Shown here piece by piece: positions 1 through 58,131 of a stretch of 58,131 nt of DNA. Under the pieces are notes generated by a model. It was not told the DNA's origin. It did no database searches and saw only the letters and a list, made by a program, of their open reading frames with translations. The first letter of the stretch is position 1. Each line of letters begins with the position of its first letter. The position numbers and the translations under genes were made by a program. This DNA is from a virus. The stretch spans positions 1 to 58,131 of IMG/VR virus record IMGVR_UViG_3300042090_001925. The stretch is one strand, 5' to 3'.

Positions 1-98
1 TGGAACTCGGCGACATAGAGCGGCAGGTATTTTTTGCTGACCTTGTGGAAGGTTCCGACCATGCCGCGCTTGATCAGCGACCAGAAGCCTTCAATCGT
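1..98 (-). pseudogene. IS1595-family (ISXO2-like) transposase, internal fragment cut by the window edge
   Basis: The reverse strand reads TIEGFWSLIKRGMVG followed by TFHKVSKKYLPLYVAEF, a conserved block of IS1595/ISXO2-like transposases near the family's Asn/Lys catalytic region. The reading frame continues past the left edge. On its N-terminal side the family similarity stops at about position 98, where phage DNA begins. No terminal inverted repeat is visible at this junction, so this looks like a truncated element. It belongs to a different subgroup from the complete element at 5986-8218, whose corresponding region reads SNLKSWLRGCHHGVS. Confidence 0.8.
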
Positions 99-100
99 CG

Positions 101-172
101 CGCTCCGAGCCGAGCCCCGAAGAGATCGCCGACGTGATTCTCGCAAAATTCAAGATCAGCCGCCGCAAGTGA
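101..172 (+). pseudogene. 3' end of a phage gene truncated at the IS junction
   Basis: The frame encodes EPSPEEIADVILAKFKISRRK and stops at 170-172, directly before the helicase start. Its 5' part is missing because IS1595-type sequence abuts it. The tight spacing to the next gene matches the rest of the phage. The family is not recognised; only the last 20 or so residues survive. Confidence 0.45.
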
Positions 173-177
173 CGCCG

Positions 178-1500
178 ATGCCGACTCAGCTCAGCGGGGC
201 CGACTTCCTCGCCCGTCGCCGACGCGCTTTCCTCTGGGACAGTCCGCGCGTCGGCAAGACCGGCGCCGCGATCATGGCGGCAGATTACGTGCTGGCGAAG
301 TCGATCCTGGTGGTGACGACGGCCAGCGGTCGCGGCGTGTGGCGGCGCGCCTTCCCAGCCTGGCAGGCAATCCCGCGCCGCGTGCGCGTCGTCGGCGCCG
401 ACCCGGAAGCGCCGTCCGACGTGGTCGTCGTCTCGTGGGGGATGCTCGACAAGATCGCGGGCACGATGCGCCGCCGGCCGGACCTGATCGTCCTCGACGA
501 GGATCAGGAGGCGTCCAACCCCGAGGCGCTGCGCTCGCAGCGAATCTACGGCGTGCCGGCCGACGACGGCGCCGAGATGCTGATCGCCAAGGCCGTGGTG
601 CAGCCCGGCGACCGGGTGTGGCACCTGTCGGGCTCGCCCTTTCCCCACGACCTCGGTAACTCGTGGCTGCGCCTGCGGGCGAGTTTCCCCGAGTTGTTGA
701 AGACGCAACGTAGCTGGCCCGACGTCACCCGCTTCGGCGCTTTCCGCGACCGATACTGCCGCATGGGCCGCAAAAAGCTGCCGAACGGCGAATACGTGCC
801 GATCGTGCTCGGCGGCAAGAACGAGGCCGAGCTGCGGCAGAGGATCGACGGAACCTTCCTACGCCGAACGCAGAAAGACGTCGGCATCCAGCCGCCGCGC
901 TGCGAGACGTTGCCGCTCGTCGTCAGCGCCGAGGAGCGCGCCCGCTTCGCCGAGACGCCGCGCGAACGCGAGATTCTGGCCGCGGCCGCCGCGGGCAAGA
1001 CCTACGACCTCGAGATGGAGCTCGGCCCGCTGTGGCGCCAGACCGGCGTCGTCAAGGCCCGCGCCGTGGTCGAGGCGATCAAGGAGCAGATGCGGCTCGG
1101 CTTGGAGAAGGTCGTCCTTGCCTACTGGCATCGCGACGTCGGCGACGTCTTGGAAGCGGGGCTTAAATCTTTCGGCCTAGTCCGATTGGATGGGAACACC
1201 TCGCCGACGGACCGTGAACAGGCCGAGCGGCGCTTCCGCGCCCCGTCGAACCGCATCTTTCTCGGACAGATCAAGTCGGCCGGCGAGGCGATCGACCTCT
1301 CTCCAGCGGACGAGATGTGGCTCGTCGAGTACGCACTGTCGCCACGACTCATGGAGCAGGTGTCGAAGCGCATCGTCAACGTCGACAAGCCGCGCAACTG
1401 CTTCGTCCGCGTCGTGACGATCGACCAGAGCGTCGACAATCGGATCGCCGAACGGCTCATGGATTTGTGGAAATCAATTAACGGAGTAGTGGGAAAATGA
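178..1500 (+). CDS. SNF2/DEAD-type phage helicase
   Basis: This is an ATP-dependent superfamily 2 helicase, likely used in phage replication or recombination. The 440-residue protein has Walker A SPRVGKTGAA near residue 25, a Walker B/DEAD box IVLDEDQEAS near residue 105, motif III HLSGSPF near 145, and a C-terminal helicase lobe with the motif VI-like block EQVSKRIVN near 395. The ATG at 178 is chosen because similarity starts there; a GTG at 169 overlapping the preceding stop is an alternative. The gene ends in ATGA overlap with the next one, suggesting translational coupling. Family assignment is firm; the exact role is inferred from neighbours. Confidence 0.85.
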   Translation: MPTQLSGADFLARRRRAFLWDSPRVGKTGAAIMAADYVLAKSILVVTTASGRGVWRRAFPAWQAIPRRVRVVGADPEAPSDVVVVSWGMLDKIAGTMRRRPDLIVLDEDQEASNPEALRSQRIYGVPADDGAEMLIAKAVVQPGDRVWHLSGSPFPHDLGNSWLRLRASFPELLKTQRSWPDVTRFGAFRDRYCRMGRKKLPNGEYVPIVLGGKNEAELRQRIDGTFLRRTQKDVGIQPPRCETLPLVVSAEERARFAETPREREILAAAAAGKTYDLEMELGPLWRQTGVVKARAVVEAIKEQMRLGLEKVVLAYWHRDVGDVLEAGLKSFGLVRLDGNTSPTDREQAERRFRAPSNRIFLGQIKSAGEAIDLSPADEMWLVEYALSPRLMEQVSKRIVNVDKPRNCFVRVVTIDQSVDNRIAERLMDLWKSINGVVGK

Positions 1501-2537
1501 TCAGGACAATCATCACAATCGAACTGACCGACGGCGAGAACCTGCAAAACGCGATCAAGGCGCTCACCTTCGGCTGGCCAAATTTTCAGGTATTACCGGA
1601 CCCGCCGCCTGCACCACAAACTAGCCCAGTGCCATACGCTGAGCAAAACACCCACGATACGACGAATGGCTTCTCGGACGGGACAAGCGACGTCAACGAC
1701 GCTCTGCAACACGTCGGGGACCAGATCGCCGCTGGCACGCTGCATCACGTCGCGCCGCCGAGCGACAAGACGGTCGTCGTGACGCGCGAAACGAAGCTGA
1801 CAGCAATGGACGGCGATCGCGAGCGCGGCAAGGCGGGACCCGGCCACCGGCGCCGCACCAACGAGCAGATCAAGGCCGACGACGAGTATTTTGCTTCGCT
1901 GCCGAAGGACGCGCCGCTGGCGCCCGGCTCGGAGCAGCCGATGATCTCGACCGGCGAAGAGCGCATCAACCCGGAAGACGCGGCGCAGGACGCCGCCGAC
2001 GAAGCGGCTGAGACCGAAGCGCGCAAAGCCGAGCGCGGCGGCAAGCTGACGACCGAGGATCTGCGCGCGGCGGTCGGCCGCTACATCGACAAATTCGGCG
2101 TCAAGGCGTCGATCGAGGCGATCCGCACAGTCATCGGCAAGCCGATCATCGAAGTGAAGGAAGACGAGCTCGCCGCGGCGATCGAACGCGTCGAGGCGGC
2201 GATCACCGGCGCGACGGTCGAGCCGCCGAAGCCGGCTGAGACCGAGTCGGTGTTCGGCGACGCGGTCGCCGACAAGCCGACCGAGCCGGTCCATGCGACC
2301 AAGACCGATGTCGTCGAGGCGTTCACCGCCTACGGCAAGAAGTACGACGGCACGACCGACCCGGCGAAGATGGAGATCACCCGCCAGGACTTGCCCAAGG
2401 TGCTGGAGAAGATGTTCGGCGCCGGCGCGACGACGATCGGCAAGATCCCGCAGACGCCGGAGGGTTTCGGCCGCGCCATGACCGCGGTCTACGAGGCGGT
2501 GCGCAACAACCCGTTCAAGCGAGAGGCGCGCGCATGA
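1497..2537 (+). CDS. Hypothetical acidic replication-module protein with internal VFGD motif
   Basis: The 346-residue protein is not recognised. An N-terminal stretch (about 1-45) is followed by a long charged linker and two compact helical segments near 185-235 and 265-340. Residues near 250 contain ESVFGD, a version of the LFGD motif found at the ends of neighbouring DUF2815 and primase proteins. Its start overlaps the helicase stop (ATGA), and its stop overlaps the HNH gene start. A role as a replication accessory protein is inferred from context only. Confidence 0.75.
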   Translation: MIRTIITIELTDGENLQNAIKALTFGWPNFQVLPDPPPAPQTSPVPYAEQNTHDTTNGFSDGTSDVNDALQHVGDQIAAGTLHHVAPPSDKTVVVTRETKLTAMDGDRERGKAGPGHRRRTNEQIKADDEYFASLPKDAPLAPGSEQPMISTGEERINPEDAAQDAADEAAETEARKAERGGKLTTEDLRAAVGRYIDKFGVKASIEAIRTVIGKPIIEVKEDELAAAIERVEAAITGATVEPPKPAETESVFGDAVADKPTEPVHATKTDVVEAFTAYGKKYDGTTDPAKMEITRQDLPKVLEKMFGAGATTIGKIPQTPEGFGRAMTAVYEAVRNNPFKREARA

Positions 2538-3082
2538 ATGCCGCGCACCACACCCGCGTATCGCCGCAGCAACTGAGAGAGCTACTGAGCTACAACCCGC
2601 TGACTGGAGTTGCGCTTTGGCGAGTAAGGCTAGAGAGCCATTTCGACAACGTGGCTACGTGTGCAAGATGGAACACCCGATACGCCGGGAAAATAGCCGG
2701 GGGCGTCGATAAAGCAACCGGCTATATCCGTATCAGCGTGGACAACAAACACTACGCGCTGCACCGCGTCATCTGGGCGATCATGACTGGAGAATGGCCG
2801 CCCGAAGTCGATCACGAAGATACTGATAAACTGAACAACAAGTGGACTAACTTGCGAAAAGCCACGCATTCGCAGAATTCGGCAAATCGTGTTCGTCAGC
2901 CAAATAACACGTCCGGTTTTAAGGGTGTGTCGTGGTCTGCAAGCGCAGATAAGTGGCGCGCGTATATTGTAATCGAGAAGAAACAAATTCATCTTGGCAA
3001 TTTTGATGACATAAATGACGCGAAGAATGCTTACAAAACTGCAGCCAAGCAGAAGTTCGGAAAGTTTGCGAGGACAACATGA
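2534..3082 (+). CDS. Free-standing HNH homing endonuclease with AP2-type DNA-binding domain
   Basis: The order is typical of phage HNH homing enzymes: an N-terminal region with YNPLTGVALWR, an HNH core with ALHRVIWAIMTG, EVDHEDTDKLNNKWTNLR and QNSANRV, and a C-terminal AP2 domain (SGFKGVSWSASADKWRAYI, residues about 127-180). The gene is clearly less GC-rich than its flanks, a sign of recent arrival. It fits between two genes with ATGA overlaps on both sides. Its first codons (MNAAHH) nearly duplicate those of the next gene (MNATHH), suggesting that insertion copied the downstream start region. Confidence 0.9.
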   Translation: MNAAHHTRVSPQQLRELLSYNPLTGVALWRVRLESHFDNVATCARWNTRYAGKIAGGVDKATGYIRISVDNKHYALHRVIWAIMTGEWPPEVDHEDTDKLNNKWTNLRKATHSQNSANRVRQPNNTSGFKGVSWSASADKWRAYIVIEKKQIHLGNFDDINDAKNAYKTAAKQKFGKFARTT

Positions 3083-4365
3083 ACGCCACACATCACCTGA
3101 GAGGCCACAGCGTTTGGGCCGCCTCGGCGACCGCGCGCAACGTCACCTGCGCCGGCGCCATCGCCATGGAAACGATGTGCGAAGACAAGGAGACCGAGGC
3201 CGCCGCCTGGGGGACCTGCGCGCACCAGATCGCCGAGCGCTGTCTGCGCCAAAGCGTCGACGCCGTGAACTGGATCGACAGCATCGAGTGCAGCGGCAAG
3301 TTCGAGTTCGTCGTCGACGAAGAGATGATGAACTGCTCGCAGATCTACATCGACTACTGCCGCGGTCGCATGGCGGAGTACAAGGCGGCGACAGGCCAAG
3401 AAGCGACGATGTGGATTGAGCAGAAACTGTCGCTTGCATCGCTTGGGCCGCCTCTCGAAGCCGGCGGCACCGGCGACTGCGGCATGCACTTCCCGCTGTG
3501 GCGGATGCTGGAGGTTGTCGACCTCAAGGGCGGGCGCGGCGTCGTCGTCAAGGCCGCTGGCAACATGCAGGAGCGGACCTACGCGATCGGCTTCCTGCTG
3601 TCGCTCGCCGGCGTCTCGGTTGACACGATCCGCTCGACGATCGTGCAGCCACGCGTCGGCGACGGCAAGCCGACATGGGAGGACATCCGCGTCGCCGATT
3701 TGATCGACTGGACAGTCAACCTGCTGGCGTCGATGCAGAAGTCGCGGAACGCGCTCGACGCCTTCGAGGCGCTCGACGGCAGCCGGATCAAGTTCGACGA
3801 GTGGGCCGAGCAGTGGCTGACGCCCGGCGCTTGTTTATTTTGTCCGGCCGAAGGCATCTGTCCGAAGCGGCGGCGCGAGGCGCTGTCAATCATGGGCGAC
3901 ACGGCTAAAAAATGGTTCGAGGAGCCGACGACCGACGCGCCGCTGATCGTCGGCAACGCGCCGGAGATCGCTGCGCCCGAGGAGGTCGCTCACTGGCTCG
4001 ACGGGCTGGAGGCGCTCGAAGCGTGGATCAAGGCGGTGCGCGGCTATGCTCACGGCGCCGCCGAGCGCGGCGTCGAGTTCCCCGGCTGGATGATCGTCGA
4101 CAAGATCGGCAACCGGCGCTGGTCCGACGAGACCGACGCGATCAAGAAGCTCTGCGCGATGGACCTCGCGGAGAGCCAAATCTGGGAAAAGAAGCTGCGT
4201 TCTCCCGCGCAGATCGAGAAGGTTCTCGGCGCCAAGCGAAAAGCCGAGATCGAGCCGCTGGTCAGCCGCCCCGTCACCGGGACGAATCTGGTCTCAGCGG
4301 ACAAGACGACCCGACCGGCGGCGAAGGGCCTGGCCGAGCGGCATCACGAAACTTTGGAGCAATGA
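3079..4365 (+). CDS. DUF2800 protein, RecB/Cas4-like nuclease
   Basis: DUF2800 proteins are PD-(D/E)XK exonucleases of phage recombination modules, usually next to DUF2815. The 428-residue protein shows WGTCAHQIAERC near residue 37, a core GTGDCG followed by EVVDLKGGRGVVV (residues about 130-155, the acidic D and K residues of the nuclease fold), GNMQERTYA, and a C-terminal cysteine cluster CLFCPAEGICPKRR near 252 that could bind an iron-sulfur cluster as in Cas4/AddB. It is followed 4 bases later by DUF2815, the expected partner. Confidence 0.85.
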   Translation: MNATHHLRGHSVWAASATARNVTCAGAIAMETMCEDKETEAAAWGTCAHQIAERCLRQSVDAVNWIDSIECSGKFEFVVDEEMMNCSQIYIDYCRGRMAEYKAATGQEATMWIEQKLSLASLGPPLEAGGTGDCGMHFPLWRMLEVVDLKGGRGVVVKAAGNMQERTYAIGFLLSLAGVSVDTIRSTIVQPRVGDGKPTWEDIRVADLIDWTVNLLASMQKSRNALDAFEALDGSRIKFDEWAEQWLTPGACLFCPAEGICPKRRREALSIMGDTAKKWFEEPTTDAPLIVGNAPEIAAPEEVAHWLDGLEALEAWIKAVRGYAHGAAERGVEFPGWMIVDKIGNRRWSDETDAIKKLCAMDLAESQIWEKKLRSPAQIEKVLGAKRKAEIEPLVSRPVTGTNLVSADKTTRPAAKGLAERHHETLEQ

Positions 4366-4369
4366 CATC

Positions 4370-5023
4370 ATGGCCACCGACAAGACTACCGTCCTGCACC
4401 GACTGGACGATTTCAAATCACCACTCTGCCGGCTGAGCTACGCCAGGGGCCTCTTCGTCGCCCGATCGCAGGAGGAGGGCAAGCCGCCGCGCTTCAGCGC
4501 GACGCTGATCTTCCCCAATGCGGCGAAGATCGAGTTCGTGAAGCTGATCAAAAAGCTGATCGAGGAGACACCGGGCTGGGGCGCCAAGGGCTTCGAGCGC
4601 GCCCGCGCCGGGCTGATCAAGAACCCGCTACTGGCCGGCGACGGCAAGGAGGCGCGCGACAACACATCCGGCGAGATCAAGCCCGGTCTCGGCCCCGACG
4701 TCTTCTTCATCCGCCCCGGCGCCAGCGCCGACCGCGCGCCGGCGGTGTGGTGGAAGAACCCCAACGTTCAGGAGACCGAGACGAACGTCTACTCCGGCTG
4801 CTACGGCAAGGCGATCCTCAATCTCTACTCTTACAAGCACCCGAAGAGCGGCGACGGCATCACCTTCGGCATCAGCGGCTTCCAGAAGCACGCTGAGGGC
4901 GAGCGGCTGGGCGGCGCCGGACCGATCGACAAGGAGAAGTGGTCCGAAACGATCGAGGACGACGGACCCGCGCCGGCCGAGATGGCGGGCGGCAAGGGCG
5001 CGGGCGCTTTGTTCGGCGACTGA
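4370..5023 (+). CDS. DUF2815 protein, single-strand-binding/annealing-type recombination protein
   Basis: DUF2815 proteins accompany DUF2800 nucleases and phage polymerases and are thought to bind single-stranded DNA. The 217-residue product begins with an SPLCRLSYARGLF core and keeps the family blocks KFSATLIFP-like (RFSATLIFP), NPNVQETETNVYSGCYGKA and GITFGISGFQKH. The tail is acidic and ends GALFGD, a short motif shared with other proteins of this phage, much as bacterial SSB has an acidic interaction tip. An ATG at 4370 follows the DUF2800 stop closely. Confidence 0.85.
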   Translation: MATDKTTVLHRLDDFKSPLCRLSYARGLFVARSQEEGKPPRFSATLIFPNAAKIEFVKLIKKLIEETPGWGAKGFERARAGLIKNPLLAGDGKEARDNTSGEIKPGLGPDVFFIRPGASADRAPAVWWKNPNVQETETNVYSGCYGKAILNLYSYKHPKSGDGITFGISGFQKHAEGERLGGAGPIDKEKWSETIEDDGPAPAEMAGGKGAGALFGD

Positions 5024-5034
5024 GGAGAGATCGC

Positions 5035-5310
5035 TTGTCGGAACTCACCAAGATCACCGGCGGCAAGGTCACGTTCGGCCTCACCGTCGCGCCGAAGCAG
5101 TACGAGTCGAAGCGCGCCGACGTCGAACTGACCTTCACCGTCGCCGAGGGCGACTCCTACGAGGAGGTGTTCGACAAGGCGTCGCGCGCCGTCGTCAATC
5201 GCGTGCGGGTCCTCGTCGACCTGCCGAAGCTCGCCGAGCCCGTCGCCAAAGCGCCGGTCTCGGCGGCGAAGACCGAAGCGCCGAAAGTGGAGAGCCTATT
5301 CGGCGATTGA
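5035..5310 (+). CDS. Small replication-module protein ending in SLFGD
   Basis: A TTG at 5035 is preceded by GAGGAGAGA, a strong ribosome-binding site, so TTG is taken as the start. The 91-residue product has a beta-rich core (KVTFGLTVAPKQYESKRADV), a helix, and an Ala/Lys-rich linker ending VESLFGD. The ending matches the DUF2815 neighbour. The family is not recognised. Possible DNA-metabolism accessory role by position. Confidence 0.75.
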   Translation: MSELTKITGGKVTFGLTVAPKQYESKRADVELTFTVAEGDSYEEVFDKASRAVVNRVRVLVDLPKLAEPVAKAPVSAAKTEAPKVESLFGD

Positions 5311-5400
5311 TTTCCGGCGTCAGGTAGCAGCGTAGCCGGAGACGGCGGCTGCGCCGCGAGTCCTCCCCGCGGCGCGGTCGCCGACAACTGAGAAAGCGAC

Positions 5401-5601
5401 ATGAGCCGAGAACTGATCACCGCGACGCTGCGCATCCGCCGCGACGAGCCGACCGACCAGGCGATCCTTGCGATGCGCGACGACGGCGCCAACGTGTGGC
5501 TGCCGCGCAGCGAGATCGAGGTCGAATACAAGGACCAGCGCCACACCGTCGCCGAAGTGACGATGCCGCTCTGGCTGGCCGAGGAAAAGGAGATCGAATA
5601 G
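5401..5601 (+). CDS. Small hypothetical protein
   Basis: 66 residues, beta-rich ([25 protein letters not shown]), and no recognised domain. It is separated from the preceding gene by 90 bases holding GC-rich dyads and is joined to the GapR gene by a TAG/GTG overlap, so it is probably co-translated with it. Confidence 0.65.
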
Positions 5602-5900
5602 TGGCGAAGAATAGCGCACCGCAGGACCCACTCGAAGCTGGCGCACCCGGCGTCGGCCACAACGTCAACGGCGTCGACGGTTCCCACCTGCGCGCCTTCA
5701 TTGAGCGCATCGAGCGTCTCGAAGAAGAGAAGAAGGCGATCGCCGACGATGTGAAGGACGTCTATGCCGAGGCCAAGGGAAACGGCTTCGACACGAAAGT
5801 CATACGCCGCATCGTCAAGCTGCGGAAGCAAGACCGCGACAAGCGGCGCGAAGAAGAGGAGATACTCGACATCTACCTCGCCGCCCTCGGGATGCTGTGA
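5601..5900 (+). CDS. gapR: GapR-like nucleoid protein (DUF2312)
   Basis: GapR proteins of alphaproteobacteria bind overtwisted DNA ahead of replication forks and stimulate type II topoisomerases. The 99-residue product carries the family signature almost intact: [46 protein letters not shown], and [20 protein letters not shown]. The GTG at 5601 overlaps the previous stop. Phage versions may help replication or alter host chromosome structure; that role is inferred. The gene is strong evidence for an alphaproteobacterial host. Confidence 0.92.
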
Positions 5901-6001
5901 TGATCCAGATCCGCTGGACGCCCGAAGAGGAAGCCGAGCTCCTGCGCCACGTCGACGCGACGTGGCCCGCCGGGTCCTTTCACGCATGCCTATCCGCTTG
6001 A
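5900..6001 (+). pseudogene. SANT/Myb-like gene cut by the IS1595 element
   Basis: An ATG overlapping the GapR stop (TGATG) opens a frame reading [20 protein letters not shown], resembling the start of a SANT/Myb or GcrA-like DNA-binding domain (the W-T-x-E-E pattern). After 28 codons it runs into the left inverted repeat of the element and stops at 5999-6001 inside it. No matching 3' part is seen beyond the right end at 8218, where a new gene starts at once, so part of this gene has been lost. Confidence 0.6.
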
Positions 6002-6007
6002 CACCCA
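5986..6007 (+). repeat. Left terminal inverted repeat of the IS1595-like element
   Basis: The sequence starts ATGCCTATCCGCTTGACACC. It matches the inverse of the right end at 8197-8218 in 18 of 22 positions. It also supplies the TTGACA -35 box of the element's promoter. Confidence 0.85.
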
Positions 6008-6026
6008 CAGCACCAGGTGCTAGTGT
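5998..6026 (+). promoter_or_regulatory. Promoter of the IS operon overlapping the left inverted repeat
   Basis: TTGACA at 5998-6003 lies 17 bases before TAGTGT at 6021-6026. The -35 box is part of the inverted repeat, so transposase binding at the end could repress the operon. A good ribosome-binding site (GGAGGA) precedes the first gene at 6052. Confidence 0.65.
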
Positions 6027-6051
6027 TTCGTAGCATTTGGAGGAATTGGTC

Positions 6052-6627
6052 ATGCGCGTCCTTATCGCCTGCGAATTTTCGGGGGTTGTCAGAAACGCTT
6101 TCGTGGCGGCGGGTCACGACGCCATGTCTTGCGACCTTCTGCCTTCGGAAACCCAGCGTCCTGACGGGTGGGACGGCCATTATCAAGGCGACGTTCGCGA
6201 ACTTCTCGCTGACCCGTCCTATGCGTTCGATCTCATGATCGCCCATCCGCCCTGCACCCATTTGGCGTCGAGTGGGGCGCGGTGGTTCAAGGACAAGCTG
6301 GAGGACCAAGCCGAAGCGATTGAGTTCGTCCGCGTTCTCGCCGCCGCGCCGATTGCGCGGATCGCGATCGAGAACCCGATTGGCGTCCTGTCCTCTCGCT
6401 GGCGCAAGCCGGATCAGATAATTCAGCCGTGGCAGTTTGGGCATGGCGAGGTCAAGGCGACTTGCTTGTGGTTGAAAGGGCTACCCCCGCTCACGCCGAC
6501 CGAGGTTGTCGAAGGCCGGACGCCGCGCGTGCATTATGCCTCGCCTGGTCCTGATCGCTGGAAAGAGAGAAGCCGGACACTGCCGGGCATCGCTGCTGCG
6601 ATGGCCGCACAATGGGGAGTCGCTTAG
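6052..6627 (+). CDS. DNA cytosine-methyltransferase-like passenger protein
   Basis: The protein resembles phage and mobile-element C5-cytosine methyltransferase-like proteins: an N-terminal MRVLIACEFSGVVR (SAM-binding-type motif), an acidic residue after strand 2 (SCDLLPSE), and the motif IV-like HPPCTHLASSGARWF near residue 70, followed by IAIENPIG (ENP-like motif near 110). At 191 residues it lacks a usual target-recognition domain, so activity is uncertain. The ATG at 6052 has GGAGGA upstream. It is the first gene of the element's operon; modifying DNA might help the element or its host escape restriction, which is speculation. Confidence 0.75.
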   Translation: MRVLIACEFSGVVRNAFVAAGHDAMSCDLLPSETQRPDGWDGHYQGDVRELLADPSYAFDLMIAHPPCTHLASSGARWFKDKLEDQAEAIEFVRVLAAAPIARIAIENPIGVLSSRWRKPDQIIQPWQFGHGEVKATCLWLKGLPPLTPTEVVEGRTPRVHYASPGPDRWKERSRTLPGIAAAMAAQWGVA

Positions 6628-7665
6628 ATGGCCCCCGACGTTCTCCTTCACGCCGAACTGCCATTCCCCACATCGCTGCCGCAGTTTCAACGGCTGTTCC
6701 CCGACGATGCGGCCTGCGCCAGCTACCTGGAGCAAATCCGCTGGGGAACGGGCTTCACTTGCGCCTATTGCCGCGAACGCGGCGAACCGTTCCGTTTCGA
6801 GGCGCGGCCCGGTGTCTTGCGTTGCCGAAAATGCCGCAAGGACAATGCCTTGACGGCAGGAACGGTCATGGCGCGAACGCACACGCCGTTGTCGGTTTGG
6901 TTCTGGGCGGCCTACCTCGTCGCCAGCGACACAGCCGGCATGAGCGCGGTCCAATTCCAGCGCCAACTTGGCCTTGGCCGCTACGAAACCGCCTTCCAAA
7001 TCCTGCACAAGCTGCGCGCCGGCATGGTGCGCCCCGACGCCGATCGCATCGGCTTTCCCGGTTTTGAGGATCACGTCGAGGTTGACGAGACTTATGTCGG
7101 CGGCGCGACGCGAGGCGAAGGCCGCGGCGTTCACGATCAGACGCTTGTCGTCGCCGCCGTCGAGGTCCGCCAGCGCAAGCCGAAGGAAGGGCGCAAGGAT
7201 CGGCGCGGCGGTCGCATGGCTGGCCGGCTTCGGCTTCAAGTCGTTCCCGATCGGACCGCCAAGTCCTTGGTCGGCTTCGTCGAGGGTGCTGTCCTGCCGG
7301 GAGCGATGGTCGTAACGGATGGGTGGGGCGCTTATTCCAAGCTCGCCGATCGCGGGTATGAGCATCTGGCCGCCGCCGAGAGCGGCGACGCCCAGGTCGC
7401 CGAGGACTATCTGCCGATGGCGCACTTGGTGTTCAGCAACCTCAAATCGTGGTTGCGCGGCTGTCACCACGGCGTCAGCCCGCAGCACCTTCAAGCCTAC
7501 CTCAATGAGTTCACGTTTCGATTCAATCGGCGCTTCTACCCGTTCAACGCCTTCCGATCGCTGCTCGGGATCGGCGGCGAGGTTGCCGCGCCGACCTACC
7601 GCGAGCTTTATGACCACGAATGGACCATGCCTATCCGGTTAACGCCCAACGGAGCTAGATGTTGA
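6628..7665 (+). CDS. IS1595-family transposase
   Basis: The 345-residue enzyme has an N-terminal zinc ribbon (CAYC near residue 48 and CRKC near 70) and a catalytic core with the acidic residues VEVDETYVGG (near 154) and VVTDGWGAY (near 231), then FSNLKSWLRGCHHGVS (near 270), where family members replace the third acidic residue with an N-K-H arrangement. Its C-terminus is encoded by the internal copy of the inverted repeat (MPIRLTPN), which is unusual. Start at ATG immediately after the methyltransferase-like gene stop. Confidence 0.93.
   Translation: MAPDVLLHAELPFPTSLPQFQRLFPDDAACASYLEQIRWGTGFTCAYCRERGEPFRFEARPGVLRCRKCRKDNALTAGTVMARTHTPLSVWFWAAYLVASDTAGMSAVQFQRQLGLGRYETAFQILHKLRAGMVRPDADRIGFPGFEDHVEVDETYVGGATRGEGRGVHDQTLVVAAVEVRQRKPKEGRKDRRGGRMAGRLRLQVVPDRTAKSLVGFVEGAVLPGAMVVTDGWGAYSKLADRGYEHLAAAESGDAQVAEDYLPMAHLVFSNLKSWLRGCHHGVSPQHLQAYLNEFTFRFNRRFYPFNAFRSLLGIGGEVAAPTYRELYDHEWTMPIRLTPNGARC
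7627..7648 (+). repeat. Internal third copy of the IS end
   Basis: The sequence starts ATGCCTATCCGGTTAACGCC, in the same orientation as the left end. It encodes the last residues of the transposase (MPIRLTPN), so the transposase stop lies just after it. With the right end it brackets the MazG-like cassette. Confidence 0.8.
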
Positions 7666-7949
7666 TGAGTCATAAATTTGAAGCTGCTGACGAAGCCTTC
7701 GTGTCCGACATGCTGGGCGAGATCGACAAGGCGCGGGCAAAATTCCCAGCGCCCAACCCAACGGTCGCAGCACTGACGGAAGAGGTCGGCGAGCTTGCTC
7801 AGGCAATGCTCCATATCCGCGAGGGCAAGAGCAAAGATTGGTGGCGCGTTCACAAAGAGGCCGTCCAGGTTGCCGTCATGGCGATGCGCGCCGCGACTGA
7901 GGGCGACGCGACGATCGGCGCTCTGCCAACAGAGGAAAACTGCCGATGA
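7665..7949 (+). CDS. MazG-like nucleotide pyrophosphohydrolase (passenger)
   Basis: The 94-residue product matches short MazG-like all-alpha NTP pyrophosphohydrolases: TVAALTEEVGELAQAML carries the EExxE metal-binding pattern near residues 40-55 and VHKEAVQVAVMAMRA the second helix. Such enzymes hydrolyse nucleoside triphosphates or modified nucleotides. Start at ATG 7665 overlapping the transposase stop (TGATG). It lies in the 592-bp unit between the internal and right ends of the IS. Confidence 0.8.
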   Translation: MSHKFEAADEAFVSDMLGEIDKARAKFPAPNPTVAALTEEVGELAQAMLHIREGKSKDWWRVHKEAVQVAVMAMRAATEGDATIGALPTEENCR

Positions 7950-8155
7950 ACCTCACCGAATGCGAGTTTGACTTTTTGGAATACGTCGCCGGGGTCCGCC
8001 GCGAGTTTAAGTGTGATGACCAGACAAGGATTTCACTCAGAAAGTTTCTGGGTGATTTGGGACTTATCGCGGGTTTCCCATCTGCCATCACGAAGCGCGG
8101 TCGCGAGGTTCTGGCTGGGCGGGCTGTCTCATTGGCTCCTGTCGGTTTTAGCTGA
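7946..8155 (+). CDS. Small hypothetical passenger protein
   Basis: 69 residues with an ATGA overlap to the MazG-like gene. The pattern DQTRISLRKFLGDLGLI followed by AITKRGREVLAG looks like a small winged-helix (recognition helix plus wing), but the family is not recognised. It is the last gene before the right end of the element. Confidence 0.6.
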   Translation: MNLTECEFDFLEYVAGVRREFKCDDQTRISLRKFLGDLGLIAGFPSAITKRGREVLAGRAVSLAPVGFS

Positions 8156-8196
8156 TGGAAAGCCCCTTTGTTGTCGCTCACCACGGATAGCGGCAA

Positions 8197-8218
8197 TGGG
8201 TGAAAACCGGATAGGCAT
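8197..8218 (-). repeat. Right terminal inverted repeat of the IS1595-like element
   Basis: Read on the reverse strand it starts ATGCCTATCCGGTTTTCACC. Two bases after it the ATG of the next phage gene begins at 8221. Confidence 0.85.
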
Positions 8219-8220
8219 AA

Positions 8221-8547
8221 ATGAAGCTCGTGCTAATCGAGAGCCCCTACGCCGGCGCCGTCGAGCGCAACCTCGCCTACGCCCGCGCCGCGCTGCGCGA
8301 CAGCCTCCGCCGAAGAGAAGCGCCGCTCGCGTCGCACTGCCTATACACGCAACCCGGCGTGCTCGACGACACGCTGCCCGACGAGCGCCGCCGTGGCATC
8401 GACGCCGGCCACGCATGGCTGCAGCACGCCGACTTCGTCGCCGTCTACGCCGATCTCGGGATCAGCGAGGGCATGCGGCAGGGCGTGGCGCGGGCGCTTG
8501 AGCGCGGCGTGCCGGTCGTCTACCGCACGATCGGCTACCTGTCGTGA
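8221..8547 (+). CDS. DUF7768/DUF4406-like protein, deoxyribosyltransferase fold
   Basis: The 108-residue protein resembles phage proteins of the nucleoside 2-deoxyribosyltransferase-like fold: MKLVLIESPYAG at the start, NLAYARAALRDSLRR, SHCLYTQPGVLDD, and the acidic loop ADFVAVYADLGISEGM. Such proteins are thought to act on nucleosides or nucleotides. Its ATG begins two bases after the IS end, so its native promoter or coupled upstream gene has been displaced; expression may now depend on the IS operon. Confidence 0.75.
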   Translation: MKLVLIESPYAGAVERNLAYARAALRDSLRRREAPLASHCLYTQPGVLDDTLPDERRRGIDAGHAWLQHADFVAVYADLGISEGMRQGVARALERGVPVVYRTIGYLS

Positions 8548-8783
8548 GCCCCGAGCAGCGCGCCGCGATCGGTCGCGGACAGAGCCTCGCCTGGGCGGCC
8601 CCCGAGGTCCGCGCGCGGCGCTCGGCGGCGATCCGCGCCGCTTGGGATGATCCGCTGAGGCGTGCGCTGATGAGCGAGCAAAAGAAGTGTCGGCACGGCG
8701 ACGAGAACCGCCACGACGATGGCGCCTGCCGCATCTGCCGCCGCGAGGCGCAGCGACGCTGGTACTGGCGCCACCATGGCTGA
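8544..8783 (+). CDS. Small zinc-binding hypothetical protein
   Basis: 79 residues starting at a GTG that overlaps the previous stop. The N-terminal half (GQSLAWAAPEVRARRSAAIRAAW) resembles the NUMOD-like DNA-binding helices found in HNH proteins. The C-terminal half has CRHGDENRHDDGACRICRR, a likely Cys/His metal site. It overlaps the polymerase start by 8 bases. Confidence 0.65.
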   Translation: MSPEQRAAIGRGQSLAWAAPEVRARRSAAIRAAWDDPLRRALMSEQKKCRHGDENRHDDGACRICRREAQRRWYWRHHG

Positions 8784-11004
8784 GTGCCGCTGCGATTTCG
8801 AATGCCGAAGCGACGTGGATCTTCGCACACGCGGCGCCGGACCATACTTTACCTCGCCGCACTGGCGTGCGCTGATCTTGGCGTACAGCATCGACGACGG
8901 ACCGATTGAGACATGGACCGACGGCCCGTGCCCCACCGATCTGCGCGCCCACATCGAGAGTGACGGCTGGATTCGCGGGTTCAACGTAAGTTTCGAGCGC
9001 CACTGCTTCGACGAGATGGCAAAACGCTGCGGCTGGCCGCGGCCCGCCTTCGACCGCTACCGCTGCTCGATGGCGACGGCGTCGGCTCTCGGTCTGCCGC
9101 GCAGTCTGGACCGGCTCGGCGAGGCGCTCGGCCTTAGAGTGCGCAAGGACAAGCGCGGCGCGGCGCTGATCCGCATGTTCTCGGTTCCCGCCAAACACGA
9201 GCCGCTGACCTTCCGCGAGCCCGCCGACCATCCGGCGGAGTTTGCCGAGTTCGTCGCCTATTGCCGGCAGGATGTCGAGACCGAGGCCGAAGCTGACCGC
9301 CGCATGATCCCCCTCAGCGACGACGAGCAGGCCGTCTACACGCTCTCCGAGACGATCAACGCACGTGGCATCCGCGTCGACGTCGCCTCGGCCCGCGCTG
9401 CGCTGCGACTGATCGAGAAGGAGAAGCTGCGGCTCGACGCCGAGATGGCCGCTGTTACCAGCGGCGTCGTCACCGCCTGCAGCCAGGCGGCGCGGCTGAC
9501 GGCATGGCTGACCTCGCAGGGCGTCGCGATGGAGGGGGTCGCCAAGGACGACATCCTCGAAGCGTTCGAACTTGACGATCTGCCGGCGGCGGCGCGGCGG
9601 GCGCTCGAGCTGCGCCAAGAGGCGACCAAATCGTCGACCGCCAAGCTGCTCGCTTTCTTGCGCCGAGCCGACGCCGACGAACGCATCCGCGGCGCCTACG
9701 TCTACCACGGCGCGGCGCCGGGCCGCTGGTCGAGCGTCGGCGTCAATTTCGCGAATCTTCCACGACCGCGCGCGATCTTCGACGACGCCGACCTCGATCC
9801 GGCGACGCTGTTCGCCGCCTTCCGCAGCGAAGAACCGGCGGCGCTCAGAGTGCTCTACGGCGACGAGCTCGGCAAGCCGCTGCACCTCGTGTCCGACGCG
9901 ATGCGCGGCTTCCTGATCGCCGCGCCGGGCAAGGACTTCGTCGCCGTCGACTACTCGGGCGTCCAAGGCGCGATCGGCGCGTGGCTGGCCGACGAGAAGT
10001 GGAAGCTCGCCGCAATGCGCGAGATCATCGCCGACCCGAGCCTGCCGGATCTCTACCGCCGTGCCGCCGCCGGCATCCTGGGGACGACGACGGAGGTGAT
10101 CACCAAGAAGCACCCGATGAGACAAGCAGTTGGAAAAACTAGCGAATTAGCCCTTTTATTCGGCGGCTCAATCGCGGCGCTGGTCGGCATGGCGGCGAAC
10201 TACGGCATGCGGCGGCGCGATCTGCACGATCTCTACCCTGCGCTGTGGGCGGCGGCTGGCGAGGAGGCGCGCGAGAAGGCGACAAAACGCTGGGAGCAGC
10301 GGATGAGGAGCCGCGACCGGCAGAAGACCGATGTGCTGAGTCGCGAGGCGTGGATCGCCTGCAAGATCATCGTCGACGGCTGGCGGCGCCACAACCCCGC
10401 CAGCGTCGAGGCGTGGAGCGAACTGGAGGGCGTCATGCGCGACGCAATGCGCGACCCCGGCGTCCCGCACCGGGCGCTCGGCCGGATCGACTACCTCGCC
10501 AAGAGCGGTTTCCTGTGGTGCCGACTGCCGAGCGGCCGCTGCATCGCCTACGCCTCGCCGCGGCTCAAGGATCAGGTGTGGGCGAAGCTGCGCCTCGACG
10601 ACGGCTCGTGGAGTGAAGCCGAGGTCGTCGAGAAGGAAGAGGCGCAGCGGCTCGAGACTCGCGGGCTGGCGCAGACCCAAGGCGCGACGACGCCGAAAGT
10701 GACGGCGCTTGGCGTCGACTCGACCACGCAGAAGATGGCCCGCTACGCGCTATATGGCGGTTTGAGCATGGAGAATCTATGTCTTGGAATTGAAAGAGAA
10801 ATTTTGGTCAACGGCATGCGTAAGTGCGAGGCGGCAGGCTACACAATCACGATCCACAATTATGACGAAGCTGTTGCCGAAGTCCCGCAGGGCTTCGGGT
10901 CGGTCGAGGAGATGGAGCGCCTGATGCTCGACCTGCCGCACTGGACCAAGGGTCTTCCACTAACCGCCCACGGCTTCCGCGCCAAGCGCTACGCAAAACG
11001 CTGA
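8776..11004 (+). CDS. Family A DNA polymerase with 3'-5' exonuclease domain
   Basis: The 742-residue enzyme is the likely replicative polymerase. Residues about 1-190 form a DnaQ-like proofreading domain (CDFECRSDVDL with Asp7/Glu9, GFNVSFERHCFDE, YCRQDVETEAEA). The polymerase part has motif A VAVDYSGVQGAIGAW (Asp392), motif B RQAVGKTSELALLFGG (Arg449, Lys454, Phe462) and motif C TIHNYDEAVAEVP (Asp697-Glu698). Several usual residues differ: Gln and Ala in motif A where Glu and Arg are typical, Phe for Tyr in motif B, and Tyr for His in motif C. The two catalytic aspartates remain. ATG at 8776 sits within the end of the preceding gene. Confidence 0.93.
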   Translation: MAECRCDFECRSDVDLRTRGAGPYFTSPHWRALILAYSIDDGPIETWTDGPCPTDLRAHIESDGWIRGFNVSFERHCFDEMAKRCGWPRPAFDRYRCSMATASALGLPRSLDRLGEALGLRVRKDKRGAALIRMFSVPAKHEPLTFREPADHPAEFAEFVAYCRQDVETEAEADRRMIPLSDDEQAVYTLSETINARGIRVDVASARAALRLIEKEKLRLDAEMAAVTSGVVTACSQAARLTAWLTSQGVAMEGVAKDDILEAFELDDLPAAARRALELRQEATKSSTAKLLAFLRRADADERIRGAYVYHGAAPGRWSSVGVNFANLPRPRAIFDDADLDPATLFAAFRSEEPAALRVLYGDELGKPLHLVSDAMRGFLIAAPGKDFVAVDYSGVQGAIGAWLADEKWKLAAMREIIADPSLPDLYRRAAAGILGTTTEVITKKHPMRQAVGKTSELALLFGGSIAALVGMAANYGMRRRDLHDLYPALWAAAGEEAREKATKRWEQRMRSRDRQKTDVLSREAWIACKIIVDGWRRHNPASVEAWSELEGVMRDAMRDPGVPHRALGRIDYLAKSGFLWCRLPSGRCIAYASPRLKDQVWAKLRLDDGSWSEAEVVEKEEAQRLETRGLAQTQGATTPKVTALGVDSTTQKMARYALYGGLSMENLCLGIEREILVNGMRKCEAAGYTITIHNYDEAVAEVPQGFGSVEEMERLMLDLPHWTKGLPLTAHGFRAKRYAKR

Positions 11005-11024
11005 AAATAATTCTCGCCGATCGC

Positions 11025-11053
11025 TTGACAAACGTCATGCAATCGTGAGACAG
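11025..11053 (+). promoter_or_regulatory. Candidate promoter of the HHH-protein/DUF6745 pair
   Basis: ATCGCTTGACA precedes a 17-base spacer and a weak AGACAG. The -35 context is identical to the promoters at 20112 (reverse) and 28599. It sits in the 88-base gap after the polymerase gene. Confidence 0.45.
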
Positions 11054-11092
11054 TCCGCTGCGACCGAATCTGACGCTAAGGAGCAAAGCAAA

Positions 11093-11578
11093 ATGGAAAT
11101 CCGCGATTACGATCCTTCGCAAGGCATGGCGTTCCAGGGTGATGTGTCGATCATCCCCATCCCGGCGGACATCAAGATCAACTGCAACGACGAAGTCTCG
11201 CCCGTAGCCGGTCGACTCATCCTCCAGGAAGGTGAGGTGACCGGACATCACCACGCAATCGCGCTCGCCGAACGCCCGGCGCCGAGCGAACTCGACGAGT
11301 CGAACCTCGTCGTCGAGCGTCTGATTTCCGACGCCCTGGCGAACAAAATCGCCATCCCGACCGCGCGCCTTTTCCGCGATCAGGGCATCGTCGACGAGAT
11401 GTTTCGCCGCGGCATCCTCATCCGCGCCGATCTCAGCGTCGGAGTGTTGATCGTCGAAGTTGGTGCGATGTGTCTGCTTCATGAAGAACACGATGGCATT
11501 CGCATTCCGCCTGGCGCTTATCTGATTGGCCGACAGGTCGAGAGCGCTGGCGCCGAAGAGCGCCGCGTCGTTGACTGA
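11093..11578 (+). CDS. Conserved hypothetical partner of the DUF6745-like protein
   Basis: ATG at 11093 has AAGGAG upstream. The 161-residue product contains a GEVTGHHHAIAL block near residue 45 and a C-terminal HEEHDGIRIPPGAYLIG followed by RQVESAGAEERRVVD. From memory this protein is often encoded directly before DUF6745-type genes in bacteria and phages, forming a two-gene module of unknown function. The His-rich motif suggests a metal site in a small beta-barrel. Function unknown. Confidence 0.75.
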   Translation: MEIRDYDPSQGMAFQGDVSIIPIPADIKINCNDEVSPVAGRLILQEGEVTGHHHAIALAERPAPSELDESNLVVERLISDALANKIAIPTARLFRDQGIVDEMFRRGILIRADLSVGVLIVEVGAMCLLHEEHDGIRIPPGAYLIGRQVESAGAEERRVVD

Positions 11579-11610
11579 CCGCAGCGCACAGCCCCATCGG
11601 AGAGTTCGAA

Positions 11611-13203
11611 ATGATCACATCGCTTACCGCCGATCAGCAGGCGAGATTCCCTGAGTTTGTGCAAAAGTGGATCGCGATCGGGCTTTCCACGAAGCCTGCC
11701 GATCGCCAGTGCGCAGAAAAAGCCATTGCGGGTCTGTATCGGCTCGCCAAACTCAAAAAGCCTCGCGTGATCTGGCTACCGTGTCCGATCAGCGCGGCAT
11801 TGAGTGCTGTCGTCTATGCGCAGATCACCGCGCATAGACGAATCGCAAAAAATAAAACCGTCCGCTCGGCCGTCGGCTCGGCCGTCGGCTCGGCCGTCCG
11901 CTCGGCCGTCCGCTCGGCCGTCGACTCGGCCGTCGACTCGGCCGTCGACTCGGCCGTCGACTCGGCCGTCCGCTCGGCCGTCGGCTCGGCCGTCCGCTCG
12001 GCCGTCAACTCGGCCGTCGGCTCGGCCGTCGGCTCGGCCGTCCGCTCGGCCGTCGACTCGGCCGTCGACTCGGCCGTCTACTCGGTCGTCGGCTCGGCCG
12101 TCGGCTCGGCCGTCCGCTCGGCCGTCGACTCGGCCGTCGGCTCGGCCGTCGACTCGGCCGTCGACTCGGCCGTCGACTCGGCCGTCGGCTCGGCCGTCCG
12201 CTCGGCCGTCGGCTCGGCCGTCGACTCGGCCGTCTACTCGGCCGTCGGCTCGGCCCTCGACCCGGCCGTCGGCTCGGCCGTCGACTCGGCCATCCGCTCG
12301 GCCATCCGCTTGGCCGTCAACTCGGCCGTCAACTCGGCCGTCGACTCGGCCGTCGACTCGGCCGTCGGCTCGGCCGTCTCGGCCGTCTACTCGGCCGTCG
12401 GCTCGGCCGTCGACTCGGCCGTCAACTCGGCCGTCGACTCGGCCGTCGGCTCGGCCGTCGACTCGGCCGTCGGCTCGGCCGTCGACTCGGCCGTCTACTC
12501 GGCCGTCGGCTCGGTCGTCGACTCGGCCGTCTACTCGGCCGTCTACTCGGTCATCGACTCGGCCGGCTACGCCTTCTTCGGCGGATCAATTTGGAATGCT
12601 GGATATTGCGCTTGGGCTGACTATTTCAACGAAGTCTGTGCAATCGCGATTGACCGCAACTTCCTCGAAATGACGGAGAGCGCAGGGTTCTACTGGACGC
12701 TCGGTGACGTGTGCTTTGCTTCCGAGCGTCCCGCGCAGATCCATCTTGATCAAGCCGGCAGGCTGCATTGCGATAGTGCGCCGGCCATCGCTTATCCCGG
12801 AACAGGATGGGGCCTTTACGCCTGGCACGGCTACCGCATTCCCGATGACCACGCCTGGATCATCACTGACAAGGCCAAGATCACCGCCGAGGCGATCATG
12901 GCCGAGCCGAACGCCGAGCTGCGCCGCGTCATGTGCGAGATTACGGCGTTCGAGCCGATCCGCAAGCTCGCGAAGATCGTCGGCGAGGATCGCGACGGGA
13001 ACGGCCATCCCCGCCGGCTGCTGACTGCGATGGTCAAGGACGAGACGCTGCGCATCGTCGAGGTCGTCAACGGCTCGCTGGAGCCTGACGGAACGCGGCG
13101 CAAGTTCCTACTCGGCGCAATGCCCGGAAAGACGCCGCATGAAGCGATTGCAGCGAGCTACGGGATCAGCCCGGCGCGCTATCGCGAAGCTGTTCGCACA
13201 TAA
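11611..13203 (+). CDS. DUF6745-like protein with about 58 tetrapeptide repeats
   Basis: The 530-residue protein has a DUF6745-like N-terminus (LTADQQARFPEFVQKWIAIG, ADRQCAEKAIAGLYRLA, IWLPCPISAALSA) and C-terminus (FGGSIWNAGYCAWADYFNEV, WGLYAWHGYRIPD, ITAFEPIRKLA). Between them, residues about 83-317 are a run of S-A-V-x units, where x is almost only Arg, Gly, Asp, Asn or Tyr. Family members often have a short serine/valine repeat here; this one is very long. It follows the HHH protein by 32 bases with GGAGAG upstream. Function unknown; the fold could be a repetitive beta or helical rod. Confidence 0.8.
   Translation: MITSLTADQQARFPEFVQKWIAIGLSTKPADRQCAEKAIAGLYRLAKLKKPRVIWLPCPISAALSAVVYAQITAHRRIAKNKTVRSAVGSAVGSAVRSAVRSAVDSAVDSAVDSAVDSAVRSAVGSAVRSAVNSAVGSAVGSAVRSAVDSAVDSAVYSVVGSAVGSAVRSAVDSAVGSAVDSAVDSAVDSAVGSAVRSAVGSAVDSAVYSAVGSALDPAVGSAVDSAIRSAIRLAVNSAVNSAVDSAVDSAVGSAVSAVYSAVGSAVDSAVNSAVDSAVGSAVDSAVGSAVDSAVYSAVGSVVDSAVYSAVYSVIDSAGYAFFGGSIWNAGYCAWADYFNEVCAIAIDRNFLEMTESAGFYWTLGDVCFASERPAQIHLDQAGRLHCDSAPAIAYPGTGWGLYAWHGYRIPDDHAWIITDKAKITAEAIMAEPNAELRRVMCEITAFEPIRKLAKIVGEDRDGNGHPRRLLTAMVKDETLRIVEVVNGSLEPDGTRRKFLLGAMPGKTPHEAIAASYGISPARYREAVRT
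11858..12564 (+). repeat. 12-bp tandem coding repeat (TCGGCCGTCnnC), about 58 units
   Basis: Each unit is GCC GTC nnC TCG. The variable codon is nearly always CGC, GGC, GAC, AAC or TAC, while the Ser, Ala and Val codons are almost invariant. A few units are irregular (VVG, LDP, AIR, and one unit that has lost its variable codon and the following Ser near 12378). No stop codons arise in two of the other frames, which explains long shadow frames here. The array likely expands and contracts by slippage or recombination. Confidence 0.95.
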
Positions 13204-13224
13204 GCGACGAATCAGGACCGAACC

Positions 13225-13416
13225 GTGCACAAAGTCAGATCCGACGAGCCGTCACGCCAGGTGGCGCTGCGCGTGCCGACCGACTTAATCGCGGCGCTCG
13301 ACCGCTTCTGCCGCGACCGCAGCGTCAAGCGCAGCGCGGCGATCGTCGCGGCGCTGCGCGCCCACGTCGGCAAACCCGATCCGGCCGAGGCGCCAGCTAA
13401 TGGAGAAGCGAGATGA
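13225..13416 (+). CDS. Small ribbon-helix-helix-like DNA-binding protein
   Basis: The 63-residue product from a GTG start has the ribbon-helix-helix pattern: strand RQVALRVP, helix DLIAALDRFCRDR, turn, then helix SAAIVAALRAHV. Such proteins bind operators as dimers. It might regulate phage genes, perhaps the palindromic operators in this genome, but nothing links them directly. ATGA overlap with the next gene. Confidence 0.65.
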   Translation: MHKVRSDEPSRQVALRVPTDLIAALDRFCRDRSVKRSAAIVAALRAHVGKPDPAEAPANGEAR

Positions 13417-13706
13417 ACATCTTTGACGCGATCCTGATCGTCTGCATTCCCGTCGCGCTCTACGGCGGCTTCCTGTCGGGCTGGGCGCTCGGGCGGCGAA
13501 TGTCGCGCACTGACGATATCCTCATGACGTCAAAAGATGAAGAGCTGGCGCTCCGTGCTCAAGAGGAATGGGCGCGGCATTGGTGGCGGGCGACACGAGA
13601 GGCGGAGAAGAACGCGCGTCTATGCGCCGAGCAACAAAACGCGATCCAGCCTGACGCCAACGGCGATCTGCGCGTGCGGTGGATGAACGTCGACTATGAC
13701 ATCTAG
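13413..13706 (+). CDS. Small membrane protein
   Basis: 97 residues. Residues about 5-27 (AILIVCIPVALYGGFLSGWALG) form one transmembrane segment; the rest is a charged helix with EEWARHWWRATREAEKNARL. No family recognised. Confidence 0.6.
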   Translation: MNIFDAILIVCIPVALYGGFLSGWALGRRMSRTDDILMTSKDEELALRAQEEWARHWWRATREAEKNARLCAEQQNAIQPDANGDLRVRWMNVDYDI

Positions 13707-13717
13707 AGGGGACGAGC

Positions 13718-14044
13718 ATGAACGAGACGACGCGCCAAGCGCTCGAGGCGTCGATTGCGCATTGGCGGACGGCGGCCGAAGTCAAGGCGCCGGGCGAGGC
13801 GCCGTTCGGCTGTGCCAATTGCGCGCTGTGCCGGCTGTTCCGGCCCGTCGATTGCGACGGCTGCCCGGTCGCGGCGCGCAGCGGCCGGCTCACCTGCGCC
13901 GGCACGCCTTACGGCGAAGCGATCATCGAGCATCACCGCTGGATATTCGACCCCGAGGACGCGCTCGCCGAGGCGGCCTACCGCGCCGCAGCGCGGCGCG
14001 AGATCGAGTTCCTGGAGTCGCTGCGCGAGCCGGGCGAACCGTGA
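13718..14044 (+). CDS. Cysteine-rich small protein
   Basis: 108 residues with CANCALC near 31, CDGC near 46 and a further Cys near 59, giving a likely zinc or iron-sulfur site in the first half. The second half is helical and acidic. The family is not recognised. Its TGA overlaps the GTG of the next gene. Confidence 0.65.
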   Translation: MNETTRQALEASIAHWRTAAEVKAPGEAPFGCANCALCRLFRPVDCDGCPVAARSGRLTCAGTPYGEAIIEHHRWIFDPEDALAEAAYRAAARREIEFLESLREPGEP

Positions 14045-14412
14045 CCGCGCCGCTCTGCCCGAAGTGCGACAGACCGTCACGGCTGACGCGCGGCCGCGAG
14101 GTGTACCTGCACCGGGCGGACCTACGGGAGAAGCCGTTCTGGCTGTGCGACGGCTGCGGCGCGTTCTGCGGCTGCCACCCGAACACGACGGCGTCACTGG
14201 GCCTGCCGGCCGACGCCGAGACGCGCAACTTACGCCAGCGCGTCCACGCGCTGCTCGACCCGCGGTGGCGAATGGCGGCGAACCGGAGCGAAGCGCGCAG
14301 CCGCGCCTACGCCGAGCTCGGGACCGCGCTGGGCCTCAGGAACCGGGACTGCCACGTCGGGCTGTTCGACGCGGCGAGGTGCCGGCGGGCGATCGAATTT
14401 CTGCTGGGTTAA
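14041..14412 (+). CDS. Zinc-finger phage protein (DUF3268-like)
   Basis: From GTG 14041 the 123-residue product begins TAPLCPKCDRPSRLTRG and continues FWLCDGCGAFCGCHPNT, matching the zinc-finger-containing DUF3268 family of phage proteins. The C-terminal half (ARSRAYAELGTALGLRNRDCHVGLFDAARCRRAIEFL) is also typical. Role unknown, probably nucleic-acid binding. Confidence 0.75.
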   Translation: MTAPLCPKCDRPSRLTRGREVYLHRADLREKPFWLCDGCGAFCGCHPNTTASLGLPADAETRNLRQRVHALLDPRWRMAANRSEARSRAYAELGTALGLRNRDCHVGLFDAARCRRAIEFLLG

Positions 14413-14465
14413 TCTTGTGGCCTCGCGCCGCTTGCGTGCGTCACGAATCTGCCGCAAATTGAAAA

Positions 14466-14488
14466 CCCCGCCGGGATGACCGGCGGGG
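14466..14488. terminator. GC-rich hairpin, possible terminator
   Basis: CCCCGCCGG / CCGGCGGGG is a perfect 9-bp stem with loop gatga. On the reverse strand it is followed by TTTTC; on the forward strand there is no real T run. The gap 14413-14595 otherwise holds only a short possible leader frame. Confidence 0.5.
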
Positions 14489-14542
14489 TCCGATTGTCAG
14501 CCAAGCGAGAACGGCGGCCGAGCGCCTGAGCGAGAGGCAAGC

Positions 14543-14599
14543 ATGTCTACTATCGGCGGTACGGCGGGTCAACACGCGGCGCCTGTGGCGGATCGATGA
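14543..14599 (+). CDS. Possible 18-residue leader peptide before the methyltransferase
   Basis: ATG at 14543 has GAGAGGCAAGC upstream and encodes MSTIGGTAGQHAAPVADR, ending in ATGA overlap with the methyltransferase start. The overlap is the same as between real genes in this genome, which is the only evidence that it is translated. Confidence 0.3.
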   Translation: MSTIGGTAGQHAAPVADR

Positions 14600-15420
14600 G
14601 CAGCCGGACATCTGTCGAGATCTGGCAGGGCGACGCGCTGCGCTGTTTAGAGCTTATACCGAGCGCGTCGATCGACTGCGTCATCGCCGACCCGCCCTAC
14701 GGCTCGACGCGCAACCGCTGGGACGTCGTCATCCCGCTCGAGCCGATGTGGCGCGAGCTCAGGCGCGTCTGCCGCGGGCCGGTCGCACTCACGGCGATCC
14801 AGCCGTTCTCGTCGCTGCTCGTCGCCAGCAACATGAGCGACTTCCGCCACGAGTGGATCTGGGAGAAGAACAAGGGCTCGGGACACCTCAACTGCGCCCA
14901 CGCGCCGCTGCGCCACCACGAGAGTGTCCTCGTCTTCGGCCCACCCAGCGCAACCTACAACCCGCAGAAGACGAGCGGACATAGGCCCGGTAACTACGCC
15001 AGGCGAACGACATTCACATCGAACTATGGCGCGCAGCATGAGTCGGCGCCTTACGGCGGCCAGACCGACCGCTACCCGCGCAGCGTGCAGCACTTCGATG
15101 TCGTCAACAACGACTCGCCGGACCGCGTTCATCCGACACAAAAGCCGCTGCCGCTGATTGAATATCTCGTCGCGACCTACAGCAATCCCGGTGACCTCGT
15201 ACTGGACTTTGCCGCCGGGTCGGGAACGACGGGCCTCGCCTGCCAGAACCTCGGCCGGCGAGCGATCTTGATCGAGATCGACGGCGAGTCCTGCGCGGTG
15301 GCGCGAGCGCGGATCGGCGTGCGGCGAGAAGCGTCTTTACAAGCGGCGAGTTCAAGGCCAGAAATGGAAGCCCCCGGTCAGGCGACGAACTCTGACCGAG
15401 GGCTCGATTGCGGGCGCTGA
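14596..15420 (+). CDS. DNA N4/N6-methyltransferase (DPPY type)
   Basis: A SAM-dependent DNA modification enzyme. Motif IV is IADPPYGSTRNRWD near residue 32 and motif I LDFAAGSGTTGLAC near residue 205, so the catalytic motif precedes the SAM motif, the beta-class order. HPTQKPLPLIEYLV is the motif before the SAM site. Length 274 residues, normal for the class. No restriction endonuclease lies nearby, so it probably protects phage DNA or alters regulation. Target sequence cannot be read from the gene. Confidence 0.9.
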   Translation: MSSRTSVEIWQGDALRCLELIPSASIDCVIADPPYGSTRNRWDVVIPLEPMWRELRRVCRGPVALTAIQPFSSLLVASNMSDFRHEWIWEKNKGSGHLNCAHAPLRHHESVLVFGPPSATYNPQKTSGHRPGNYARRTTFTSNYGAQHESAPYGGQTDRYPRSVQHFDVVNNDSPDRVHPTQKPLPLIEYLVATYSNPGDLVLDFAAGSGTTGLACQNLGRRAILIEIDGESCAVARARIGVRREASLQAASSRPEMEAPGQATNSDRGLDCGR

Positions 15421-15455
15421 GAACGCCGGCGGATTGCCTGTACGAGAGGCCTCTC

Positions 15456-15509
15456 ATGAATACCAGCGCCAGCGTCTGCGGTCAATCCGAGCCGCGAGCC
15501 GTCGCGTGA
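15456..15509 (+). CDS. Possible 17-residue leader peptide before the primase
   Basis: ATG at 15456 encodes MNTSASVCGQSEPRAVA and its stop overlaps the GTG chosen for the primase (GTGA). There is a purine-rich stretch upstream (GAGAGGCC). It may couple translation; no other evidence. Confidence 0.3.
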   Translation: MNTSASVCGQSEPRAVA

Positions 15510-17779
15510 ACGTCCTGGCGCCAAACGACCCGTGGATGCTGTTCTGGTCGCTCGGCTACCGCCGCATCGTGCCCATAGCGCCGCCCGGTTCGCCGCTGAT
15601 CGACGGCAGCGGCATCGACCCAGACGACCTCGGCAAAGTCCCCGGCGAGCGCAAGTCGGCCGGCTGGGTCGGCATGAACGAGTGGAACCGCCACAAGACG
15701 ACGCTGACCGACTGCGAGCGCTGGCGCGACTGGGGCGCCGGCGTCGGGATCGTGTGCGGCGACGGCCTGATGGGGATCGACGCCGACACAATGAGCGAGG
15801 ACAACGCACGAATCGTGGCGGCGGAGGTCGAACGCGCGCTGGGGCCGACGCCGATCCGCATCGGCCAGGCGCCCAAGGCGCTCTACCTCGTGCGCTGCCC
15901 GCCGAAGTGGAGCCAGCCGAAGATCCTGTTCGAGGGCCGGAGCCAGATCGACTTCCGCAACTATGGACAGTTCGTCGCCTGGGGCATCCACCCCAAGACG
16001 CTGCAGCCCTACCGCTGGACGAGAGGGCCGATTCCGTTCGACGAGCTGCCGCAGGCGACGACAGAGCAGCTCGCGGCGCTCGTCAAGGCGCTCTTGGTGT
16101 GGCTGCCGGACGCGAAGATCGGCAGCGGCGGCAAAGGCGAGCTAGGGCCGACACCGAACCAAGAATCATTGAAAGGCGAGTCTCGACACGTGGCGCCAGC
16201 CATCGCGGCGCTGTCCAACGACTACCCCGATCGTCTGGACTTCGTCAAAGTGTTCTGCGCGATCAAGGCGGCGACCGCGCCAGACGACGAGTTCGGGCTG
16301 CGCCTGGCGCTCGAGTGGGCCGAGCGGTGGACCGGCGGCGAGAACGACGAAGAGTACAATCGTCGCACCTACGCCTCGCTGCGCGGCCCGTACCGTGTCG
16401 GCGCGTCGTGGCTATACGATATGGCGGAGGCGCGCTCGCGCGAGCCAACGCATGCCGGGCCAAAGTTCAGCCGCGCGACCGTGTGGCACGACGACGTGCT
16501 CGAGCAAACACCGTCGGCAGCGCCGAAGGACACGACGGGCCTGTTCGGCGAGCCGGCCGAAGAAACGCTGCCGGATCTGACCGGAACGCCGTTCGAGTTC
16601 CCCGAGGCGAGCGAGATCGAGCCCGAGGACTTCCTCTACGACACGTGGCTGGTGCGCGACTACGTGTCGCTGATCGCCGCCCAGACCAAGGTCGGCAAGT
16701 CGCTGTTCATGATCGCCGTGGCGCTGTCGCTCGCGTCGGGCAAGCCGCTCCTGGGCGTGAAGCCAGACCGGCCGCTCAGGGTCAGGATCTGGAACGGAGA
16801 GGACACGCGCAAGACGATGACGCGCCGCATCCTGGCGTGCATGAAGCTGCACGGCGTGACGCGCGAGGACTGCGGCGACCGGCTGATCATCGACTCGGGC
16901 CGCGACATGCCGATCGTCGTGGCGACGCAGACGAAGAGCGGGGCGACGATCCACCGGTCGATCGTCGAGGCCCTCGTTCGGAGTTTGGTTAGGCAGAACG
17001 TCGACGTGCTGATCATCGACCCGTTCGTCAAGTCGCACTCGGTTTCTGAAAATGACAACACGGCGATCGACGCGGTCGCTCGAGAGTGGATGCAGGTCGC
17101 CGACCGGGCCGGCATCGGACTGGCGCTCGTCCACCACTCGCGCAAGCTCAACGGCGCCGAGGCGTCGATCGACGACGCGCGCGGGGCCTCGGCCCTATCG
17201 TCGGCCGCCCGCGCGGCGCTGGTGCTGGCGCGGATGACCAAGCGCGAGGCCAAGACACTGGGAAGATCTAAAGATTACAAATCGTTATTCAGGATCGCCG
17301 ACGCTGCGTCGAACTTGGCGATCGCGCCCGGCGACGACGAGCGGTGGTTCGAGATCCGGTCGATCGACCTGAACAACGCTCGGTTCGACCCCGAGACGGG
17401 CGAACGACTGCGCAAGAGCGACCGCATCGGCGCGGCGACCGTGTCGGCGACGCGCGGAGGCTTTGACGAGGACGAAGGGACGCTCGTGACGCCCGCGGCG
17501 TCGAGCCAGGAGGCGCGAGCGCTCGAGATGCTCGCCTGCGGCCTCTACAAGCGCGATCCGCGCTCGCGCGACGAGTGGGCGGGCGCGCCCGTGGCGATCG
17601 CCTACGGACTCAACCTCGACGATCCAGACGACAAGACGCGCGCCGCCGCGATCGTCACCCGACTCGTGCGCGAAGGCAAGCTGATCGAGACGTCGCGGCT
17701 TGACAAGAATCGCAAATTGAAGACGTTTCTGAGCGTCGCGAATAATAACAATTTGTTATCTGAGGACCTGTTCGGGTGA
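15506..17779 (+). CDS. Bifunctional Prim-Pol primase and RepA-like helicase
   Basis: The 757-residue protein joins an N-terminal archaeo-eukaryotic Prim-Pol domain (GAGVGIVCGDGLMGIDAD with acidic metal ligands near 75-90, IDFRNYGQFVAWGI, HPKTLQPYRW) to a RecA-like ATPase (Walker A AAQTKVGKSL near 391, Walker B DVLIIDPF near 500, then LVHHSRKLNG). This is a common replication initiator-helicase of phages. GTG 15506 is chosen for its GTGA overlap; a TTG at 15434 would add 24 unlike residues. An internal TGLFGEP and the C-terminal EDLFG resemble the LFGD motif of neighbours. Iterons follow directly. Confidence 0.88.
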   Translation: MNVLAPNDPWMLFWSLGYRRIVPIAPPGSPLIDGSGIDPDDLGKVPGERKSAGWVGMNEWNRHKTTLTDCERWRDWGAGVGIVCGDGLMGIDADTMSEDNARIVAAEVERALGPTPIRIGQAPKALYLVRCPPKWSQPKILFEGRSQIDFRNYGQFVAWGIHPKTLQPYRWTRGPIPFDELPQATTEQLAALVKALLVWLPDAKIGSGGKGELGPTPNQESLKGESRHVAPAIAALSNDYPDRLDFVKVFCAIKAATAPDDEFGLRLALEWAERWTGGENDEEYNRRTYASLRGPYRVGASWLYDMAEARSREPTHAGPKFSRATVWHDDVLEQTPSAAPKDTTGLFGEPAEETLPDLTGTPFEFPEASEIEPEDFLYDTWLVRDYVSLIAAQTKVGKSLFMIAVALSLASGKPLLGVKPDRPLRVRIWNGEDTRKTMTRRILACMKLHGVTREDCGDRLIIDSGRDMPIVVATQTKSGATIHRSIVEALVRSLVRQNVDVLIIDPFVKSHSVSENDNTAIDAVAREWMQVADRAGIGLALVHHSRKLNGAEASIDDARGASALSSAARAALVLARMTKREAKTLGRSKDYKSLFRIADAASNLAIAPGDDERWFEIRSIDLNNARFDPETGERLRKSDRIGAATVSATRGGFDEDEGTLVTPAASSQEARALEMLACGLYKRDPRSRDEWAGAPVAIAYGLNLDDPDDKTRAAAIVTRLVREGKLIETSRLDKNRKLKTFLSVANNNNLLSEDLFG

Positions 17780-17790
17780 ATTATAGGAAT

Positions 17791-17970
17791 TTGCGCCGAT
17801 CTGCGCCGATCTCTGAGAACGGCGCAGATCGGCGCAGATCGGCGCAAAATCGTGGGCAGGGGGTTGCGCCGATCTTGCGCCGGTCGATCCCCCTGTAAGG
17901 GGACCGAACCGGCGCAAACGGCGCACCCACGATTGAGGTCGAATAGCGCGGCTATAATAACAATCCGTAT
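17791..17970. other. Candidate replication origin: iterons, inverted repeats, AT-rich tract
   Basis: TGCGCCGATC occurs at 17792, 17802 and 17865, and its inverse at 17827-17836 and 17837-17846. A variant (TGCGCCGGTC at 17876) faces ACCGGCGCA at 17908, forming a second large dyad. An AT-rich stretch with the inverted arms ATAACAA and TTGTTAT follows (17957-17985). The location directly after the primase-helicase gene fits a phage origin. It could also be a regulatory array or transcription terminator. Confidence 0.6.
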
Positions 17971-18005
17971 ATACAATTTGTTATAATCGGTTGAAGATAG
18001 TGGCT

Positions 18006-18206
18006 ATGATAACAAAACGTATAGTCGGCGGTAAGGTCTATGATCTGAAATCCATGAACGACAAGTCCATGACGTGGTTGACGCGTTGCGCTGAGTGCGG
18101 CGTTTTGATGGAGGCGGGGACGCTATTCGGGACGTTGGGGCAATTCGCGCCGCATCGCCGACGCTTTCTCCACGCCCCTCCGGGGCGCAGCGTGGTGCGT
18201 CTTTGA
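18006..18206 (+). CDS. Small hypothetical protein with CxxC
   Basis: The 66-residue frame from ATG 18006 (or TTG 17991) contains RCAECGVLMEAGT and a basic C-terminus RRRFLHAPPGRS, suggesting a small zinc ribbon. No strong ribosome-binding site is seen. It lies between the candidate origin and a terminator. Weakly supported. Confidence 0.4.
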   Translation: MITKRIVGGKVYDLKSMNDKSMTWLTRCAECGVLMEAGTLFGTLGQFAPHRRRFLHAPPGRSVVRL

Positions 18207-18238
18207 GTTGAGTTGGTAGATTGGCAGCCGAAACGAAA

Positions 18239-18260
18239 AGAGCGGCTCTGTGGCCGCTCT
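18239..18260. terminator. Bidirectional terminator
   Basis: AGAGCGGC / GCCGCTCT is a perfect 8-bp stem with a 6-base loop, flanked by AAAA on the left and TAATTC on the right. It separates the rightward genes from the leftward operon that ends at 18296. Confidence 0.6.
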
Positions 18261-18295
18261 AATTCAATCCTAGATAGCTCATGTTGTGCTGTGAA

Positions 18296-18394
18296 TTAGC
18301 TCCTGAGCTTCCACAGTATCCAGATCGCCGCGGCGACGTAGATTGTCTGGGCGACGAGCGGCAGGGCGGCGCGCCAGATGTCGCGGGCGGTCAT
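18296..18394 (-). CDS. Tiny membrane protein
   Basis: 32 residues with a start overlapping the stop of the upstream leftward gene (ATGA). AALPLVAQTIYVAAAIWILW is a single transmembrane segment. It is the last gene of the leftward operon. Confidence 0.5.
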   Translation of the reverse strand: MTARDIWRAALPLVAQTIYVAAAIWILWKLRS

Positions 18395-19047
18395 GCTGCG
18401 AGCTCCAGAGAGGCGCGCCGCGCGGCGATGTAGGCGCCAAGGATCGGGTGCGCCGCTTCGATGTCGCTCCAGTGTGGCCATTGCAGTTCTTCGGCGTGAA
18501 ATATCTCAGGGAATTTCGTTGTTTGCGCGTATTCGGCGCGGTAGGCGGCGCGCGCTTCGACTACACGGGCGAACCATGGTTCGACGCTCTCGGGCAGGCG
18601 TCGGCGCTCGCTATCGTCGTGGTAGGCGACGAGTTCGGCCCATTGCTCGGGCGTCTGCGCGTCGCGATAGGCCTGCGTGCAGCCGTAGTTCGGCGATCGA
18701 GAATGCCAAGCGCCGCCGACGTACAGGCCGTGCTCGCTGCTCGGCGCGAGGACGGGACGCGGCAGGGCTACGGAGGTCGTCTGATCCCATAGACGCTGCT
18801 CGGGGTTCCATATGCGCACGCCGATCGAGGTGAGCGTCTGCGCCACGCCGTAGCGGCTCAGGACGGCCATGTCGGCGGCGGGATAGAGCGCCTCGAGGTG
18901 CGCGGCGACGACTTCGGCGACCCGGTCGCGCTCGGCCGCGTCGAACATGCGGTTCTGGTAGTCCTGCCAAGCGTCGGTCATGAGCTTCGACAGCAGCGCG
19001 GCGTCGGCGCGCGGGCGGTATCGGTCTGAGGGTTTCGGGATGAGCAT
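18391..19047 (-). CDS. Hypothetical protein of the leftward operon
   Basis: 218 residues from an ATG with AAGGAGAA upstream. It is helical and rich in charged and aromatic residues (DAWQDYQNRMFDAAERDRVAEVVAAH, WFARVVEARAAYRAEYAQ). Family not recognised. It is a large member of a four- to five-gene set transcribed away from the promoter at 20112. Confidence 0.65.
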   Translation of the reverse strand: MLIPKPSDRYRPRADAALLSKLMTDAWQDYQNRMFDAAERDRVAEVVAAHLEALYPAADMAVLSRYGVAQTLTSIGVRIWNPEQRLWDQTTSVALPRPVLAPSSEHGLYVGGAWHSRSPNYGCTQAYRDAQTPEQWAELVAYHDDSERRRLPESVEPWFARVVEARAAYRAEYAQTTKFPEIFHAEELQWPHWSDIEAAHPILGAYIAARRASLELAA

Positions 19048-19114
19048 GATTTTCTCCTTTTCGGAAATGTCGCCGCGTCGCCGCAGCGTCGCGGCGGCGG
19101 GCGCGTGGTTTCGG

Positions 19115-19510
19115 TCAGTCAGAAAGACCGTAGTAGATCCGGTCAGCGCTGCGGAAGATGGCGCCGCCGAATCGGCCGTCCTTGACGCCGCGCTCATAGG
19201 CGTCCCAGTCGGGCGTCTCGGCGTCGAGATCCGCCTCGCGCATGTCGCTGCTGACGAGTTGGATGAACAGCGCGTTGCATTCCTGCGGCGGCCAGGCGTT
19301 GATCTCGTCGTCTTCCCACGCGCCGTAGCCGTGCATATGGTCGCGTAGCGCGTTGATCTGCTCGGGCGTCGTCAGCAGCGGCGCTGCGCTCGCTTCTTCC
19401 AAGGCGGCGCGCCACGTGTTCGGGCCGGCGTTTCGTCCGCCTTCGGCGATCGAGTGCGAGAATTTGAACGGCTCGGCGTTCTCGAAGAACGAGGTGATGT
19501 CGATTTCCAT
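19115..19510 (-). CDS. Conserved hypothetical protein of alphaproteobacterial mobile DNA
   Basis: 131 residues from an ATG with GGAGAG upstream. The blocks DITSFFENAEPFKFSHSIAE, GPNTWRAALEEA, and ECNALFIQLVSSDMREA with the ending RIYYGLSD are familiar from proteins on alphaproteobacterial plasmids and mobile islands; their function is not known. The resemblance is from memory, not a search. Confidence 0.7.
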   Translation of the reverse strand: MEIDITSFFENAEPFKFSHSIAEGGRNAGPNTWRAALEEASAAPLLTTPEQINALRDHMHGYGAWEDDEINAWPPQECNALFIQLVSSDMREADLDAETPDWDAYERGVKDGRFGGAIFRSADRIYYGLSD

Positions 19511-19521
19511 GGTGGCTCTCC

Positions 19522-19701
19522 TCAGAGATGTGTCAGCGCGTCCAGCATCGCCAGCAGGCCGGCGACGAAGGCGGAGACGGCGGCGAGCTCGGCGCCCGCC
19601 GCGCATGCTGCGGCGAAGCGTCGCAGCGCCAAGCGGCGGCGGAAGGCGGGCGAGCACAGCGGCGGGCGCCGCGGGGCGCGCGGGTCGATCCAGGCGGTCA
19701 T
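19522..19701 (-). CDS. Small membrane protein
   Basis: 59 residues, start preceded by GGGGAGC. A proline/arginine-rich N-terminus is followed by a hydrophobic segment (AAACAAGAELAAVSAFVAGL). Family not recognised. Confidence 0.5.
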   Translation of the reverse strand: MTAWIDPRAPRRPPLCSPAFRRRLALRRFAAACAAGAELAAVSAFVAGLLAMLDALTHL

Positions 19702-19770
19702 TTCTTTTGCTCCCCGATCAATTTTTCGTGATAGTCGGGCGCCGGCGACGATCGCCGGCGCGTCGGCGGA

Positions 19771-20037
19771 TTAGGCGGCGCGGAACGGGCGGCAGACTTC
19801 GCCTTTTCGCTCGTCGGCGGCGCGCCACGCTTCGTGGCAGCGGTCGAAATGCTCGCGGCCGTCGAAGCCCAGCGAGTATCCGTCGGCGGATTCTTCCTCA
19901 CCAGGCGCGACGACGTACCAGCCGAGAATGTCGTGGTGAACGTCATATCCGCGCTTTTTGGCGCGTTTGGCGCTCGGCGTGTGACAGAGCGCGGAGTTCC
20001 GCAGGTCGCGAGCGGAGCGGTTCGGGTGGTTTGTCAT
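19771..20037 (-). CDS. Hypothetical protein, first gene of the leftward operon
   Basis: 88 residues starting MTNHPNRSARDLRNSALC. The middle (RGYDVHHDILGWYVVAPGEE, DGYSLGFDGREHFDRCHEA) looks like a small alpha/beta fold. Family not recognised. A well-spaced promoter lies 47 bases upstream. Confidence 0.65.
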   Translation of the reverse strand: MTNHPNRSARDLRNSALCHTPSAKRAKKRGYDVHHDILGWYVVAPGEEESADGYSLGFDGREHFDRCHEAWRAADERKGEVCRPFRAA

Positions 20038-20083
20038 GGGAAGCTTTCCGCCCCTGAGAAGCCGCGAGGCGCCGGTGAATGTG

Positions 20084-20112
20084 AGAATGCGCCGATGTAT
20101 GACGATTGTCAA
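20084..20112 (-). promoter_or_regulatory. Promoter of the leftward operon
   Basis: On the reverse strand TTGACA (20112-20107) is separated by 17 bases from CATTCT (20089-20084). The same -10 and spacing occur at 28599-28627. It lies between divergently oriented genes, so the small DNA-binding protein encoded at 20174 is a natural candidate regulator. Confidence 0.7.
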
Positions 20113-20173
20113 GCGATTGTCGAAATTATTTTGCGGCTTGCGGCGAGCTTGGCGCGTTCATATCTTTTCGGGC

Positions 20174-20449
20174 ATGTCGCGGCATACGAAACCAAAGCAT
20201 CGGCCGATGTCGGTTCGCCTCCGCGTTGCTCAGCGCGCCGTTGTCGAGCGCGTCGCGGCGCAGCGCGGAATCGGTATTTCAACGCTGCTACGCGAGATCA
20301 TAGAACCTTATCTCGCTACGGTTGACGCTATGGTCAACATACAAGATGTTACGCCGCTGATCTCGCATCGCCCAACGCTGGCGCCTGAGAATCGCGCGGC
20401 GAAAGAGCCGGCGGTTAGTCGGTCCGGGTTCGCAGAGCGGACAAAATAA
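20174..20449 (+). CDS. Small DNA-binding protein, ribbon-helix-helix-like
   Basis: The 91-residue product from ATG 20174 has RPMSVRLRVAQRAVVERVAA and GIGISTLLREIIEPYLA, the strand-helix-helix pattern of Arc/CopG repressors, followed by a disordered basic tail. An ATG at 20099 would add 25 residues. Its divergence from the leftward operon suggests control of that operon. No clear ribosome-binding site. Confidence 0.55.
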   Translation: MSRHTKPKHRPMSVRLRVAQRAVVERVAAQRGIGISTLLREIIEPYLATVDAMVNIQDVTPLISHRPTLAPENRAAKEPAVSRSGFAERTK

Positions 20450-20959
20450 CAGGTTGTTAGCCTCGCCGGCCGACTAGAGTCGCTTAGGCAGGCAAGAATC
20501 GCCCTCAATCCACAATCCAGACTCAGCACCGAGCCGTCGGCGCGCCAGCTCGCCTCGCTTAGCGCTCGAGCCGCTTAGGTGTTTCTTTGTTGTGGCTTTG
20601 GTTTTGAGACGCGCCACTGAGTTAAAGCGACATGCAAAGAGGCGAGTCTGGCGTGCGTGTCTCGGGGTTTACCGTTTTGAGACGGCGCGGCGCGCCTGGC
20701 GTTCGAGCGCCGTCAGGGATGCTTTTCCATGCTAACATATTGATTTTTATAGAGAAAATGGACCGCGGCCGCCCACTCATCCGAGGGCCCCATCCCGCTC
20801 CGCCCCCCGGAATTTCCTGTGAAATATCAATAACAAAACGTATCTCAGCCGCGCCGCCCCACCTGGCGCGAACAATTCGTATCGTAGATGCTTCTTTGTT
20901 GTTGCTTTTCGCATACGCTCTGTTATGCTCCTCGGACCATCCAATCAGAGGAGACCAAG
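20450..20959. other. 510-base non-coding region before the serine recombinase
   Basis: No convincing gene is seen. The region carries two copies of GTTTTGAGACG (20601-20611 and 20674-20684, 73 bases apart), a short AT-rich tract near 20735-20760, a GC-rich tract, and ATAACAAAACGTAT (20830-20843) that also occurs near the candidate origin. A weak promoter-like TTGTTG with TTATGC lies near 20895-20925. It could hold recombinase binding sites or an untranslated RNA. Confidence 0.4.
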
Positions 20960-21511
20960 ATGGCTAGCTACGGATACGCCCGCGTCAGTTCTGCTGACCA
21001 GGACTGTGCGATTCAGGTCGAGGCGCTGCGAAAAGTCGGCTGCGAGGTCGTGCGCCAGGAGAAGGTCAGCGCCCGCAACGTCGACGACCGGCCCGAGCTC
21101 AAGACGCTGCTCGAGTTCCTGCGCGCCGGCGACGAGTTGGTTGTCACGAAGATCGATCGCCTGGCGCGCTCGACCCGCGATCTCTGCAACATCGTCCACG
21201 ACTTGAAGAAGCGCGGGGTCGCGCTGCGCGTGGTCCAGCAGCAGATCGATACCTCGACCGCCGCCGGTTCGGCGTTCCTGTCGATGCTGGGAGTCTTCGC
21301 CGAGTTCGAGAATGAGATCAGGCGCGAGCGCCAGATGGCCGGGATCGAGCGTGCCAAGGCCGCCGGCAAATATGTCGGTAAGGGTCGGCCGTCGGTGTGC
21401 GAGCCTGAGAAGGTGCGCGCTTCGGTTGCGGCAATCGGCGCCTCCAAGACCGCGCGTAAGTTCGAGATCTCGCGCGCCACCGTCTACCGCTGCATGAATG
21501 GGGTGCTCTGA
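20960..21511 (+). CDS. Serine recombinase (resolvase/invertase type)
   Basis: The 183-residue enzyme is a small serine recombinase acting at two DNA sites. Residues 6-13 YARVSSAD contain the catalytic serine (Ser10); KIDRLARSTRDL near 65 and EFENEIRRERQMAGI near 115 carry the conserved arginines and the E helix; the C-terminal part GASKTARKFEISRATVYRCM is a helix-turn-helix. ATG at 20960 has GGAGACC upstream. Size fits resolvases and invertases, not large integrases. It may resolve multimers or invert a segment. Confidence 0.93.
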   Translation: MASYGYARVSSADQDCAIQVEALRKVGCEVVRQEKVSARNVDDRPELKTLLEFLRAGDELVVTKIDRLARSTRDLCNIVHDLKKRGVALRVVQQQIDTSTAAGSAFLSMLGVFAEFENEIRRERQMAGIERAKAAGKYVGKGRPSVCEPEKVRASVAAIGASKTARKFEISRATVYRCMNGVL

Positions 21512-21759
21512 TGTTTGAGAGACAGCGGCGTAAGGCAGTGAGCCACAGCGCAATTTGGCGCTACTGGAAGAACCGCGGCTACGGCGGCGGTTTGAACAAC
21601 TGCATGAGGAGGATCTGTGGTCTTGACGGATACTATGGTATCGTCGTATCCTTGGTTTGCCGCTGGTCGTCGGGAGCTTGGGCGACTGGCGGCGGGGCCG
21701 GTCCGTTCGATGGGAGGCTGTCATTCCGCTCAAAGCCGGTAAGTCCAAGAAAGTCGTGA
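21511..21759 (+). CDS. Weak hypothetical frame
   Basis: 82 codons with ATGA overlap to the recombinase stop. The N-terminal part (QRRKAVSHSAIWRYWKNRGYGGG) is plausible, but the second half overlaps the promoter/operator at 21623-21652 and the DUF6496 gene in another frame. Low confidence. Confidence 0.3.
   Translation: MFERQRRKAVSHSAIWRYWKNRGYGGGLNNCMRRICGLDGYYGIVVSLVCRWSSGAWATGGGAGPFDGRLSFRSKPVSPRKS
21623..21652 (+). promoter_or_regulatory. Promoter with palindromic operator
   Basis: TTGACG at 21623-21628 is followed by ATACTATGGTAT (21630-21641) and TATCCT about 18 bases downstream. The palindrome is the reverse complement of the one at 48078 and differs by one base from that at 28729. 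Transcription would start just upstream of the DUF6496 gene. Confidence 0.6.
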
Positions 21760-21860
21760 GCGATAACATCCGCGAGATGATTCGCTCCCGCCACCCGCAG
21801 AAGCAGGCGGTGGCCGCGGCGATGCGCAAGAAGCGCGAGTCGAAAGGCAAGACAAAATGA
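21723..21860 (+). CDS. DUF6496-like small protein, possible ATT start
   Basis: The frame gives xPLKAGKSKKVVSDNIREM and continues RSRHPQKQAVAAAMRKKRES, matching small phage proteins (DUF6496) that normally begin MPLK. There is no ATG at that place; the codon is ATT (21723-21725) with a perfect GGGAGG five bases upstream. TTG codons at 21657 and 21678 are alternatives but add residues absent from the family. Role unknown; such proteins sit among phage structural or packaging genes. Confidence 0.6.
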   Translation: MPLKAGKSKKVVSDNIREMIRSRHPQKQAVAAAMRKKRESKGKTK

Positions 21861-22135
21861 GTGGCGTTTCTCGTCGCGGGCTTCTCGGTTGGTTTGGCGG
21901 CCTCATCGTGGCTGCCCCGGCGTTACCGGCGATTATCGAGGAGGCGTCGCGAACTGCGGTTGCGACGGCCGCTACAGGCGTCGGGTATACGTCGGCGCCG
22001 TGCTGCGTCGTCTCAGGTTCACTTGGCGCTCAGCTGGCTGAGATCACGAGAAAAGCAATGGTCCCGAAGCTGTATGACAACATGTATCGCGAGAGTCGAG
22101 TATTGGCTCATTTCAAGGGCGAGGAGCGAACATGA
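21857..22135 (+). CDS. Capsid-arm paralogue with a Tat-like signal
   Basis: 92 residues, ATGA overlap with the previous gene. Residues 1-30 (SRRGLLGWFGGLIVAAPALP) look like a twin-arginine or membrane signal. Residues about 52-85 (SGSLGAQLAEITRKAMVPK followed by LYDNMYRESRVLAHF) closely match the N-terminal arm of the major capsid protein encoded at 33894 (SGALGAQLAAITRRAFLPS followed by VYVQIYQSHPLLSLF). The rest of the capsid protein is missing. A role as assembly factor or decoy is speculation. Confidence 0.6.
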   Translation: MSGVSRRGLLGWFGGLIVAAPALPAIIEEASRTAVATAATGVGYTSAPCCVVSGSLGAQLAEITRKAMVPKLYDNMYRESRVLAHFKGEERT

Positions 22136-22389
22136 ACGCGATCATCGGTGGCCGGTCCTGCCGCTCCTGCGCTCACCGGCGCATCGCCGGCCAGGAAGTC
22201 TTCTGCTACCGCTACCCGCCCGTGCCGATGCTGGTTCCGGTCAAGGACAACCGCGGCCAGCCGGGCATCGCCTTTCAGTCGGTCTACCCCAGCGTCAATC
22301 CCGACATGCCGTGCGGCGAGTACGCGCGCTCCGAGGCCTTCGCGCTCGAAGAGACCGAGATTGCGGTGCTGGGGGAGAGGTGTAGTTGA
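22132..22389 (+). CDS. Small cysteine-rich phage protein
   Basis: 85 residues. CRSCAHRR and CYRYPP near the start with a later CGEY form a likely zinc site; VYPSVNPDMPCGEY is typical of small phage proteins whose role is unknown. Overlaps neighbours at both ends. Confidence 0.65.
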   Translation: MNAIIGGRSCRSCAHRRIAGQEVFCYRYPPVPMLVPVKDNRGQPGIAFQSVYPSVNPDMPCGEYARSEAFALEETEIAVLGERCS

Positions 22390-22508
22390 TCAGCTTTCTG
22401 CTCGGCTCGTTCGTCGGGTTCTTCGTCGGCTGGATCGCGGCGGCGCAGATCATGCGATATCTCCACAACCGGTCGCGACCGCGGTCGTTCGGCGTGAGGA
22501 AGCGATGA
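22386..22508 (+). CDS. Small membrane protein from a TTG start
   Basis: 40 residues; TTG overlaps the previous TGA. Residues about 3-24 (SFLLGSFVGFFVGWIAAAQI) form one transmembrane segment, followed by a basic tail. Ends with ATGA overlap to the next frame. Confidence 0.5.
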   Translation: MISFLLGSFVGFFVGWIAAAQIMRYLHNRSRPRSFGVRKR

Positions 22509-22641
22509 GCGAATATCATAAAATCGAGACGCTTTTTGAGCGTGATCCGAAGTCCTTCGTCGTCGATCCGACGAGGCTGAAGGCCTCGGTTCTTAGTACA
22601 ATCAGCGAGTGGGACGTCACCGAGAAGGAAGCGATGAGCGA
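22498..22641 (+). repeat. 15-bp direct repeat flanking the RNA ligase remnant
   Basis: GGAAGCGATGAGCGA occurs at 22498-22512 and 22627-22641. Each copy includes a ribosome-binding site and an ATG. It is a likely scar of duplication or deletion. Confidence 0.85.
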
Positions 22642-22723
22642 GCGCTACGCTTTCGAGGTCTTCTCATTCTTCGGTTTCGCCGGCGCGCTGCTGGCGCTGT
22701 GGCTGATGGGAGCGTTCGCATGA
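22505..22723 (+). pseudogene. RNA ligase N-terminal remnant fused to a small membrane protein
   Basis: The frame begins MSEYHKIETLFERDPKSF and continues to EWDVTEK, the N-terminal segment of phage RNA ligases up to the lysine of the KxDG motif. The DG and all later ligase sequence are absent. Directly after, an internal ATG at 22634 with AAGGAAG upstream encodes MSERYAFEVFSFFGFAGALL and a transmembrane segment. A perfect 15-bp direct repeat (GGAAGCGATGAGCGA) at 22498 and 22627 marks both borders, suggesting recombination. Only the 29-residue membrane peptide may be functional. Confidence 0.6.
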
Positions 22724-23001
22724 GCGAGCTCGACGAGTTGGAGCGCACGCTGCTAACGGCCGCCGACATTTGGTTCGAAAAAGGCTTGCACATGAAGTTG
22801 CAGCGGCTGATCGCCGTCGCGCGGCAGGGCGAACGCGCCGTCGCTGCGCTCGACGCGGTTGTGGCGCGGATGACGCAGCCGCCGAAGTTCAATCCGCCGC
22901 TTGATCCGGTTGAGCAGCCAGCGGCGCCGAAGTCGCCGTCGAGCGGCGGGGCCGCAGCGCAATTTGCTGAACCGGCCGACATGTATGGGAGTGGCGAATG
23001 A
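22720..23001 (+). CDS. Hypothetical helical protein
   Basis: 93 residues with an ATGA overlap. Two helices (ELDELERTLLTAADIWFEKG, KLQRLIAVARQGERAVAALD) and a proline-rich acidic tail. Family not recognised. Confidence 0.55.
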   Translation: MSELDELERTLLTAADIWFEKGLHMKLQRLIAVARQGERAVAALDAVVARMTQPPKFNPPLDPVEQPAAPKSPSSGGAAAQFAEPADMYGSGE

Positions 23002-23192
23002 CGCGGCACTGGCGCGACAAGGGTGACGAAGCCAAGCGCCATCACATCACGATCGCTGTCTCGTCCAAGTTGCGGGATCGGCTGTGGGCCTACGCCCAGG
23101 CGCTCTCCCGGCCACCGACCGTGGTGGCCCATGACCTGATCGACGCCGGCGTCCCGGCGCCGAGCGAAGACAAGCGAGAGGTTGTCGGGTGA
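22998..23192 (+). CDS. Small putative DNA-binding protein
   Basis: 64 residues. KRHHITIAVSSKLRDRLWAYAQ followed by PTVVAHDLIDAG resembles a ribbon-helix-helix fold. Overlaps both neighbours. Function unknown. Confidence 0.5.
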   Translation: MTRHWRDKGDEAKRHHITIAVSSKLRDRLWAYAQALSRPPTVVAHDLIDAGVPAPSEDKREVVG

Positions 23193-23386
23193 AAGCGGAA
23201 TTGGAAGAGGCGTTGCGTCGCGCCAAGGCGCATGTCGACGCGATGACGCCCGAGCAGCGTGACGCGATGGTTCATGAACAGGGGCGGTCGTGGGCGCGCG
23301 CCGAGGCTTCGTGGCCGAAGCCGAAGTACAAGTGGCGCGACGGCGTCAAGGTCTACGCGAGTTACGAAGACTATTGCAACGACTGA
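23189..23386 (+). CDS. Small hypothetical protein
   Basis: 65 residues from a GTG. Charged N-terminal helix (AELEEALRRAKAHVDAMTPE) and an aromatic end (WPKPKYKWRDGVKVYASYED). Family not recognised. Confidence 0.5.
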   Translation: MKAELEEALRRAKAHVDAMTPEQRDAMVHEQGRSWARAEASWPKPKYKWRDGVKVYASYEDYCND

Positions 23387-23395
23387 GGCGCTGAA

Positions 23396-23602
23396 GTGAC
23401 TTTCGATCCCAGCTACATGAGCCCCGAGTTCGCCGTCGCTTCGGCCGGCTATCTCAGTCTCGACCCGCGTCGACTGCCCGATATGCTGGCCGCTCTGCCC
23501 GAGCCGGTCAGCGCGCGGGAGCGCGCCGTTGTCGCGGCGATTCGCTGGCGGATCGCGCGAGCGGGTGTGCATCTCGATCGTGGTCTTCGGAGGACGGCGT
23601 GA
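23396..23602 (+). CDS. Small hypothetical protein
   Basis: 68 residues from a GTG, with GAGGCG shortly upstream. No recognised domain. Its TGA overlaps the start of the Ntn-hydrolase gene. Confidence 0.5.
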   Translation: MTFDPSYMSPEFAVASAGYLSLDPRRLPDMLAALPEPVSARERAVVAAIRWRIARAGVHLDRGLRRTA

Positions 23603-24201
23603 CGGTCATCTGCATCAAGGATAGCGTGATCGCCGCCGATGGCGCCTGCTGGTACGGTTCTGTCAAGGCGGAGCTATCCAAGCAGAAGGTCGTCCGCTCG
23701 CTCGACGGCGCGCTTGGCGCGGCGGTCGGCGATTCGAGTTACACCGAGTTCTTCCGCGTCTGGTTCGCGTCGACCGGTCGGCGCGAAGAGCGCGGCTTCT
23801 ACCGGCCGAAGGGCGATCCGCTGGTCATTGTCAAGGACGACGAGCATTCGTTCGGCGCGATGTGGGTCGAGCCCGATGGCGAGGTGGTCATGCTGGAGAA
23901 TGACGGCAGGCCCTATCTCGTCGGGCGCGGGCCGCACGCGATCGGTCCGGCCAAGGAGATGGCGTTTGGCGCGATGTACGCCGGCGCTTCGGCCGAAGAG
24001 GCGGTGCGCATCTGCGTCGAGCGGCACGACTGCGCCGGCGGCGAGGTGTTCGTTGAGCGATTGGCGCCGGTCGAGCAGGCGCTGAATGACGAGCCGTCGG
24101 CGGAGAGCCAATTGGCCAGCGAAGCAAAAGAGTGGAGCGATACGATTTCGCTTGAGGCACAGAATGCGGCGGATTGGCGCGAGAAGATGGGACTGGCGTG
24201 A
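23599..24201 (+). CDS. Ntn-hydrolase, proteasome-beta/HslV-like phage protein
   Basis: The 200-residue product starts TVICIKDSVIAADGACWYGS, placing a threonine right after the initiator GTG codon, as in proteasome beta/HslV enzymes where Thr becomes the catalytic N-terminus. The following DGALGAAVGDSSYTEFF, GAMWVEPDGEV, YLVGRGPHAIG and GAMYAGASAEEAVRICVER fit the Ntn fold. Phage relatives of this kind are of unknown substrate. It could process virion proteins or act on host targets; that is inference. Confidence 0.75.
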   Translation: MTVICIKDSVIAADGACWYGSVKAELSKQKVVRSLDGALGAAVGDSSYTEFFRVWFASTGRREERGFYRPKGDPLVIVKDDEHSFGAMWVEPDGEVVMLENDGRPYLVGRGPHAIGPAKEMAFGAMYAGASAEEAVRICVERHDCAGGEVFVERLAPVEQALNDEPSAESQLASEAKEWSDTISLEAQNAADWREKMGLA

Positions 24202-24506
24202 TGAAGAAGATCATCAAGGATGTCGTGGGTCTTGTGCGGCTGATGTGGCGGAGCCGACACGACGGTTTTACCGGTGAGCGAATCAAGGCTCTGTGCTTGA
24301 AGAAGCTCAGCTTCGACGACCGGCTCAAGCTGGTGCGGATATGGGCCGAAGCGGGGGAGTGGGCGCCGAAGGGGGTTCGGATGATCGGTTCGTCGTACCC
24401 GGTGAGAGACAAGTCGACGAAGTATATTACGTCGAATTTCGTCGATTGGAATGCAGTCGCCGAGATGAACGATATGGCGCCTTATTTTATGTCGAAGAGC
24501 GATTGA
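24201..24506 (+). CDS. Hypothetical protein
   Basis: 101 residues, helical and basic. Its ATG overlaps the stop of the Ntn-hydrolase gene (TGATG). Contains KALCLKKLSFDDRLKLVRIW and ends YFMSKSD. Family not recognised. Confidence 0.55.
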   Translation: MKKIIKDVVGLVRLMWRSRHDGFTGERIKALCLKKLSFDDRLKLVRIWAEAGEWAPKGVRMIGSSYPVRDKSTKYITSNFVDWNAVAEMNDMAPYFMSKSD

Positions 24507-24513
24507 GAGCCGC

Positions 24514-25157
24514 GTGAAGCCTGATCTTTACCAGACGCTCGGTGTGGCGCGCGACGCGAAGTCCGACGAGATTCGGAAAGCGTATTATCGCGCCGCCAAG
24601 AAGGCGCATCCCGATGGCGGCGGCACGGTCGAGTCGTTCGCGCTGGTGCGCACGGCGGTCGACGTGCTGAGCGACGAGGCGCGGCGCCGGCAGTACGACG
24701 AGACCGGCGAGTTCGGCGACAAGCCGGTCGACAACAGCGAGTCGCTGGCGATGACGGTGGCGATGAACGCTGTCGACGCCGTGCTCGGCAGCATCATGAA
24801 GCGCGGCGGCGATCCGGCGCATTACGACGTTGTCGCCGACGCTAAGAAGCATTTGCAGAAGTGCCTCGTCGAGATCGGCGTGAAGACCGCCAACACCTAT
24901 GACGAGGCCAAGGCGGTTCGTCGCTTGGCGAAGCGTTTCCACGCCAAGAAGGGCAAGCCGAACCGCATCGGCGCGATGCTGGAGGCGCGCGCGCCGCGGA
25001 GACCGAGCGCAACGCTCGCAAAGGTGGCGTCGAGAAGGAGAACGTCGAGGGCGCGCTGCGGGTTCTCGACGACCACGAGTTTGAGTGGGTCGATCAGCCC
25101 TACGGCGGTCCGGCGGGCATGAGCGCGCTTGGCAGCTTCATGTTTCGAGGCTCTTGA
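24514..25157 (+). pseudogene. DnaJ-domain protein with a frameshift in a GC repeat
   Basis: From a GTG, residues 4-65 are a J domain (LYQTLGVARDAKSDEIRKAY, then the HPD motif in KKAHPDGGG). The frame runs into a (GC)5 tract at 24985-24994; afterwards the open frame ends at 25122 in low-complexity sequence. The -1 (equivalently +2) frame restores a sensible protein (AETERNARKGGVEKENVEG, then RVLDDHEFEWVDQPYGGPAG) ending at 25155-25157 with the usual TGATG overlap to the terminase. One extra GC pair or a missing base explains it. Programmed slippage or a sequencing error cannot be excluded. Confidence 0.75.
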
Positions 25158-27043
25158 TGCCGCCGCGCGCGAAAAAGTGGCTGAAGCTGCTCGAGGACTT
25201 CGTCGCCGAGCTGCGCATCAAATCGAAGGAGGTCGTCTCGGCCGACGAGCGCGGCGTCAAGCTCGAGTTGTGGGAGAGCCAGAAGCGTTTCCTTCAGACG
25301 GTCGGTCAGGGCCTCGACGACGGCGTTCACTCGTTCAACTGCCTGAAGAGCCGGCAGCTCGGCATCACCACCATCTCGCTGGCAATCGATGTCTTTTGGC
25401 TAGCCGTTCATCCGAATCTGATTGGCTGCCTCGTCACCGACACCGAGAAGAACCGCGAGGTCGACCGCAGCATCATCGAGGGCTACATCGCCTCGTTCCC
25501 GGAGGGCTACTTCGGCGAGGCGTTCAAGATCGTTCGTTCGAACCGGCAGATGCTGCAATTCTCTAACGGTTCGCGGCTCGATCTGCTGGTCGCCGGCACC
25601 AAGAAGAAGTCGATCGCATGGGGCGAAGGCCAGGGCTACGCGCTGATGCACTCCACGGAGGTGGCCTCGTATGGCGACGTCGAGGGTTTCAAGTCGCTCG
25701 AGGAAGGTTTAGCGCAGACGAACCCCAATCGCCTCTTCATTCGCGAGTCGACCGCCAAGGGGATGAACCACTGGCGCGTTCGCTGGATGACGGGGCTTAA
25801 CGACCTGACCGAACGCTCGTTCTTCATCGGCTGGTGGGCGGGCGACAACAATCGCATCGATCGGCGCGATCCGCGTTTTCCTGCTTTCGGCCTGCCCCCA
25901 GAGACGGGGGCGGAGGCGGCGATGCTCAAGGAGGTGTGGCGACTCTATCAGCATCGCGTCGCGCCCGAGGAGCTCGCCTGGTTCCGCTGGAAGCAGACCA
26001 AGGCCGGCGCCGAGCAGAACCTGATGGAGCAGAACAACCCCTCGACCGCCGAGGAGGCGTTCGTCCAGACCGGCTATTCGTTCTTCCAGACGCGGATGAT
26101 CGGCGCCGACATGAAAGCGCTGCAGGACGATCCGCCGATCTTTGCCGGCTATCGCTACGAGGTCGACGGCGACTTCTTCCACTTCAAGATGATCGCGATG
26201 GACCCGAAGGTCGACGACGTCGGCGATGTCGAGTTAAAGGTCTACGAGGAACCGGTCGACGGCGCTCAGTACGTGATCGGCTTCGACCCGGCCTACGGCC
26301 GAAACGACCACAAGGATCATCATGCGATCGGCGTCTTCCGTTGCTTCGCCGACAAGATGGTCCAGGTCGCCGAATACGTGACCTGCGAGGTCGAGACGAA
26401 GCACGCCGCCTGGGTCCTCTTTCACCTCTGCGCCGCCTACCGCAACAGCATGGCGAACGTCGAGCTCGGCGGGCCGGGCCGGCTGGTGATGGCCGAGTTC
26501 GACCATCTGCGCCAGCTGATCGGCGCCGAGATGAACGCCGCCAAGACCGCGGCGCGCGGCTGGGAAGATGCGGCGGCGCAGGCGCGCTGGTATCTCTACC
26601 ACAAGGCCGACAGCCCTGGCGCCGGTTACATGGCGAATTTCGAGACCAACTGGCGGACCAAGATGGAGCTGATGCACGGCTATCGCGGCGTCTACTCTAG
26701 TCGCGAGATCGTCATCCGCTCGTTCCCGCTTCTGCACGAGATGGACAACGTCGTCGTCAACGACGGCGAGATCGGCGCGCCGGAGTCGACCGACGAGAAC
26801 ATGAAGGACGACCGCGTCTTCGCCGCGGCGCTCGCCGTTCGCGCCTGGGTCGACTGGGCCCGCAAGGACATGATCGCTCAGGGACTGACCTATGACGTGG
26901 TGATGAAGGCCGAGTCGGGTCAGGGGACGCGCCAGGAGACGGCGGTCGACTCGATCGTCCGCAAATTCCTGCGCAGGCAAGAGGATCGGGCGAACGCCGA
27001 GCCCGAGCCGGAGAAGTGGCGCCAGGACATGGGGCTCGCGTGA
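25157..27043 (+). CDS. terL: Large terminase subunit
   Basis: The DNA-packaging motor ATPase and nuclease, 628 residues. The ATPase part has a Walker A-like KSRQLGITT near residue 65 and a Walker B region ALMHSTEVASYGD near 160; the RNase H-like nuclease part has IGFDPAYGRNDHKDHHAIG (Asp near 377), NVELGGPGRLV, and the C-terminal Asp in MKDDRVFAAALAVRAW near 555. No small terminase subunit was recognised next to it. Start ATG overlaps the end of the DnaJ gene. Confidence 0.92.
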   Translation: MPPRAKKWLKLLEDFVAELRIKSKEVVSADERGVKLELWESQKRFLQTVGQGLDDGVHSFNCLKSRQLGITTISLAIDVFWLAVHPNLIGCLVTDTEKNREVDRSIIEGYIASFPEGYFGEAFKIVRSNRQMLQFSNGSRLDLLVAGTKKKSIAWGEGQGYALMHSTEVASYGDVEGFKSLEEGLAQTNPNRLFIRESTAKGMNHWRVRWMTGLNDLTERSFFIGWWAGDNNRIDRRDPRFPAFGLPPETGAEAAMLKEVWRLYQHRVAPEELAWFRWKQTKAGAEQNLMEQNNPSTAEEAFVQTGYSFFQTRMIGADMKALQDDPPIFAGYRYEVDGDFFHFKMIAMDPKVDDVGDVELKVYEEPVDGAQYVIGFDPAYGRNDHKDHHAIGVFRCFADKMVQVAEYVTCEVETKHAAWVLFHLCAAYRNSMANVELGGPGRLVMAEFDHLRQLIGAEMNAAKTAARGWEDAAAQARWYLYHKADSPGAGYMANFETNWRTKMELMHGYRGVYSSREIVIRSFPLLHEMDNVVVNDGEIGAPESTDENMKDDRVFAAALAVRAWVDWARKDMIAQGLTYDVVMKAESGQGTRQETAVDSIVRKFLRRQEDRANAEPEPEKWRQDMGLA

Positions 27044-27291
27044 TGCGCATCGGCTACCACATGCATCCTCTTACACGTGCCACGTTAGCTAAGCTTATCG
27101 TTAATGCGCAGTCGTGTAGTAAGCACAAGACTAAGAAGCCTTGGTGCGTAGGATTGAACAAGGCCGACTTTAAGCTACTGCGTAAGGAGATGAAAACTTG
27201 CGATTTGTCGGATGGTATAAACATCCTCGGCGTTCCGGTGCTCATTGACGCATTTACTGCACCGGCGTATGTCTCAATCTTTGTGGAGTGA
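27043..27291 (+). CDS. Small hypothetical protein of low GC
   Basis: 82 residues with ATGA overlap to the terminase. Base composition is clearly less GC-rich than the neighbours, so it may be a recent insertion (moron). Contains CVGLNKADFKLLRKEMK and GINILGVPVLIDAF. The 42586 gene has similar composition and a loosely similar pattern, though homology is not shown. Confidence 0.55.
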   Translation: MRIGYHMHPLTRATLAKLIVNAQSCSKHKTKKPWCVGLNKADFKLLRKEMKTCDLSDGINILGVPVLIDAFTAPAYVSIFVE

Positions 27292-27780
27292 ATGATGGCG
27301 AAAGCGCAGCGCGAGTTCACCAAGCCGCCGGAGGCGCCGCAGGCCGAACCGGCGGATGACAGCTTGTTCGGCGACGCGCCGTCGTCCGAGCAGTCCTCTG
27401 TCGAGTCCGAGCCGCCGGTCGAACCGGCGGAGCCTCCTGAGTCCGCCGCCGAGCCGCAGCCCGCGTTGATAACGAAACCGGCGCTCGACGCTGCGATCGC
27501 CGGCTACGCGGCGCCGCAAGTTCCGGCGGGCTTCAAGCCGTTTCCGACCGAGCCGTTCCCCGGCCGCTACGGCGAGCCGCCCTACGATCACGCGCCGGTG
27601 CAGCTGACGCCCGACGGCGAGCGCTTCATGGTCGCCCAGTGGCAGGTCTCGCGCCGCTGGTCCGGCGCCAAGCCGGGCGTCGCGCCGCGATGGGAGAGCT
27701 ACGGCTTCTGGGCAATCCGCGCCACCGGCGGACGTCCGATCACTTTCACGCCGACTGGCTGGCGGGAGCACCGAGATTGA
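27292..27780 (+). CDS. Hypothetical protein with proline-rich linker and SLFGD motif
   Basis: 162 residues. The N-terminal third holds ADDSLFGDAPSSEQ and a Pro/Glu-rich linker; the C-terminal half (ERFMVAQWQVSRRW, GYFWAI-like GFWAIRATGG) looks like a small beta fold. Position right after terminase suggests a packaging or head role. Family not recognised. Confidence 0.6.
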   Translation: MMAKAQREFTKPPEAPQAEPADDSLFGDAPSSEQSSVESEPPVEPAEPPESAAEPQPALITKPALDAAIAGYAAPQVPAGFKPFPTEPFPGRYGEPPYDHAPVQLTPDGERFMVAQWQVSRRWSGAKPGVAPRWESYGFWAIRATGGRPITFTPTGWREHRD

Positions 27781-28409
27781 GCACTGAGACCGTCGAATCT
27801 GAGTGGGTCGACTCGGAGCAGTATCTGGGGCCGCGGATGAAGCGCATCACGTTCCAGTGCAGCAAGTGTGGTCACGTCTGGGTCAGAACCCTGAAGGCCG
27901 AGCCGAAGCGCGACCCCCCTTGTCCGAATCGCCGCTGCGAGGAAGTCGCCGAGCGCGACCAGCTGAAGCGCGAGGTCGAGAATCTGCGGCGGATGCTGGA
28001 GGAGCAGCGCGCACCGGCGACGATCGGTCAGAACATCCGCGTTAAGGCGGTTGACGAGACGGCGCGGATCGTCATGGAGGATCAGCACCTCGCCGACTTG
28101 CGCGACAATGTCCGCGAGGGCGAGACGATGGCGCCGAAACTGCCGCAGGCGCAGCAGCAGCTCGCCGACGCGATGTTCTCGCCGCGCAAGGATGCCGTCA
28201 TGCCGGTGATCGCCTCCGATGGACGCCGCGGCATGTCGATCCCCGCCGCGCGGCTGAGGGCGGTCGGCATGCGGGCGATCGGCGGGGCTTATGCGCGCAA
28301 CTCCGTCAAGCCGACGGCGATCATCCCGAAGGAGCGGCCGCCGGCCGTGACGATCAAGAACGAGCGCTACAATCCGGGTCGGCCGAGCGCCGAGGGCTAC
28401 AAGAAATAG
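27777..28409 (+). CDS. Zinc-ribbon and coiled-coil structural-region protein
   Basis: A TTG overlapping the previous stop (TTGA) opens a 210-residue frame. ITFQCSKCGHVW plus CPNRRCEE form a zinc ribbon near 25-55; RDQLKREVENLRRMLEEQ is a coiled coil near 60-80. The C-terminal half is disordered and basic. Family not recognised. Confidence 0.65.
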   Translation: MSTETVESEWVDSEQYLGPRMKRITFQCSKCGHVWVRTLKAEPKRDPPCPNRRCEEVAERDQLKREVENLRRMLEEQRAPATIGQNIRVKAVDETARIVMEDQHLADLRDNVREGETMAPKLPQAQQQLADAMFSPRKDAVMPVIASDGRRGMSIPAARLRAVGMRAIGGAYARNSVKPTAIIPKERPPAVTIKNERYNPGRPSAEGYKK

Positions 28410-28420
28410 GGAGCGACATA

Positions 28421-28567
28421 ATGCCGCAGAAGACGAAGACCAAGGGCGCTGGGGCGTTCGCCAAGCCGGCGCCGGCGAAGGCGCAGCCCGCCGCGGCGAA
28501 GCGGGCGGGGCGGATCGCCAATCTCGGCGCCTGGGCGCACCCGCCGAAGGGCCACAAAGCCAAGTGA
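28421..28567 (+). CDS. Small basic alanine/lysine-rich protein
   Basis: 48 residues, start preceded by GGGAGCGACATA. Composition (Ala, Lys, Pro, Gly) suggests a nucleic-acid-binding peptide. Family not recognised. Confidence 0.5.
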   Translation: MPQKTKTKGAGAFAKPAPAKAQPAAAKRAGRIANLGAWAHPPKGHKAK

Positions 28568-28598
28568 CGAATTGTCGCAGGTTGTTGCGGCGAATCGC

Positions 28599-28627
28599 TT
28601 GACGGGCCGCGCGACGCGGCGCATTCT
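28599..28627 (+). promoter_or_regulatory. Promoter of a short untranslated transcript
   Basis: TTGACG (28599-28604) and CATTCT (28622-28627) with a 17-base spacer, in the same ATCGCTTGAC context as at 11025 and 20112. The next feature downstream is a strong terminator at 28699, with no gene between. Confidence 0.65.
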
Positions 28628-28633
28628 CGCCTT

Positions 28634-28720
28634 GGTCCGCGACGGTCCCCCACCTAGCCGATCAGACGTCTCATCGACGCTTCCTCCCAGGACTCCAGCC
28701 CCGCTTCGGCGGGGTTTTTT
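28634..28720 (+). ncRNA. Candidate small RNA of about 85 nt
   Basis: A promoter and an intrinsic terminator bracket about 85 bases with no usable reading frame (the only frames are very short). This predicts a discrete RNA. Structure beyond the terminator hairpin is not obvious. It may regulate late genes or be an attenuated leader of the 28797 gene. Confidence 0.45.
28699..28720 (+). terminator. Intrinsic terminator
   Basis: CCCCGC-TTCG-GCGGGG followed by TTTTTT. Very strong form with a UUCG tetraloop. Confidence 0.9.
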
Positions 28721-28723
28721 CGT

Positions 28724-28751
28724 TTGACATACCATGGTATCTATGAAATAG
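28724..28751 (+). promoter_or_regulatory. Promoter with palindromic operator ATACCATGGTAT
   Basis: TTGACA at 28724-28729 overlaps a perfect 12-bp palindrome at 28729-28740; an AT-rich -10-like AAATAG follows. It would drive the 28797 gene and the tRNAs. Confidence 0.6.
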
Positions 28752-28796
28752 GTGGTCTGCCGCGCGCCTCGGCGGTATCGGGGGCAGGATACGAGA

Positions 28797-30413
28797 ATGA
28801 TCAGCCATTCCGGGCGTAAGCGAGTCGCCGCCAGTGTTGCGACTGCAAGAATCCTCAAGCCTAAGTTGACTTGTCAGCCGCACGAGTGCGAGTACGACGA
28901 TCTCCTGTTGAGTGTGAAGAAGACGTTCGCCGCCGTGTCGGGCGGCGGCAATCTGTTCGCTACCGATGCGGATGGGTTGTGGTCGCTCTATCTCAAGAAC
29001 ATCCCGGTGAAGCAGCGCCAATTTCACAACTGTCACTGCTGCCGCCGCTTCATCGAGACGTTCGGGCGCCTTGTCGCGATCGATGAGCGTGGGCGCGCCA
29101 CGCCGGCGATGTGGGGCGCCGATGTCGGTGGTTTCTACGGGCCGTCGTTCTCGGCGATGCACGCGCGGGTCAAGACGGCGCGGGTCACGTCGGTCTTCTT
29201 CTCGAAGGAGTCGGTGTGGGGGATGCCGGCGACGCCGGGTTGGACGCATCTGTCGGTCGCGCCGCCGGCGCGGTTGGTCTATGCCGATTGGCTGCTGACG
29301 CCGGGTCAGAAGATGGCGGAGACTAAGGAGAATTACCGCAACGTCGCGGCGGCGCTCGGCGAGTTCAAACCGGCGGTGCTGGACGAGGCGCTGCGCGTGC
29401 TCAGAGCCGAGATTCTCTCGTCTTCGGACAAGTTCATTGGCCCGGTGCAGTGGCTGCGCGATCTTCACGATCGGCCGAAGGGCCGGGCGGGCGAGAATGT
29501 CATTTGGCGCGCCGTTGCCGATGCGCCCGCGGGTTTCTGCCATCCGCGAGCTTCGATGGCGGGGACTCTGCTGGAGGATGTCGCCGCCGGTCTGTCGTTC
29601 GCCGAGGTCAAGCGCCGGTTCGACGCCAAGGTCTCGCCGCTTCGCTATCAGCGGCCACAGGCGGCGCCGGCTGCCGGCAACATTCAGGCGGCCGAACGGA
29701 TCGTCGAGAAGCTCAGCATCGAGCGATCGCTGGAGCGTCGCTTTGCGCGGCTCGGTGACGTCGAGACGATTTGGGCGCCGCGTGAGTCGACGCCGCAGGG
29801 TGGTGGCGTGTTCGGGCATCTGCGCGCCAAGCAGAGCGTCGCGCCGGCGCTGTCGCTTCCTCGCCAAACGATGACGTGGGTCAAGTTCAGCCAGACGGTG
29901 CTCTACGCCGCCGAGAAGATCGAACTTCTGGTTCCGTCGCACGGTAAGTTCATCGCGCTGACGGCGGCGACGCACGCCGACGCGCCGCCGATCTTGAAGT
30001 GGGATCGCCAGGAGCGGCGCAATACGGTGGCATGGTACGTCTATGCCAGTGGCAGCGCTGCGTCGCAGTGGGGCCTGCGCGGCGGGTCGTGGGCGAAGGT
30101 CAATGCTGCGGCGCTTCTACCGACGATGTGGGGTGGTAGGCCGATGCCGCATCTCAGCGAGGGCGTCGTTTTGATCGTCGACGGCGCCGTCGATTCGCGT
30201 AACGACTCGGCGGCGCTGTTTCCGGAGTGTCTGCGCGACGAACTTCACGCGATTCGCTCGACGATCGAGGCGCATTCGCGGTCATCGCGGCTCACCGGCG
30301 TTGAGCAAGCCTCGGCGTGCGGCTACGATCTTCGCAAACCCGACGCCGCGTGCGTGTTGCGCGTGTTGTCGGCTGGCGCTTGGAGAGAATACGCAATCGA
30401 CAGGTGGGATTGA
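28797..30413 (+). CDS. Large hypothetical phage protein with CxxC motif
   Basis: 538 residues from ATG 28797 (a GTG at 28752 would add 15 residues). QFHNCHCCRRFIETFGRLVA near residue 75 is a likely metal-binding site; the rest is mixed alpha/beta with WVKFSQTVLYAAEKIELLV and HLSEGVVLIVDGAVDSRND. Family not recognised. It lies alone between an operator-containing promoter and two tRNA genes, apart from the structural operon. Confidence 0.75.
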   Translation: MISHSGRKRVAASVATARILKPKLTCQPHECEYDDLLLSVKKTFAAVSGGGNLFATDADGLWSLYLKNIPVKQRQFHNCHCCRRFIETFGRLVAIDERGRATPAMWGADVGGFYGPSFSAMHARVKTARVTSVFFSKESVWGMPATPGWTHLSVAPPARLVYADWLLTPGQKMAETKENYRNVAAALGEFKPAVLDEALRVLRAEILSSSDKFIGPVQWLRDLHDRPKGRAGENVIWRAVADAPAGFCHPRASMAGTLLEDVAAGLSFAEVKRRFDAKVSPLRYQRPQAAPAAGNIQAAERIVEKLSIERSLERRFARLGDVETIWAPRESTPQGGGVFGHLRAKQSVAPALSLPRQTMTWVKFSQTVLYAAEKIELLVPSHGKFIALTAATHADAPPILKWDRQERRNTVAWYVYASGSAASQWGLRGGSWAKVNAAALLPTMWGGRPMPHLSEGVVLIVDGAVDSRNDSAALFPECLRDELHAIRSTIEAHSRSSRLTGVEQASACGYDLRKPDAACVLRVLSAGAWREYAIDRWD

Positions 30414-30417
30414 GTTT

Positions 30418-30491
30418 CAGGGTGTAGCTCAGAGGTAGAGCGCCGCGCTGCTGGACGCGGAGGTCGCCGGCTCGAAACCGGACCACCCTGA
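30418..30491 (+). tRNA. tRNA-like gene with an 8-base anticodon loop
   Basis: A 7-bp acceptor stem (CAGGGTG / CACCCTG), D arm GCTC-GAGC, anticodon stem CCGCG / CGCGG and T arm GCCGG-CTCGAAA-CCGG can be drawn. The anticodon loop CTGCTGGA has 8 bases, and one A is bulged in the T stem. C1-G72 and A73 match the next tRNA (Pro). The anticodon is uncertain (GCT if read normally). It could be a degenerate tRNA or one that reads an altered frame. CCA is not encoded. Confidence 0.65.
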
Positions 30492-30498
30492 CCTGAAA

Positions 30499-30571
30499 CA
30501 GGCCGTAGCTCAGTTGGTAGAGCGCCGCGATTGGGCCGCGGAAGTCGCAGGTTCAAGTCCTGCTGGCCTGA
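30499..30571 (+). tRNA. tRNA-Pro(TGG)
   Basis: Cloverleaf: acceptor CAGGCCG / TGGCCTG (one G-T), D arm GCTC-AGTTGGTA-GAGC, anticodon arm CCGCG-ATTGGGC-CGCGG, T arm GCAGG-TTCAAGT-CCTGC. The anticodon is TGG. C1-G72 and A73 are proline tRNA identity elements. CCA is not encoded. Confidence 0.9.
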
Positions 30572-30579
30572 CCTAAAAG

Positions 30580-30605
30580 AGAGCCTCGGTTAGCGCCGGG
30601 GCTCT
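30580..30605. terminator. Bidirectional terminator between tRNAs and portal
   Basis: AGAGCCTCGG / CCGGGGCTCT form a 10-bp stem (one G-T) with a 6-base loop, followed by TTCATTTCTT on the forward strand and TCTTTTAGG on the reverse. It ends both converging transcripts. Confidence 0.8.
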
Positions 30606-30606
30606 T

Positions 30607-32388
30607 TCATTTCTTGCTATGCGACGCGATTTTCGTCGCCTCAGCTTCCTTCTGCGCTTCGGCCTGGGCGATCTGCCGCCGCATGACGCCGGCCTGCAGC
30701 ATCTCGGGGTCCGTGACGTCGAGGTGCTCGATCGCGTCGATCGGCGACATCATGCCGGTCTTCAGCATGTCGAAGACGAGCTGCTTGGCCTCGGCCGAGA
30801 ACGCCGGCGACGAAGAGTGCTCGTCGACCGTCAAGGTCACGTCGTCGGGCAGGTCGTCGTAGGAAAAATACACCGGAACGAGGCCCTTGGCCGGCGGCGT
30901 CAGCAGCAGCGCCTCGTCCGGCGGCGTTACTGCCTGCGCGCCGGCTTCCGGCTCGGGAACCCAGGCGACGAGTTTCTTGCTGACGTGGGCTCGACTGAGA
31001 TCGAGCGTCAGCGCCCCCATGTGCTCGATGTCGCGCTCGATTAGCAGCGCGCGGTCCTTGAATCGCGGACTGAACATGCGAATCAGCGAATCGGCGTGGG
31101 CGCCAGAGCGTACGCCTTTCTCGCCGTGGCCTTTGGCGACCGGCGGCAGGCCCATCATCTCGTCGAACATCCGCTCGTACTCGTGCAGCGACGCCCACAG
31201 GTCCTGCGGAATCTCGACGCGGTCCTTTTCGATCTTGGCGTTGGGGTTCGCCTCGACGTAGTAGCCGCCGGGCTTCTTGTAGCGCGACAGGGCTTGCTGG
31301 TTGAAGCCGGTCGAACCGACGAAGCGGGTCGTCGGGTCTTCCTGCATCCGCAGCAGCTTGTTGATGCCGACGAGGCGGGTGTTGATCGCCTCCTGCAAAT
31401 AGACCAGCCGCTGCACTTCGGACGCGCCCCAGAAATAAGTCGGGACGGGATTCGGACAGAAGGTCGAGTAAGGGTGCTCGCCCTTGAGGCCGGGTGCTGA
31501 GGTCTGCGTCGACGGGTCCCAGGCGAGCGCGTTCTGGATCGTGTACTTGCCCATGATCAGGAGGTCGTCGCCGACCAACTGGAACGTCGCCCAGTCCTCG
31601 CGCTGGTCGTCCCAGATCCAGGTCTCGTTGAGCTCGATCAGGCTCTGCTCGACGGTGGGGTCGAGTTGCGGCTGCGGCCGCCCCATCCAGTCGACGAGGC
31701 CGCGGGTCGGGTTCGTTCCCTGCCCCGCCGCCTGCAGCGGATAGAGCCCGCCGACGACGATGTTCATCGCCGTGCCGCGCGTATCGGTCAGCCCGCCCGA
31801 CGTGTCGCGCGAGTACGACTTCATCTTCTTGATCATCTCGTTCTTGTCGGGATGATTCTTGACGAGGCCGATGAACTGGTCGCGCGTGATCAGCATCGTG
31901 TGGTTGAAGGCGCCCATGTTCTCGTCGAGCTTGTCGTAGTTCTCCCTCAGGACGCCGAAGTCCTCCGGCTGGACGAGCCACGTCGCCATGCGGCTGGTGG
32001 CGAAGGACTGCTTGATGAGCCCTTTGCCGCGCACGAGGCCGATGTTGACCGCCTGGCTCAGCATCGAGTCGGCGTCGCAACGGCGGTACTGGTTGCGGAT
32101 GTGGGCCGCCGCGGCGCGCCCCTTGGCCTCGTTGATCACAGACGGATAGTCGGGGTCGCCGATGTGGAAGCGCAGCGACACCGGCGAGAACAGCAGCGAC
32201 TCGAGATCGTCGAGCGAGACCCAGAGCTTGTTGTACATCGCCGGCGACGCCGGGTCCGCCGATCCGGTGTCGACGTAGTTCTGGTAGAAGACGCCGCGGT
32301 TCATCCGAGCCTGGCGCGACGACATGCAATGCGAAGCTGTTTCGCGCACGAATTCGGTCAGACGCTTGGCCTCGCGGGGTATCCTCAT
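30607..32388 (-). CDS. Portal protein (reverse strand)
   Basis: The 593-residue protein forms the head vertex through which DNA enters. Recognisable portal-like blocks are LWVSLDDLESLLFSP near 55, VGRGKGLIKQ-like GLVRGKGLIKQSFA near 118, ENPIPYF-like CPNPVPTYFWGASEVQRLVY near 315 and QEAINTRLVGINKLLRM near 337. It is the only structural gene facing leftward, lying between rightward tRNAs and scaffold genes. Upstream lies a split version of the phage operator at 32393-32409. Confidence 0.8.
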   Translation of the reverse strand: MRIPREAKRLTEFVRETASHCMSSRQARMNRGVFYQNYVDTGSADPASPAMYNKLWVSLDDLESLLFSPVSLRFHIGDPDYPSVINEAKGRAAAAHIRNQYRRCDADSMLSQAVNIGLVRGKGLIKQSFATSRMATWLVQPEDFGVLRENYDKLDENMGAFNHTMLITRDQFIGLVKNHPDKNEMIKKMKSYSRDTSGGLTDTRGTAMNIVVGGLYPLQAAGQGTNPTRGLVDWMGRPQPQLDPTVEQSLIELNETWIWDDQREDWATFQLVGDDLLIMGKYTIQNALAWDPSTQTSAPGLKGEHPYSTFCPNPVPTYFWGASEVQRLVYLQEAINTRLVGINKLLRMQEDPTTRFVGSTGFNQQALSRYKKPGGYYVEANPNAKIEKDRVEIPQDLWASLHEYERMFDEMMGLPPVAKGHGEKGVRSGAHADSLIRMFSPRFKDRALLIERDIEHMGALTLDLSRAHVSKKLVAWVPEPEAGAQAVTPPDEALLLTPPAKGLVPVYFSYDDLPDDVTLTVDEHSSSPAFSAEAKQLVFDMLKTGMMSPIDAIEHLDVTDPEMLQAGVMRRQIAQAEAQKEAEATKIASHSKK

Positions 32389-32392
32389 TTTG

Positions 32393-32409
32393 ATACCATC
32401 CTATAGTAT
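32393..32409. promoter_or_regulatory. Split operator-like palindrome upstream of the portal
   Basis: ATACCAT-CCT-ATAGTAT: the same half-sites as the 12-bp palindromes at 21630, 28729 and 48078 but with a different spacing. It lies five bases before the portal ATG, within the likely promoter region. Confidence 0.45.
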
Positions 32410-32439
32410 TGATACTCTTCGCCTTTTTCGCAACTTATA

Positions 32440-32469
32440 TTGACATGACCTTTCGGTCCAGCGTAGTCT
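32440..32469 (+). promoter_or_regulatory. Promoter of the rightward head operon
   Basis: TTGACA at 32440-32445 with GTAGTC 17 bases later (or TAGTCT at 18). It faces away from the portal and precedes the 12-residue peptide and scaffold genes. Confidence 0.5.
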
Positions 32470-32524
32470 CTGGGTCCGTAGGGGTGAGGCTAGTCTCTTC
32501 CCTCTCGTCAACAAGGAGACTCCC

Positions 32525-32563
32525 ATGGCGCGTCACAAGGGTCGTAAGGGCCGCCGGAAGTAA
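32525..32563 (+). CDS. 12-residue basic peptide
   Basis: MARHKGRKGRRK from ATG 32525, preceded by AAGGAG at optimal spacing. Two thirds of residues are basic. Its position right after a promoter and before head genes is striking. It may be a true micro-protein (DNA or capsid-binding) or a translated leader. Confidence 0.45.
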   Translation: MARHKGRKGRRK

Positions 32564-32586
32564 GTCCCGGTCCCGTCCATGAACAG

Positions 32587-32612
32587 GGGCGGAGCGTTCG
32601 CGCGCTCCGCCC
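32587..32612. other. Strong hairpin in the head-operon leader
   Basis: GGGCGGAGCG / CGCTCCGCCC perfect 10-bp stem with a 6-base loop, lying between the micro-peptide and the next gene. No T run follows directly, so it may be a partial attenuator or an mRNA stabiliser. Confidence 0.55.
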
Positions 32613-32631
32613 GCTCGACTGAGGTCTTTTG

Positions 32632-33024
32632 ATGCCGATGCCGACTCCAGGCGCCGCTCTTCCGCCGCAAGGCGTGGCCGGACCGGCGTCGGCTCCGGGC
32701 CCGATGAAGGGCGCGGCGGCGAGCGGCATGGACAAGCTGAAGCTGGCGCTCAAGGCGCTGCAAGAGGCGCTCCCTGCGCTGCCGATGGGTTCGGCGGTCC
32801 ACACCGCCGTCCTCAAGGGCCTGACCGACATTGGCAAGGCGGTCGAGAAGGAGGGCGGCGCCCAGGCGAATCCGGGCGCGATGATCCAGCAGCTTGTCGA
32901 GATGGCGCGCAGCGCCAAGCAATCCGGCGCGCCCGCCCCGCAGATGCCGGGGGCCGGCGGCGCGCCGCCCCCGCCGCCCGGCATGGGCGCGGGCCCGCCT
33001 ATGCCGCCAACGCTAGGAGCTTAA
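32632..33024 (+). CDS. Pro/Gly/Ala-rich head-operon protein
   Basis: 130 residues: low-complexity ends flank a helical core (MDKLKLALKALQEALPALPM and AMIQQLVEMARSAKQ). Such proteins occur next to portal and scaffold genes of podovirus-like phages; role unknown. Confidence 0.65.
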   Translation: MPMPTPGAALPPQGVAGPASAPGPMKGAAASGMDKLKLALKALQEALPALPMGSAVHTAVLKGLTDIGKAVEKEGGAQANPGAMIQQLVEMARSAKQSGAPAPQMPGAGGAPPPPPGMGAGPPMPPTLGA

Positions 33025-33028
33025 CCAC

Positions 33029-33229
33029 ATGTCAACTTCGGGAAAATTCCCCAAGGCGTATTCGGATACCGTCGCCGTCGACCGCGGCCTGATGGAGTAC
33101 GTCGAGTTCGAGAAGATGGACATCGGCGCTCGGCCGTCGGCGCAGCCGAAGGGCAACGTCAACGAAATCAAGTCGCTTGAGCACGTCGGCAATGACGGCT
33201 CGCGCGGCTCGGCGGCGAGGGCGAAGTAA
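33029..33229 (+). CDS. Small hypothetical head-operon protein
   Basis: 66 residues; acidic centre (VEFEKMDIG) and a Gly/Ser end. Family not recognised. Confidence 0.55.
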   Translation: MSTSGKFPKAYSDTVAVDRGLMEYVEFEKMDIGARPSAQPKGNVNEIKSLEHVGNDGSRGSAARAK

Positions 33230-33814
33230 ATGGCCGAGGCGACGCAGTCTCAGATCCGGGCCGAAGAACTCCTCAACGAGTTGCTGCGCGACGGCGACGT
33301 CGGCGGCAAGGTCCGCAAGATCGCCAAGGCGAAGTTCCCCGACAGCCGAATCGTCGACATCGAGAGCATCGCCGAGCCGCTGGTCGCGCCGCTGAAGGCG
33401 GAGAACGACGCGCTGAAGGCGCGTCTCGACAAGATCGAGGCCGATCGCCAGAAGGACGCGGAAGAGGCGGAGAAGCGCGCCGCTCAGACCAATCTCGAGC
33501 AGGCGCTCGCCAAGGCCAGGAACGATTACAACCTGACCGACGAGGGCTTCGACAAGATGGTCGCGCGGATGAAGGAGACCGGCAACTACGCGGACGCTGA
33601 CGCTGCCGCCGCCTGGGTCGCCTCCAAGACGCCGCCGGCCGCGCCGGCTGGGCCGACCTGGAGGACGCAGGACCTCAACCTCTTCGGCACCAAGGATCGC
33701 GACGAGGCACGCGCCAAGTTGCACCGCGACCCGATCGGTTTCCAGGACGATCAGATCGAGGCGTTCCTGCGCGACCCCGACGGCTTCACGCGGGAGACGC
33801 TGGACGTCCAATGA
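33230..33814 (+). CDS. Putative scaffolding protein
   Basis: 194 residues, directly before the capsid gene. A long coiled coil (KAENDALKARLDKIEADRQK, EEAEKRAAQTNLEQALAKA) is the hallmark of scaffolds, followed by a C-terminal domain with TQDLNLFGTKDRDEARAKLH. Assigned by position and helix content. Confidence 0.65.
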   Translation: MAEATQSQIRAEELLNELLRDGDVGGKVRKIAKAKFPDSRIVDIESIAEPLVAPLKAENDALKARLDKIEADRQKDAEEAEKRAAQTNLEQALAKARNDYNLTDEGFDKMVARMKETGNYADADAAAAWVASKTPPAAPAGPTWRTQDLNLFGTKDRDEARAKLHRDPIGFQDDQIEAFLRDPDGFTRETLDVQ

Positions 33815-33894
33815 TCCGCTTCCTCGCCACCGAATTTATCGCGCTCGATGTGGAGAACATCGGGCGCGATGTCATGCTTGAAGGAGTGCTGTGA
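33811..33894 (+). CDS. 27-residue peptide between scaffold and capsid
   Basis: MIRFLATEFIALDVENIGRD plus 7 residues. It overlaps the scaffold stop (ATGA) and the capsid start (TGATG), as real genes do here. GAAGGAG near its end serves as the capsid ribosome-binding site. Confidence 0.45.
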   Translation: MIRFLATEFIALDVENIGRDVMLEGVL

Positions 33895-34964
33895 TGGCGT
33901 ACCCTAACAGTCCTGCGCCGACACTTACGGGATCGGGCATCACCCCTTCCGGCGCTCTCGGAGCACAACTAGCAGCCATCACGCGCCGCGCCTTTTTACC
34001 CTCGGTTTATGTGCAAATATACCAAAGTCACCCTTTGCTTTCACTTTTCATGAGTAACAGCAAAGCGGCGCGCGGCGGCGTTTCCCAGATCACCGTGCCG
34101 GTGCAGGGCAACTCCTTTGTCCAGTTCTCGTGGGGCGGCTTCGACGGCAACTTCCCGATGCCGATCGATCAGGCGGCGATCCAGAACGCGCAGTTCGCCC
34201 TCAAGCTTGGCATGGTTCCGATCGGCTTCTTCGGCATGGAGTCGATCCTCCAGTCGTCCGAGGTCGCCATTCCGAAGCTGCGCGCCGTGATGAGCGACGC
34301 CGCGGTTGTCATGAAGCAGGCCTACGCGCAGGCGCTCTACTCGAACAACTACGCCAACACCCAGATCTGGGACTCGCTCAGCCAGGCCTTCGACGACGGC
34401 ACCAATGTCCCGAGCTACGGCGGCATCTCGCGCACGCCCGGCTCCTTCTGGGCGGGTCAGCTGATCAACAACACCGGCGCGGCGGTGACGACGCGGGTCG
34501 GCTGCGCGCAGGTTCTCACGCGCATCCAGTCCGGCGCCGGCGGCGAGTCGCCCGATTTCGGCGTGATGAACCCTGCCAACTGGGCCGAGCTCATGACCGA
34601 CTTCATGAGCCTCGAGATGTACCAGACCCGGCCGCGCTCGATCTACGAGAAGGACGACGTCGTCAACGCCGGCTTCCGCGGGATCAAGGTGCTCGATACG
34701 CCGATCTTCCCCGACCCGTTCTGCCCGCTTGGCTCGGCGTTCTTCCTGAACAGCCGCTACACCGGCATGTACATGAGCGAGTACGCGCCGATGACCTTCT
34801 CCGGCTTCGAGCCGCTGATCAACGTCGGCCAGATCGCCGACGTCGGCGTTCTCATCTCGTGCGCCGATCTCGTCTGCGCCAAGCCGTCCTCGGGCGCTCA
34901 GGTGACGGGCATCACCGGCGCGGCGTGGCAGGCTGTCCCCGGCACTTCGCCGTCCGTTATCTGA
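33894..34964 (+). CDS. Major capsid protein
   Basis: 356 residues. Follows the scaffold and precedes a decoration-like protein. Features fit an HK97-type fold: an N-terminal arm (GALGAQLAAITRRAFLPSVY), central ITVPVQGNSFVQFSWGGFDG, and a C-terminal region with GIKVLDTPIFPDPFCPLGSA. The N-terminal arm is duplicated in the small gene at 21857. The codons of that arm (33970-34060) are visibly less GC-rich than the remainder. Confidence 0.8.
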   Translation: MAYPNSPAPTLTGSGITPSGALGAQLAAITRRAFLPSVYVQIYQSHPLLSLFMSNSKAARGGVSQITVPVQGNSFVQFSWGGFDGNFPMPIDQAAIQNAQFALKLGMVPIGFFGMESILQSSEVAIPKLRAVMSDAAVVMKQAYAQALYSNNYANTQIWDSLSQAFDDGTNVPSYGGISRTPGSFWAGQLINNTGAAVTTRVGCAQVLTRIQSGAGGESPDFGVMNPANWAELMTDFMSLEMYQTRPRSIYEKDDVVNAGFRGIKVLDTPIFPDPFCPLGSAFFLNSRYTGMYMSEYAPMTFSGFEPLINVGQIADVGVLISCADLVCAKPSSGAQVTGITGAAWQAVPGTSPSVI

Positions 34965-34976
34965 AGGAGTTGAACA

Positions 34977-36107
34977 ATGGGTCTCTACGGCGGTAACGGC
35001 CTCACTCCGTCTCTCGGCGGCGGGTTGTCGACCAACAGGATCGCGCTCAAGGCCGGTCAGGTGTGGACCATCCCCTCCGGCTGGTTCATGATCCGCACCG
35101 GCCCCTACACGACGATCCAGCAATACGACGCGGTTCTCGGCATCTGGTTCTCGATCGGCGGCGGCGTGATGGCCGGCGGCGTCGAGTACATCCACTCGGA
35201 CGGCCAGAACTATCGGCTCTCCAACCAGAACGGCTGCGTCGTCGGCGCAGTGATCACCAACGTCGGCTCCGGCTACACCACGGCGCCGACGATCACCGCC
35301 GGCTCGGGCGGCGCGATCTTCAAGACGATCATCGGCGGCGCGGTCAACCAGACCGTCACCGTCAGCAACGGCGGCACGAACTACACCTACCCGCCGATTG
35401 TCCAGATCGCCGCGCCGCCGCCCGGCGGCGTTCAGGCGACCGGCTACAGCACGTTGACCAGCGGCGTCGTCACCTCGGTGACGATCGTCGACCAGGGCGC
35501 CGGCTATTCCAGCGCGCCGACGATCGTGTTCCAGAACGATCCGCGCGAGGGCCTGAACGGCACGACCGTCGGCTCGGGCGCCGCCGCGGTCACGTCGCTG
35601 ACCGGCTCCGGCACGATCACCGCGGCGTTCTGCGTCGATCACGGCCAGCCGATCGCCTTCGCCGCCGGCTCGGCGACCTCGATCCCGACGCTGACGCTGT
35701 CTTCGTCGCTCGGCTCGGCCGCCGTCACGGCGATCATGAACTGGTCGATCGTCGGCCTGCAGTCTGGCACCTACGGCAACGGCACGTCCGGCATCGGCGG
35801 CTCGAACGCCACCCAGGTCACTGCGACCGGCGTCGACCAGCCGACCGCGGCCAACTCGACCGTGCTCAACACTGCGGTTCAGTCCAACCTGGTCAGGACG
35901 CGCCAGGCGCTGCTCACCGCGACGGAGACGGGCGGCACGCTGCCGGCCTACTCCGCCTGGGTAGTGCGCGACGGCGGCATCTACACCGGCACGCCGCTGT
36001 TGATCATCTCGGCGCCCGCCGGCCCTGCGGCCGGTTCGCTGACGACGGCTCTGGCGACGATGGGCTACTTCGCTTCCGACACGAGCTACATCGAGGGGCC
36101 GGCTTGA
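34977..36107 (+). CDS. Virion structural protein with GSGYTTAP-type beta repeats
   Basis: 376 residues with AAGGAG upstream. Contains repeats of the form VTNVGSGYTTAPTI and VDQGAGYSSAPTIVF, also seen in the proteins encoded at 37250 and 48141. Probably a capsid decoration or head-tail protein. Followed by an intrinsic terminator. Confidence 0.65.
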   Translation: MGLYGGNGLTPSLGGGLSTNRIALKAGQVWTIPSGWFMIRTGPYTTIQQYDAVLGIWFSIGGGVMAGGVEYIHSDGQNYRLSNQNGCVVGAVITNVGSGYTTAPTITAGSGGAIFKTIIGGAVNQTVTVSNGGTNYTYPPIVQIAAPPPGGVQATGYSTLTSGVVTSVTIVDQGAGYSSAPTIVFQNDPREGLNGTTVGSGAAAVTSLTGSGTITAAFCVDHGQPIAFAAGSATSIPTLTLSSSLGSAAVTAIMNWSIVGLQSGTYGNGTSGIGGSNATQVTATGVDQPTAANSTVLNTAVQSNLVRTRQALLTATETGGTLPAYSAWVVRDGGIYTGTPLLIISAPAGPAAGSLTTALATMGYFASDTSYIEGPA

Positions 36108-36132
36108 TCTGACGTCCGACTTCGTCGGGGAG

Positions 36133-36164
36133 CCCGCGCCTGCGAACAGCGGGCGCGGGTTTTT
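36133..36164 (+). terminator. Intrinsic terminator after the head genes
   Basis: CCCGCGCC / GGCGCGGG stem, loop of 11 bases, then TTTTT. Confidence 0.85.
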
Positions 36165-36176
36165 CATTGGTGGACC

Positions 36177-36977
36177 ATGCCGCTCAGCGCTATCCTCAAC
36201 GATGCGTCCCAGTTGCTGAACGATCCGAATTTCTCGTTCACGTCGAAGACGCAGCTGATCAGATGGGTGAATGAATCGCGGCGCAACTGCGCCAAGCGTA
36301 GCGGCTGCATCCGGCGGCTGATCACCGGCCAGTCGGCGTTCGGCGCCAGCGCTCAGCCGGGCTACGCGATCCCCGGCGCGATGCAGCCCGGCGCGCTGCC
36401 CGGCGCTTTCTCGCAGGCTTCGTCGGGGACTTATGGCGCGGTGCAGAACGCGATGATGACGATTCCCGGCGTCGAGCGCTACCCCTATCGCGGCTTCTTC
36501 AATCCGGTTCTTCAGGCGCAGTACGCCGGCTGCGACGAGGTTGTCGACGCGATCGCGCTGTCGGTCAACTGGGGCGGCACGACGCGGCCGACGCTCGACT
36601 GGATGCCATGGGACGACCTCCAGGCCTACGCACGGGCCTATGCGGTGTTGAACACCTCATGGCCGTCGGTGTGGTCGGTCTACAACGACGGGCCGGACGG
36701 CGAGGTCTGGGTCTTCCCCGTGCCGAGCCAGGCGACCGAGATGGAGCTCGACGCGACGGTGCTCCCGAAGTCGATCTACTCCGACGACGATTACGACGCC
36801 ATCCCCGACGGCATGCAGGAGTGCTTGAAGTTCGGGACGGCGTCGTTCGCCTTCATGGCGCGCGGCCGCTACGCCCAGGCGCAGATCATGGAATACGAGT
36901 TCGCCGATCGAATGGGCGCCGCCCGCGTCTCGTTCGACCGCGGCAAGACTCGCAGCTACTACCCCAGCTACCCGTGA
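36177..36977 (+). CDS. Head-tail connector (adaptor) protein
   Basis: 266 residues. LNDPNFSFTSKTQLIRWVNE at the start is typical of phage adaptor proteins, followed by DLQAYARAYAVL, GEVWVFPVPSQATEMELD and GTASFAFMARGRYAQAQIME. It would join portal and tail. Assignment by motifs and position. Confidence 0.65.
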   Translation: MPLSAILNDASQLLNDPNFSFTSKTQLIRWVNESRRNCAKRSGCIRRLITGQSAFGASAQPGYAIPGAMQPGALPGAFSQASSGTYGAVQNAMMTIPGVERYPYRGFFNPVLQAQYAGCDEVVDAIALSVNWGGTTRPTLDWMPWDDLQAYARAYAVLNTSWPSVWSVYNDGPDGEVWVFPVPSQATEMELDATVLPKSIYSDDDYDAIPDGMQECLKFGTASFAFMARGRYAQAQIMEYEFADRMGAARVSFDRGKTRSYYPSYP

Positions 36978-36981
36978 CACG

Positions 36982-37257
36982 ATGCCACAGGACCACACCG
37001 CCTCGACCGTCGCCCAGGCCCGCGTGATCCGTGACGGGCTCGACCCGACGCGCGACGAGACGCCGGTGCGCACGGCGACGTTGCGGCTCCTGCTTGACGC
37101 GCTGATCGAACTCGGCGGTCAGCCGGGCGTCGAGAAGATTCGTGAGCAGCAGCGCGCCGCCGTCGCCGCCAACACGATGACGATCGCCCGCGCCCAAGAG
37201 GCTTTCCAGAAGGTGCTCGACGCCGAGACCGCAGCCGCGGAGGCGCGGCGTGCCTGA
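36982..37257 (+). CDS. Small helical head-tail protein
   Basis: 91 residues, mostly helix (ATLRLLLDALIELGG, AEAFQKVLDAETAAAEARR-like end). Overlaps the next gene by 8 bases. Family not recognised. Confidence 0.55.
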   Translation: MPQDHTASTVAQARVIRDGLDPTRDETPVRTATLRLLLDALIELGGQPGVEKIREQQRAAVAANTMTIARAQEAFQKVLDAETAAAEARRA

Positions 37258-40063
37258 TCCGCGCGGCCAGATCTCGCAGAAGGCGCAGGAGAGCCTTGGG
37301 TTCCCTCCGGGCTTCAAAACCTACTCACCCTATCCTTTTGGTGGGATGAATGTTCAGGCCTCGCCGGTGGCGATCGCCGACACCGAGTTTCCGTGGCTGG
37401 AGAATTTCGTTCGCCTCGGCGACGGCAATCTGCGCACGGTGTGGGACCGCGGCGCGCCGATCTTCACCGCGCCCACCGGCCTGACGGTCGTTTGGCACTG
37501 CTTCTTCAACCTCGGCGTCGTCTATTATTGCGCCGTTTTCCTCTCCGACGGCAGCGCCGTTCAGGTCGCGATGTCGGGTCTGGCGCAGACTCAGATCGGT
37601 CCGCCGGGGACCTTCTACGACGCGTCGAGCGGCGCTTTGCCCTACGCGCGCCAGTGGGGCACGCAGTACCTCCTCATCAGCAACCGCAACACGACCAACA
37701 ACTATTGGGCGTGGGACGGCGCGCTGCTCTACGCCGCCGGCGGCGCAGCGGCGGGCGGCGTCGATCTCCTCTCGGGCGGCGCCGCCTACTCGTCGCTGCC
37801 AACCCTGACGGTCTTCGGCGGATACGGCTCGGGGGTCGAGATCACCCCGGTCATCCTCGGCGGCGAGGTCGTCGAGATGAACATCACCGATCCCGGTTCG
37901 GGCTACGAGCCGGGCGATGTCGTCCAGGTGGCGTTCAGCGGCGGCGGGTCGGGCACGGGGCCGATCCTGACGGCGCAATTGACAGCGACGACGCTCGGCG
38001 GCGTCACGGTGACGGCCGGCGGCTCGGGCTACACCTTCGCGACGGTCAACTTCTCCGGCGGCGGTGGCGGCTCGGGCGGCGCGGCGACGGCGACGATCGT
38101 CAACGGCGTGGTGACGGCGATCGAGATCACCAACGCCGGGTCAGGCTATACGACCGCGCCGGCGCTGATGATCTTCGGCGACGGCAGCGGCGCCACGGCG
38201 GTTGCGCTGCTGACGCCGAGCGGCGTCGCGGTCGGGCTCGCGCCGACGACGGTCGCCAGCGTCGCCGTCGACAACGGTGGGTCGGGCTATGTCAATGGTC
38301 AGACCTTTGCCTATTTCATCGGCGGGGGCGGCTCGGGCGCGGCGGCGACGGTGACGGTGTCGAGCGGCGCCGTATCGAGCATCGCCATGACGAGTTATGG
38401 CTCCGGCTACACGTCAACGCCGCAGGTGCTGATCTTCGGCGCGGGCTCCAATGCCGCGGCGCACGCGGTCCTGACCGCGAGCGGCTCGCTCAGCGGCGTC
38501 ACGGTGGTCAACGGCGGCTCCGGCTTCACCAGCGTGCCGCTGCTGACGATCGAGGGTGGAGGAGGCTCCGGCGCGACGGCGGTTGCGGTGCTGACTGCGA
38601 CGTCGATCGCCTCGGTCAACCTGACTTCGGGCGGCTCCGGCTACACGAGCGCGCCGAGCGTCTCGTTCGTCGGCGGGGGCGGATCGAGCGCGGCGGCGAC
38701 CGCTTACCTCGACGGCGACGCGGTCGGCTACGTCGTCGTCACCAACGCGGGCACTGGCTACACTTCGCCGATCCAGGTCACGTTCAGTGGTGGCGGGGGT
38801 TCGGGCGCCGGCGCGACGGTGAAATACGCGCCGACGTCGATTGCCTCGGTCGAGGTGATGTCGACCGGGCAGTTCTATACGACCGCGCCCGCCGTGCTGG
38901 TGACGCCCGGCGCTAACAACGCCGCCTACGCGACGGTCACGCTGATGCCGTTCGGCGTCAGCGGCTCGGTGATGGAGACGTTTCTGTCGCGGCTGTGGGT
39001 CTTCGACCCGGCGCCGTCGCCGAGCTCGACCCTGCCGCCGGGCGGAGACTGGTCGGTCTCGGCGCCGGGCTCCTTCGTCGACTTCGCCACTTCCGACGGC
39101 GGCGTCAGCGCGGTCAATACCGACGCTTTCCTCGACCTCCAGTACACGCAGGTTCGCCAGAGTTCCGGCTATCTCTACGCGCTCGGCAACGGCTCGGTCA
39201 GCGTCGTCTCCAACGTCAATTCGTCGGGCAGCCCGGTGTCGACGACGTTCAACTACCAGAACGTCGACCCGCAGGCCGGCTGCGCGTGGCGGGACTCGCT
39301 CCAGGACTTCAGCCGCTCGACGATCTTCGCCAACACGACGGGCGTCTACGGCCTCTACGGCGGCGCGGCGACCAAGATCAGCGGCAAGCTCGACCAGCTC
39401 TTCACCAACGCGATCTTTCCGCCGACAGCCGGCGCGGTGACGCCCTGCGCGGCAATCGCGACGATCTTCAGCATCAAGCACTATTTGCTGCTGATGACCG
39501 TCGCCGATCCTGATACCGGCGCGATGCGCAACGTTATGGCGACGTGGAACGAGAAGGACTGGGTCGTCACCTCGCAGACCGTTGACCTCGCCTTCATCTC
39601 GACTCAGAAGCAGGGCAGCGCCTACATCGCCTACGGGACCGACGGGGCCTCGGTCTACCCGCTGTTCGCCGCGCCGTCGTCGGCCTTGCAGAAGCGACTC
39701 GACACGAAGCTCTACGGATCCGACCGCATCTTCGTCGAGAAGCAGGCGCTCGGCGTGTGGTTCCAGGCTCAGGACAACTCGGCCGCCGAGGTCGGCGTCA
39801 GCGGCGCCTTGACGGCGACGATTTCTGGCATGGGCGGCGGAGTGATCAACGGCTTCGCCGTCACCGTGCCGGAGGGTGTGTCGCAGCCGTTTCTCAACCC
39901 GGTGTCGTTCTCTTCGCCGCCGCCGGCTTGGAACGTCTGGGGCACGGCGATCGAGGGCAACGCCTTCTTCTCGATGGGCCTGCGCTTCGCCACCAACAGT
40001 CCCGATTTCACCCTCGCCGATCTCGTGATAGGCTACGCCGAGCAGGTCGCGTTCTACGCGTGA
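37250..40063 (+). CDS. Large tail-hub/stopper protein with many beta repeats
   Basis: 937 residues from GTG 37250 (GGAGG upstream). The flanks (FGGMNVQASPVAIADTEFPW near 25 and, after 575, FLSRLWVFDP, ASVYPLFAAPSSALQKRLDT) resemble podovirus tail proteins that form the hub under the portal. Inserted at about 160-565 is a run of repeats around VTNAGSGYTTAPALMIFGDG and GGGGSGAAATVTV. The repeat block also occurs in two other virion proteins. Repeats probably form a beta prism or helix exposed on the virion. Confidence 0.75.
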   Translation: MPDPRGQISQKAQESLGFPPGFKTYSPYPFGGMNVQASPVAIADTEFPWLENFVRLGDGNLRTVWDRGAPIFTAPTGLTVVWHCFFNLGVVYYCAVFLSDGSAVQVAMSGLAQTQIGPPGTFYDASSGALPYARQWGTQYLLISNRNTTNNYWAWDGALLYAAGGAAAGGVDLLSGGAAYSSLPTLTVFGGYGSGVEITPVILGGEVVEMNITDPGSGYEPGDVVQVAFSGGGSGTGPILTAQLTATTLGGVTVTAGGSGYTFATVNFSGGGGGSGGAATATIVNGVVTAIEITNAGSGYTTAPALMIFGDGSGATAVALLTPSGVAVGLAPTTVASVAVDNGGSGYVNGQTFAYFIGGGGSGAAATVTVSSGAVSSIAMTSYGSGYTSTPQVLIFGAGSNAAAHAVLTASGSLSGVTVVNGGSGFTSVPLLTIEGGGGSGATAVAVLTATSIASVNLTSGGSGYTSAPSVSFVGGGGSSAAATAYLDGDAVGYVVVTNAGTGYTSPIQVTFSGGGGSGAGATVKYAPTSIASVEVMSTGQFYTTAPAVLVTPGANNAAYATVTLMPFGVSGSVMETFLSRLWVFDPAPSPSSTLPPGGDWSVSAPGSFVDFATSDGGVSAVNTDAFLDLQYTQVRQSSGYLYALGNGSVSVVSNVNSSGSPVSTTFNYQNVDPQAGCAWRDSLQDFSRSTIFANTTGVYGLYGGAATKISGKLDQLFTNAIFPPTAGAVTPCAAIATIFSIKHYLLLMTVADPDTGAMRNVMATWNEKDWVVTSQTVDLAFISTQKQGSAYIAYGTDGASVYPLFAAPSSALQKRLDTKLYGSDRIFVEKQALGVWFQAQDNSAAEVGVSGALTATISGMGGGVINGFAVTVPEGVSQPFLNPVSFSSPPPAWNVWGTAIEGNAFFSMGLRFATNSPDFTLADLVIGYAEQVAFYA

Positions 40064-40073
40064 GGAGAGAGCC

Positions 40074-40343
40074 ATGGCGATGCGCACCAAGGGCGTGAAG
40101 ATGGACTTCGAGAAGCTCGTCGCCGACGGCGAGAACCCCCGCGGCTTTACGTCGCAGACGGCCAACGGCACGGCGCACTGGAAGGGGACCGGGTGGAACA
40201 AGGACGAGCCGAACTGGGATTACGGCTACAACGCCGTTCCGATGAGCGCCAACGCTGCTCAGGCGGAGTGGAACTCGCCCGACCATCAAGTTCGGCCGGG
40301 CCCGACTCGGCCGGACGGACGCAGCAATCGGACTGCTGAATAG
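40074..40343 (+). CDS. Small hypothetical virion-region protein
   Basis: 89 residues with GAGGAGAG upstream. Aromatic/Gly pattern (GTAHWKGTGWNKDEPNWDYGYN). The HNH remnant begins right at its stop. Family not recognised. Confidence 0.6.
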   Translation: MAMRTKGVKMDFEKLVADGENPRGFTSQTANGTAHWKGTGWNKDEPNWDYGYNAVPMSANAAQAEWNSPDHQVRPGPTRPDGRSNRTAE

Positions 40344-40548
40344 TACGCCTCCGTTTCGACCGATAAAAGAGCGTCTGGACGAAAAATGGGATCTCGACCC
40401 GGTAACGGGTTGTTGGGTTTGGACTGCGTCTACAGATCAGCATGGCTACGGTCAAAACGGTAAGCGGAAGTGTATGATTTGCAGTAGCATAACATGCATG
40501 GCAAGGTACTATAGGCAAAAGGAGAGTCGTTTTGCTTGCAGCCCTTGA
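40342..40548 (+). pseudogene. Remnant of an HNH homing endonuclease
   Basis: A frame without start codon reads RPIKERLDEKWDLDPVTGCW then VWTASTDQHGYGQ, the conserved beginning of phage HNH endonucleases, then degenerates and stops at 40546-40548. The HNH core is missing. GC content drops relative to flanking genes. It fills the gap before the 40532 gene. Confidence 0.7.
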
Positions 40549-40864
40549 AAACACGCCACAGACGCCCGATGAGTGGAACCGCTGGGGATGGGACCACCGC
40601 GACAGCCACGACCGCATCCGCAAGGCGATCCTCGCCCAGCACGGCGTCAACCTCAGCGACTACCAGATCGACCCGGTCAACCCGGCCGCGATCGAGGATT
40701 TCTTGCAAAACAACTCGCAGCTCCACGGCGACATGAACGGCGTGCTCGGCCTCCAGAGCGCCGACCTCCAGGACGTCAACATCGGCGACTCGCACCAGTT
40801 CGAGACGTGGGTCCGCCTCCATTGGCAAGAACACACCTACGCCGAGTCGAAACTAGGAATCTGA
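40532..40864 (+). CDS. Hypothetical virion-region protein
   Basis: 110 residues from TTG 40532 with AAGGAGAG upstream. LENTPQTPDEWNRWGWDHRD and KAILAQHGVNLSDYQIDPVN are typical of small podovirus proteins of unknown role that precede GNAT genes. Confidence 0.6.
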   Translation: MLAALENTPQTPDEWNRWGWDHRDSHDRIRKAILAQHGVNLSDYQIDPVNPAAIEDFLQNNSQLHGDMNGVLGLQSADLQDVNIGDSHQFETWVRLHWQEHTYAESKLGI

Positions 40865-40866
40865 CC

Positions 40867-41352
40867 ATGCTGGACCGCGTAGCGACGACTCTCGACGCCT
40901 CGTTCTCCTTCGCCGCTGAGCACTTCGACGACGTGATCGGCGAGGCCGAGCCGCTGCTCGCCGAACATTGGCGCGAGATCGCGGTCCACCAGGACGTGCC
41001 GCTGAAGCCGAGTTACCTCTTCTATCGCAAGATGGACAAGATGGGCGCGCTCAAGATTTTCACGGCGCGCCGCGGCGGCAAGCTGATCGGCTACGCGGTG
41101 TTCGTTGTCCGGCCTCGCCACGGCCACTACGAGTACGTCTGGGCGATCAACGACATCGTCTGGATCAAACCGGAGTGCCGCCACCTCGGCGTCGGTTCGG
41201 CGCTGCTCGCCTTCTGGGAGGCGGAGCTGGCGCGGCTCGGCGTCGAGTTCGTCAACATCTCCAGTAAGGTCGCCCACCCGGCGCTGCACGCCATGCTCGA
41301 AAAGTGCGGCTACTCGACGATCGAGATCGGGCACCAGAAGAGGCTGCACTGA
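40867..41352 (+). CDS. GNAT-family N-acetyltransferase
   Basis: 161 residues. Beta strands KLIGYAVFVVRPRHG and YVWAINDIVWIKPECR lead into the acetyl-CoA motif RHLGVGSALLAFWE; HPALHAMLEKCGY follows. Such genes are common among podovirus structural genes; the substrate is unknown, perhaps a virion or host protein. Confidence 0.85.
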   Translation: MLDRVATTLDASFSFAAEHFDDVIGEAEPLLAEHWREIAVHQDVPLKPSYLFYRKMDKMGALKIFTARRGGKLIGYAVFVVRPRHGHYEYVWAINDIVWIKPECRHLGVGSALLAFWEAELARLGVEFVNISSKVAHPALHAMLEKCGYSTIEIGHQKRLH

Positions 41353-42581
41353 TGGGTATTCAGGCGATTATTGACCCGATCGTCGCCAGCATCGCCGGCG
41401 GCGTCGGCGACGTCGGCGCGGCGATCGGTGGCGCGTTCGGCGGCGGCGCTGCCGACGCGGGCGCCGTTGCGGCGGGAACCGCGAGCGCAGCGGGCGGCGC
41501 CGATGCGGCGACGACCGCTGCGCTCGGCACGATTGCGGCGCAGAATGCGGCGGAGGGGGGCATACTCGCGGCGGCTGCGCCGGAGCTCGACGCCGCGGCG
41601 ACTGGGGCCGGTCTGTCGGCCGCCGACATCGGCGGCTCCTTCGCCTCGCTCGCTGCGACGCCCGCCGCCGACTTCCTCGGCGCGACGAGCGGCGCGCTCG
41701 GCGCCGGCGTGCCCGGCTCGACCGCCACGGCCGCTCCGGTCGCCTCGCCCGGCGCCGCCGTGGCTGCGCCAGCCGGTGCGGCGACCGGCGCTGCGCCCGG
41801 CGCGGGCGCGGCGGGCGGGTCGGCCGCGGCCGGCGCTGCGCCGATCGGCGCGACGGTGTCGCCGAGTTCGATCGGCGCCTTCGGTTGGGTCGACCCGTCT
41901 CTGATCACCGACGCTTCGGCGCCGGCGGGCTTGACCGGCGACGCGGCGACGACCGGGGCTTCGGCCGCGCCGGCGGGACTGACCGGAGCGACAGGCTCCG
42001 AAGTTGCTTCGGGGACCGGCACGTTGGCGTCTGCGATAACTGGCGCTGGCGACGGTTCGGGTGGCCCTGGGGCGGACGCCGGTTTTCTCGGCAATTTAAA
42101 AACATACGGTCCGTTAGCACTCAGCGGCGGCGGATTGCTGTCGTCAGTTTTGGCCGGGGAAAAGAAGCCGAAGTTCGAGGGCGACGCCAGCGCCCAGGCG
42201 GCGCAGTTGCAGGCGCAGGGCGCGCAACTGGAGAGCTATCTCACCTCCGGCACGTTGCCGCCTGGCATTTCGGCGGGTCTGACTGCGGCGCATGACGCCG
42301 CCGCGGCGACGATCCGCTCGCAGTACGCGGCGCGCGGTCAGACGGGCTCTTCCGCTGAGATGCAGGACCTCTCCAACCTCGCCGCGACGACGGTCAGCCA
42401 GGGCGCGCAGATCGCGACCAACCTGCTCCAGCAGGGGGTCAGCGAGAGCGAGTTCTCGGCTCAGCTTTATCAGAGCCTGATGCAGTCCTCGATGGAGCAG
42501 GACGCGGCGCTTTCCAAGTCGATCTCCAACTTCGCCGGCGGGCTTGCCGGCATGGGCCTCAAGGCAACGCCGACGGAGTAG
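41352..42581 (+). CDS. Ala/Gly-rich internal virion protein
   Basis: 409 residues. The first 250 are low-complexity Ala/Gly/Thr; the rest is helical (ASAQAAQLQAQGAQLESYLT, QGAQIATNLLQQGVSESEF). Position before two large helical proteins fits a DNA-ejection protein. ATG overlaps the GNAT stop. Confidence 0.65.
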   Translation: MGIQAIIDPIVASIAGGVGDVGAAIGGAFGGGAADAGAVAAGTASAAGGADAATTAALGTIAAQNAAEGGILAAAAPELDAAATGAGLSAADIGGSFASLAATPAADFLGATSGALGAGVPGSTATAAPVASPGAAVAAPAGAATGAAPGAGAAGGSAAAGAAPIGATVSPSSIGAFGWVDPSLITDASAPAGLTGDAATTGASAAPAGLTGATGSEVASGTGTLASAITGAGDGSGGPGADAGFLGNLKTYGPLALSGGGLLSSVLAGEKKPKFEGDASAQAAQLQAQGAQLESYLTSGTLPPGISAGLTAAHDAAAATIRSQYAARGQTGSSAEMQDLSNLAATTVSQGAQIATNLLQQGVSESEFSAQLYQSLMQSSMEQDAALSKSISNFAGGLAGMGLKATPTE

Positions 42582-42585
42582 TTAA

Positions 42586-42807
42586 ATGTCTAGCTTAATC
42601 AAATCAATGGATGATTTTTGCCTTCTTCTGTGGGAGGAATTTAGTCGCAACGATTTAATTAAGAAGGATGAGGTGCCTACTCTTCTTCTGTCAGCTGAGC
42701 AGTATGCGCATGTGAGGAAAATAGCGCATGGCGAGATAGGTATTAGAAAAGACGCACATATTTTCATGTGCAGGGGTGTGATGGTGCAAGAAGATACCAG
42801 AGAATAG
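42586..42807 (+). CDS. Small low-GC hypothetical protein
   Basis: 73 residues (MDDFCLLLWEEFSRNDLIKK, LLLSAEQYAHVRKIAHGEIG). Composition is strikingly AT-rich against its flanks, suggesting a recently gained moron between virion genes. Family not recognised. Confidence 0.6.
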   Translation: MSSLIKSMDDFCLLLWEEFSRNDLIKKDEVPTLLLSAEQYAHVRKIAHGEIGIRKDAHIFMCRGVMVQEDTRE

Positions 42808-42814
42808 GTGGTTG

Positions 42815-44719
42815 ATGCCGACCGCATTTCCGCTCTCCGCCGACCCGTTCTCGTCCAGCAGCGCCGCCGCGGCGCTCGTGCCGGAGCCGAATCCGCTCGG
42901 CGATCGTGACGATCGAATGGAAGAGTTCAGCGCCAAGATCGACGCGGAGACGACGGCGCACGAAGCGACCGTCGCCAAGGAGCGTGCTGAGATCCAGCGA
43001 ATCGAGGGCGATTTCTTCGCTAAGAACGCGCCGCCGGCTTACAAGCCGCAGGCGCCATACGTGGCGCCGCAGTCGACCGGGCCTCTCCAGGAGTGGGGCT
43101 CGTTGGCGATGATGTTTGCGATGTTGGCTTCTCACTTCACGCGCACGCCGATGATGACGGCGATGAACGCCGGCGCCGAGGTGATGAAAGCGTTCAAGCA
43201 GAACGACATGGAGAAGGCGAAGGCGTCCTACGAGCAGTGGAAAGACGCCAACGAGCAGTCGTATAAGCTCTACGAGTACCAGCGCGACGCCTACAAGGAC
43301 CTGCTCGAATCGGTCAAGGACAGCGTGAAGAACAACGTCGATCTCTCCAAAGAGGAGACTGCCGACTATCGCGCGCGCATCACGGCGATCACGACGGCGT
43401 TCAAGGATGAAACGTCGCTGGACATGCTGGCGCAGAATGGCGTGCTCGGCTGGGCGAAACTCCAGGAGCAGCGCGACAAGAACGCCGCGACAATGGCCGA
43501 GAAGCAAGCGGCGCTCGAAGTCAAGATGGACGAGATTAACAAGAAATACGAAGGGGCTAAGAAAGAAGCCGCTCTCGTCGAGGACCCTGACTACGTCAAT
43601 GCTCTGAAATCGGGCGACGTGCTCACGGTCGTCGAAAAGCGGAACGAAGCAAACCCGAACAAGGAGAACGCTGCGCTCTTGGAGAAGGCCAAGAGCACTC
43701 AGGACGCGCTTGTCGAGAAATCCAAGGAAGCCGCCGCCAAGATTGACTTGCAAGGCAAGCAGTTGGCGGAGAAGACCAAGGCCGATGAAGAGCGGCAAAA
43801 GGTCGCAGAGGACCGGCTGAAGATCGCCGAGAAGGGCGGGCGGGGGTACTCGCAGCCGCTCACGCCAGAACAGATCGAAGAGAACGCTCAACTGATGGCC
43901 GATCTGAAAATTCCGATGGCCACGCCTCAACTGGCCAGTCGCAACAATACCTGGGAGCAAGCGAACCTGCGTGCGATCGAGATTGCCGAGTCGGAGGGGA
44001 AAAAGGGTTTCGGCGCCTCATGGTACGACGCAGCGAAAAAGCAGCGGCTCGACGCCGCAGCCGGGCCGTCGGCCAAGGGTATTCGCTATCTGACCGTCGC
44101 GGTGAACCATCTCGATTCGATGGAGGCGGCGGTCATGGCGCTGCCGAGCAACTCTGACATTCGACTGTTCAGCAAGATTTTCAACATCGTGGCCAACCAG
44201 GTCAACGACAGCAATCTGGCTGTCGAGCAGGTGAATGGCCAGATCGTCGGTAACGAAGTCGCCAAGGCGATCTCCGGCGCTGGCGATCTGTCGATGGAGG
44301 AACGCGAGAAACTGGATGCGATGTTCGATCCGTCCCGCGGCAAAGAGTCGCTGCTGGAGATCATCCACGCTACGAAGGGCCTGCTCGCCGGTCAGGTCGC
44401 CGGCTACACGACGCAGTTCGGCCACTATGGGTCGGCGTCTGACATCACCGGCATTCCCGAGGACACGATGCGGAAGCTGTTCGTCGACCCGGCAACGGGT
44501 CAGGTCTCCGAAGAACTCCTCCAGTGGGACCAGAAGCGGCAGAAAGCCCTGTTGTCTGGACAGCCGGAGCCGCCCCGTCCAGAATTGAAGGGGTTCGCAC
44601 CGGCGCAGGGCGGTAAAGCTCCGGCCGGGGCTACGAAAAAAGCGCAGCTCGCCGATGGTAGGTTTGTTTGGTGGGTCGGCGGCAAATGGGTCGACGAGAA
44701 GGGAGCGCCGTTTCAGTGA
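42815..44719 (+). CDS. Internal virion protein, coiled coil
   Basis: 634 residues. Long charged helices (KNAATMAEKQAALEVKMDEI, ADEERQKVAEDRLKIAEKGG) dominate the middle; the C-terminal part is globular and ends FVWWVGGKWVDEKGAPF. Typical of core or ejection proteins of podoviruses. Overlaps the next gene by GTGA. Confidence 0.7.
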   Translation: MPTAFPLSADPFSSSSAAAALVPEPNPLGDRDDRMEEFSAKIDAETTAHEATVAKERAEIQRIEGDFFAKNAPPAYKPQAPYVAPQSTGPLQEWGSLAMMFAMLASHFTRTPMMTAMNAGAEVMKAFKQNDMEKAKASYEQWKDANEQSYKLYEYQRDAYKDLLESVKDSVKNNVDLSKEETADYRARITAITTAFKDETSLDMLAQNGVLGWAKLQEQRDKNAATMAEKQAALEVKMDEINKKYEGAKKEAALVEDPDYVNALKSGDVLTVVEKRNEANPNKENAALLEKAKSTQDALVEKSKEAAAKIDLQGKQLAEKTKADEERQKVAEDRLKIAEKGGRGYSQPLTPEQIEENAQLMADLKIPMATPQLASRNNTWEQANLRAIEIAESEGKKGFGASWYDAAKKQRLDAAAGPSAKGIRYLTVAVNHLDSMEAAVMALPSNSDIRLFSKIFNIVANQVNDSNLAVEQVNGQIVGNEVAKAISGAGDLSMEEREKLDAMFDPSRGKESLLEIIHATKGLLAGQVAGYTTQFGHYGSASDITGIPEDTMRKLFVDPATGQVSEELLQWDQKRQKALLSGQPEPPRPELKGFAPAQGGKAPAGATKKAQLADGRFVWWVGGKWVDEKGAPFQ

Positions 44720-47547
44720 GCCTTCTGGATGACGGCGCTGCGCTCGACCCGACGACGCCTTGGGCGCCGAAGGTTCCGCTCGCGCCGCCGCCCGAAGCGC
44801 CAGCCGCCAAGCCCACGGCGAAGTCTGGTCAGATCACGCCTGAGACGCACCCGCATTATTTTCCATCTGCGGCGCCCGCCGCTGGCCCGCAGGCGGTCAA
44901 GTCTGGCGCCGACGATTATATGGCGACGGTGCGGCAACGTGAGAGCGGTGGCAACGACATGGCGACGAACGGTGTCGCCTACGGTCGCTACCAGTTCACG
45001 CTACAGACGTGGCTCGGCGTCGCCGCCGCGCATCCCGAGCTGGGGCTCAGGCCCGAAGACATCTGGAACGGCGAGAAGCAAGACCAGGCGATGCGGGCGT
45101 TCACCGCCGACAACGCGCGCATCTTGCAGAAAGAGGGTTTTGACCCGACGTCGAGCAATCTCCGCATGCTGCATTTCCTCGGGACGGGGAGCGGCCCGAA
45201 GTTTCTCAAAGCGATGCAGGTCGAGCCGACTTCCGACGCCGCGGCGATGTTCCCGCTGGAGGCGAAATATAATCCGACGATTTTCTTTCGCGGTGGCGAT
45301 CCGAATCAGCCGCGCACGCTGAGTCAGGTCTACGGAATGATGACGCGCGACTTCGGCGGAACGGCTTTCGACGCCACTCCGACGAAAAACGTCGAAAATT
45401 CTCAGCCGCAAGTCGCTTCGGACGTGGTTTCAGACGCAACGAACGACCCTTCTCTGCCGCCGGGCGCAAAACTGGTTCCAATGGACGAGGCCGCAGAGAT
45501 TTCGACGCCTGAGGCTCATCCTCTTCCGCCTGGCGCCAAGCTGGTTCCATTCGATCCGCAGGAAGTCTACGACCAGGACGTCGGCAAGAAGAACCCTTAC
45601 GACGCGAACATCTCGAAGGGCGGTGAAGGCAAGCCGGTATCGAGCGTCGATGAGATCAAAGAGGAACTGCGCGAGGTCGCCGCTGGCGACTTCGGCGGGC
45701 CGGCGATCAAACGAGACCTTTCGCAAATCAAAGGTCTCGTCTCGGGCGTGCTCCAGAGTGTTACCGGCAGCGGCGAGTTGCTGCCCGATGTGTTGGGCGG
45801 CGGCAAGGCGGCCGAGGCGACTCGCACGCTTCAGGGCTACGGCGACCCCGAGGCGCAGAAGGCCGGAACGATGCTGTCGATGCTTGTGCCGCTCGGTGGC
45901 GGTGTCAAAGCCGCCGGGACCACAGTTCGCGCGCTGGTCGAAGAAGGGCCGTCGCTGGCGAAGTGGGGCGAAGCGACGTGGCAGGGCCTGCGCGGCGGCG
46001 GGCTGGCTGGCGCCATGACGCCGACTGGCGAAGCCGACCAGACGGCTCGCGCCAAGAGTAAGCTCGAAGATATTGGCGTCAGCGCTGGCGAAGGTGGCGT
46101 CGTCGCCGGGGCGATTCCCGCCGCAGCCGGCGTATGGAAGTGGGGCAAGAAGGAGATCGCCGGCGGCAAGGAACTGATCGGCAAGGAGATCAGCAACGTC
46201 TGGGGCGGCGAGGCGCGCCGCCTGTCGCAGGAGCTGCGCTCGGGCGTCAGCGCCGAGACCGGCAAGGCGCTGACCGCCGAGGAGCGGACGGCGAAGCTCG
46301 CTCAGATCGACAAGCTCGCCGCCAAGAAGGACGTCGTCGCGGCGGAGACCGAGACGGCGGCGCACCGGGAAAAGATCGCCGCCGAGGCGGCCAAGCCGGT
46401 CTCGACGCCCGAGGCGCTGGGCGAGCAGGTCCACGAGACGGCGGTCGCCGACATGGAGGCCTTGAAGGCCGAGCGCGCCGCCAAGTCGGGCTTTGACAAA
46501 GCCGTCAAGTCGGATGGCGGCGCGCCGTCGGTGCCGACCAGCCGCTTCGTCGCCGACGCCAAGGCGATCGAAGCCGATACCAAGAGCTCGGAACTTAAAG
46601 CAGCGGTCAGCCAGTTCCGCAAGTCGTTGACCAACGCGCCGAGCGTCAAGGGCCGGCCGGCTATTCAGGCAGTGTCGATCCGTCAGGCGCGCGAGATCCT
46701 TGAGACACTCAACAAGCATATCAGTGAGATGGAGCCGAACGCGGCCCACCGCTTGACCGAGGTGCGCGACGATTTTTTCGCACATCTGGAGAAGACTCAC
46801 CCGCAGATGAAGGCGGCGCGCGAGGCCTACGCGCGGCTCTCCCGGCCGCTCGACGTCTACGAGCGGACCGGCGCGTTGAAGAAGGCGGCGATGGAGGACC
46901 CCTACTCCGGCGGCGGGACGATGGACCCGGTCAAGATCAAGGCGGCAGTCACCGGCAAGACGCAGGGCGGCGCCGAAGCTCTCCAGCGGTTGATCCAGAA
47001 GAACCCGGCGATCCGCGACTCGGTGCGCAATGTTCTTCAAGGAGAGTTGTACGGTATCGGCAACGCCGCCAAGGCGCCGTCGGCAGAGAACCTGCGCACG
47101 TTTTTGAAGAATAATCGTATCGTGCTGGAAAAGACGGGCCTCGACAAGGAATTCGAGGCGATCAAGCCGAGCCTCGAGGCGGTCGAGGCCGCGCCGAAGC
47201 GCGCCTCAGAGACTGAGAGGGCGATCAAGGACCTGGCGAAGACCAAGGCCGACGCGGTCGCGGCGCGCAGCGATCTGCGCCGCCTGGAGATCGAGATGAA
47301 CGAGCCGAGGAACACGCCGAAGCAGATCGTCTCGGCGGCCGAGACGACGGCCAAGAAGCTCTACGCCCGCGGCGCGATCAGCGAAACGCAGTACCAGAAG
47401 TTCTTTAGCGACGTGCGTGAGGCCGAGCAGAAGAACATCGATCATGAGCACGCGGTTCGCCTCGCCAAGACGATCGCCGCGGCGGGTCTGGTCGCGACTG
47501 GCGGCGCCGAAGTCGGACAGTACATCCAGCACCGGATCAGGCCGTGA
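44716..47547 (+). CDS. Internal virion protein with lytic transglycosylase-like domain
   Basis: 943 residues from GTG 44716. Residues about 65-130 form a lysozyme-like domain (MATVRQRESGGNDMATNGVA, AYGRYQFTLQTW) with the expected catalytic Glu in RESGG; this would open the cell wall during DNA entry. Repeats of LPPGAKLVP at about 240-280 and long helices after 500 follow. Comparable to gp16-like ejection proteins. No transmembrane segment is evident. Confidence 0.8.
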   Translation: MSLLDDGAALDPTTPWAPKVPLAPPPEAPAAKPTAKSGQITPETHPHYFPSAAPAAGPQAVKSGADDYMATVRQRESGGNDMATNGVAYGRYQFTLQTWLGVAAAHPELGLRPEDIWNGEKQDQAMRAFTADNARILQKEGFDPTSSNLRMLHFLGTGSGPKFLKAMQVEPTSDAAAMFPLEAKYNPTIFFRGGDPNQPRTLSQVYGMMTRDFGGTAFDATPTKNVENSQPQVASDVVSDATNDPSLPPGAKLVPMDEAAEISTPEAHPLPPGAKLVPFDPQEVYDQDVGKKNPYDANISKGGEGKPVSSVDEIKEELREVAAGDFGGPAIKRDLSQIKGLVSGVLQSVTGSGELLPDVLGGGKAAEATRTLQGYGDPEAQKAGTMLSMLVPLGGGVKAAGTTVRALVEEGPSLAKWGEATWQGLRGGGLAGAMTPTGEADQTARAKSKLEDIGVSAGEGGVVAGAIPAAAGVWKWGKKEIAGGKELIGKEISNVWGGEARRLSQELRSGVSAETGKALTAEERTAKLAQIDKLAAKKDVVAAETETAAHREKIAAEAAKPVSTPEALGEQVHETAVADMEALKAERAAKSGFDKAVKSDGGAPSVPTSRFVADAKAIEADTKSSELKAAVSQFRKSLTNAPSVKGRPAIQAVSIRQAREILETLNKHISEMEPNAAHRLTEVRDDFFAHLEKTHPQMKAAREAYARLSRPLDVYERTGALKKAAMEDPYSGGGTMDPVKIKAAVTGKTQGGAEALQRLIQKNPAIRDSVRNVLQGELYGIGNAAKAPSAENLRTFLKNNRIVLEKTGLDKEFEAIKPSLEAVEAAPKRASETERAIKDLAKTKADAVAARSDLRRLEIEMNEPRNTPKQIVSAAETTAKKLYARGAISETQYQKFFSDVREAEQKNIDHEHAVRLAKTIAAAGLVATGGAEVGQYIQHRIRP

Positions 47548-47870
47548 GCGATCTGCTGGACACGATCGACAAGGCCGCGAGCAGTCTGTTGGACGCCGCT
47601 GGGTTCGGTGATAAGGTCGACGGCGCCGAGCCGGCGAAAGTCGAGTTGTCGGATCGCGTCAAGGCTTTCCAGGCGGTCGTCGACTGGGCCAAGACGCGCA
47701 ACGCGCTGAAGCCGCCGACGCCAGGAAAGACCAAGTTCGATGTCATCCGAGACCAGTTCCGTGAGACGCCTAAGCGTCGAGGACGTCCCGCTCAAGCCGA
47801 GAGCAGTCCCGACCCCGGAGCCGCCACCGCTGCCGAGCCAGCCAACGGAACCGACCTCTTCGACGCATGA
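47544..47870 (+). CDS. Hypothetical protein ending in DLFDA
   Basis: 108 residues from a GTG. Helical N-terminus (SDLLDTIDKAASSLLDAAGF, ELSDRVKAFQAVVDWAKTR) and a disordered tail ending GTDLFDA. Its last 131 bases overlap the membrane protein gene in another frame. Confidence 0.55.
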   Translation: MSDLLDTIDKAASSLLDAAGFGDKVDGAEPAKVELSDRVKAFQAVVDWAKTRNALKPPTPGKTKFDVIRDQFRETPKRRGRPAQAESSPDPGAATAAEPANGTDLFDA

Positions 47871-48069
47871 CGCGATGGTGGCGGCGTTCCGGTCGCTTGC
47901 CTACGTGCTCAGCGCCCGCGCCATGCTCCTGATCTCGCTCGTCTTCGGCTTCATCCTCGCTGTCATGGCGATGATCTCGCAGACTCAGTTCTCGCTCTAC
48001 GTGCTACTCGTCGGCTCCGCCTTCACGATCCTCCCCGTCGCCTATCTGGAGGCCCGCCGCCGAGCGTAG
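47740..48069 (+). CDS. Small two-span membrane protein
   Basis: 109 residues. A Pro-rich N-terminus (VPTPEPPPLPSQPTEPTSST) precedes two transmembrane segments (AMLLISLVFGFILAVMAMI, LYVLLVGSAFTILPVAYLEA). Similar proline-then-membrane proteins are familiar from related phages, so ATG 47740 is preferred although it overlaps the previous gene; ATG 47875 is the alternative. Confidence 0.65.
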   Translation: MSSETSSVRRLSVEDVPLKPRAVPTPEPPPLPSQPTEPTSSTHDAMVAAFRSLAYVLSARAMLLISLVFGFILAVMAMISQTQFSLYVLLVGSAFTILPVAYLEARRRA

Positions 48070-48077
48070 GCATATCC

Positions 48078-48089
48078 ATACCATAGTAT
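48078..48089. promoter_or_regulatory. Palindromic operator ATACCATAGTAT before the tail genes
   Basis: Same palindrome class as at 21630 and 28729. It lies 52 bases before the first tail-fibre gene. No good forward -35 box is seen; on the reverse strand a TTGACG lies beside it. Confidence 0.55.
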
Positions 48090-48140
48090 CGCATAGCGTC
48101 AAGCCAAAAGCGGTCCTCGACATAAAAATGAGGTGACATC

Positions 48141-48782
48141 ATGCAGTTGGTGGGTAGCGGCAATCAGGCCAAGCGGCACCCCCTCTTCACCGCCGACGGG
48201 ACGATCGTGGCGGGCGGCACGCCGCAACTGATCCTCCCCGAGACGCCGTCGCGCTCCTTCCTGAAGCTCCAGAACCTGTCGGTCGGGCCGCTATGGTTCG
48301 AGTTCGGTTCGGCGCGCGCCACGGCGGCGCTGACCAGCGGCGCGATCTCGTCGATCACGGTGACGAACGCCGGCTTCAACTTCACCAAGCCGCCGGTCGT
48401 GCGCTTCTCCGGCGGCGGCTACTCCGGCAACACGTCGTTCCTGGGACTGAACCAACCGGGCGGCGACGGGCCGAACTCGTCGATCGTCTCCGGCCGCGTC
48501 GCCAAGGCGCATTGCGTGATGACCGGCACGGCGCCGAACTTGTCCGTCTCCTCGATCGTCATCGACGATCCCGGCGCCGGCTACGCGATCGCGCCCTACG
48601 TCTTCATCATGAACTCGGACCTCGACCCCTATGGCTGCGCCGCGCCGTCGGCGACGTCGGGCATGCTGCTGACGTCGAACGGGCCGCCTTACGTCCTCAA
48701 CGGCACATCGTGCTTCACCGACTCCGTCGCCGTCTACGGCGCGACGACGGGACAGGCTTTTCTCGCGAGGTGGATGACATGA
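48141..48782 (+). CDS. Tail/virion protein with beta repeat
   Basis: 213 residues with GAGGTGAC upstream. Contains TVTNAGFNFTKPPVVRFSGG and IDDPGAGYAIAPYVF, the same repeat type as in the 34977 and 37250 proteins. Start of the host-recognition operon. Confidence 0.65.
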   Translation: MQLVGSGNQAKRHPLFTADGTIVAGGTPQLILPETPSRSFLKLQNLSVGPLWFEFGSARATAALTSGAISSITVTNAGFNFTKPPVVRFSGGGYSGNTSFLGLNQPGGDGPNSSIVSGRVAKAHCVMTGTAPNLSVSSIVIDDPGAGYAIAPYVFIMNSDLDPYGCAAPSATSGMLLTSNGPPYVLNGTSCFTDSVAVYGATTGQAFLARWMT

Positions 48783-50011
48783 AGAGGCTTCTCCTCGCCG
48801 CGACTGCTCTGGCGTCGCTCGGCGCTGCTCATGCGCAGACCGTGTCGATCAGCGGCCCGGCGCAGGTTCCCTATGGCATCGCCGCGTGGATGCGCCCCTA
48901 CGGCACGCTGCAGATCAGCCCGGAGATCATCGCGCAACTCGCCGATCCGTTTCCTGGCTCGTCGTTCGACGCGAACAAATGGACCGCCGGTGGCGGAACG
49001 GCGCCGACTGTCTCGAGCGGTCAAGTGGTCCTCAGTCTCGGAACGTCGAACAGCCTGACTTCGACGCTCGTCTCCGTCCCGACCTTCGCGCCGACTTACG
49101 GTTTCACGGTCTTCGGCGCGGTCGTCGGGCTTGAATCGGCGCAACTTACCAATCCGCTCGCCTACCGAACGTGGGGCCTGGAGCAGGTCAACAGCTTCGC
49201 CTATGCGACGCCGGTGACGAACGGGCCGGCGTTCGAGGTCGACTCGACCGGCGCGCTCAACGCGGTGTTCTGGGCGGTCGGCACGCGCTACGTCGTCGCC
49301 TCGACCAACCCGTCGCTGATCACCGCGCAGGGCTCTCTCCCAAGCGGCGTGTCAAGCACGACGTCGACGCTGACCTGGAAGGGCGGCCCGCATACCTATC
49401 TCGTCATGTGGCGCGCCGACGAAATCTTCTGGTTCGTCGACAACCTGCAAGTGCCGGTCGCGACGCTGTTGAACGCCCATATCAACACGGCGTCGATCAC
49501 CGCTTCGTTCACCAATGCGACCACGACCTCCGGCACGGTGCTGGCGACTACCTTCACCGTCAACGAGACTGGCGTCAGCGACACGGCGAATCCGATCACG
49601 CAAATCTCGGACGGGACATACGCCTTCCGCAAGGCCAAGGTCGACACCTACGGCAACCTGCCAGTCGGGCCGTATCCGCTCAGCGCCACTCCGGTCACCG
49701 GCAACGCGACGGGATCGACCGGCTCGGTTGTGGGCACTCTCGCGGCGGCCTCAAGCAAGACGACCTATATCTGCGGCTTCGACGTGTCGGCGATCGGCGG
49801 AACGGCGGCGGTCGGGCCGATCACGGTCGCTGGTTTGACCGGAAGCTCGATGGTCTATCAGCTCTCGTCCCTCGCGGCGGGCGTCACGTTCTCACACACC
49901 TTCACCCCTTGCATCCCAGCCTCGGCGGTCAATACCGCGATCACCGTCACCACGACGGCGGACGGCACGGCGACGGCGGTCGACGTCAACTCGTGGGGGT
50001 TCCAGCAGTAG
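48779..50011 (+). CDS. Secretion-signal-bearing tail-region protein
   Basis: 410 residues. MKRLLLAATALASLGAAHAQ is a classical Sec signal peptide with AHA cleavage site. The rest is beta-rich (FDANKWTAGGGTAPTVSSGQ, FTVNETGVSD) resembling a jelly-roll or lectin-like fibre domain. A signal on a virion-region protein is unusual: it might be exported or have its leader removed. Confidence 0.65.
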   Translation: MKRLLLAATALASLGAAHAQTVSISGPAQVPYGIAAWMRPYGTLQISPEIIAQLADPFPGSSFDANKWTAGGGTAPTVSSGQVVLSLGTSNSLTSTLVSVPTFAPTYGFTVFGAVVGLESAQLTNPLAYRTWGLEQVNSFAYATPVTNGPAFEVDSTGALNAVFWAVGTRYVVASTNPSLITAQGSLPSGVSSTTSTLTWKGGPHTYLVMWRADEIFWFVDNLQVPVATLLNAHINTASITASFTNATTTSGTVLATTFTVNETGVSDTANPITQISDGTYAFRKAKVDTYGNLPVGPYPLSATPVTGNATGSTGSVVGTLAAASSKTTYICGFDVSAIGGTAAVGPITVAGLTGSSMVYQLSSLAAGVTFSHTFTPCIPASAVNTAITVTTTADGTATAVDVNSWGFQQ

Positions 50012-50012
50012 C

Positions 50013-50576
50013 ATGGCGGCGCCGCTTCCCACCGTCTCGCAGCAAGGCTCCGGCGTCGTCCCCGCCGATCTGCTGAACACCTACGTCCAGACGGTCGCGA
50101 CCTTCGCGCAGCTGCGCGCCTTCACCGGCCTCACCAGCATGTGCGTCTCGGTGCTGGGCGGCGCCGCCACGAATGACGGGCTCGGCGGCCTCTTCGTCTA
50201 CTCCGCCTCCAGCACCGCGGCCGACAACGGCGCGACCGTCATCGTGCCGACCGGCGCGATCCAGGGCGCGTGGCTGAAGCTAGCAGCGCCCTACTCCTAC
50301 CAGGCGCCGACGACCGGCTTCTCGATCCAGGTCGCCAACGGCGTCACGGCGCTGCTGCTGAACCCGGCCGGAACGCTGGCCTCGGGCACGATCACTTTCC
50401 CCACCACCCCGATCGACGGCCAGACACTGCGGATCGCCTCGAGCCAGATCATCACCGCGCTGACGCTCAGCGCACCGGCAGGCCAGACGATCCTCGGACC
50501 GATCACCACCATCGCCGCCAACGGCCACGCCTCGTGGCAGTATGTCGCGGCGATCCAGACATGGTTCAGCGCCTGA
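50013..50576 (+). CDS. Tail fibre-like protein, paralogue A
   Basis: 187 residues. The first 90 (LPTVSQQGSGVVPADLLNTY, STAADNGATVIVPTGAIQGAW) closely match the next protein and probably attach the fibre to the virion. The rest is beta-rich (LLLNPAGTLASGTITFPTTP). Confidence 0.65.
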   Translation: MAAPLPTVSQQGSGVVPADLLNTYVQTVATFAQLRAFTGLTSMCVSVLGGAATNDGLGGLFVYSASSTAADNGATVIVPTGAIQGAWLKLAAPYSYQAPTTGFSIQVANGVTALLLNPAGTLASGTITFPTTPIDGQTLRIASSQIITALTLSAPAGQTILGPITTIAANGHASWQYVAAIQTWFSA

Positions 50577-52054
50577 TGGCTCCTCCCTTCCCCACACTCA
50601 GCATCCAAGGCCAAGGCGCCGCCTCGGCTGACCAGCTCAACACTTACGTCCAGATCGTCCAGAACTTCGCCCAGCTGCGCTCCTTCACGCCGCTGAACGA
50701 CATGGCTGTGCTCTGCCTCGGCGGCGCGGCGGAAGGCGACGGTGATCAGGGTCTCTTCTGGTACAGCTCGGCGAGCACGGCGGCCGACAACGGCTCGACC
50801 GTCATCGTGCCGACCGGCGCGACGAAGGGCGCGTGGCTGCTTCTGCCGCCGGGATCAAACTCGCCGGGCGCCTTCGCCAGTCTGACCGTCTCGGGCAACT
50901 CGGCGCTTGCCGGCAACCTGACGGTCGGCGGCACGTTCGGCGTCACCGGCGTCGCGACCTTCGCCGCCGACGTGCTGATGACCGGGACGGGCGAAGCGCA
51001 GATCCCATCCGGTACGACGGGCCAGCGCAGCGGCTCGCCGGCGGCTGGCATGATCCGCTACAACACAACGCTTTCCCAATTCGAGGGCTACGGGTCGAGC
51101 TGGCAGCCGCTCGCCGGCACTGGCGTCGCCCAGCCGCCTGGCGGGCGGCTGACGCTGACCAGCGGCGTGCCGGTGCTGTCGAGCACGGTGACGGCGGCGA
51201 CCGGCGTCATCTACACGCCCTACCTCGGCAACACGGTCCCGCAGTGGAACGGCTCGGCGTGGACTTCGACCGTCTTCGCCGAGATCAGCCAATCGCTCAG
51301 CGACACGACGAACTCGCCCGCCGCCGCGGTCGCCGGCGCTCTCTATGACCTCTTCGTCTGGTTCAAGAGCGGCGTCGCGACGCTGTCGCGCGGGCCGGCG
51401 TGGACGAACGCGACGACGCGTTCGCTGGCGCTGACGCGGACGCTGGGGTTCCTGACGAATTCCGTCTCGATCACCAATGGCCCGGCGGCCGGGGACGGCT
51501 TCTACGTCGGGACGATCATGACCGACGTCTCCGCCGCGACCGTGACCTTCGCGCCGCAGCCGGCGGCGGCGAGCGGCGGTCCGACGACCGGCTCCGGGGG
51601 CGGCAACTCTGGCGCCTGGATTGGGCTGTGGAACGAGTTCAACCGCGCATTGGCAAGTGCAGAGGCTCAGGACAGCAAGTCGAGCTGGACTTACGGGACT
51701 GCGACGTGGAGATCGTCGGATAACTCGGCCAACAACCGCGTAAATTTCGTCGTCGGCAATATCGAAGACAGTGTCTCGGCGCAATTCTCGTGCGCGATGC
51801 AAGGCGGGTCTGGTGGCATCGGGTACATCGGCATTGGTTTCAACAGCGCGACGACCCCTTTCGGCGCCGTTGTGGGAACGGCATACGCCACCTATGGCGG
51901 GGCTACAGCTACCGCGTCTCAGGCGCCGTCGCTCGGGCAGAACTATATCCAGGCTCTAGAGTTCAGCAACTCCGTGACAAATACGTTCTTTGGGACGGGG
52001 GCAACGGGATCGCCGGGCCAGACGCATGAACTCTCCGCACAGTTGAGGTTCTGA
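50576..52054 (+). CDS. Tail fibre-like protein, paralogue B
   Basis: 492 residues; ATG overlaps the preceding stop. N-terminal 90 residues match paralogue A (STAADNGSTVIVPTGATKGAW). Next comes a stem with GNSALAGNLTVGGTFGVTGV, then MIRYNTTLSQFEGY as found in many tail fibres, and a C-terminal beta domain (AQFSCAMQGGSGGIGYIGIG) likely to bind the host surface. Confidence 0.7.
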   Translation: MAPPFPTLSIQGQGAASADQLNTYVQIVQNFAQLRSFTPLNDMAVLCLGGAAEGDGDQGLFWYSSASTAADNGSTVIVPTGATKGAWLLLPPGSNSPGAFASLTVSGNSALAGNLTVGGTFGVTGVATFAADVLMTGTGEAQIPSGTTGQRSGSPAAGMIRYNTTLSQFEGYGSSWQPLAGTGVAQPPGGRLTLTSGVPVLSSTVTAATGVIYTPYLGNTVPQWNGSAWTSTVFAEISQSLSDTTNSPAAAVAGALYDLFVWFKSGVATLSRGPAWTNATTRSLALTRTLGFLTNSVSITNGPAAGDGFYVGTIMTDVSAATVTFAPQPAAASGGPTTGSGGGNSGAWIGLWNEFNRALASAEAQDSKSSWTYGTATWRSSDNSANNRVNFVVGNIEDSVSAQFSCAMQGGSGGIGYIGIGFNSATTPFGAVVGTAYATYGGATATASQAPSLGQNYIQALEFSNSVTNTFFGTGATGSPGQTHELSAQLRF

Positions 52055-52055
52055 G

Positions 52056-52430
52056 ATGCGCCGCCTCGCCGCATTCCTGCTCGCCCTACTGGCCACTCCG
52101 GCAGCCGCCGCGCCGCCGGCGCAGCCCTGCCCGTCGATCGACGCTGGCTGGACGATCCAGTACCCGAGCCCGCTCGTCTCTTCGAGTCCGATCACCTCGG
52201 TCGGCTACGACCAGGCGGCGCAGATGCTCTACGTCGCCTTCGGCCCGACGATGACGACCTTCGCCGGCGTGCCGCTCGGCGTCATGCAGGGCTTCCAGAA
52301 CACGCACGACCCGCTGACGCTCTACAACTCGGTCGTCACGCCAAGCTACCACGCGCTGTTCCTGACGCAGCAAACGAACTGCCCACTTCAACTCGAGGGC
52401 GGCTCAGGAGGCTACCTGTGGACCGACTGA
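52056..52430 (+). CDS. KTSC-domain protein with signal peptide
   Basis: 124 residues. RRLAAFLLALLATPAAAA is a signal peptide; ITSVGYDQAAQMLYVAFGP then VPLGVMQGFQ forms a KTSC domain, a small fold seen with phage and lysyl-tRNA synthetase-like proteins whose role is unclear. Lies between fibre genes and overlaps the next one. Confidence 0.7.
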   Translation: MRRLAAFLLALLATPAAAAPPAQPCPSIDAGWTIQYPSPLVSSSPITSVGYDQAAQMLYVAFGPTMTTFAGVPLGVMQGFQNTHDPLTLYNSVVTPSYHALFLTQQTNCPLQLEGGSGGYLWTD

Positions 52431-55219
52431 AGCTCGCCCTCATCGTCACTCTCCTGGCCTCGCCCGCCGCGGCGCAGCAGTGCGGCACGCTGACGACCTG
52501 CCCGCCGGTGTCGACGCCGCTCGGCGGGACCGAACTGCTCTACACGGTGCAGGGTGGCGTCTCCAAGAAGATGACGGTGACGCAGCTCGGCGCGGCGATC
52601 GGGCCTGAGGTGTCGTTGGCGCCTGGTCAGTCGAAGATCAACCCGTCGACGCCTGGCGGCGTTCTCTTCGACAACAACGGTGTGCTCGGCGACTCGACGA
52701 CGCTGCCAAGCGGCCTGACCGCGCCTAACTTCACCGTTACGGGCTCATTCACGGCGACGGGGCTTGTCACCAACTCCGACCTTGCCAACTCGACGATCTC
52801 CGGCGTGGCGTTGGGCTCGAACCTCAACGCGCTGACATTCGGCGCACATCTCGCTACTGGCGGCTCTTCCTACAATGGGTCGGCTGGCGTGACGGTCACG
52901 TCGGACGCCACGAGCGCTGGTACTCCCTCGACCATCGTCGCGCGGGACGCGAGCGGAAATTTCGCTGCCGGCAAACCGTCAACGATTGATCTCGGCAACG
53001 CGACCGACCTGCCGGCCTCGGCGATCAACGGAGGGGCTTTTTACACGGGCACGTCGAGCATCAATGCCGACATCACGGCGGTCGGCTCGGCGAAGACGGT
53101 TATCCTCTACAACCTCGCCACGACGCTTTCGGCAAGCCTAACGGTTCCGAGCAATGTCACGCTGCAGTTCCAGCAAGGCGGTTCGATCACGCAGGGCGCG
53201 GCGTACACGCTGGCGATCAACGGCCATATCAGTTCGCCGCTTACGCAGATTTTCTCAGGCTTCTCGCCGGGGCAAATCACCTTCGGCGCCGACTCCGTCG
53301 ATGCGATGTGGGCGGAGTGGTGGGGCGCATCGCCAAGCGCGTCCGGCTCGGTCAACGGCAGCGCGATTCGGTCTGAGATTCAAGCGTGTTTCGGCGGCCC
53401 GCCGGCATGGATCGGCTATGGTGCGTTTACGATTGCAGGTTCAGGAACGCCGAGCGGAACGAATCTTGGCGACATCAACGACAACTCCACGACGAACCCC
53501 TCTCTACTGCCCTGCCACTTCCACGGCATGGGCGCGTGGGGGGTGACGACTCTAAAGAACGACGCCAGCAGTCCGTTCAGCGTCATAGCCGTTTCGGCCG
53601 GGACCGGAGGAACAGCCATCCCGTTTGAATGGGACGGGATGACGATCGATGGTAACGGCGCAAATAATCCTCAACAATCCGTCACCGTCGCCGCGACTGC
53701 ATCGTTCACGACGAGCAGTCCAAACATCACCATGACCACGAACCCTGGAACGGTGTTCGCGGGCATGAACGTCTACGATCTGACAAATAGCCAGCAGATC
53801 GGGACCGTTTCGACTTACGTCGGCGCCGCGCTTGTCCTGACCGCTAACGCCGCGCACGCGTCGAGCGGATCGACGGATTCATTGTCGTTCTCAAATGGCG
53901 ATGGCTTCCAAAACTGCTTCTACGGCCAGAACGTCAACGACCTCAACATCTACAATATCGAGTGCAAAAACGCCGCCTATCACGGCATGCATTTCAATGC
54001 CGTTGGCAATAGCAAAGCGCAATTCTGGTCTCATAACAACTATTCATCAGGTTTTCTGCTTACCGGGAACGTGACGTCCGGCTATTACGGAAACGCTAGT
54101 AAATACTACGCGACAGTATATTCAAATGGCGTTGGTGGCAGCGACGGCAACCACCAATTAGACTGCGCTGATCTCGGCGCATATCTTGCGATTGGGTATG
54201 ATGAATACGTAGAAATCACTTCGTATAATAACATTCAAGCGGTTTCAAGCACATGTCAGGCCGGAACAACGAGCCCTGGCGGTGTAGAAATCTCCCGTCT
54301 ATACGGAAGTGAGATACACGTTATCTCGCAAGGCGACAGAGAAAGCATCGAATTCGATCAATCGACGAACGGAAATCACATATTCGTCACCTCCAGCAAT
54401 GCAGCCGATCAATGCATGCTAGACGTGAATGCGACGTCAAATGCTATTAGCGACAACGTCATTCATGCCAATTGCTACAATTCGCAGAATCACTTTGCAA
54501 CGCTTGGGACCGGATCGAGCGTATTCAAGAATAACTCGTTTCCAGGAATGTCGCTTGTCAACTTGAATGCTGGTTCTCCTTCGGCGGCGCTTGTTGTCGG
54601 GGCTGGATTTGGCAACAACAACTTCGACGGCGGGACAGTCGGCGATGAACATGGTTCGAATAACATCAGCTATTTCGTCAGCGCAAGCAGCGACGCTGGC
54701 AACAACCAGTTCAGGAACATCAACGGCATCGGCAATGCGTTCACGTCCGGAGTGTCGACTGGTCTCGCGGCCAGCGACATTGCTATCGGCAACACAGGGA
54801 CATTAGCGGCTTTAACGCAAAGTTCTGTGCCACTTGGAGCGACAGGGTCAGCCAAAGGCGCGCTGTCAGTCGTCTCTTGCGTCATCCCCGATACAGCCGG
54901 GACCGGCGTGAACTTTTGTGCGTGGCAGGCGGCTTTCAGCGGCAATGTGGCGACTTATTTCGACAGTCTCGTGGTGACGTATCTGAGCACGTGCTCGACG
55001 ACCTACCCAATCGTTGAAATCTATGACGTCACGAAATCGACCGCCGTTGGCGCGACGACCGTTCCCAACACCGGGTCGACCATCACCGGCATCAATGCGA
55101 CAGCGGCGAGCGCCGCCTCGACAGACGAATATGCCTTCCGCGTTACGACAGCGGGCAGCGGTTGTAGCTCAACGCTCGGAACTGAGTTCATCTATTTGGC
55201 TGCGACGGTGCGACAATGA
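52418..55219 (+). CDS. Tailspike-like beta-helix protein with signal-like N-terminus
   Basis: 933 residues from GTG. The N-terminus (LKLALIVTLLASPAAAQQCG) looks like a signal peptide. Residues about 200-750 have the irregular repeats of a right-handed beta helix (KTVILYNLATTLSASLTVPS, TFSNGDGFQNCFYGQNVND-like FSNGDGFQNCFYGQNVND, YHGMHFNAVGNSKAQFWSHN), as in polysaccharide-degrading spikes. A C-terminal domain with several Cys follows. The stretch 53900-54700 is less GC-rich, suggesting domain exchange. Substrate unknown. Confidence 0.7.
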   Translation: MDRLKLALIVTLLASPAAAQQCGTLTTCPPVSTPLGGTELLYTVQGGVSKKMTVTQLGAAIGPEVSLAPGQSKINPSTPGGVLFDNNGVLGDSTTLPSGLTAPNFTVTGSFTATGLVTNSDLANSTISGVALGSNLNALTFGAHLATGGSSYNGSAGVTVTSDATSAGTPSTIVARDASGNFAAGKPSTIDLGNATDLPASAINGGAFYTGTSSINADITAVGSAKTVILYNLATTLSASLTVPSNVTLQFQQGGSITQGAAYTLAINGHISSPLTQIFSGFSPGQITFGADSVDAMWAEWWGASPSASGSVNGSAIRSEIQACFGGPPAWIGYGAFTIAGSGTPSGTNLGDINDNSTTNPSLLPCHFHGMGAWGVTTLKNDASSPFSVIAVSAGTGGTAIPFEWDGMTIDGNGANNPQQSVTVAATASFTTSSPNITMTTNPGTVFAGMNVYDLTNSQQIGTVSTYVGAALVLTANAAHASSGSTDSLSFSNGDGFQNCFYGQNVNDLNIYNIECKNAAYHGMHFNAVGNSKAQFWSHNNYSSGFLLTGNVTSGYYGNASKYYATVYSNGVGGSDGNHQLDCADLGAYLAIGYDEYVEITSYNNIQAVSSTCQAGTTSPGGVEISRLYGSEIHVISQGDRESIEFDQSTNGNHIFVTSSNAADQCMLDVNATSNAISDNVIHANCYNSQNHFATLGTGSSVFKNNSFPGMSLVNLNAGSPSAALVVGAGFGNNNFDGGTVGDEHGSNNISYFVSASSDAGNNQFRNINGIGNAFTSGVSTGLAASDIAIGNTGTLAALTQSSVPLGATGSAKGALSVVSCVIPDTAGTGVNFCAWQAAFSGNVATYFDSLVVTYLSTCSTTYPIVEIYDVTKSTAVGATTVPNTGSTITGINATAASAASTDEYAFRVTTAGSGCSSTLGTEFIYLAATVRQ

Positions 55220-55326
55220 TCGCTGGCTGGCTCTCCGGCCTGGCCGTGCTGCTCCTGTTGGGATGGGGCAGCTATGCGGCGGCGAACTGGAGAGCCGGCC
55301 ACGGCGAGAAGGACGATGACGAATGA
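55216..55326 (+). CDS. Tiny membrane protein of the lysis region
   Basis: 36 residues: a transmembrane segment (GWLSGLAVLLLLGWGSYAAA) with an acidic tail. Overlaps both neighbours by ATGA. May act as a holin- or spanin-type partner of the lysin; not proven. Confidence 0.55.
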   Translation: MIAGWLSGLAVLLLLGWGSYAAANWRAGHGEKDDDE

Positions 55327-55871
55327 CTGCCTCTAATTTCCTCGCTTGCTTCAACGAGACCGAGAGCTTCGAAGGCGGCTACGTCAACGACCCGCATGAC
55401 CCTGGCGGGGCGACGCTCAAGGGCGTTACGCAGGCCGCTTACAATGCGTGGCGCGTCAAACAAGGCTTGCCGGTGCAGGCCGTGCGCGGTGCCAGCGACG
55501 CGGAGATCCAGGCGATCTATCGCGAGCAATATTGGAATCCGGTGCGCGGCGACGATCTCTTCGTCGGGCTCGACCTCGTCATGGTCGACTACGGCTGGGG
55601 TTCTGGGCCGGTAACGGCGATCCGGCATTTGCAGAAGGTGCTTGAGTTCAGCGGTCGTGACATCGATGGCCAGTTCGGGCTTGAGACGCTTGGCGCAGTC
55701 AATACAATCAGCAGTCACTATGCACAGATTAACTTCATCAATCGCCTCTGCGATGACCGGACGACGTTTTTTCGGAGTCTCGCGACGTGGGTCTACTTTG
55801 GCCGCGGCTGGACGGTCCGACTGAATGGAATCCGCGCCAAGGCGCTTGCAATGAACGCTGCGGCAACATAA
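55323..55871 (+). CDS. Endolysin, glycoside hydrolase family 108
   Basis: 182 residues. CFNETESFEGGYVNDPHDPG contains the family's EGGY motif with the catalytic Glu; YREQYWNPVRGDDL and DYGWGSGPVTAIRHLQKVLE follow, the latter part of the peptidoglycan-binding module. It cleaves the cell wall at lysis. No signal peptide, so a holin is needed. Confidence 0.92.
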   Translation: MTASNFLACFNETESFEGGYVNDPHDPGGATLKGVTQAAYNAWRVKQGLPVQAVRGASDAEIQAIYREQYWNPVRGDDLFVGLDLVMVDYGWGSGPVTAIRHLQKVLEFSGRDIDGQFGLETLGAVNTISSHYAQINFINRLCDDRTTFFRSLATWVYFGRGWTVRLNGIRAKALAMNAAAT

Positions 55872-55915
55872 TCCGCGCGCGGCGGGTTCCGCGCAAAACA
55901 GAAGGATGAGCCAAG

Positions 55916-56143
55916 ATGGCATCCGTTGAAAGCACTTCAGACGAACGCATCATCAACAATACGATGCGCCACCAATATCGCGTTCTCAGTGATGCTGAGA
56001 AGGCCAACATGTCGAAGATCAAGGACATGGGGCTCGAATTCCACTCTTTCGTCAGTGGCATCGGCAAGAGCCGTGAGATTTCGCTTGCGCTGATCAAGAT
56101 CGAAGAGGCAGTCATGTGGGCCGTCAAGCACATTACGGCGTGA
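55916..56143 (+). CDS. Acb2/Tad1-hairpin-like anti-defence protein
   Basis: 75 residues. The helical pattern RHQYRVLSDAEKANMSKIKD, then FHSFVSGIGKSREISLALIK and EEAVMWAVKHITA matches the Acb2 family, phage sponges that bind cyclic nucleotides and block CBASS (related Tad1 proteins block Thoeris). The conserved SRE...A..K.EEAVMWAVKHIT end is very characteristic. AAGGATGAG lies upstream. Sits among lysis genes, a usual place for small accessory genes. Function is by family, not shown here. Confidence 0.85.
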   Translation: MASVESTSDERIINNTMRHQYRVLSDAEKANMSKIKDMGLEFHSFVSGIGKSREISLALIKIEEAVMWAVKHITA

Positions 56144-56154
56144 GGAGAACCCAA

Positions 56155-56880
56155 ATGGACCTCTCGAAACTCAATACGGCGAACATCAAAGCCGTCGCGA
56201 ACGTCGTCATCGCCATCGCGGCGCTGTTCCTGTCGGGCGCCATCAGCTTCCCGCCGGGTACGTCCGAGGCGACGCAGCATACGATCCTCGCCTGGGACGG
56301 TTGGATTCTGGCGGTCGTCGCGGCGCTGAACGGCGTCATGCACTTCATGCCGGACTTTACTGTGCCCCCTTCAAAGGAGACCGCCAAGGGCTCCGCCGGC
56401 GTCATCGACGCGCTTCTCATCGGCGCGCTGTTCATTGGCGCGCTGGCGATCGGAGCGCCGTCCGTCGCCCGCGCCGCGAGTGTCCCGGTCACGAAGTCGG
56501 CTCCGACGACGCAGGCCCAGGCGCAGAGCGTGTTGGCGTCGCTCTTCTCGAAGATCCAGACCTTCACCGTGGCGGACCTCCAGGCTGCGCTCGCCGACGC
56601 CAACGCCCAGACGCCACCCGATACGCGCCACGGTCAGTGCTGGGCAGCGCTCATTCCGCTCGCACAATCAAGCGCAGTGAACCCGCTCCCCGCCGGCCTC
56701 GGCGCGGCGCAGGGCATCCAGAAAGTGTTCGACGATGTAGCGCTGTTCGGTTCGACGCAGTCGTTCTGGAAAGACACCGTGGCGACTGCCTGCGCGCTGA
56801 CGGAACTCGATCTCGGGACGGACCTCAACGGACTGCTCGCCAAGGTCGGCGTCGCGGCGATTGTGTTGCCGAAGCTCTGA
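56155..56880 (+). CDS. Membrane protein, probable holin-like
   Basis: 241 residues. Hydrophobic segments at about 12-32, 45-62 and 88-105 (AVANVVIAIAALFLSGAI, WILAVVAALNGVMHF, IDALLIGALFIGALAIG), then a soluble C-terminal domain with Cys residues. The third segment ends VARAAS like a cleavable signal, so the C-terminal domain may be periplasmic. Position between endolysin and other lysis-region genes suggests a holin; unproven. Confidence 0.6.
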   Translation: MDLSKLNTANIKAVANVVIAIAALFLSGAISFPPGTSEATQHTILAWDGWILAVVAALNGVMHFMPDFTVPPSKETAKGSAGVIDALLIGALFIGALAIGAPSVARAASVPVTKSAPTTQAQAQSVLASLFSKIQTFTVADLQAALADANAQTPPDTRHGQCWAALIPLAQSSAVNPLPAGLGAAQGIQKVFDDVALFGSTQSFWKDTVATACALTELDLGTDLNGLLAKVGVAAIVLPKL

Positions 56881-56887
56881 AGCCGCC

Positions 56888-57388
56888 ATGCCCATCACCC
56901 TCCGGTTTGTCTCGTCGAACGATCTCGTCTCGCGGGTGATCCGCGGCGCCGAGCTTGGCTTTCACTATCAACATGTCGAGGCGAAGCTGCCGGACGGGAC
57001 GCTGCTCGGCGCGCACATTAACGGTGGGGTGCTCGCGCGCCCCGCCGGCTACGACACGACTTACGACGAGGACCTGTACGTGGAGGTCCCGTGCTCGAGC
57101 GAGCAGGCCGCGGCGTTCGAGGCGTTCTTGTGGAGCCAGGTCGGTAAGCCCTACGACGTCGTCGCGCTCGCCGAGATGGCTGACGGCGCGCTCACCGGTG
57201 AGGCGCCCGACTGGCCGAATAGCCAGTCGTGGATCTGCAGCGCGCTTCAGACAGCCGCGCTGCTGACGGCTGGAATCATCAAAAGCGCACCGGCGACGGT
57301 GCGCCTGGCGACGCCGCGCGACGTGCTGGTGGCATGCGCGGCGCTGACGTCGATCGGCGAACCCCAACCGCGAATGAAGACGGCTTGA
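56888..57388 (+). CDS. YiiX/NlpC-P60-like cysteine peptidase
   Basis: 166 residues of the permuted papain-like (YiiX/YebB) family: LRFVSSNDLVSRVIR, YQHVEAKLPDGTLLGAH (catalytic His region), and QSWICSALQTAALLTAG (catalytic Cys near 118), with GKPYDVVALAEM between. Usually acts on peptidoglycan peptides or lipid-linked amides. Belongs with the late/lysis genes. Confidence 0.75.
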   Translation: MPITLRFVSSNDLVSRVIRGAELGFHYQHVEAKLPDGTLLGAHINGGVLARPAGYDTTYDEDLYVEVPCSSEQAAAFEAFLWSQVGKPYDVVALAEMADGALTGEAPDWPNSQSWICSALQTAALLTAGIIKSAPATVRLATPRDVLVACAALTSIGEPQPRMKTA

Positions 57389-57412
57389 CGCAAGGGCCAA
57401 GAGGACAGTTCT

Positions 57413-57769
57413 GTGGCGCTAACTGATTTGAAGAGCGTAGCGGAAGACAAGGCCTGGAAAGTCTTTGGCGGGTTTCTCGCCACGGCGGCAGTCGCCTCCG
57501 GGACGATTCTGGGAGCGGCGCTTCTGTCGCAGATCGGATCGCTCCACGACGACATCGCCAAACTCGGAGCCGAGACGGCAAAAGCGGTCGCTCAGCTTTC
57601 GGACCTGTCCGATTCTCACAAGGAGCTGCGAACCGACATCAACCGCTCGCTCTCGCAGCAGCGAGACGACGAGATCAAACAGGCCGAACTTTCGGCGGCG
57701 ATCAGCGCCAACGCGGCGGGGCTCGCACGCGTCGAGGACGAGATCAAGGCGTTAACGCGGAAACCCTAG
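57413..57769 (+). CDS. Membrane-anchored coiled-coil protein, possible spanin-like
   Basis: 118 residues from a GTG. One transmembrane segment (FLATAAVASGTILGAALLSQ) precedes a coiled coil (DLSDSHKELRTDINRSLSQQ, ISANAAGLARVEDEIKALT). The layout suits an inner-membrane spanin. No embedded lipoprotein gene was identified. Last gene of the phage. Confidence 0.55.
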   Translation: MALTDLKSVAEDKAWKVFGGFLATAAVASGTILGAALLSQIGSLHDDIAKLGAETAKAVAQLSDLSDSHKELRTDINRSLSQQRDDEIKQAELSAAISANAAGLARVEDEIKALTRKP

Positions 57770-57979
57770 CGGACACGGTACGGGTCGCCCATCGGCGCGC
57801 TCCTTCTCTGGCACGAGGGCACTGGCGGAGAGCATGGCGCACCAAGCGCACCCAAACGTTATCCAAGGATGTGTCCCTTCATATGTCCTTGGCATTGTCC
57901 TACCTAGTGTAATGATTTTATTGTCATTACGCCGATGCTGGCGTTACAAATGTCCGGTATTATGGCGTCTGCGCCATAA
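57770..57979. other. Non-coding right-end region with dyads
   Basis: No gene is seen. Two inverted repeats stand out: GTAATGA / TCATTAC (57909-57930) and GGTATTATGGCG / CGCCATAATACC (57956-57983, perfect 12 bp, loop TCTG). The sequence is less GC-rich than the phage. It marks the change from phage to flanking DNA. Confidence 0.5.
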
Positions 57980-57983
57980 TACC
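57956..57983. repeat. Perfect 12-bp inverted repeat
   Basis: GGTATTATGGCG, loop TCTG, CGCCATAATACC. It overlaps the start of the DUF6471-like remnant. Could be an element end, a recombination site or a transcript hairpin. Confidence 0.85.
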
Positions 57984-58131
57984 GCAAAGGCCTGCTGAAG
58001 GGTGAGCTGAAACGGCGCAACGTCAGCTATCAGGCCTTGAGCGACGCCCTCAAGGCGGCGGGCATTTTGGAAACGCCAGAGAACATCGCCAACAAGATCA
58101 GCCGTGGCAAATTCACGGCCGTGTTCTTTGT
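57980..58131 (+). pseudogene. DUF6471-like gene lacking its start, running off the window
   Basis: The frame KGLLKGELKRRNVSYQALSD, then AGILETPENIANKISRGKF, matches small DUF6471 proteins from their KGLLK block on. The usual 10-15 N-terminal residues are absent: a stop at 57977-57979 and the hairpin lie there instead, and no ATG, GTG or TTG precedes the conserved part. Host or IS-associated DNA rather than phage. Confidence 0.7.

Follow-up and report, generated by a model that had tools for sequence, protein, structure and literature searches.

What might a phage gain from a long run of tetrapeptide repeats, inserted in the middle of a protein and differing from one unit to the next at a single residue? 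The question is raised by a gene from a metagenomic virus, for which the window analysed here is the entire IMG/VR record IMGVR_UViG_3300042090_001925 (58,131 bases). The initial annotation described the gene product as a DUF6745-like protein with an exceptional run of about 58 SAVx units, x being encoded by a single variable NRC codon, and proposed a rod or a ligand-binding surface that changes by recombination. The locus would be best explained as a two-gene phage cassette, consisting of a small β-rich partner and a DUF6745 protein whose two end domains are parted by a hypervariable tetrapeptide array (Table 1). The partner gene and the precedent of mycobacteriophage Tweety gp54, a protein with a similar array, are additions to the initial annotation.

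Table 1. Coordinates of the cassette and of its parts in the window.
Feature	Position	Strand	Description	Basis
Partner-gene ribosome site	11078-11083	+	AAGGAG	
Partner gene	11093..11578	+	161 aa, QGDVxI...GExTGHxH...HxEH...RQRE...VxD family, predicted β-rich	
Array-gene upstream motif	11599-11604	+	GGAGAG	
Array gene	11611..13203	+	530 aa: N-domain, tetrapeptide array, DUF6745	translation, Pfam, relatives
N-terminal helical domain	11611..11853	+	residues 1-81, motif ...YRLAxLxxPxVIWLxCP/SPxxAAL...	alignment
Array	11866..12561	+	residues 86-317, 58 SAVx units, 12 bp TCG GCC GTC NRC	
Short unit without x	12370..12378	+	9 bp, in frame	
DUF6745 domain PF20530	12658..13191	+	residues 350-527	

The membership of the array protein in the DUF6745 family is borne out by the match to PF20530, with an E-value of 6e-33 and a score of 114.3 bits against a gathering threshold of 27 (Pfam). 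In the AlphaFold2 model, the N-terminal domain (residues 1-70) is predicted with a pLDDT of 85-92 and the DUF6745 domain with a pLDDT of mostly 80-92. The structure prediction that had been proposed for the repeats, run with the same program, yields a low-confidence helix only. A Foldseek search with the model of the array protein gave no significant match and no known fold, and a sequence search of solved structures returned low-complexity matches only. Several other candidates, e.g., adhesin matches in NCBIfam, Pfam DUF826 together with a PHROG tape-measure family, and a PADLOC endonuclease, were discarded, as each of them lies on the low-complexity array. Elsewhere in the window, a stretch of 107 bp (5685-5791) shares 77-81% identity with Ochrobactrum phage POI1126 and Rhizobium phage RHph_N34, and represents the sole near DNA match to known phages in the first 25 kb.

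Examined unit by unit, the array corresponds closely to its first description. Tandem Repeats Finder (TRF) reports 58.7 copies of a 12-bp unit at 11865-12565, and the separate count of the units confirms some 58 SAVx repeats with a single NRC codon for x. The scaffold codons are almost constant (TCG in 56/58, GCC in 55/57 and GTC in 54/57), the exceptions being single changes to P, L, V and I, and the x codons (GAC 20, GGC 17, CGC 9, TAC 6, AAC 4) all end in C. Variation is confined to x on a near-invariant scaffold, in keeping with the idea of a string of one-position variants. The wobble bases show zero variation throughout the array, for which log10 P is about -61 under independent draws from the codon usage of the genome itself. 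With respect to the order of the x residues, which was announced as aperiodic and is indeed indistinguishable from random, the longest repeated word comprises 5 units (4.9 in shuffles), the repeated 4-unit words number 4 (4.6 in shuffles) and the equal neighbours 13 (13.9 in shuffles). This order depends on the assembly of a metagenomic record, although ordinary reads could resolve the array because its longest repeated word spans only about 60-70 bp. The array RNA folds strongly (z -6.2), as is usual for GC-rich repeats containing CGGCCG.

Relatives were collected by a search with the DUF6745 domain, which gave 5 close virus loci, and by a profile search, which gave 80 virus loci; further relatives were added from phage records, plasmids and two sampled bacterial genomes. 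In nearly all virus members, the array occupies one and the same position between the N-domain and DUF6745, and the sequence of its 12-bp unit varies from lineage to lineage. Depending on the relative, the scaffold corresponds to SAVx, [GD]AVx, [AD]ATx, SATx, QATx, [GD]QLx, SQLx, [AED]QVx, [DA]SLx, [DA]SVx or [DA]GLx, or to a [DA]A[RL] scaffold of period 3. The latter characterizes a subgroup of 9-bp units (L082-L084, L089-L093, L096) in which the wobble base is equally invariant. The longest arrays reach 63, 73 and 94 units, and many contigs end within the array, as expected where assemblers fail on repeats, so that their unit counts are minima. Accordingly, the length of the window array loses the exceptional character first attributed to it, long arrays being the rule in the phage branch. 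Members devoid of any array include gp174 of Microcystis phage LMM01 and plasmid copies in Mycolicibacterium and Streptomyces. The same cassette also occurs on plasmids 3 and 2 of Nocardia farcinica NCTC11134 (L117 and L118), where one copy is frameshifted in both the partner and the array gene and the other reads through, possibly as a matter of assembly or sequencing.

The residues admitted at the variable position are kept diverse within a restricted palette of Arg, Gly, Asp/Glu, Tyr/Trp, His and Asn, from which Lys, Phe and Cys are almost absent. Counted over 48 arrays, the palette comprises R 418, G 317, D 272, Y 102, W 97 and H 55, with K 1, C 1 and F 0; Tyr and Trp thus total 199 against no Phe at all, and the aromatic residue is Trp where the codon ends in G and Tyr where it ends in C. 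The array gene has helicase, exonuclease, DNA polymerase, methyltransferase and primase genes for neighbours, and the cassette is located between the DNA polymerase and the methyltransferase/primase genes. Both the palette, rich in Arg, Tyr/Trp, Gly and Asp, and the location in the replication module would suit a multivalent low-complexity polymer, in which Arg and Tyr/Trp would serve as stickers and Gly/Ser/Ala/Asp as spacers, and the strength with which it condenses, or binds nucleic acid or a host protein, during replication would depend on array length. The low confidence of the array structure predicted by AlphaFold2 and the wide range of array lengths, from 7 to 94 units, are consistent with such a polymer. 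However, the strict period of 4 (or 3), together with the conservation of V/L/T at one position, speaks for a regular structure, and Arg is favoured over Lys by GC-rich codons anyway. This explanation is considered unlikely.

The second component of the cassette is a small and conserved gene. In a profile search, a relative of the partner gene adjoins the array gene on the same strand, either upstream or downstream, in 40 of the 41 complete loci, and the sole locus without it ends 175 bases beyond the array gene. It was found in all 14 virus records searched whole. Among 399 Pseudomonadota genomes, the 3 partner copies all stand beside a DUF6745 gene, with none elsewhere; a fourth and weak DUF6745 match in the same genomes (G117) has no partner. 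The partner is thus an obligate neighbour of the DUF6745 array gene. Its alignment displays invariant residues, among them QGD, E, the H of GHxH, the H of HxEH, and a C-terminal E...D, and the AlphaFold2 model is β-rich and confident, with a mean pLDDT of 86.5. The protein matches PHROG 27831, annotated as of unknown function, and has no match in Pfam or NCBIfam; neither a sequence search of solved structures nor a Foldseek comparison of the model with the PDB returned anything significant. One partner gene (L032:1393-2367) harbours an in-frame HNH endonuclease insert (PF13392, E-value of 2e-14), which sits inside the conserved partner domain and parts its two halves.

Two genes that are obligately adjacent, in whichever order but on one strand, and that are patchily distributed over phages, plasmids and genomes also evoke a toxin-antitoxin pair or a comparable two-component module; the DUF6745 protein would then be neutralised by the partner, and the array would serve as the specificity element. 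Searches of Pfam, NCBIfam and PADLOC revealed no toxin-like domain, however, and the turnover of the phage arrays would be unusual for modules of this type, which makes this explanation rather improbable.

The distribution of changes among codon positions bears directly on the forces acting upon the array. In 47 clean arrays totalling 1,426 units, departures from the commonest base amount to 21.4, 32.3 and 0.7% at positions 1, 2 and 3 of the variable codons, compared with 0.2, 0.4 and 0.6% at those of the scaffold codons. A general mutational hotspot at the variable codon does not fit these values, since its third base stays as still as the scaffold. Variation at positions 1 and 2 but not at position 3 points instead to selection on the residue, in arrays that are homogenised by rapid turnover with exchange within units. 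The codon phase shows that the array frame is translated and that the x residue matters. In units with two variable codons, the association between both is weak or absent in most arrays tested and strong in a few (L050, L069, L087).

A neutral, microsatellite-like expansion in a permissive and functionless linker would account for the fast changes in array length and for the existence of arrayless members. Under drift, the wobble base should nevertheless vary no less than positions 1 and 2, the reverse of what is found in the 47 arrays, and one palette recurs on unrelated scaffolds. Judged from these codon statistics, neutral expansion is for the most part refuted and is retained as quite an improbable explanation.

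The comparison of array length and order among relatives, put forward in the initial annotation as a check of change by recombination, could be performed on natural variants. Four metagenome contigs (L001-L004) display 99.9-100% identity over 4,136 bp downstream of arrays that differ in the number and order of their units. Since the first differences between these arrays lie no farther than 60 bp from the unique flank, single reads suffice to demonstrate the difference. L001 and L002 have a 14-unit block in common and differ by a deletion or a duplication, and the L001 array contains an internal 7-unit repeat. Similarly, prophage relatives from M. abscessus with 99.5% identical flanks possess 18 and 45 units. 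Such differences beside 4.1-kb flanks of 99.9-100% identity indicate that array turnover is very fast and exclude equal, fixed arrays, and the conservation of 14-unit blocks in their order supports recombination as the mode of change. As a counter-example, L006 and L014, which come from different metagenomes, have an identical stretch including 19 units, so that arrays can also be stable. The changes arise as near-identical 12-bp units are gained, lost and reshuffled, the natural cause being unequal recombination or slippage.

The limitation of variation to one or two bases per unit also recalls a targeted mutagenesis of the x codon, similar to that performed by diversity-generating retroelements. 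This is very improbable, since no reverse transcriptase (PF00078) was found in the record, which may be incomplete, the changes show no specificity for adenine, pyrimidines being avoided at position 2, the spectra (NRC, NGG, NNC) differ by lineage, and relatives differ by blocks kept in order. The rod in the sense of a structural element or surface adhesin of the virion, suggested by the long repetitive stretch between two domains, is hardly credible because the cassette stands in the replication module, remote from the head and baseplate genes at about 33.9-40 kb, and the analogous gene of Tweety lies in the right arm and is non-structural (PMC9262239). With respect to the other part of the original proposal, the array may form a surface that binds a ligand or a target.

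According to the preferred explanation, the array of the cassette would act as a tuner, its length and residue string setting the engagement of a fast-changing target by the two end domains. The most likely target would be a host- or prophage-encoded defence, neutralised by the cassette early in infection. The precedent would be Tweety gp54, whose counter-defence is redirected from one prophage defence system to another when the number of units in its similar array changes. We place this array-tuned counter-defence module slightly short of an even chance. For the DUF6745 cassette, counter-defence rests on analogy because the end domains of Tweety gp54 are unrelated and Tweety lacks a partner: hmmsearch with filters off, Pfam, PHROGs and hhalign disclosed no match of these end domains to DUF6745 or its N-domain, and no partner gene was found beside Tweety gp54. 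The window protein as a homologue of Tweety gp54 was accordingly rejected, the end domains having no detectable relation. Moreover, the core function need not be counter-defence, since members of the family are also carried by plasmids and chromosomes, some of them without array. The literature search retrieved no experiment on any DUF6745 cassette.

More tentatively, the wobble-locked array of 9- or 12-bp units may constitute an evolvable device widely used by phages and common to unrelated proteins, such as the DUF6745 cassette, Tweety gp54 and others, in which recombination would write new strings of residues and thereby redirect the protein against host defences; in the DUF6745 version, the obligate partner would cooperate with it. 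Phage proteins with a variable tetrapeptide array are already known, from Tweety; their occurrence in the DUF6745 family, their breadth and the partner gene are new, as far as the literature searched shows. Until now, Tweety gp54 stood alone, as the curious case of a counter-defence protein whose activity is tuned, by an obscure mechanism, through the number of its repeats. An array of this kind is now found in a large family to which Tweety gp54 is unrelated and which is devoid of any functional assignment, with members in many phages, prophages and plasmids. Its obligate partner, selection at the residue level and natural variants with identical flanks make the tuning question testable in several systems, and DUF6745 gains its first functional hypothesis.

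Among known systems, pentapeptide-repeat proteins similarly consist of very short repeats with a central aliphatic residue, but the period of the window family is 4 (or 3), not 5, and no Pfam pentapeptide match was obtained. The VR2 of bbp36 from Bordetella phage BMP-1 consists of in-frame repeats in a phage gene, the number of which differs between isolates, but is built from a 24-bp element, as compared by the description in the paper only (PMC2884959). With respect to DUF6745 (PF20530), the C-terminal domain of the window protein is a clear member, and the Pfam match spans this domain only, leaving the array and the partner outside.

The closest resemblance is offered by Tweety gp54 (PHROG 3416), whose array, in which the third codon bases are constant and the first and second ones vary, was described in 2007 (PMC2884959). 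Escape mutants of Tweety facing the defences of the Phrann or MichelleMyBell prophages possess more or fewer units, a change by which the counter-defence is tuned (PMC9262239, PMC8549241), evidence taken here from two reviews by one group. The anatomy of the array was confirmed, with 48 AAxx units encoded by the codons GCC GCA NRG WRC. AAxx arrays of the Tweety codon type also occur in metagenomic virus proteins (L150, L160) whose remaining parts look unlike both Tweety gp54 and DUF6745. In Mycobacterium phage Ardmore gp46 (L123), a Tweety-type array is apparently read out of frame almost from its start, which leads to an unrelated C-terminus. Tweety gp54 differs from the window protein by its AAxx instead of SAVx scaffold, and counter-defence is shown for Tweety alone. 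Both proteins nevertheless have in-frame 12-bp units between N- and C-terminal domains, with invariant wobble bases and variable codon positions 1 and 2, and the x of Tweety gp54, taken from G, W, R, E, S and Y, is a further point of resemblance. In both, the length and order of the array differ between near-identical phages: 36 relatives of Tweety gp54 with near-identical N-domains contain from about 7 to 33 units, compared to 48 in Tweety, and gene length varies among isolates whose end domains are identical.
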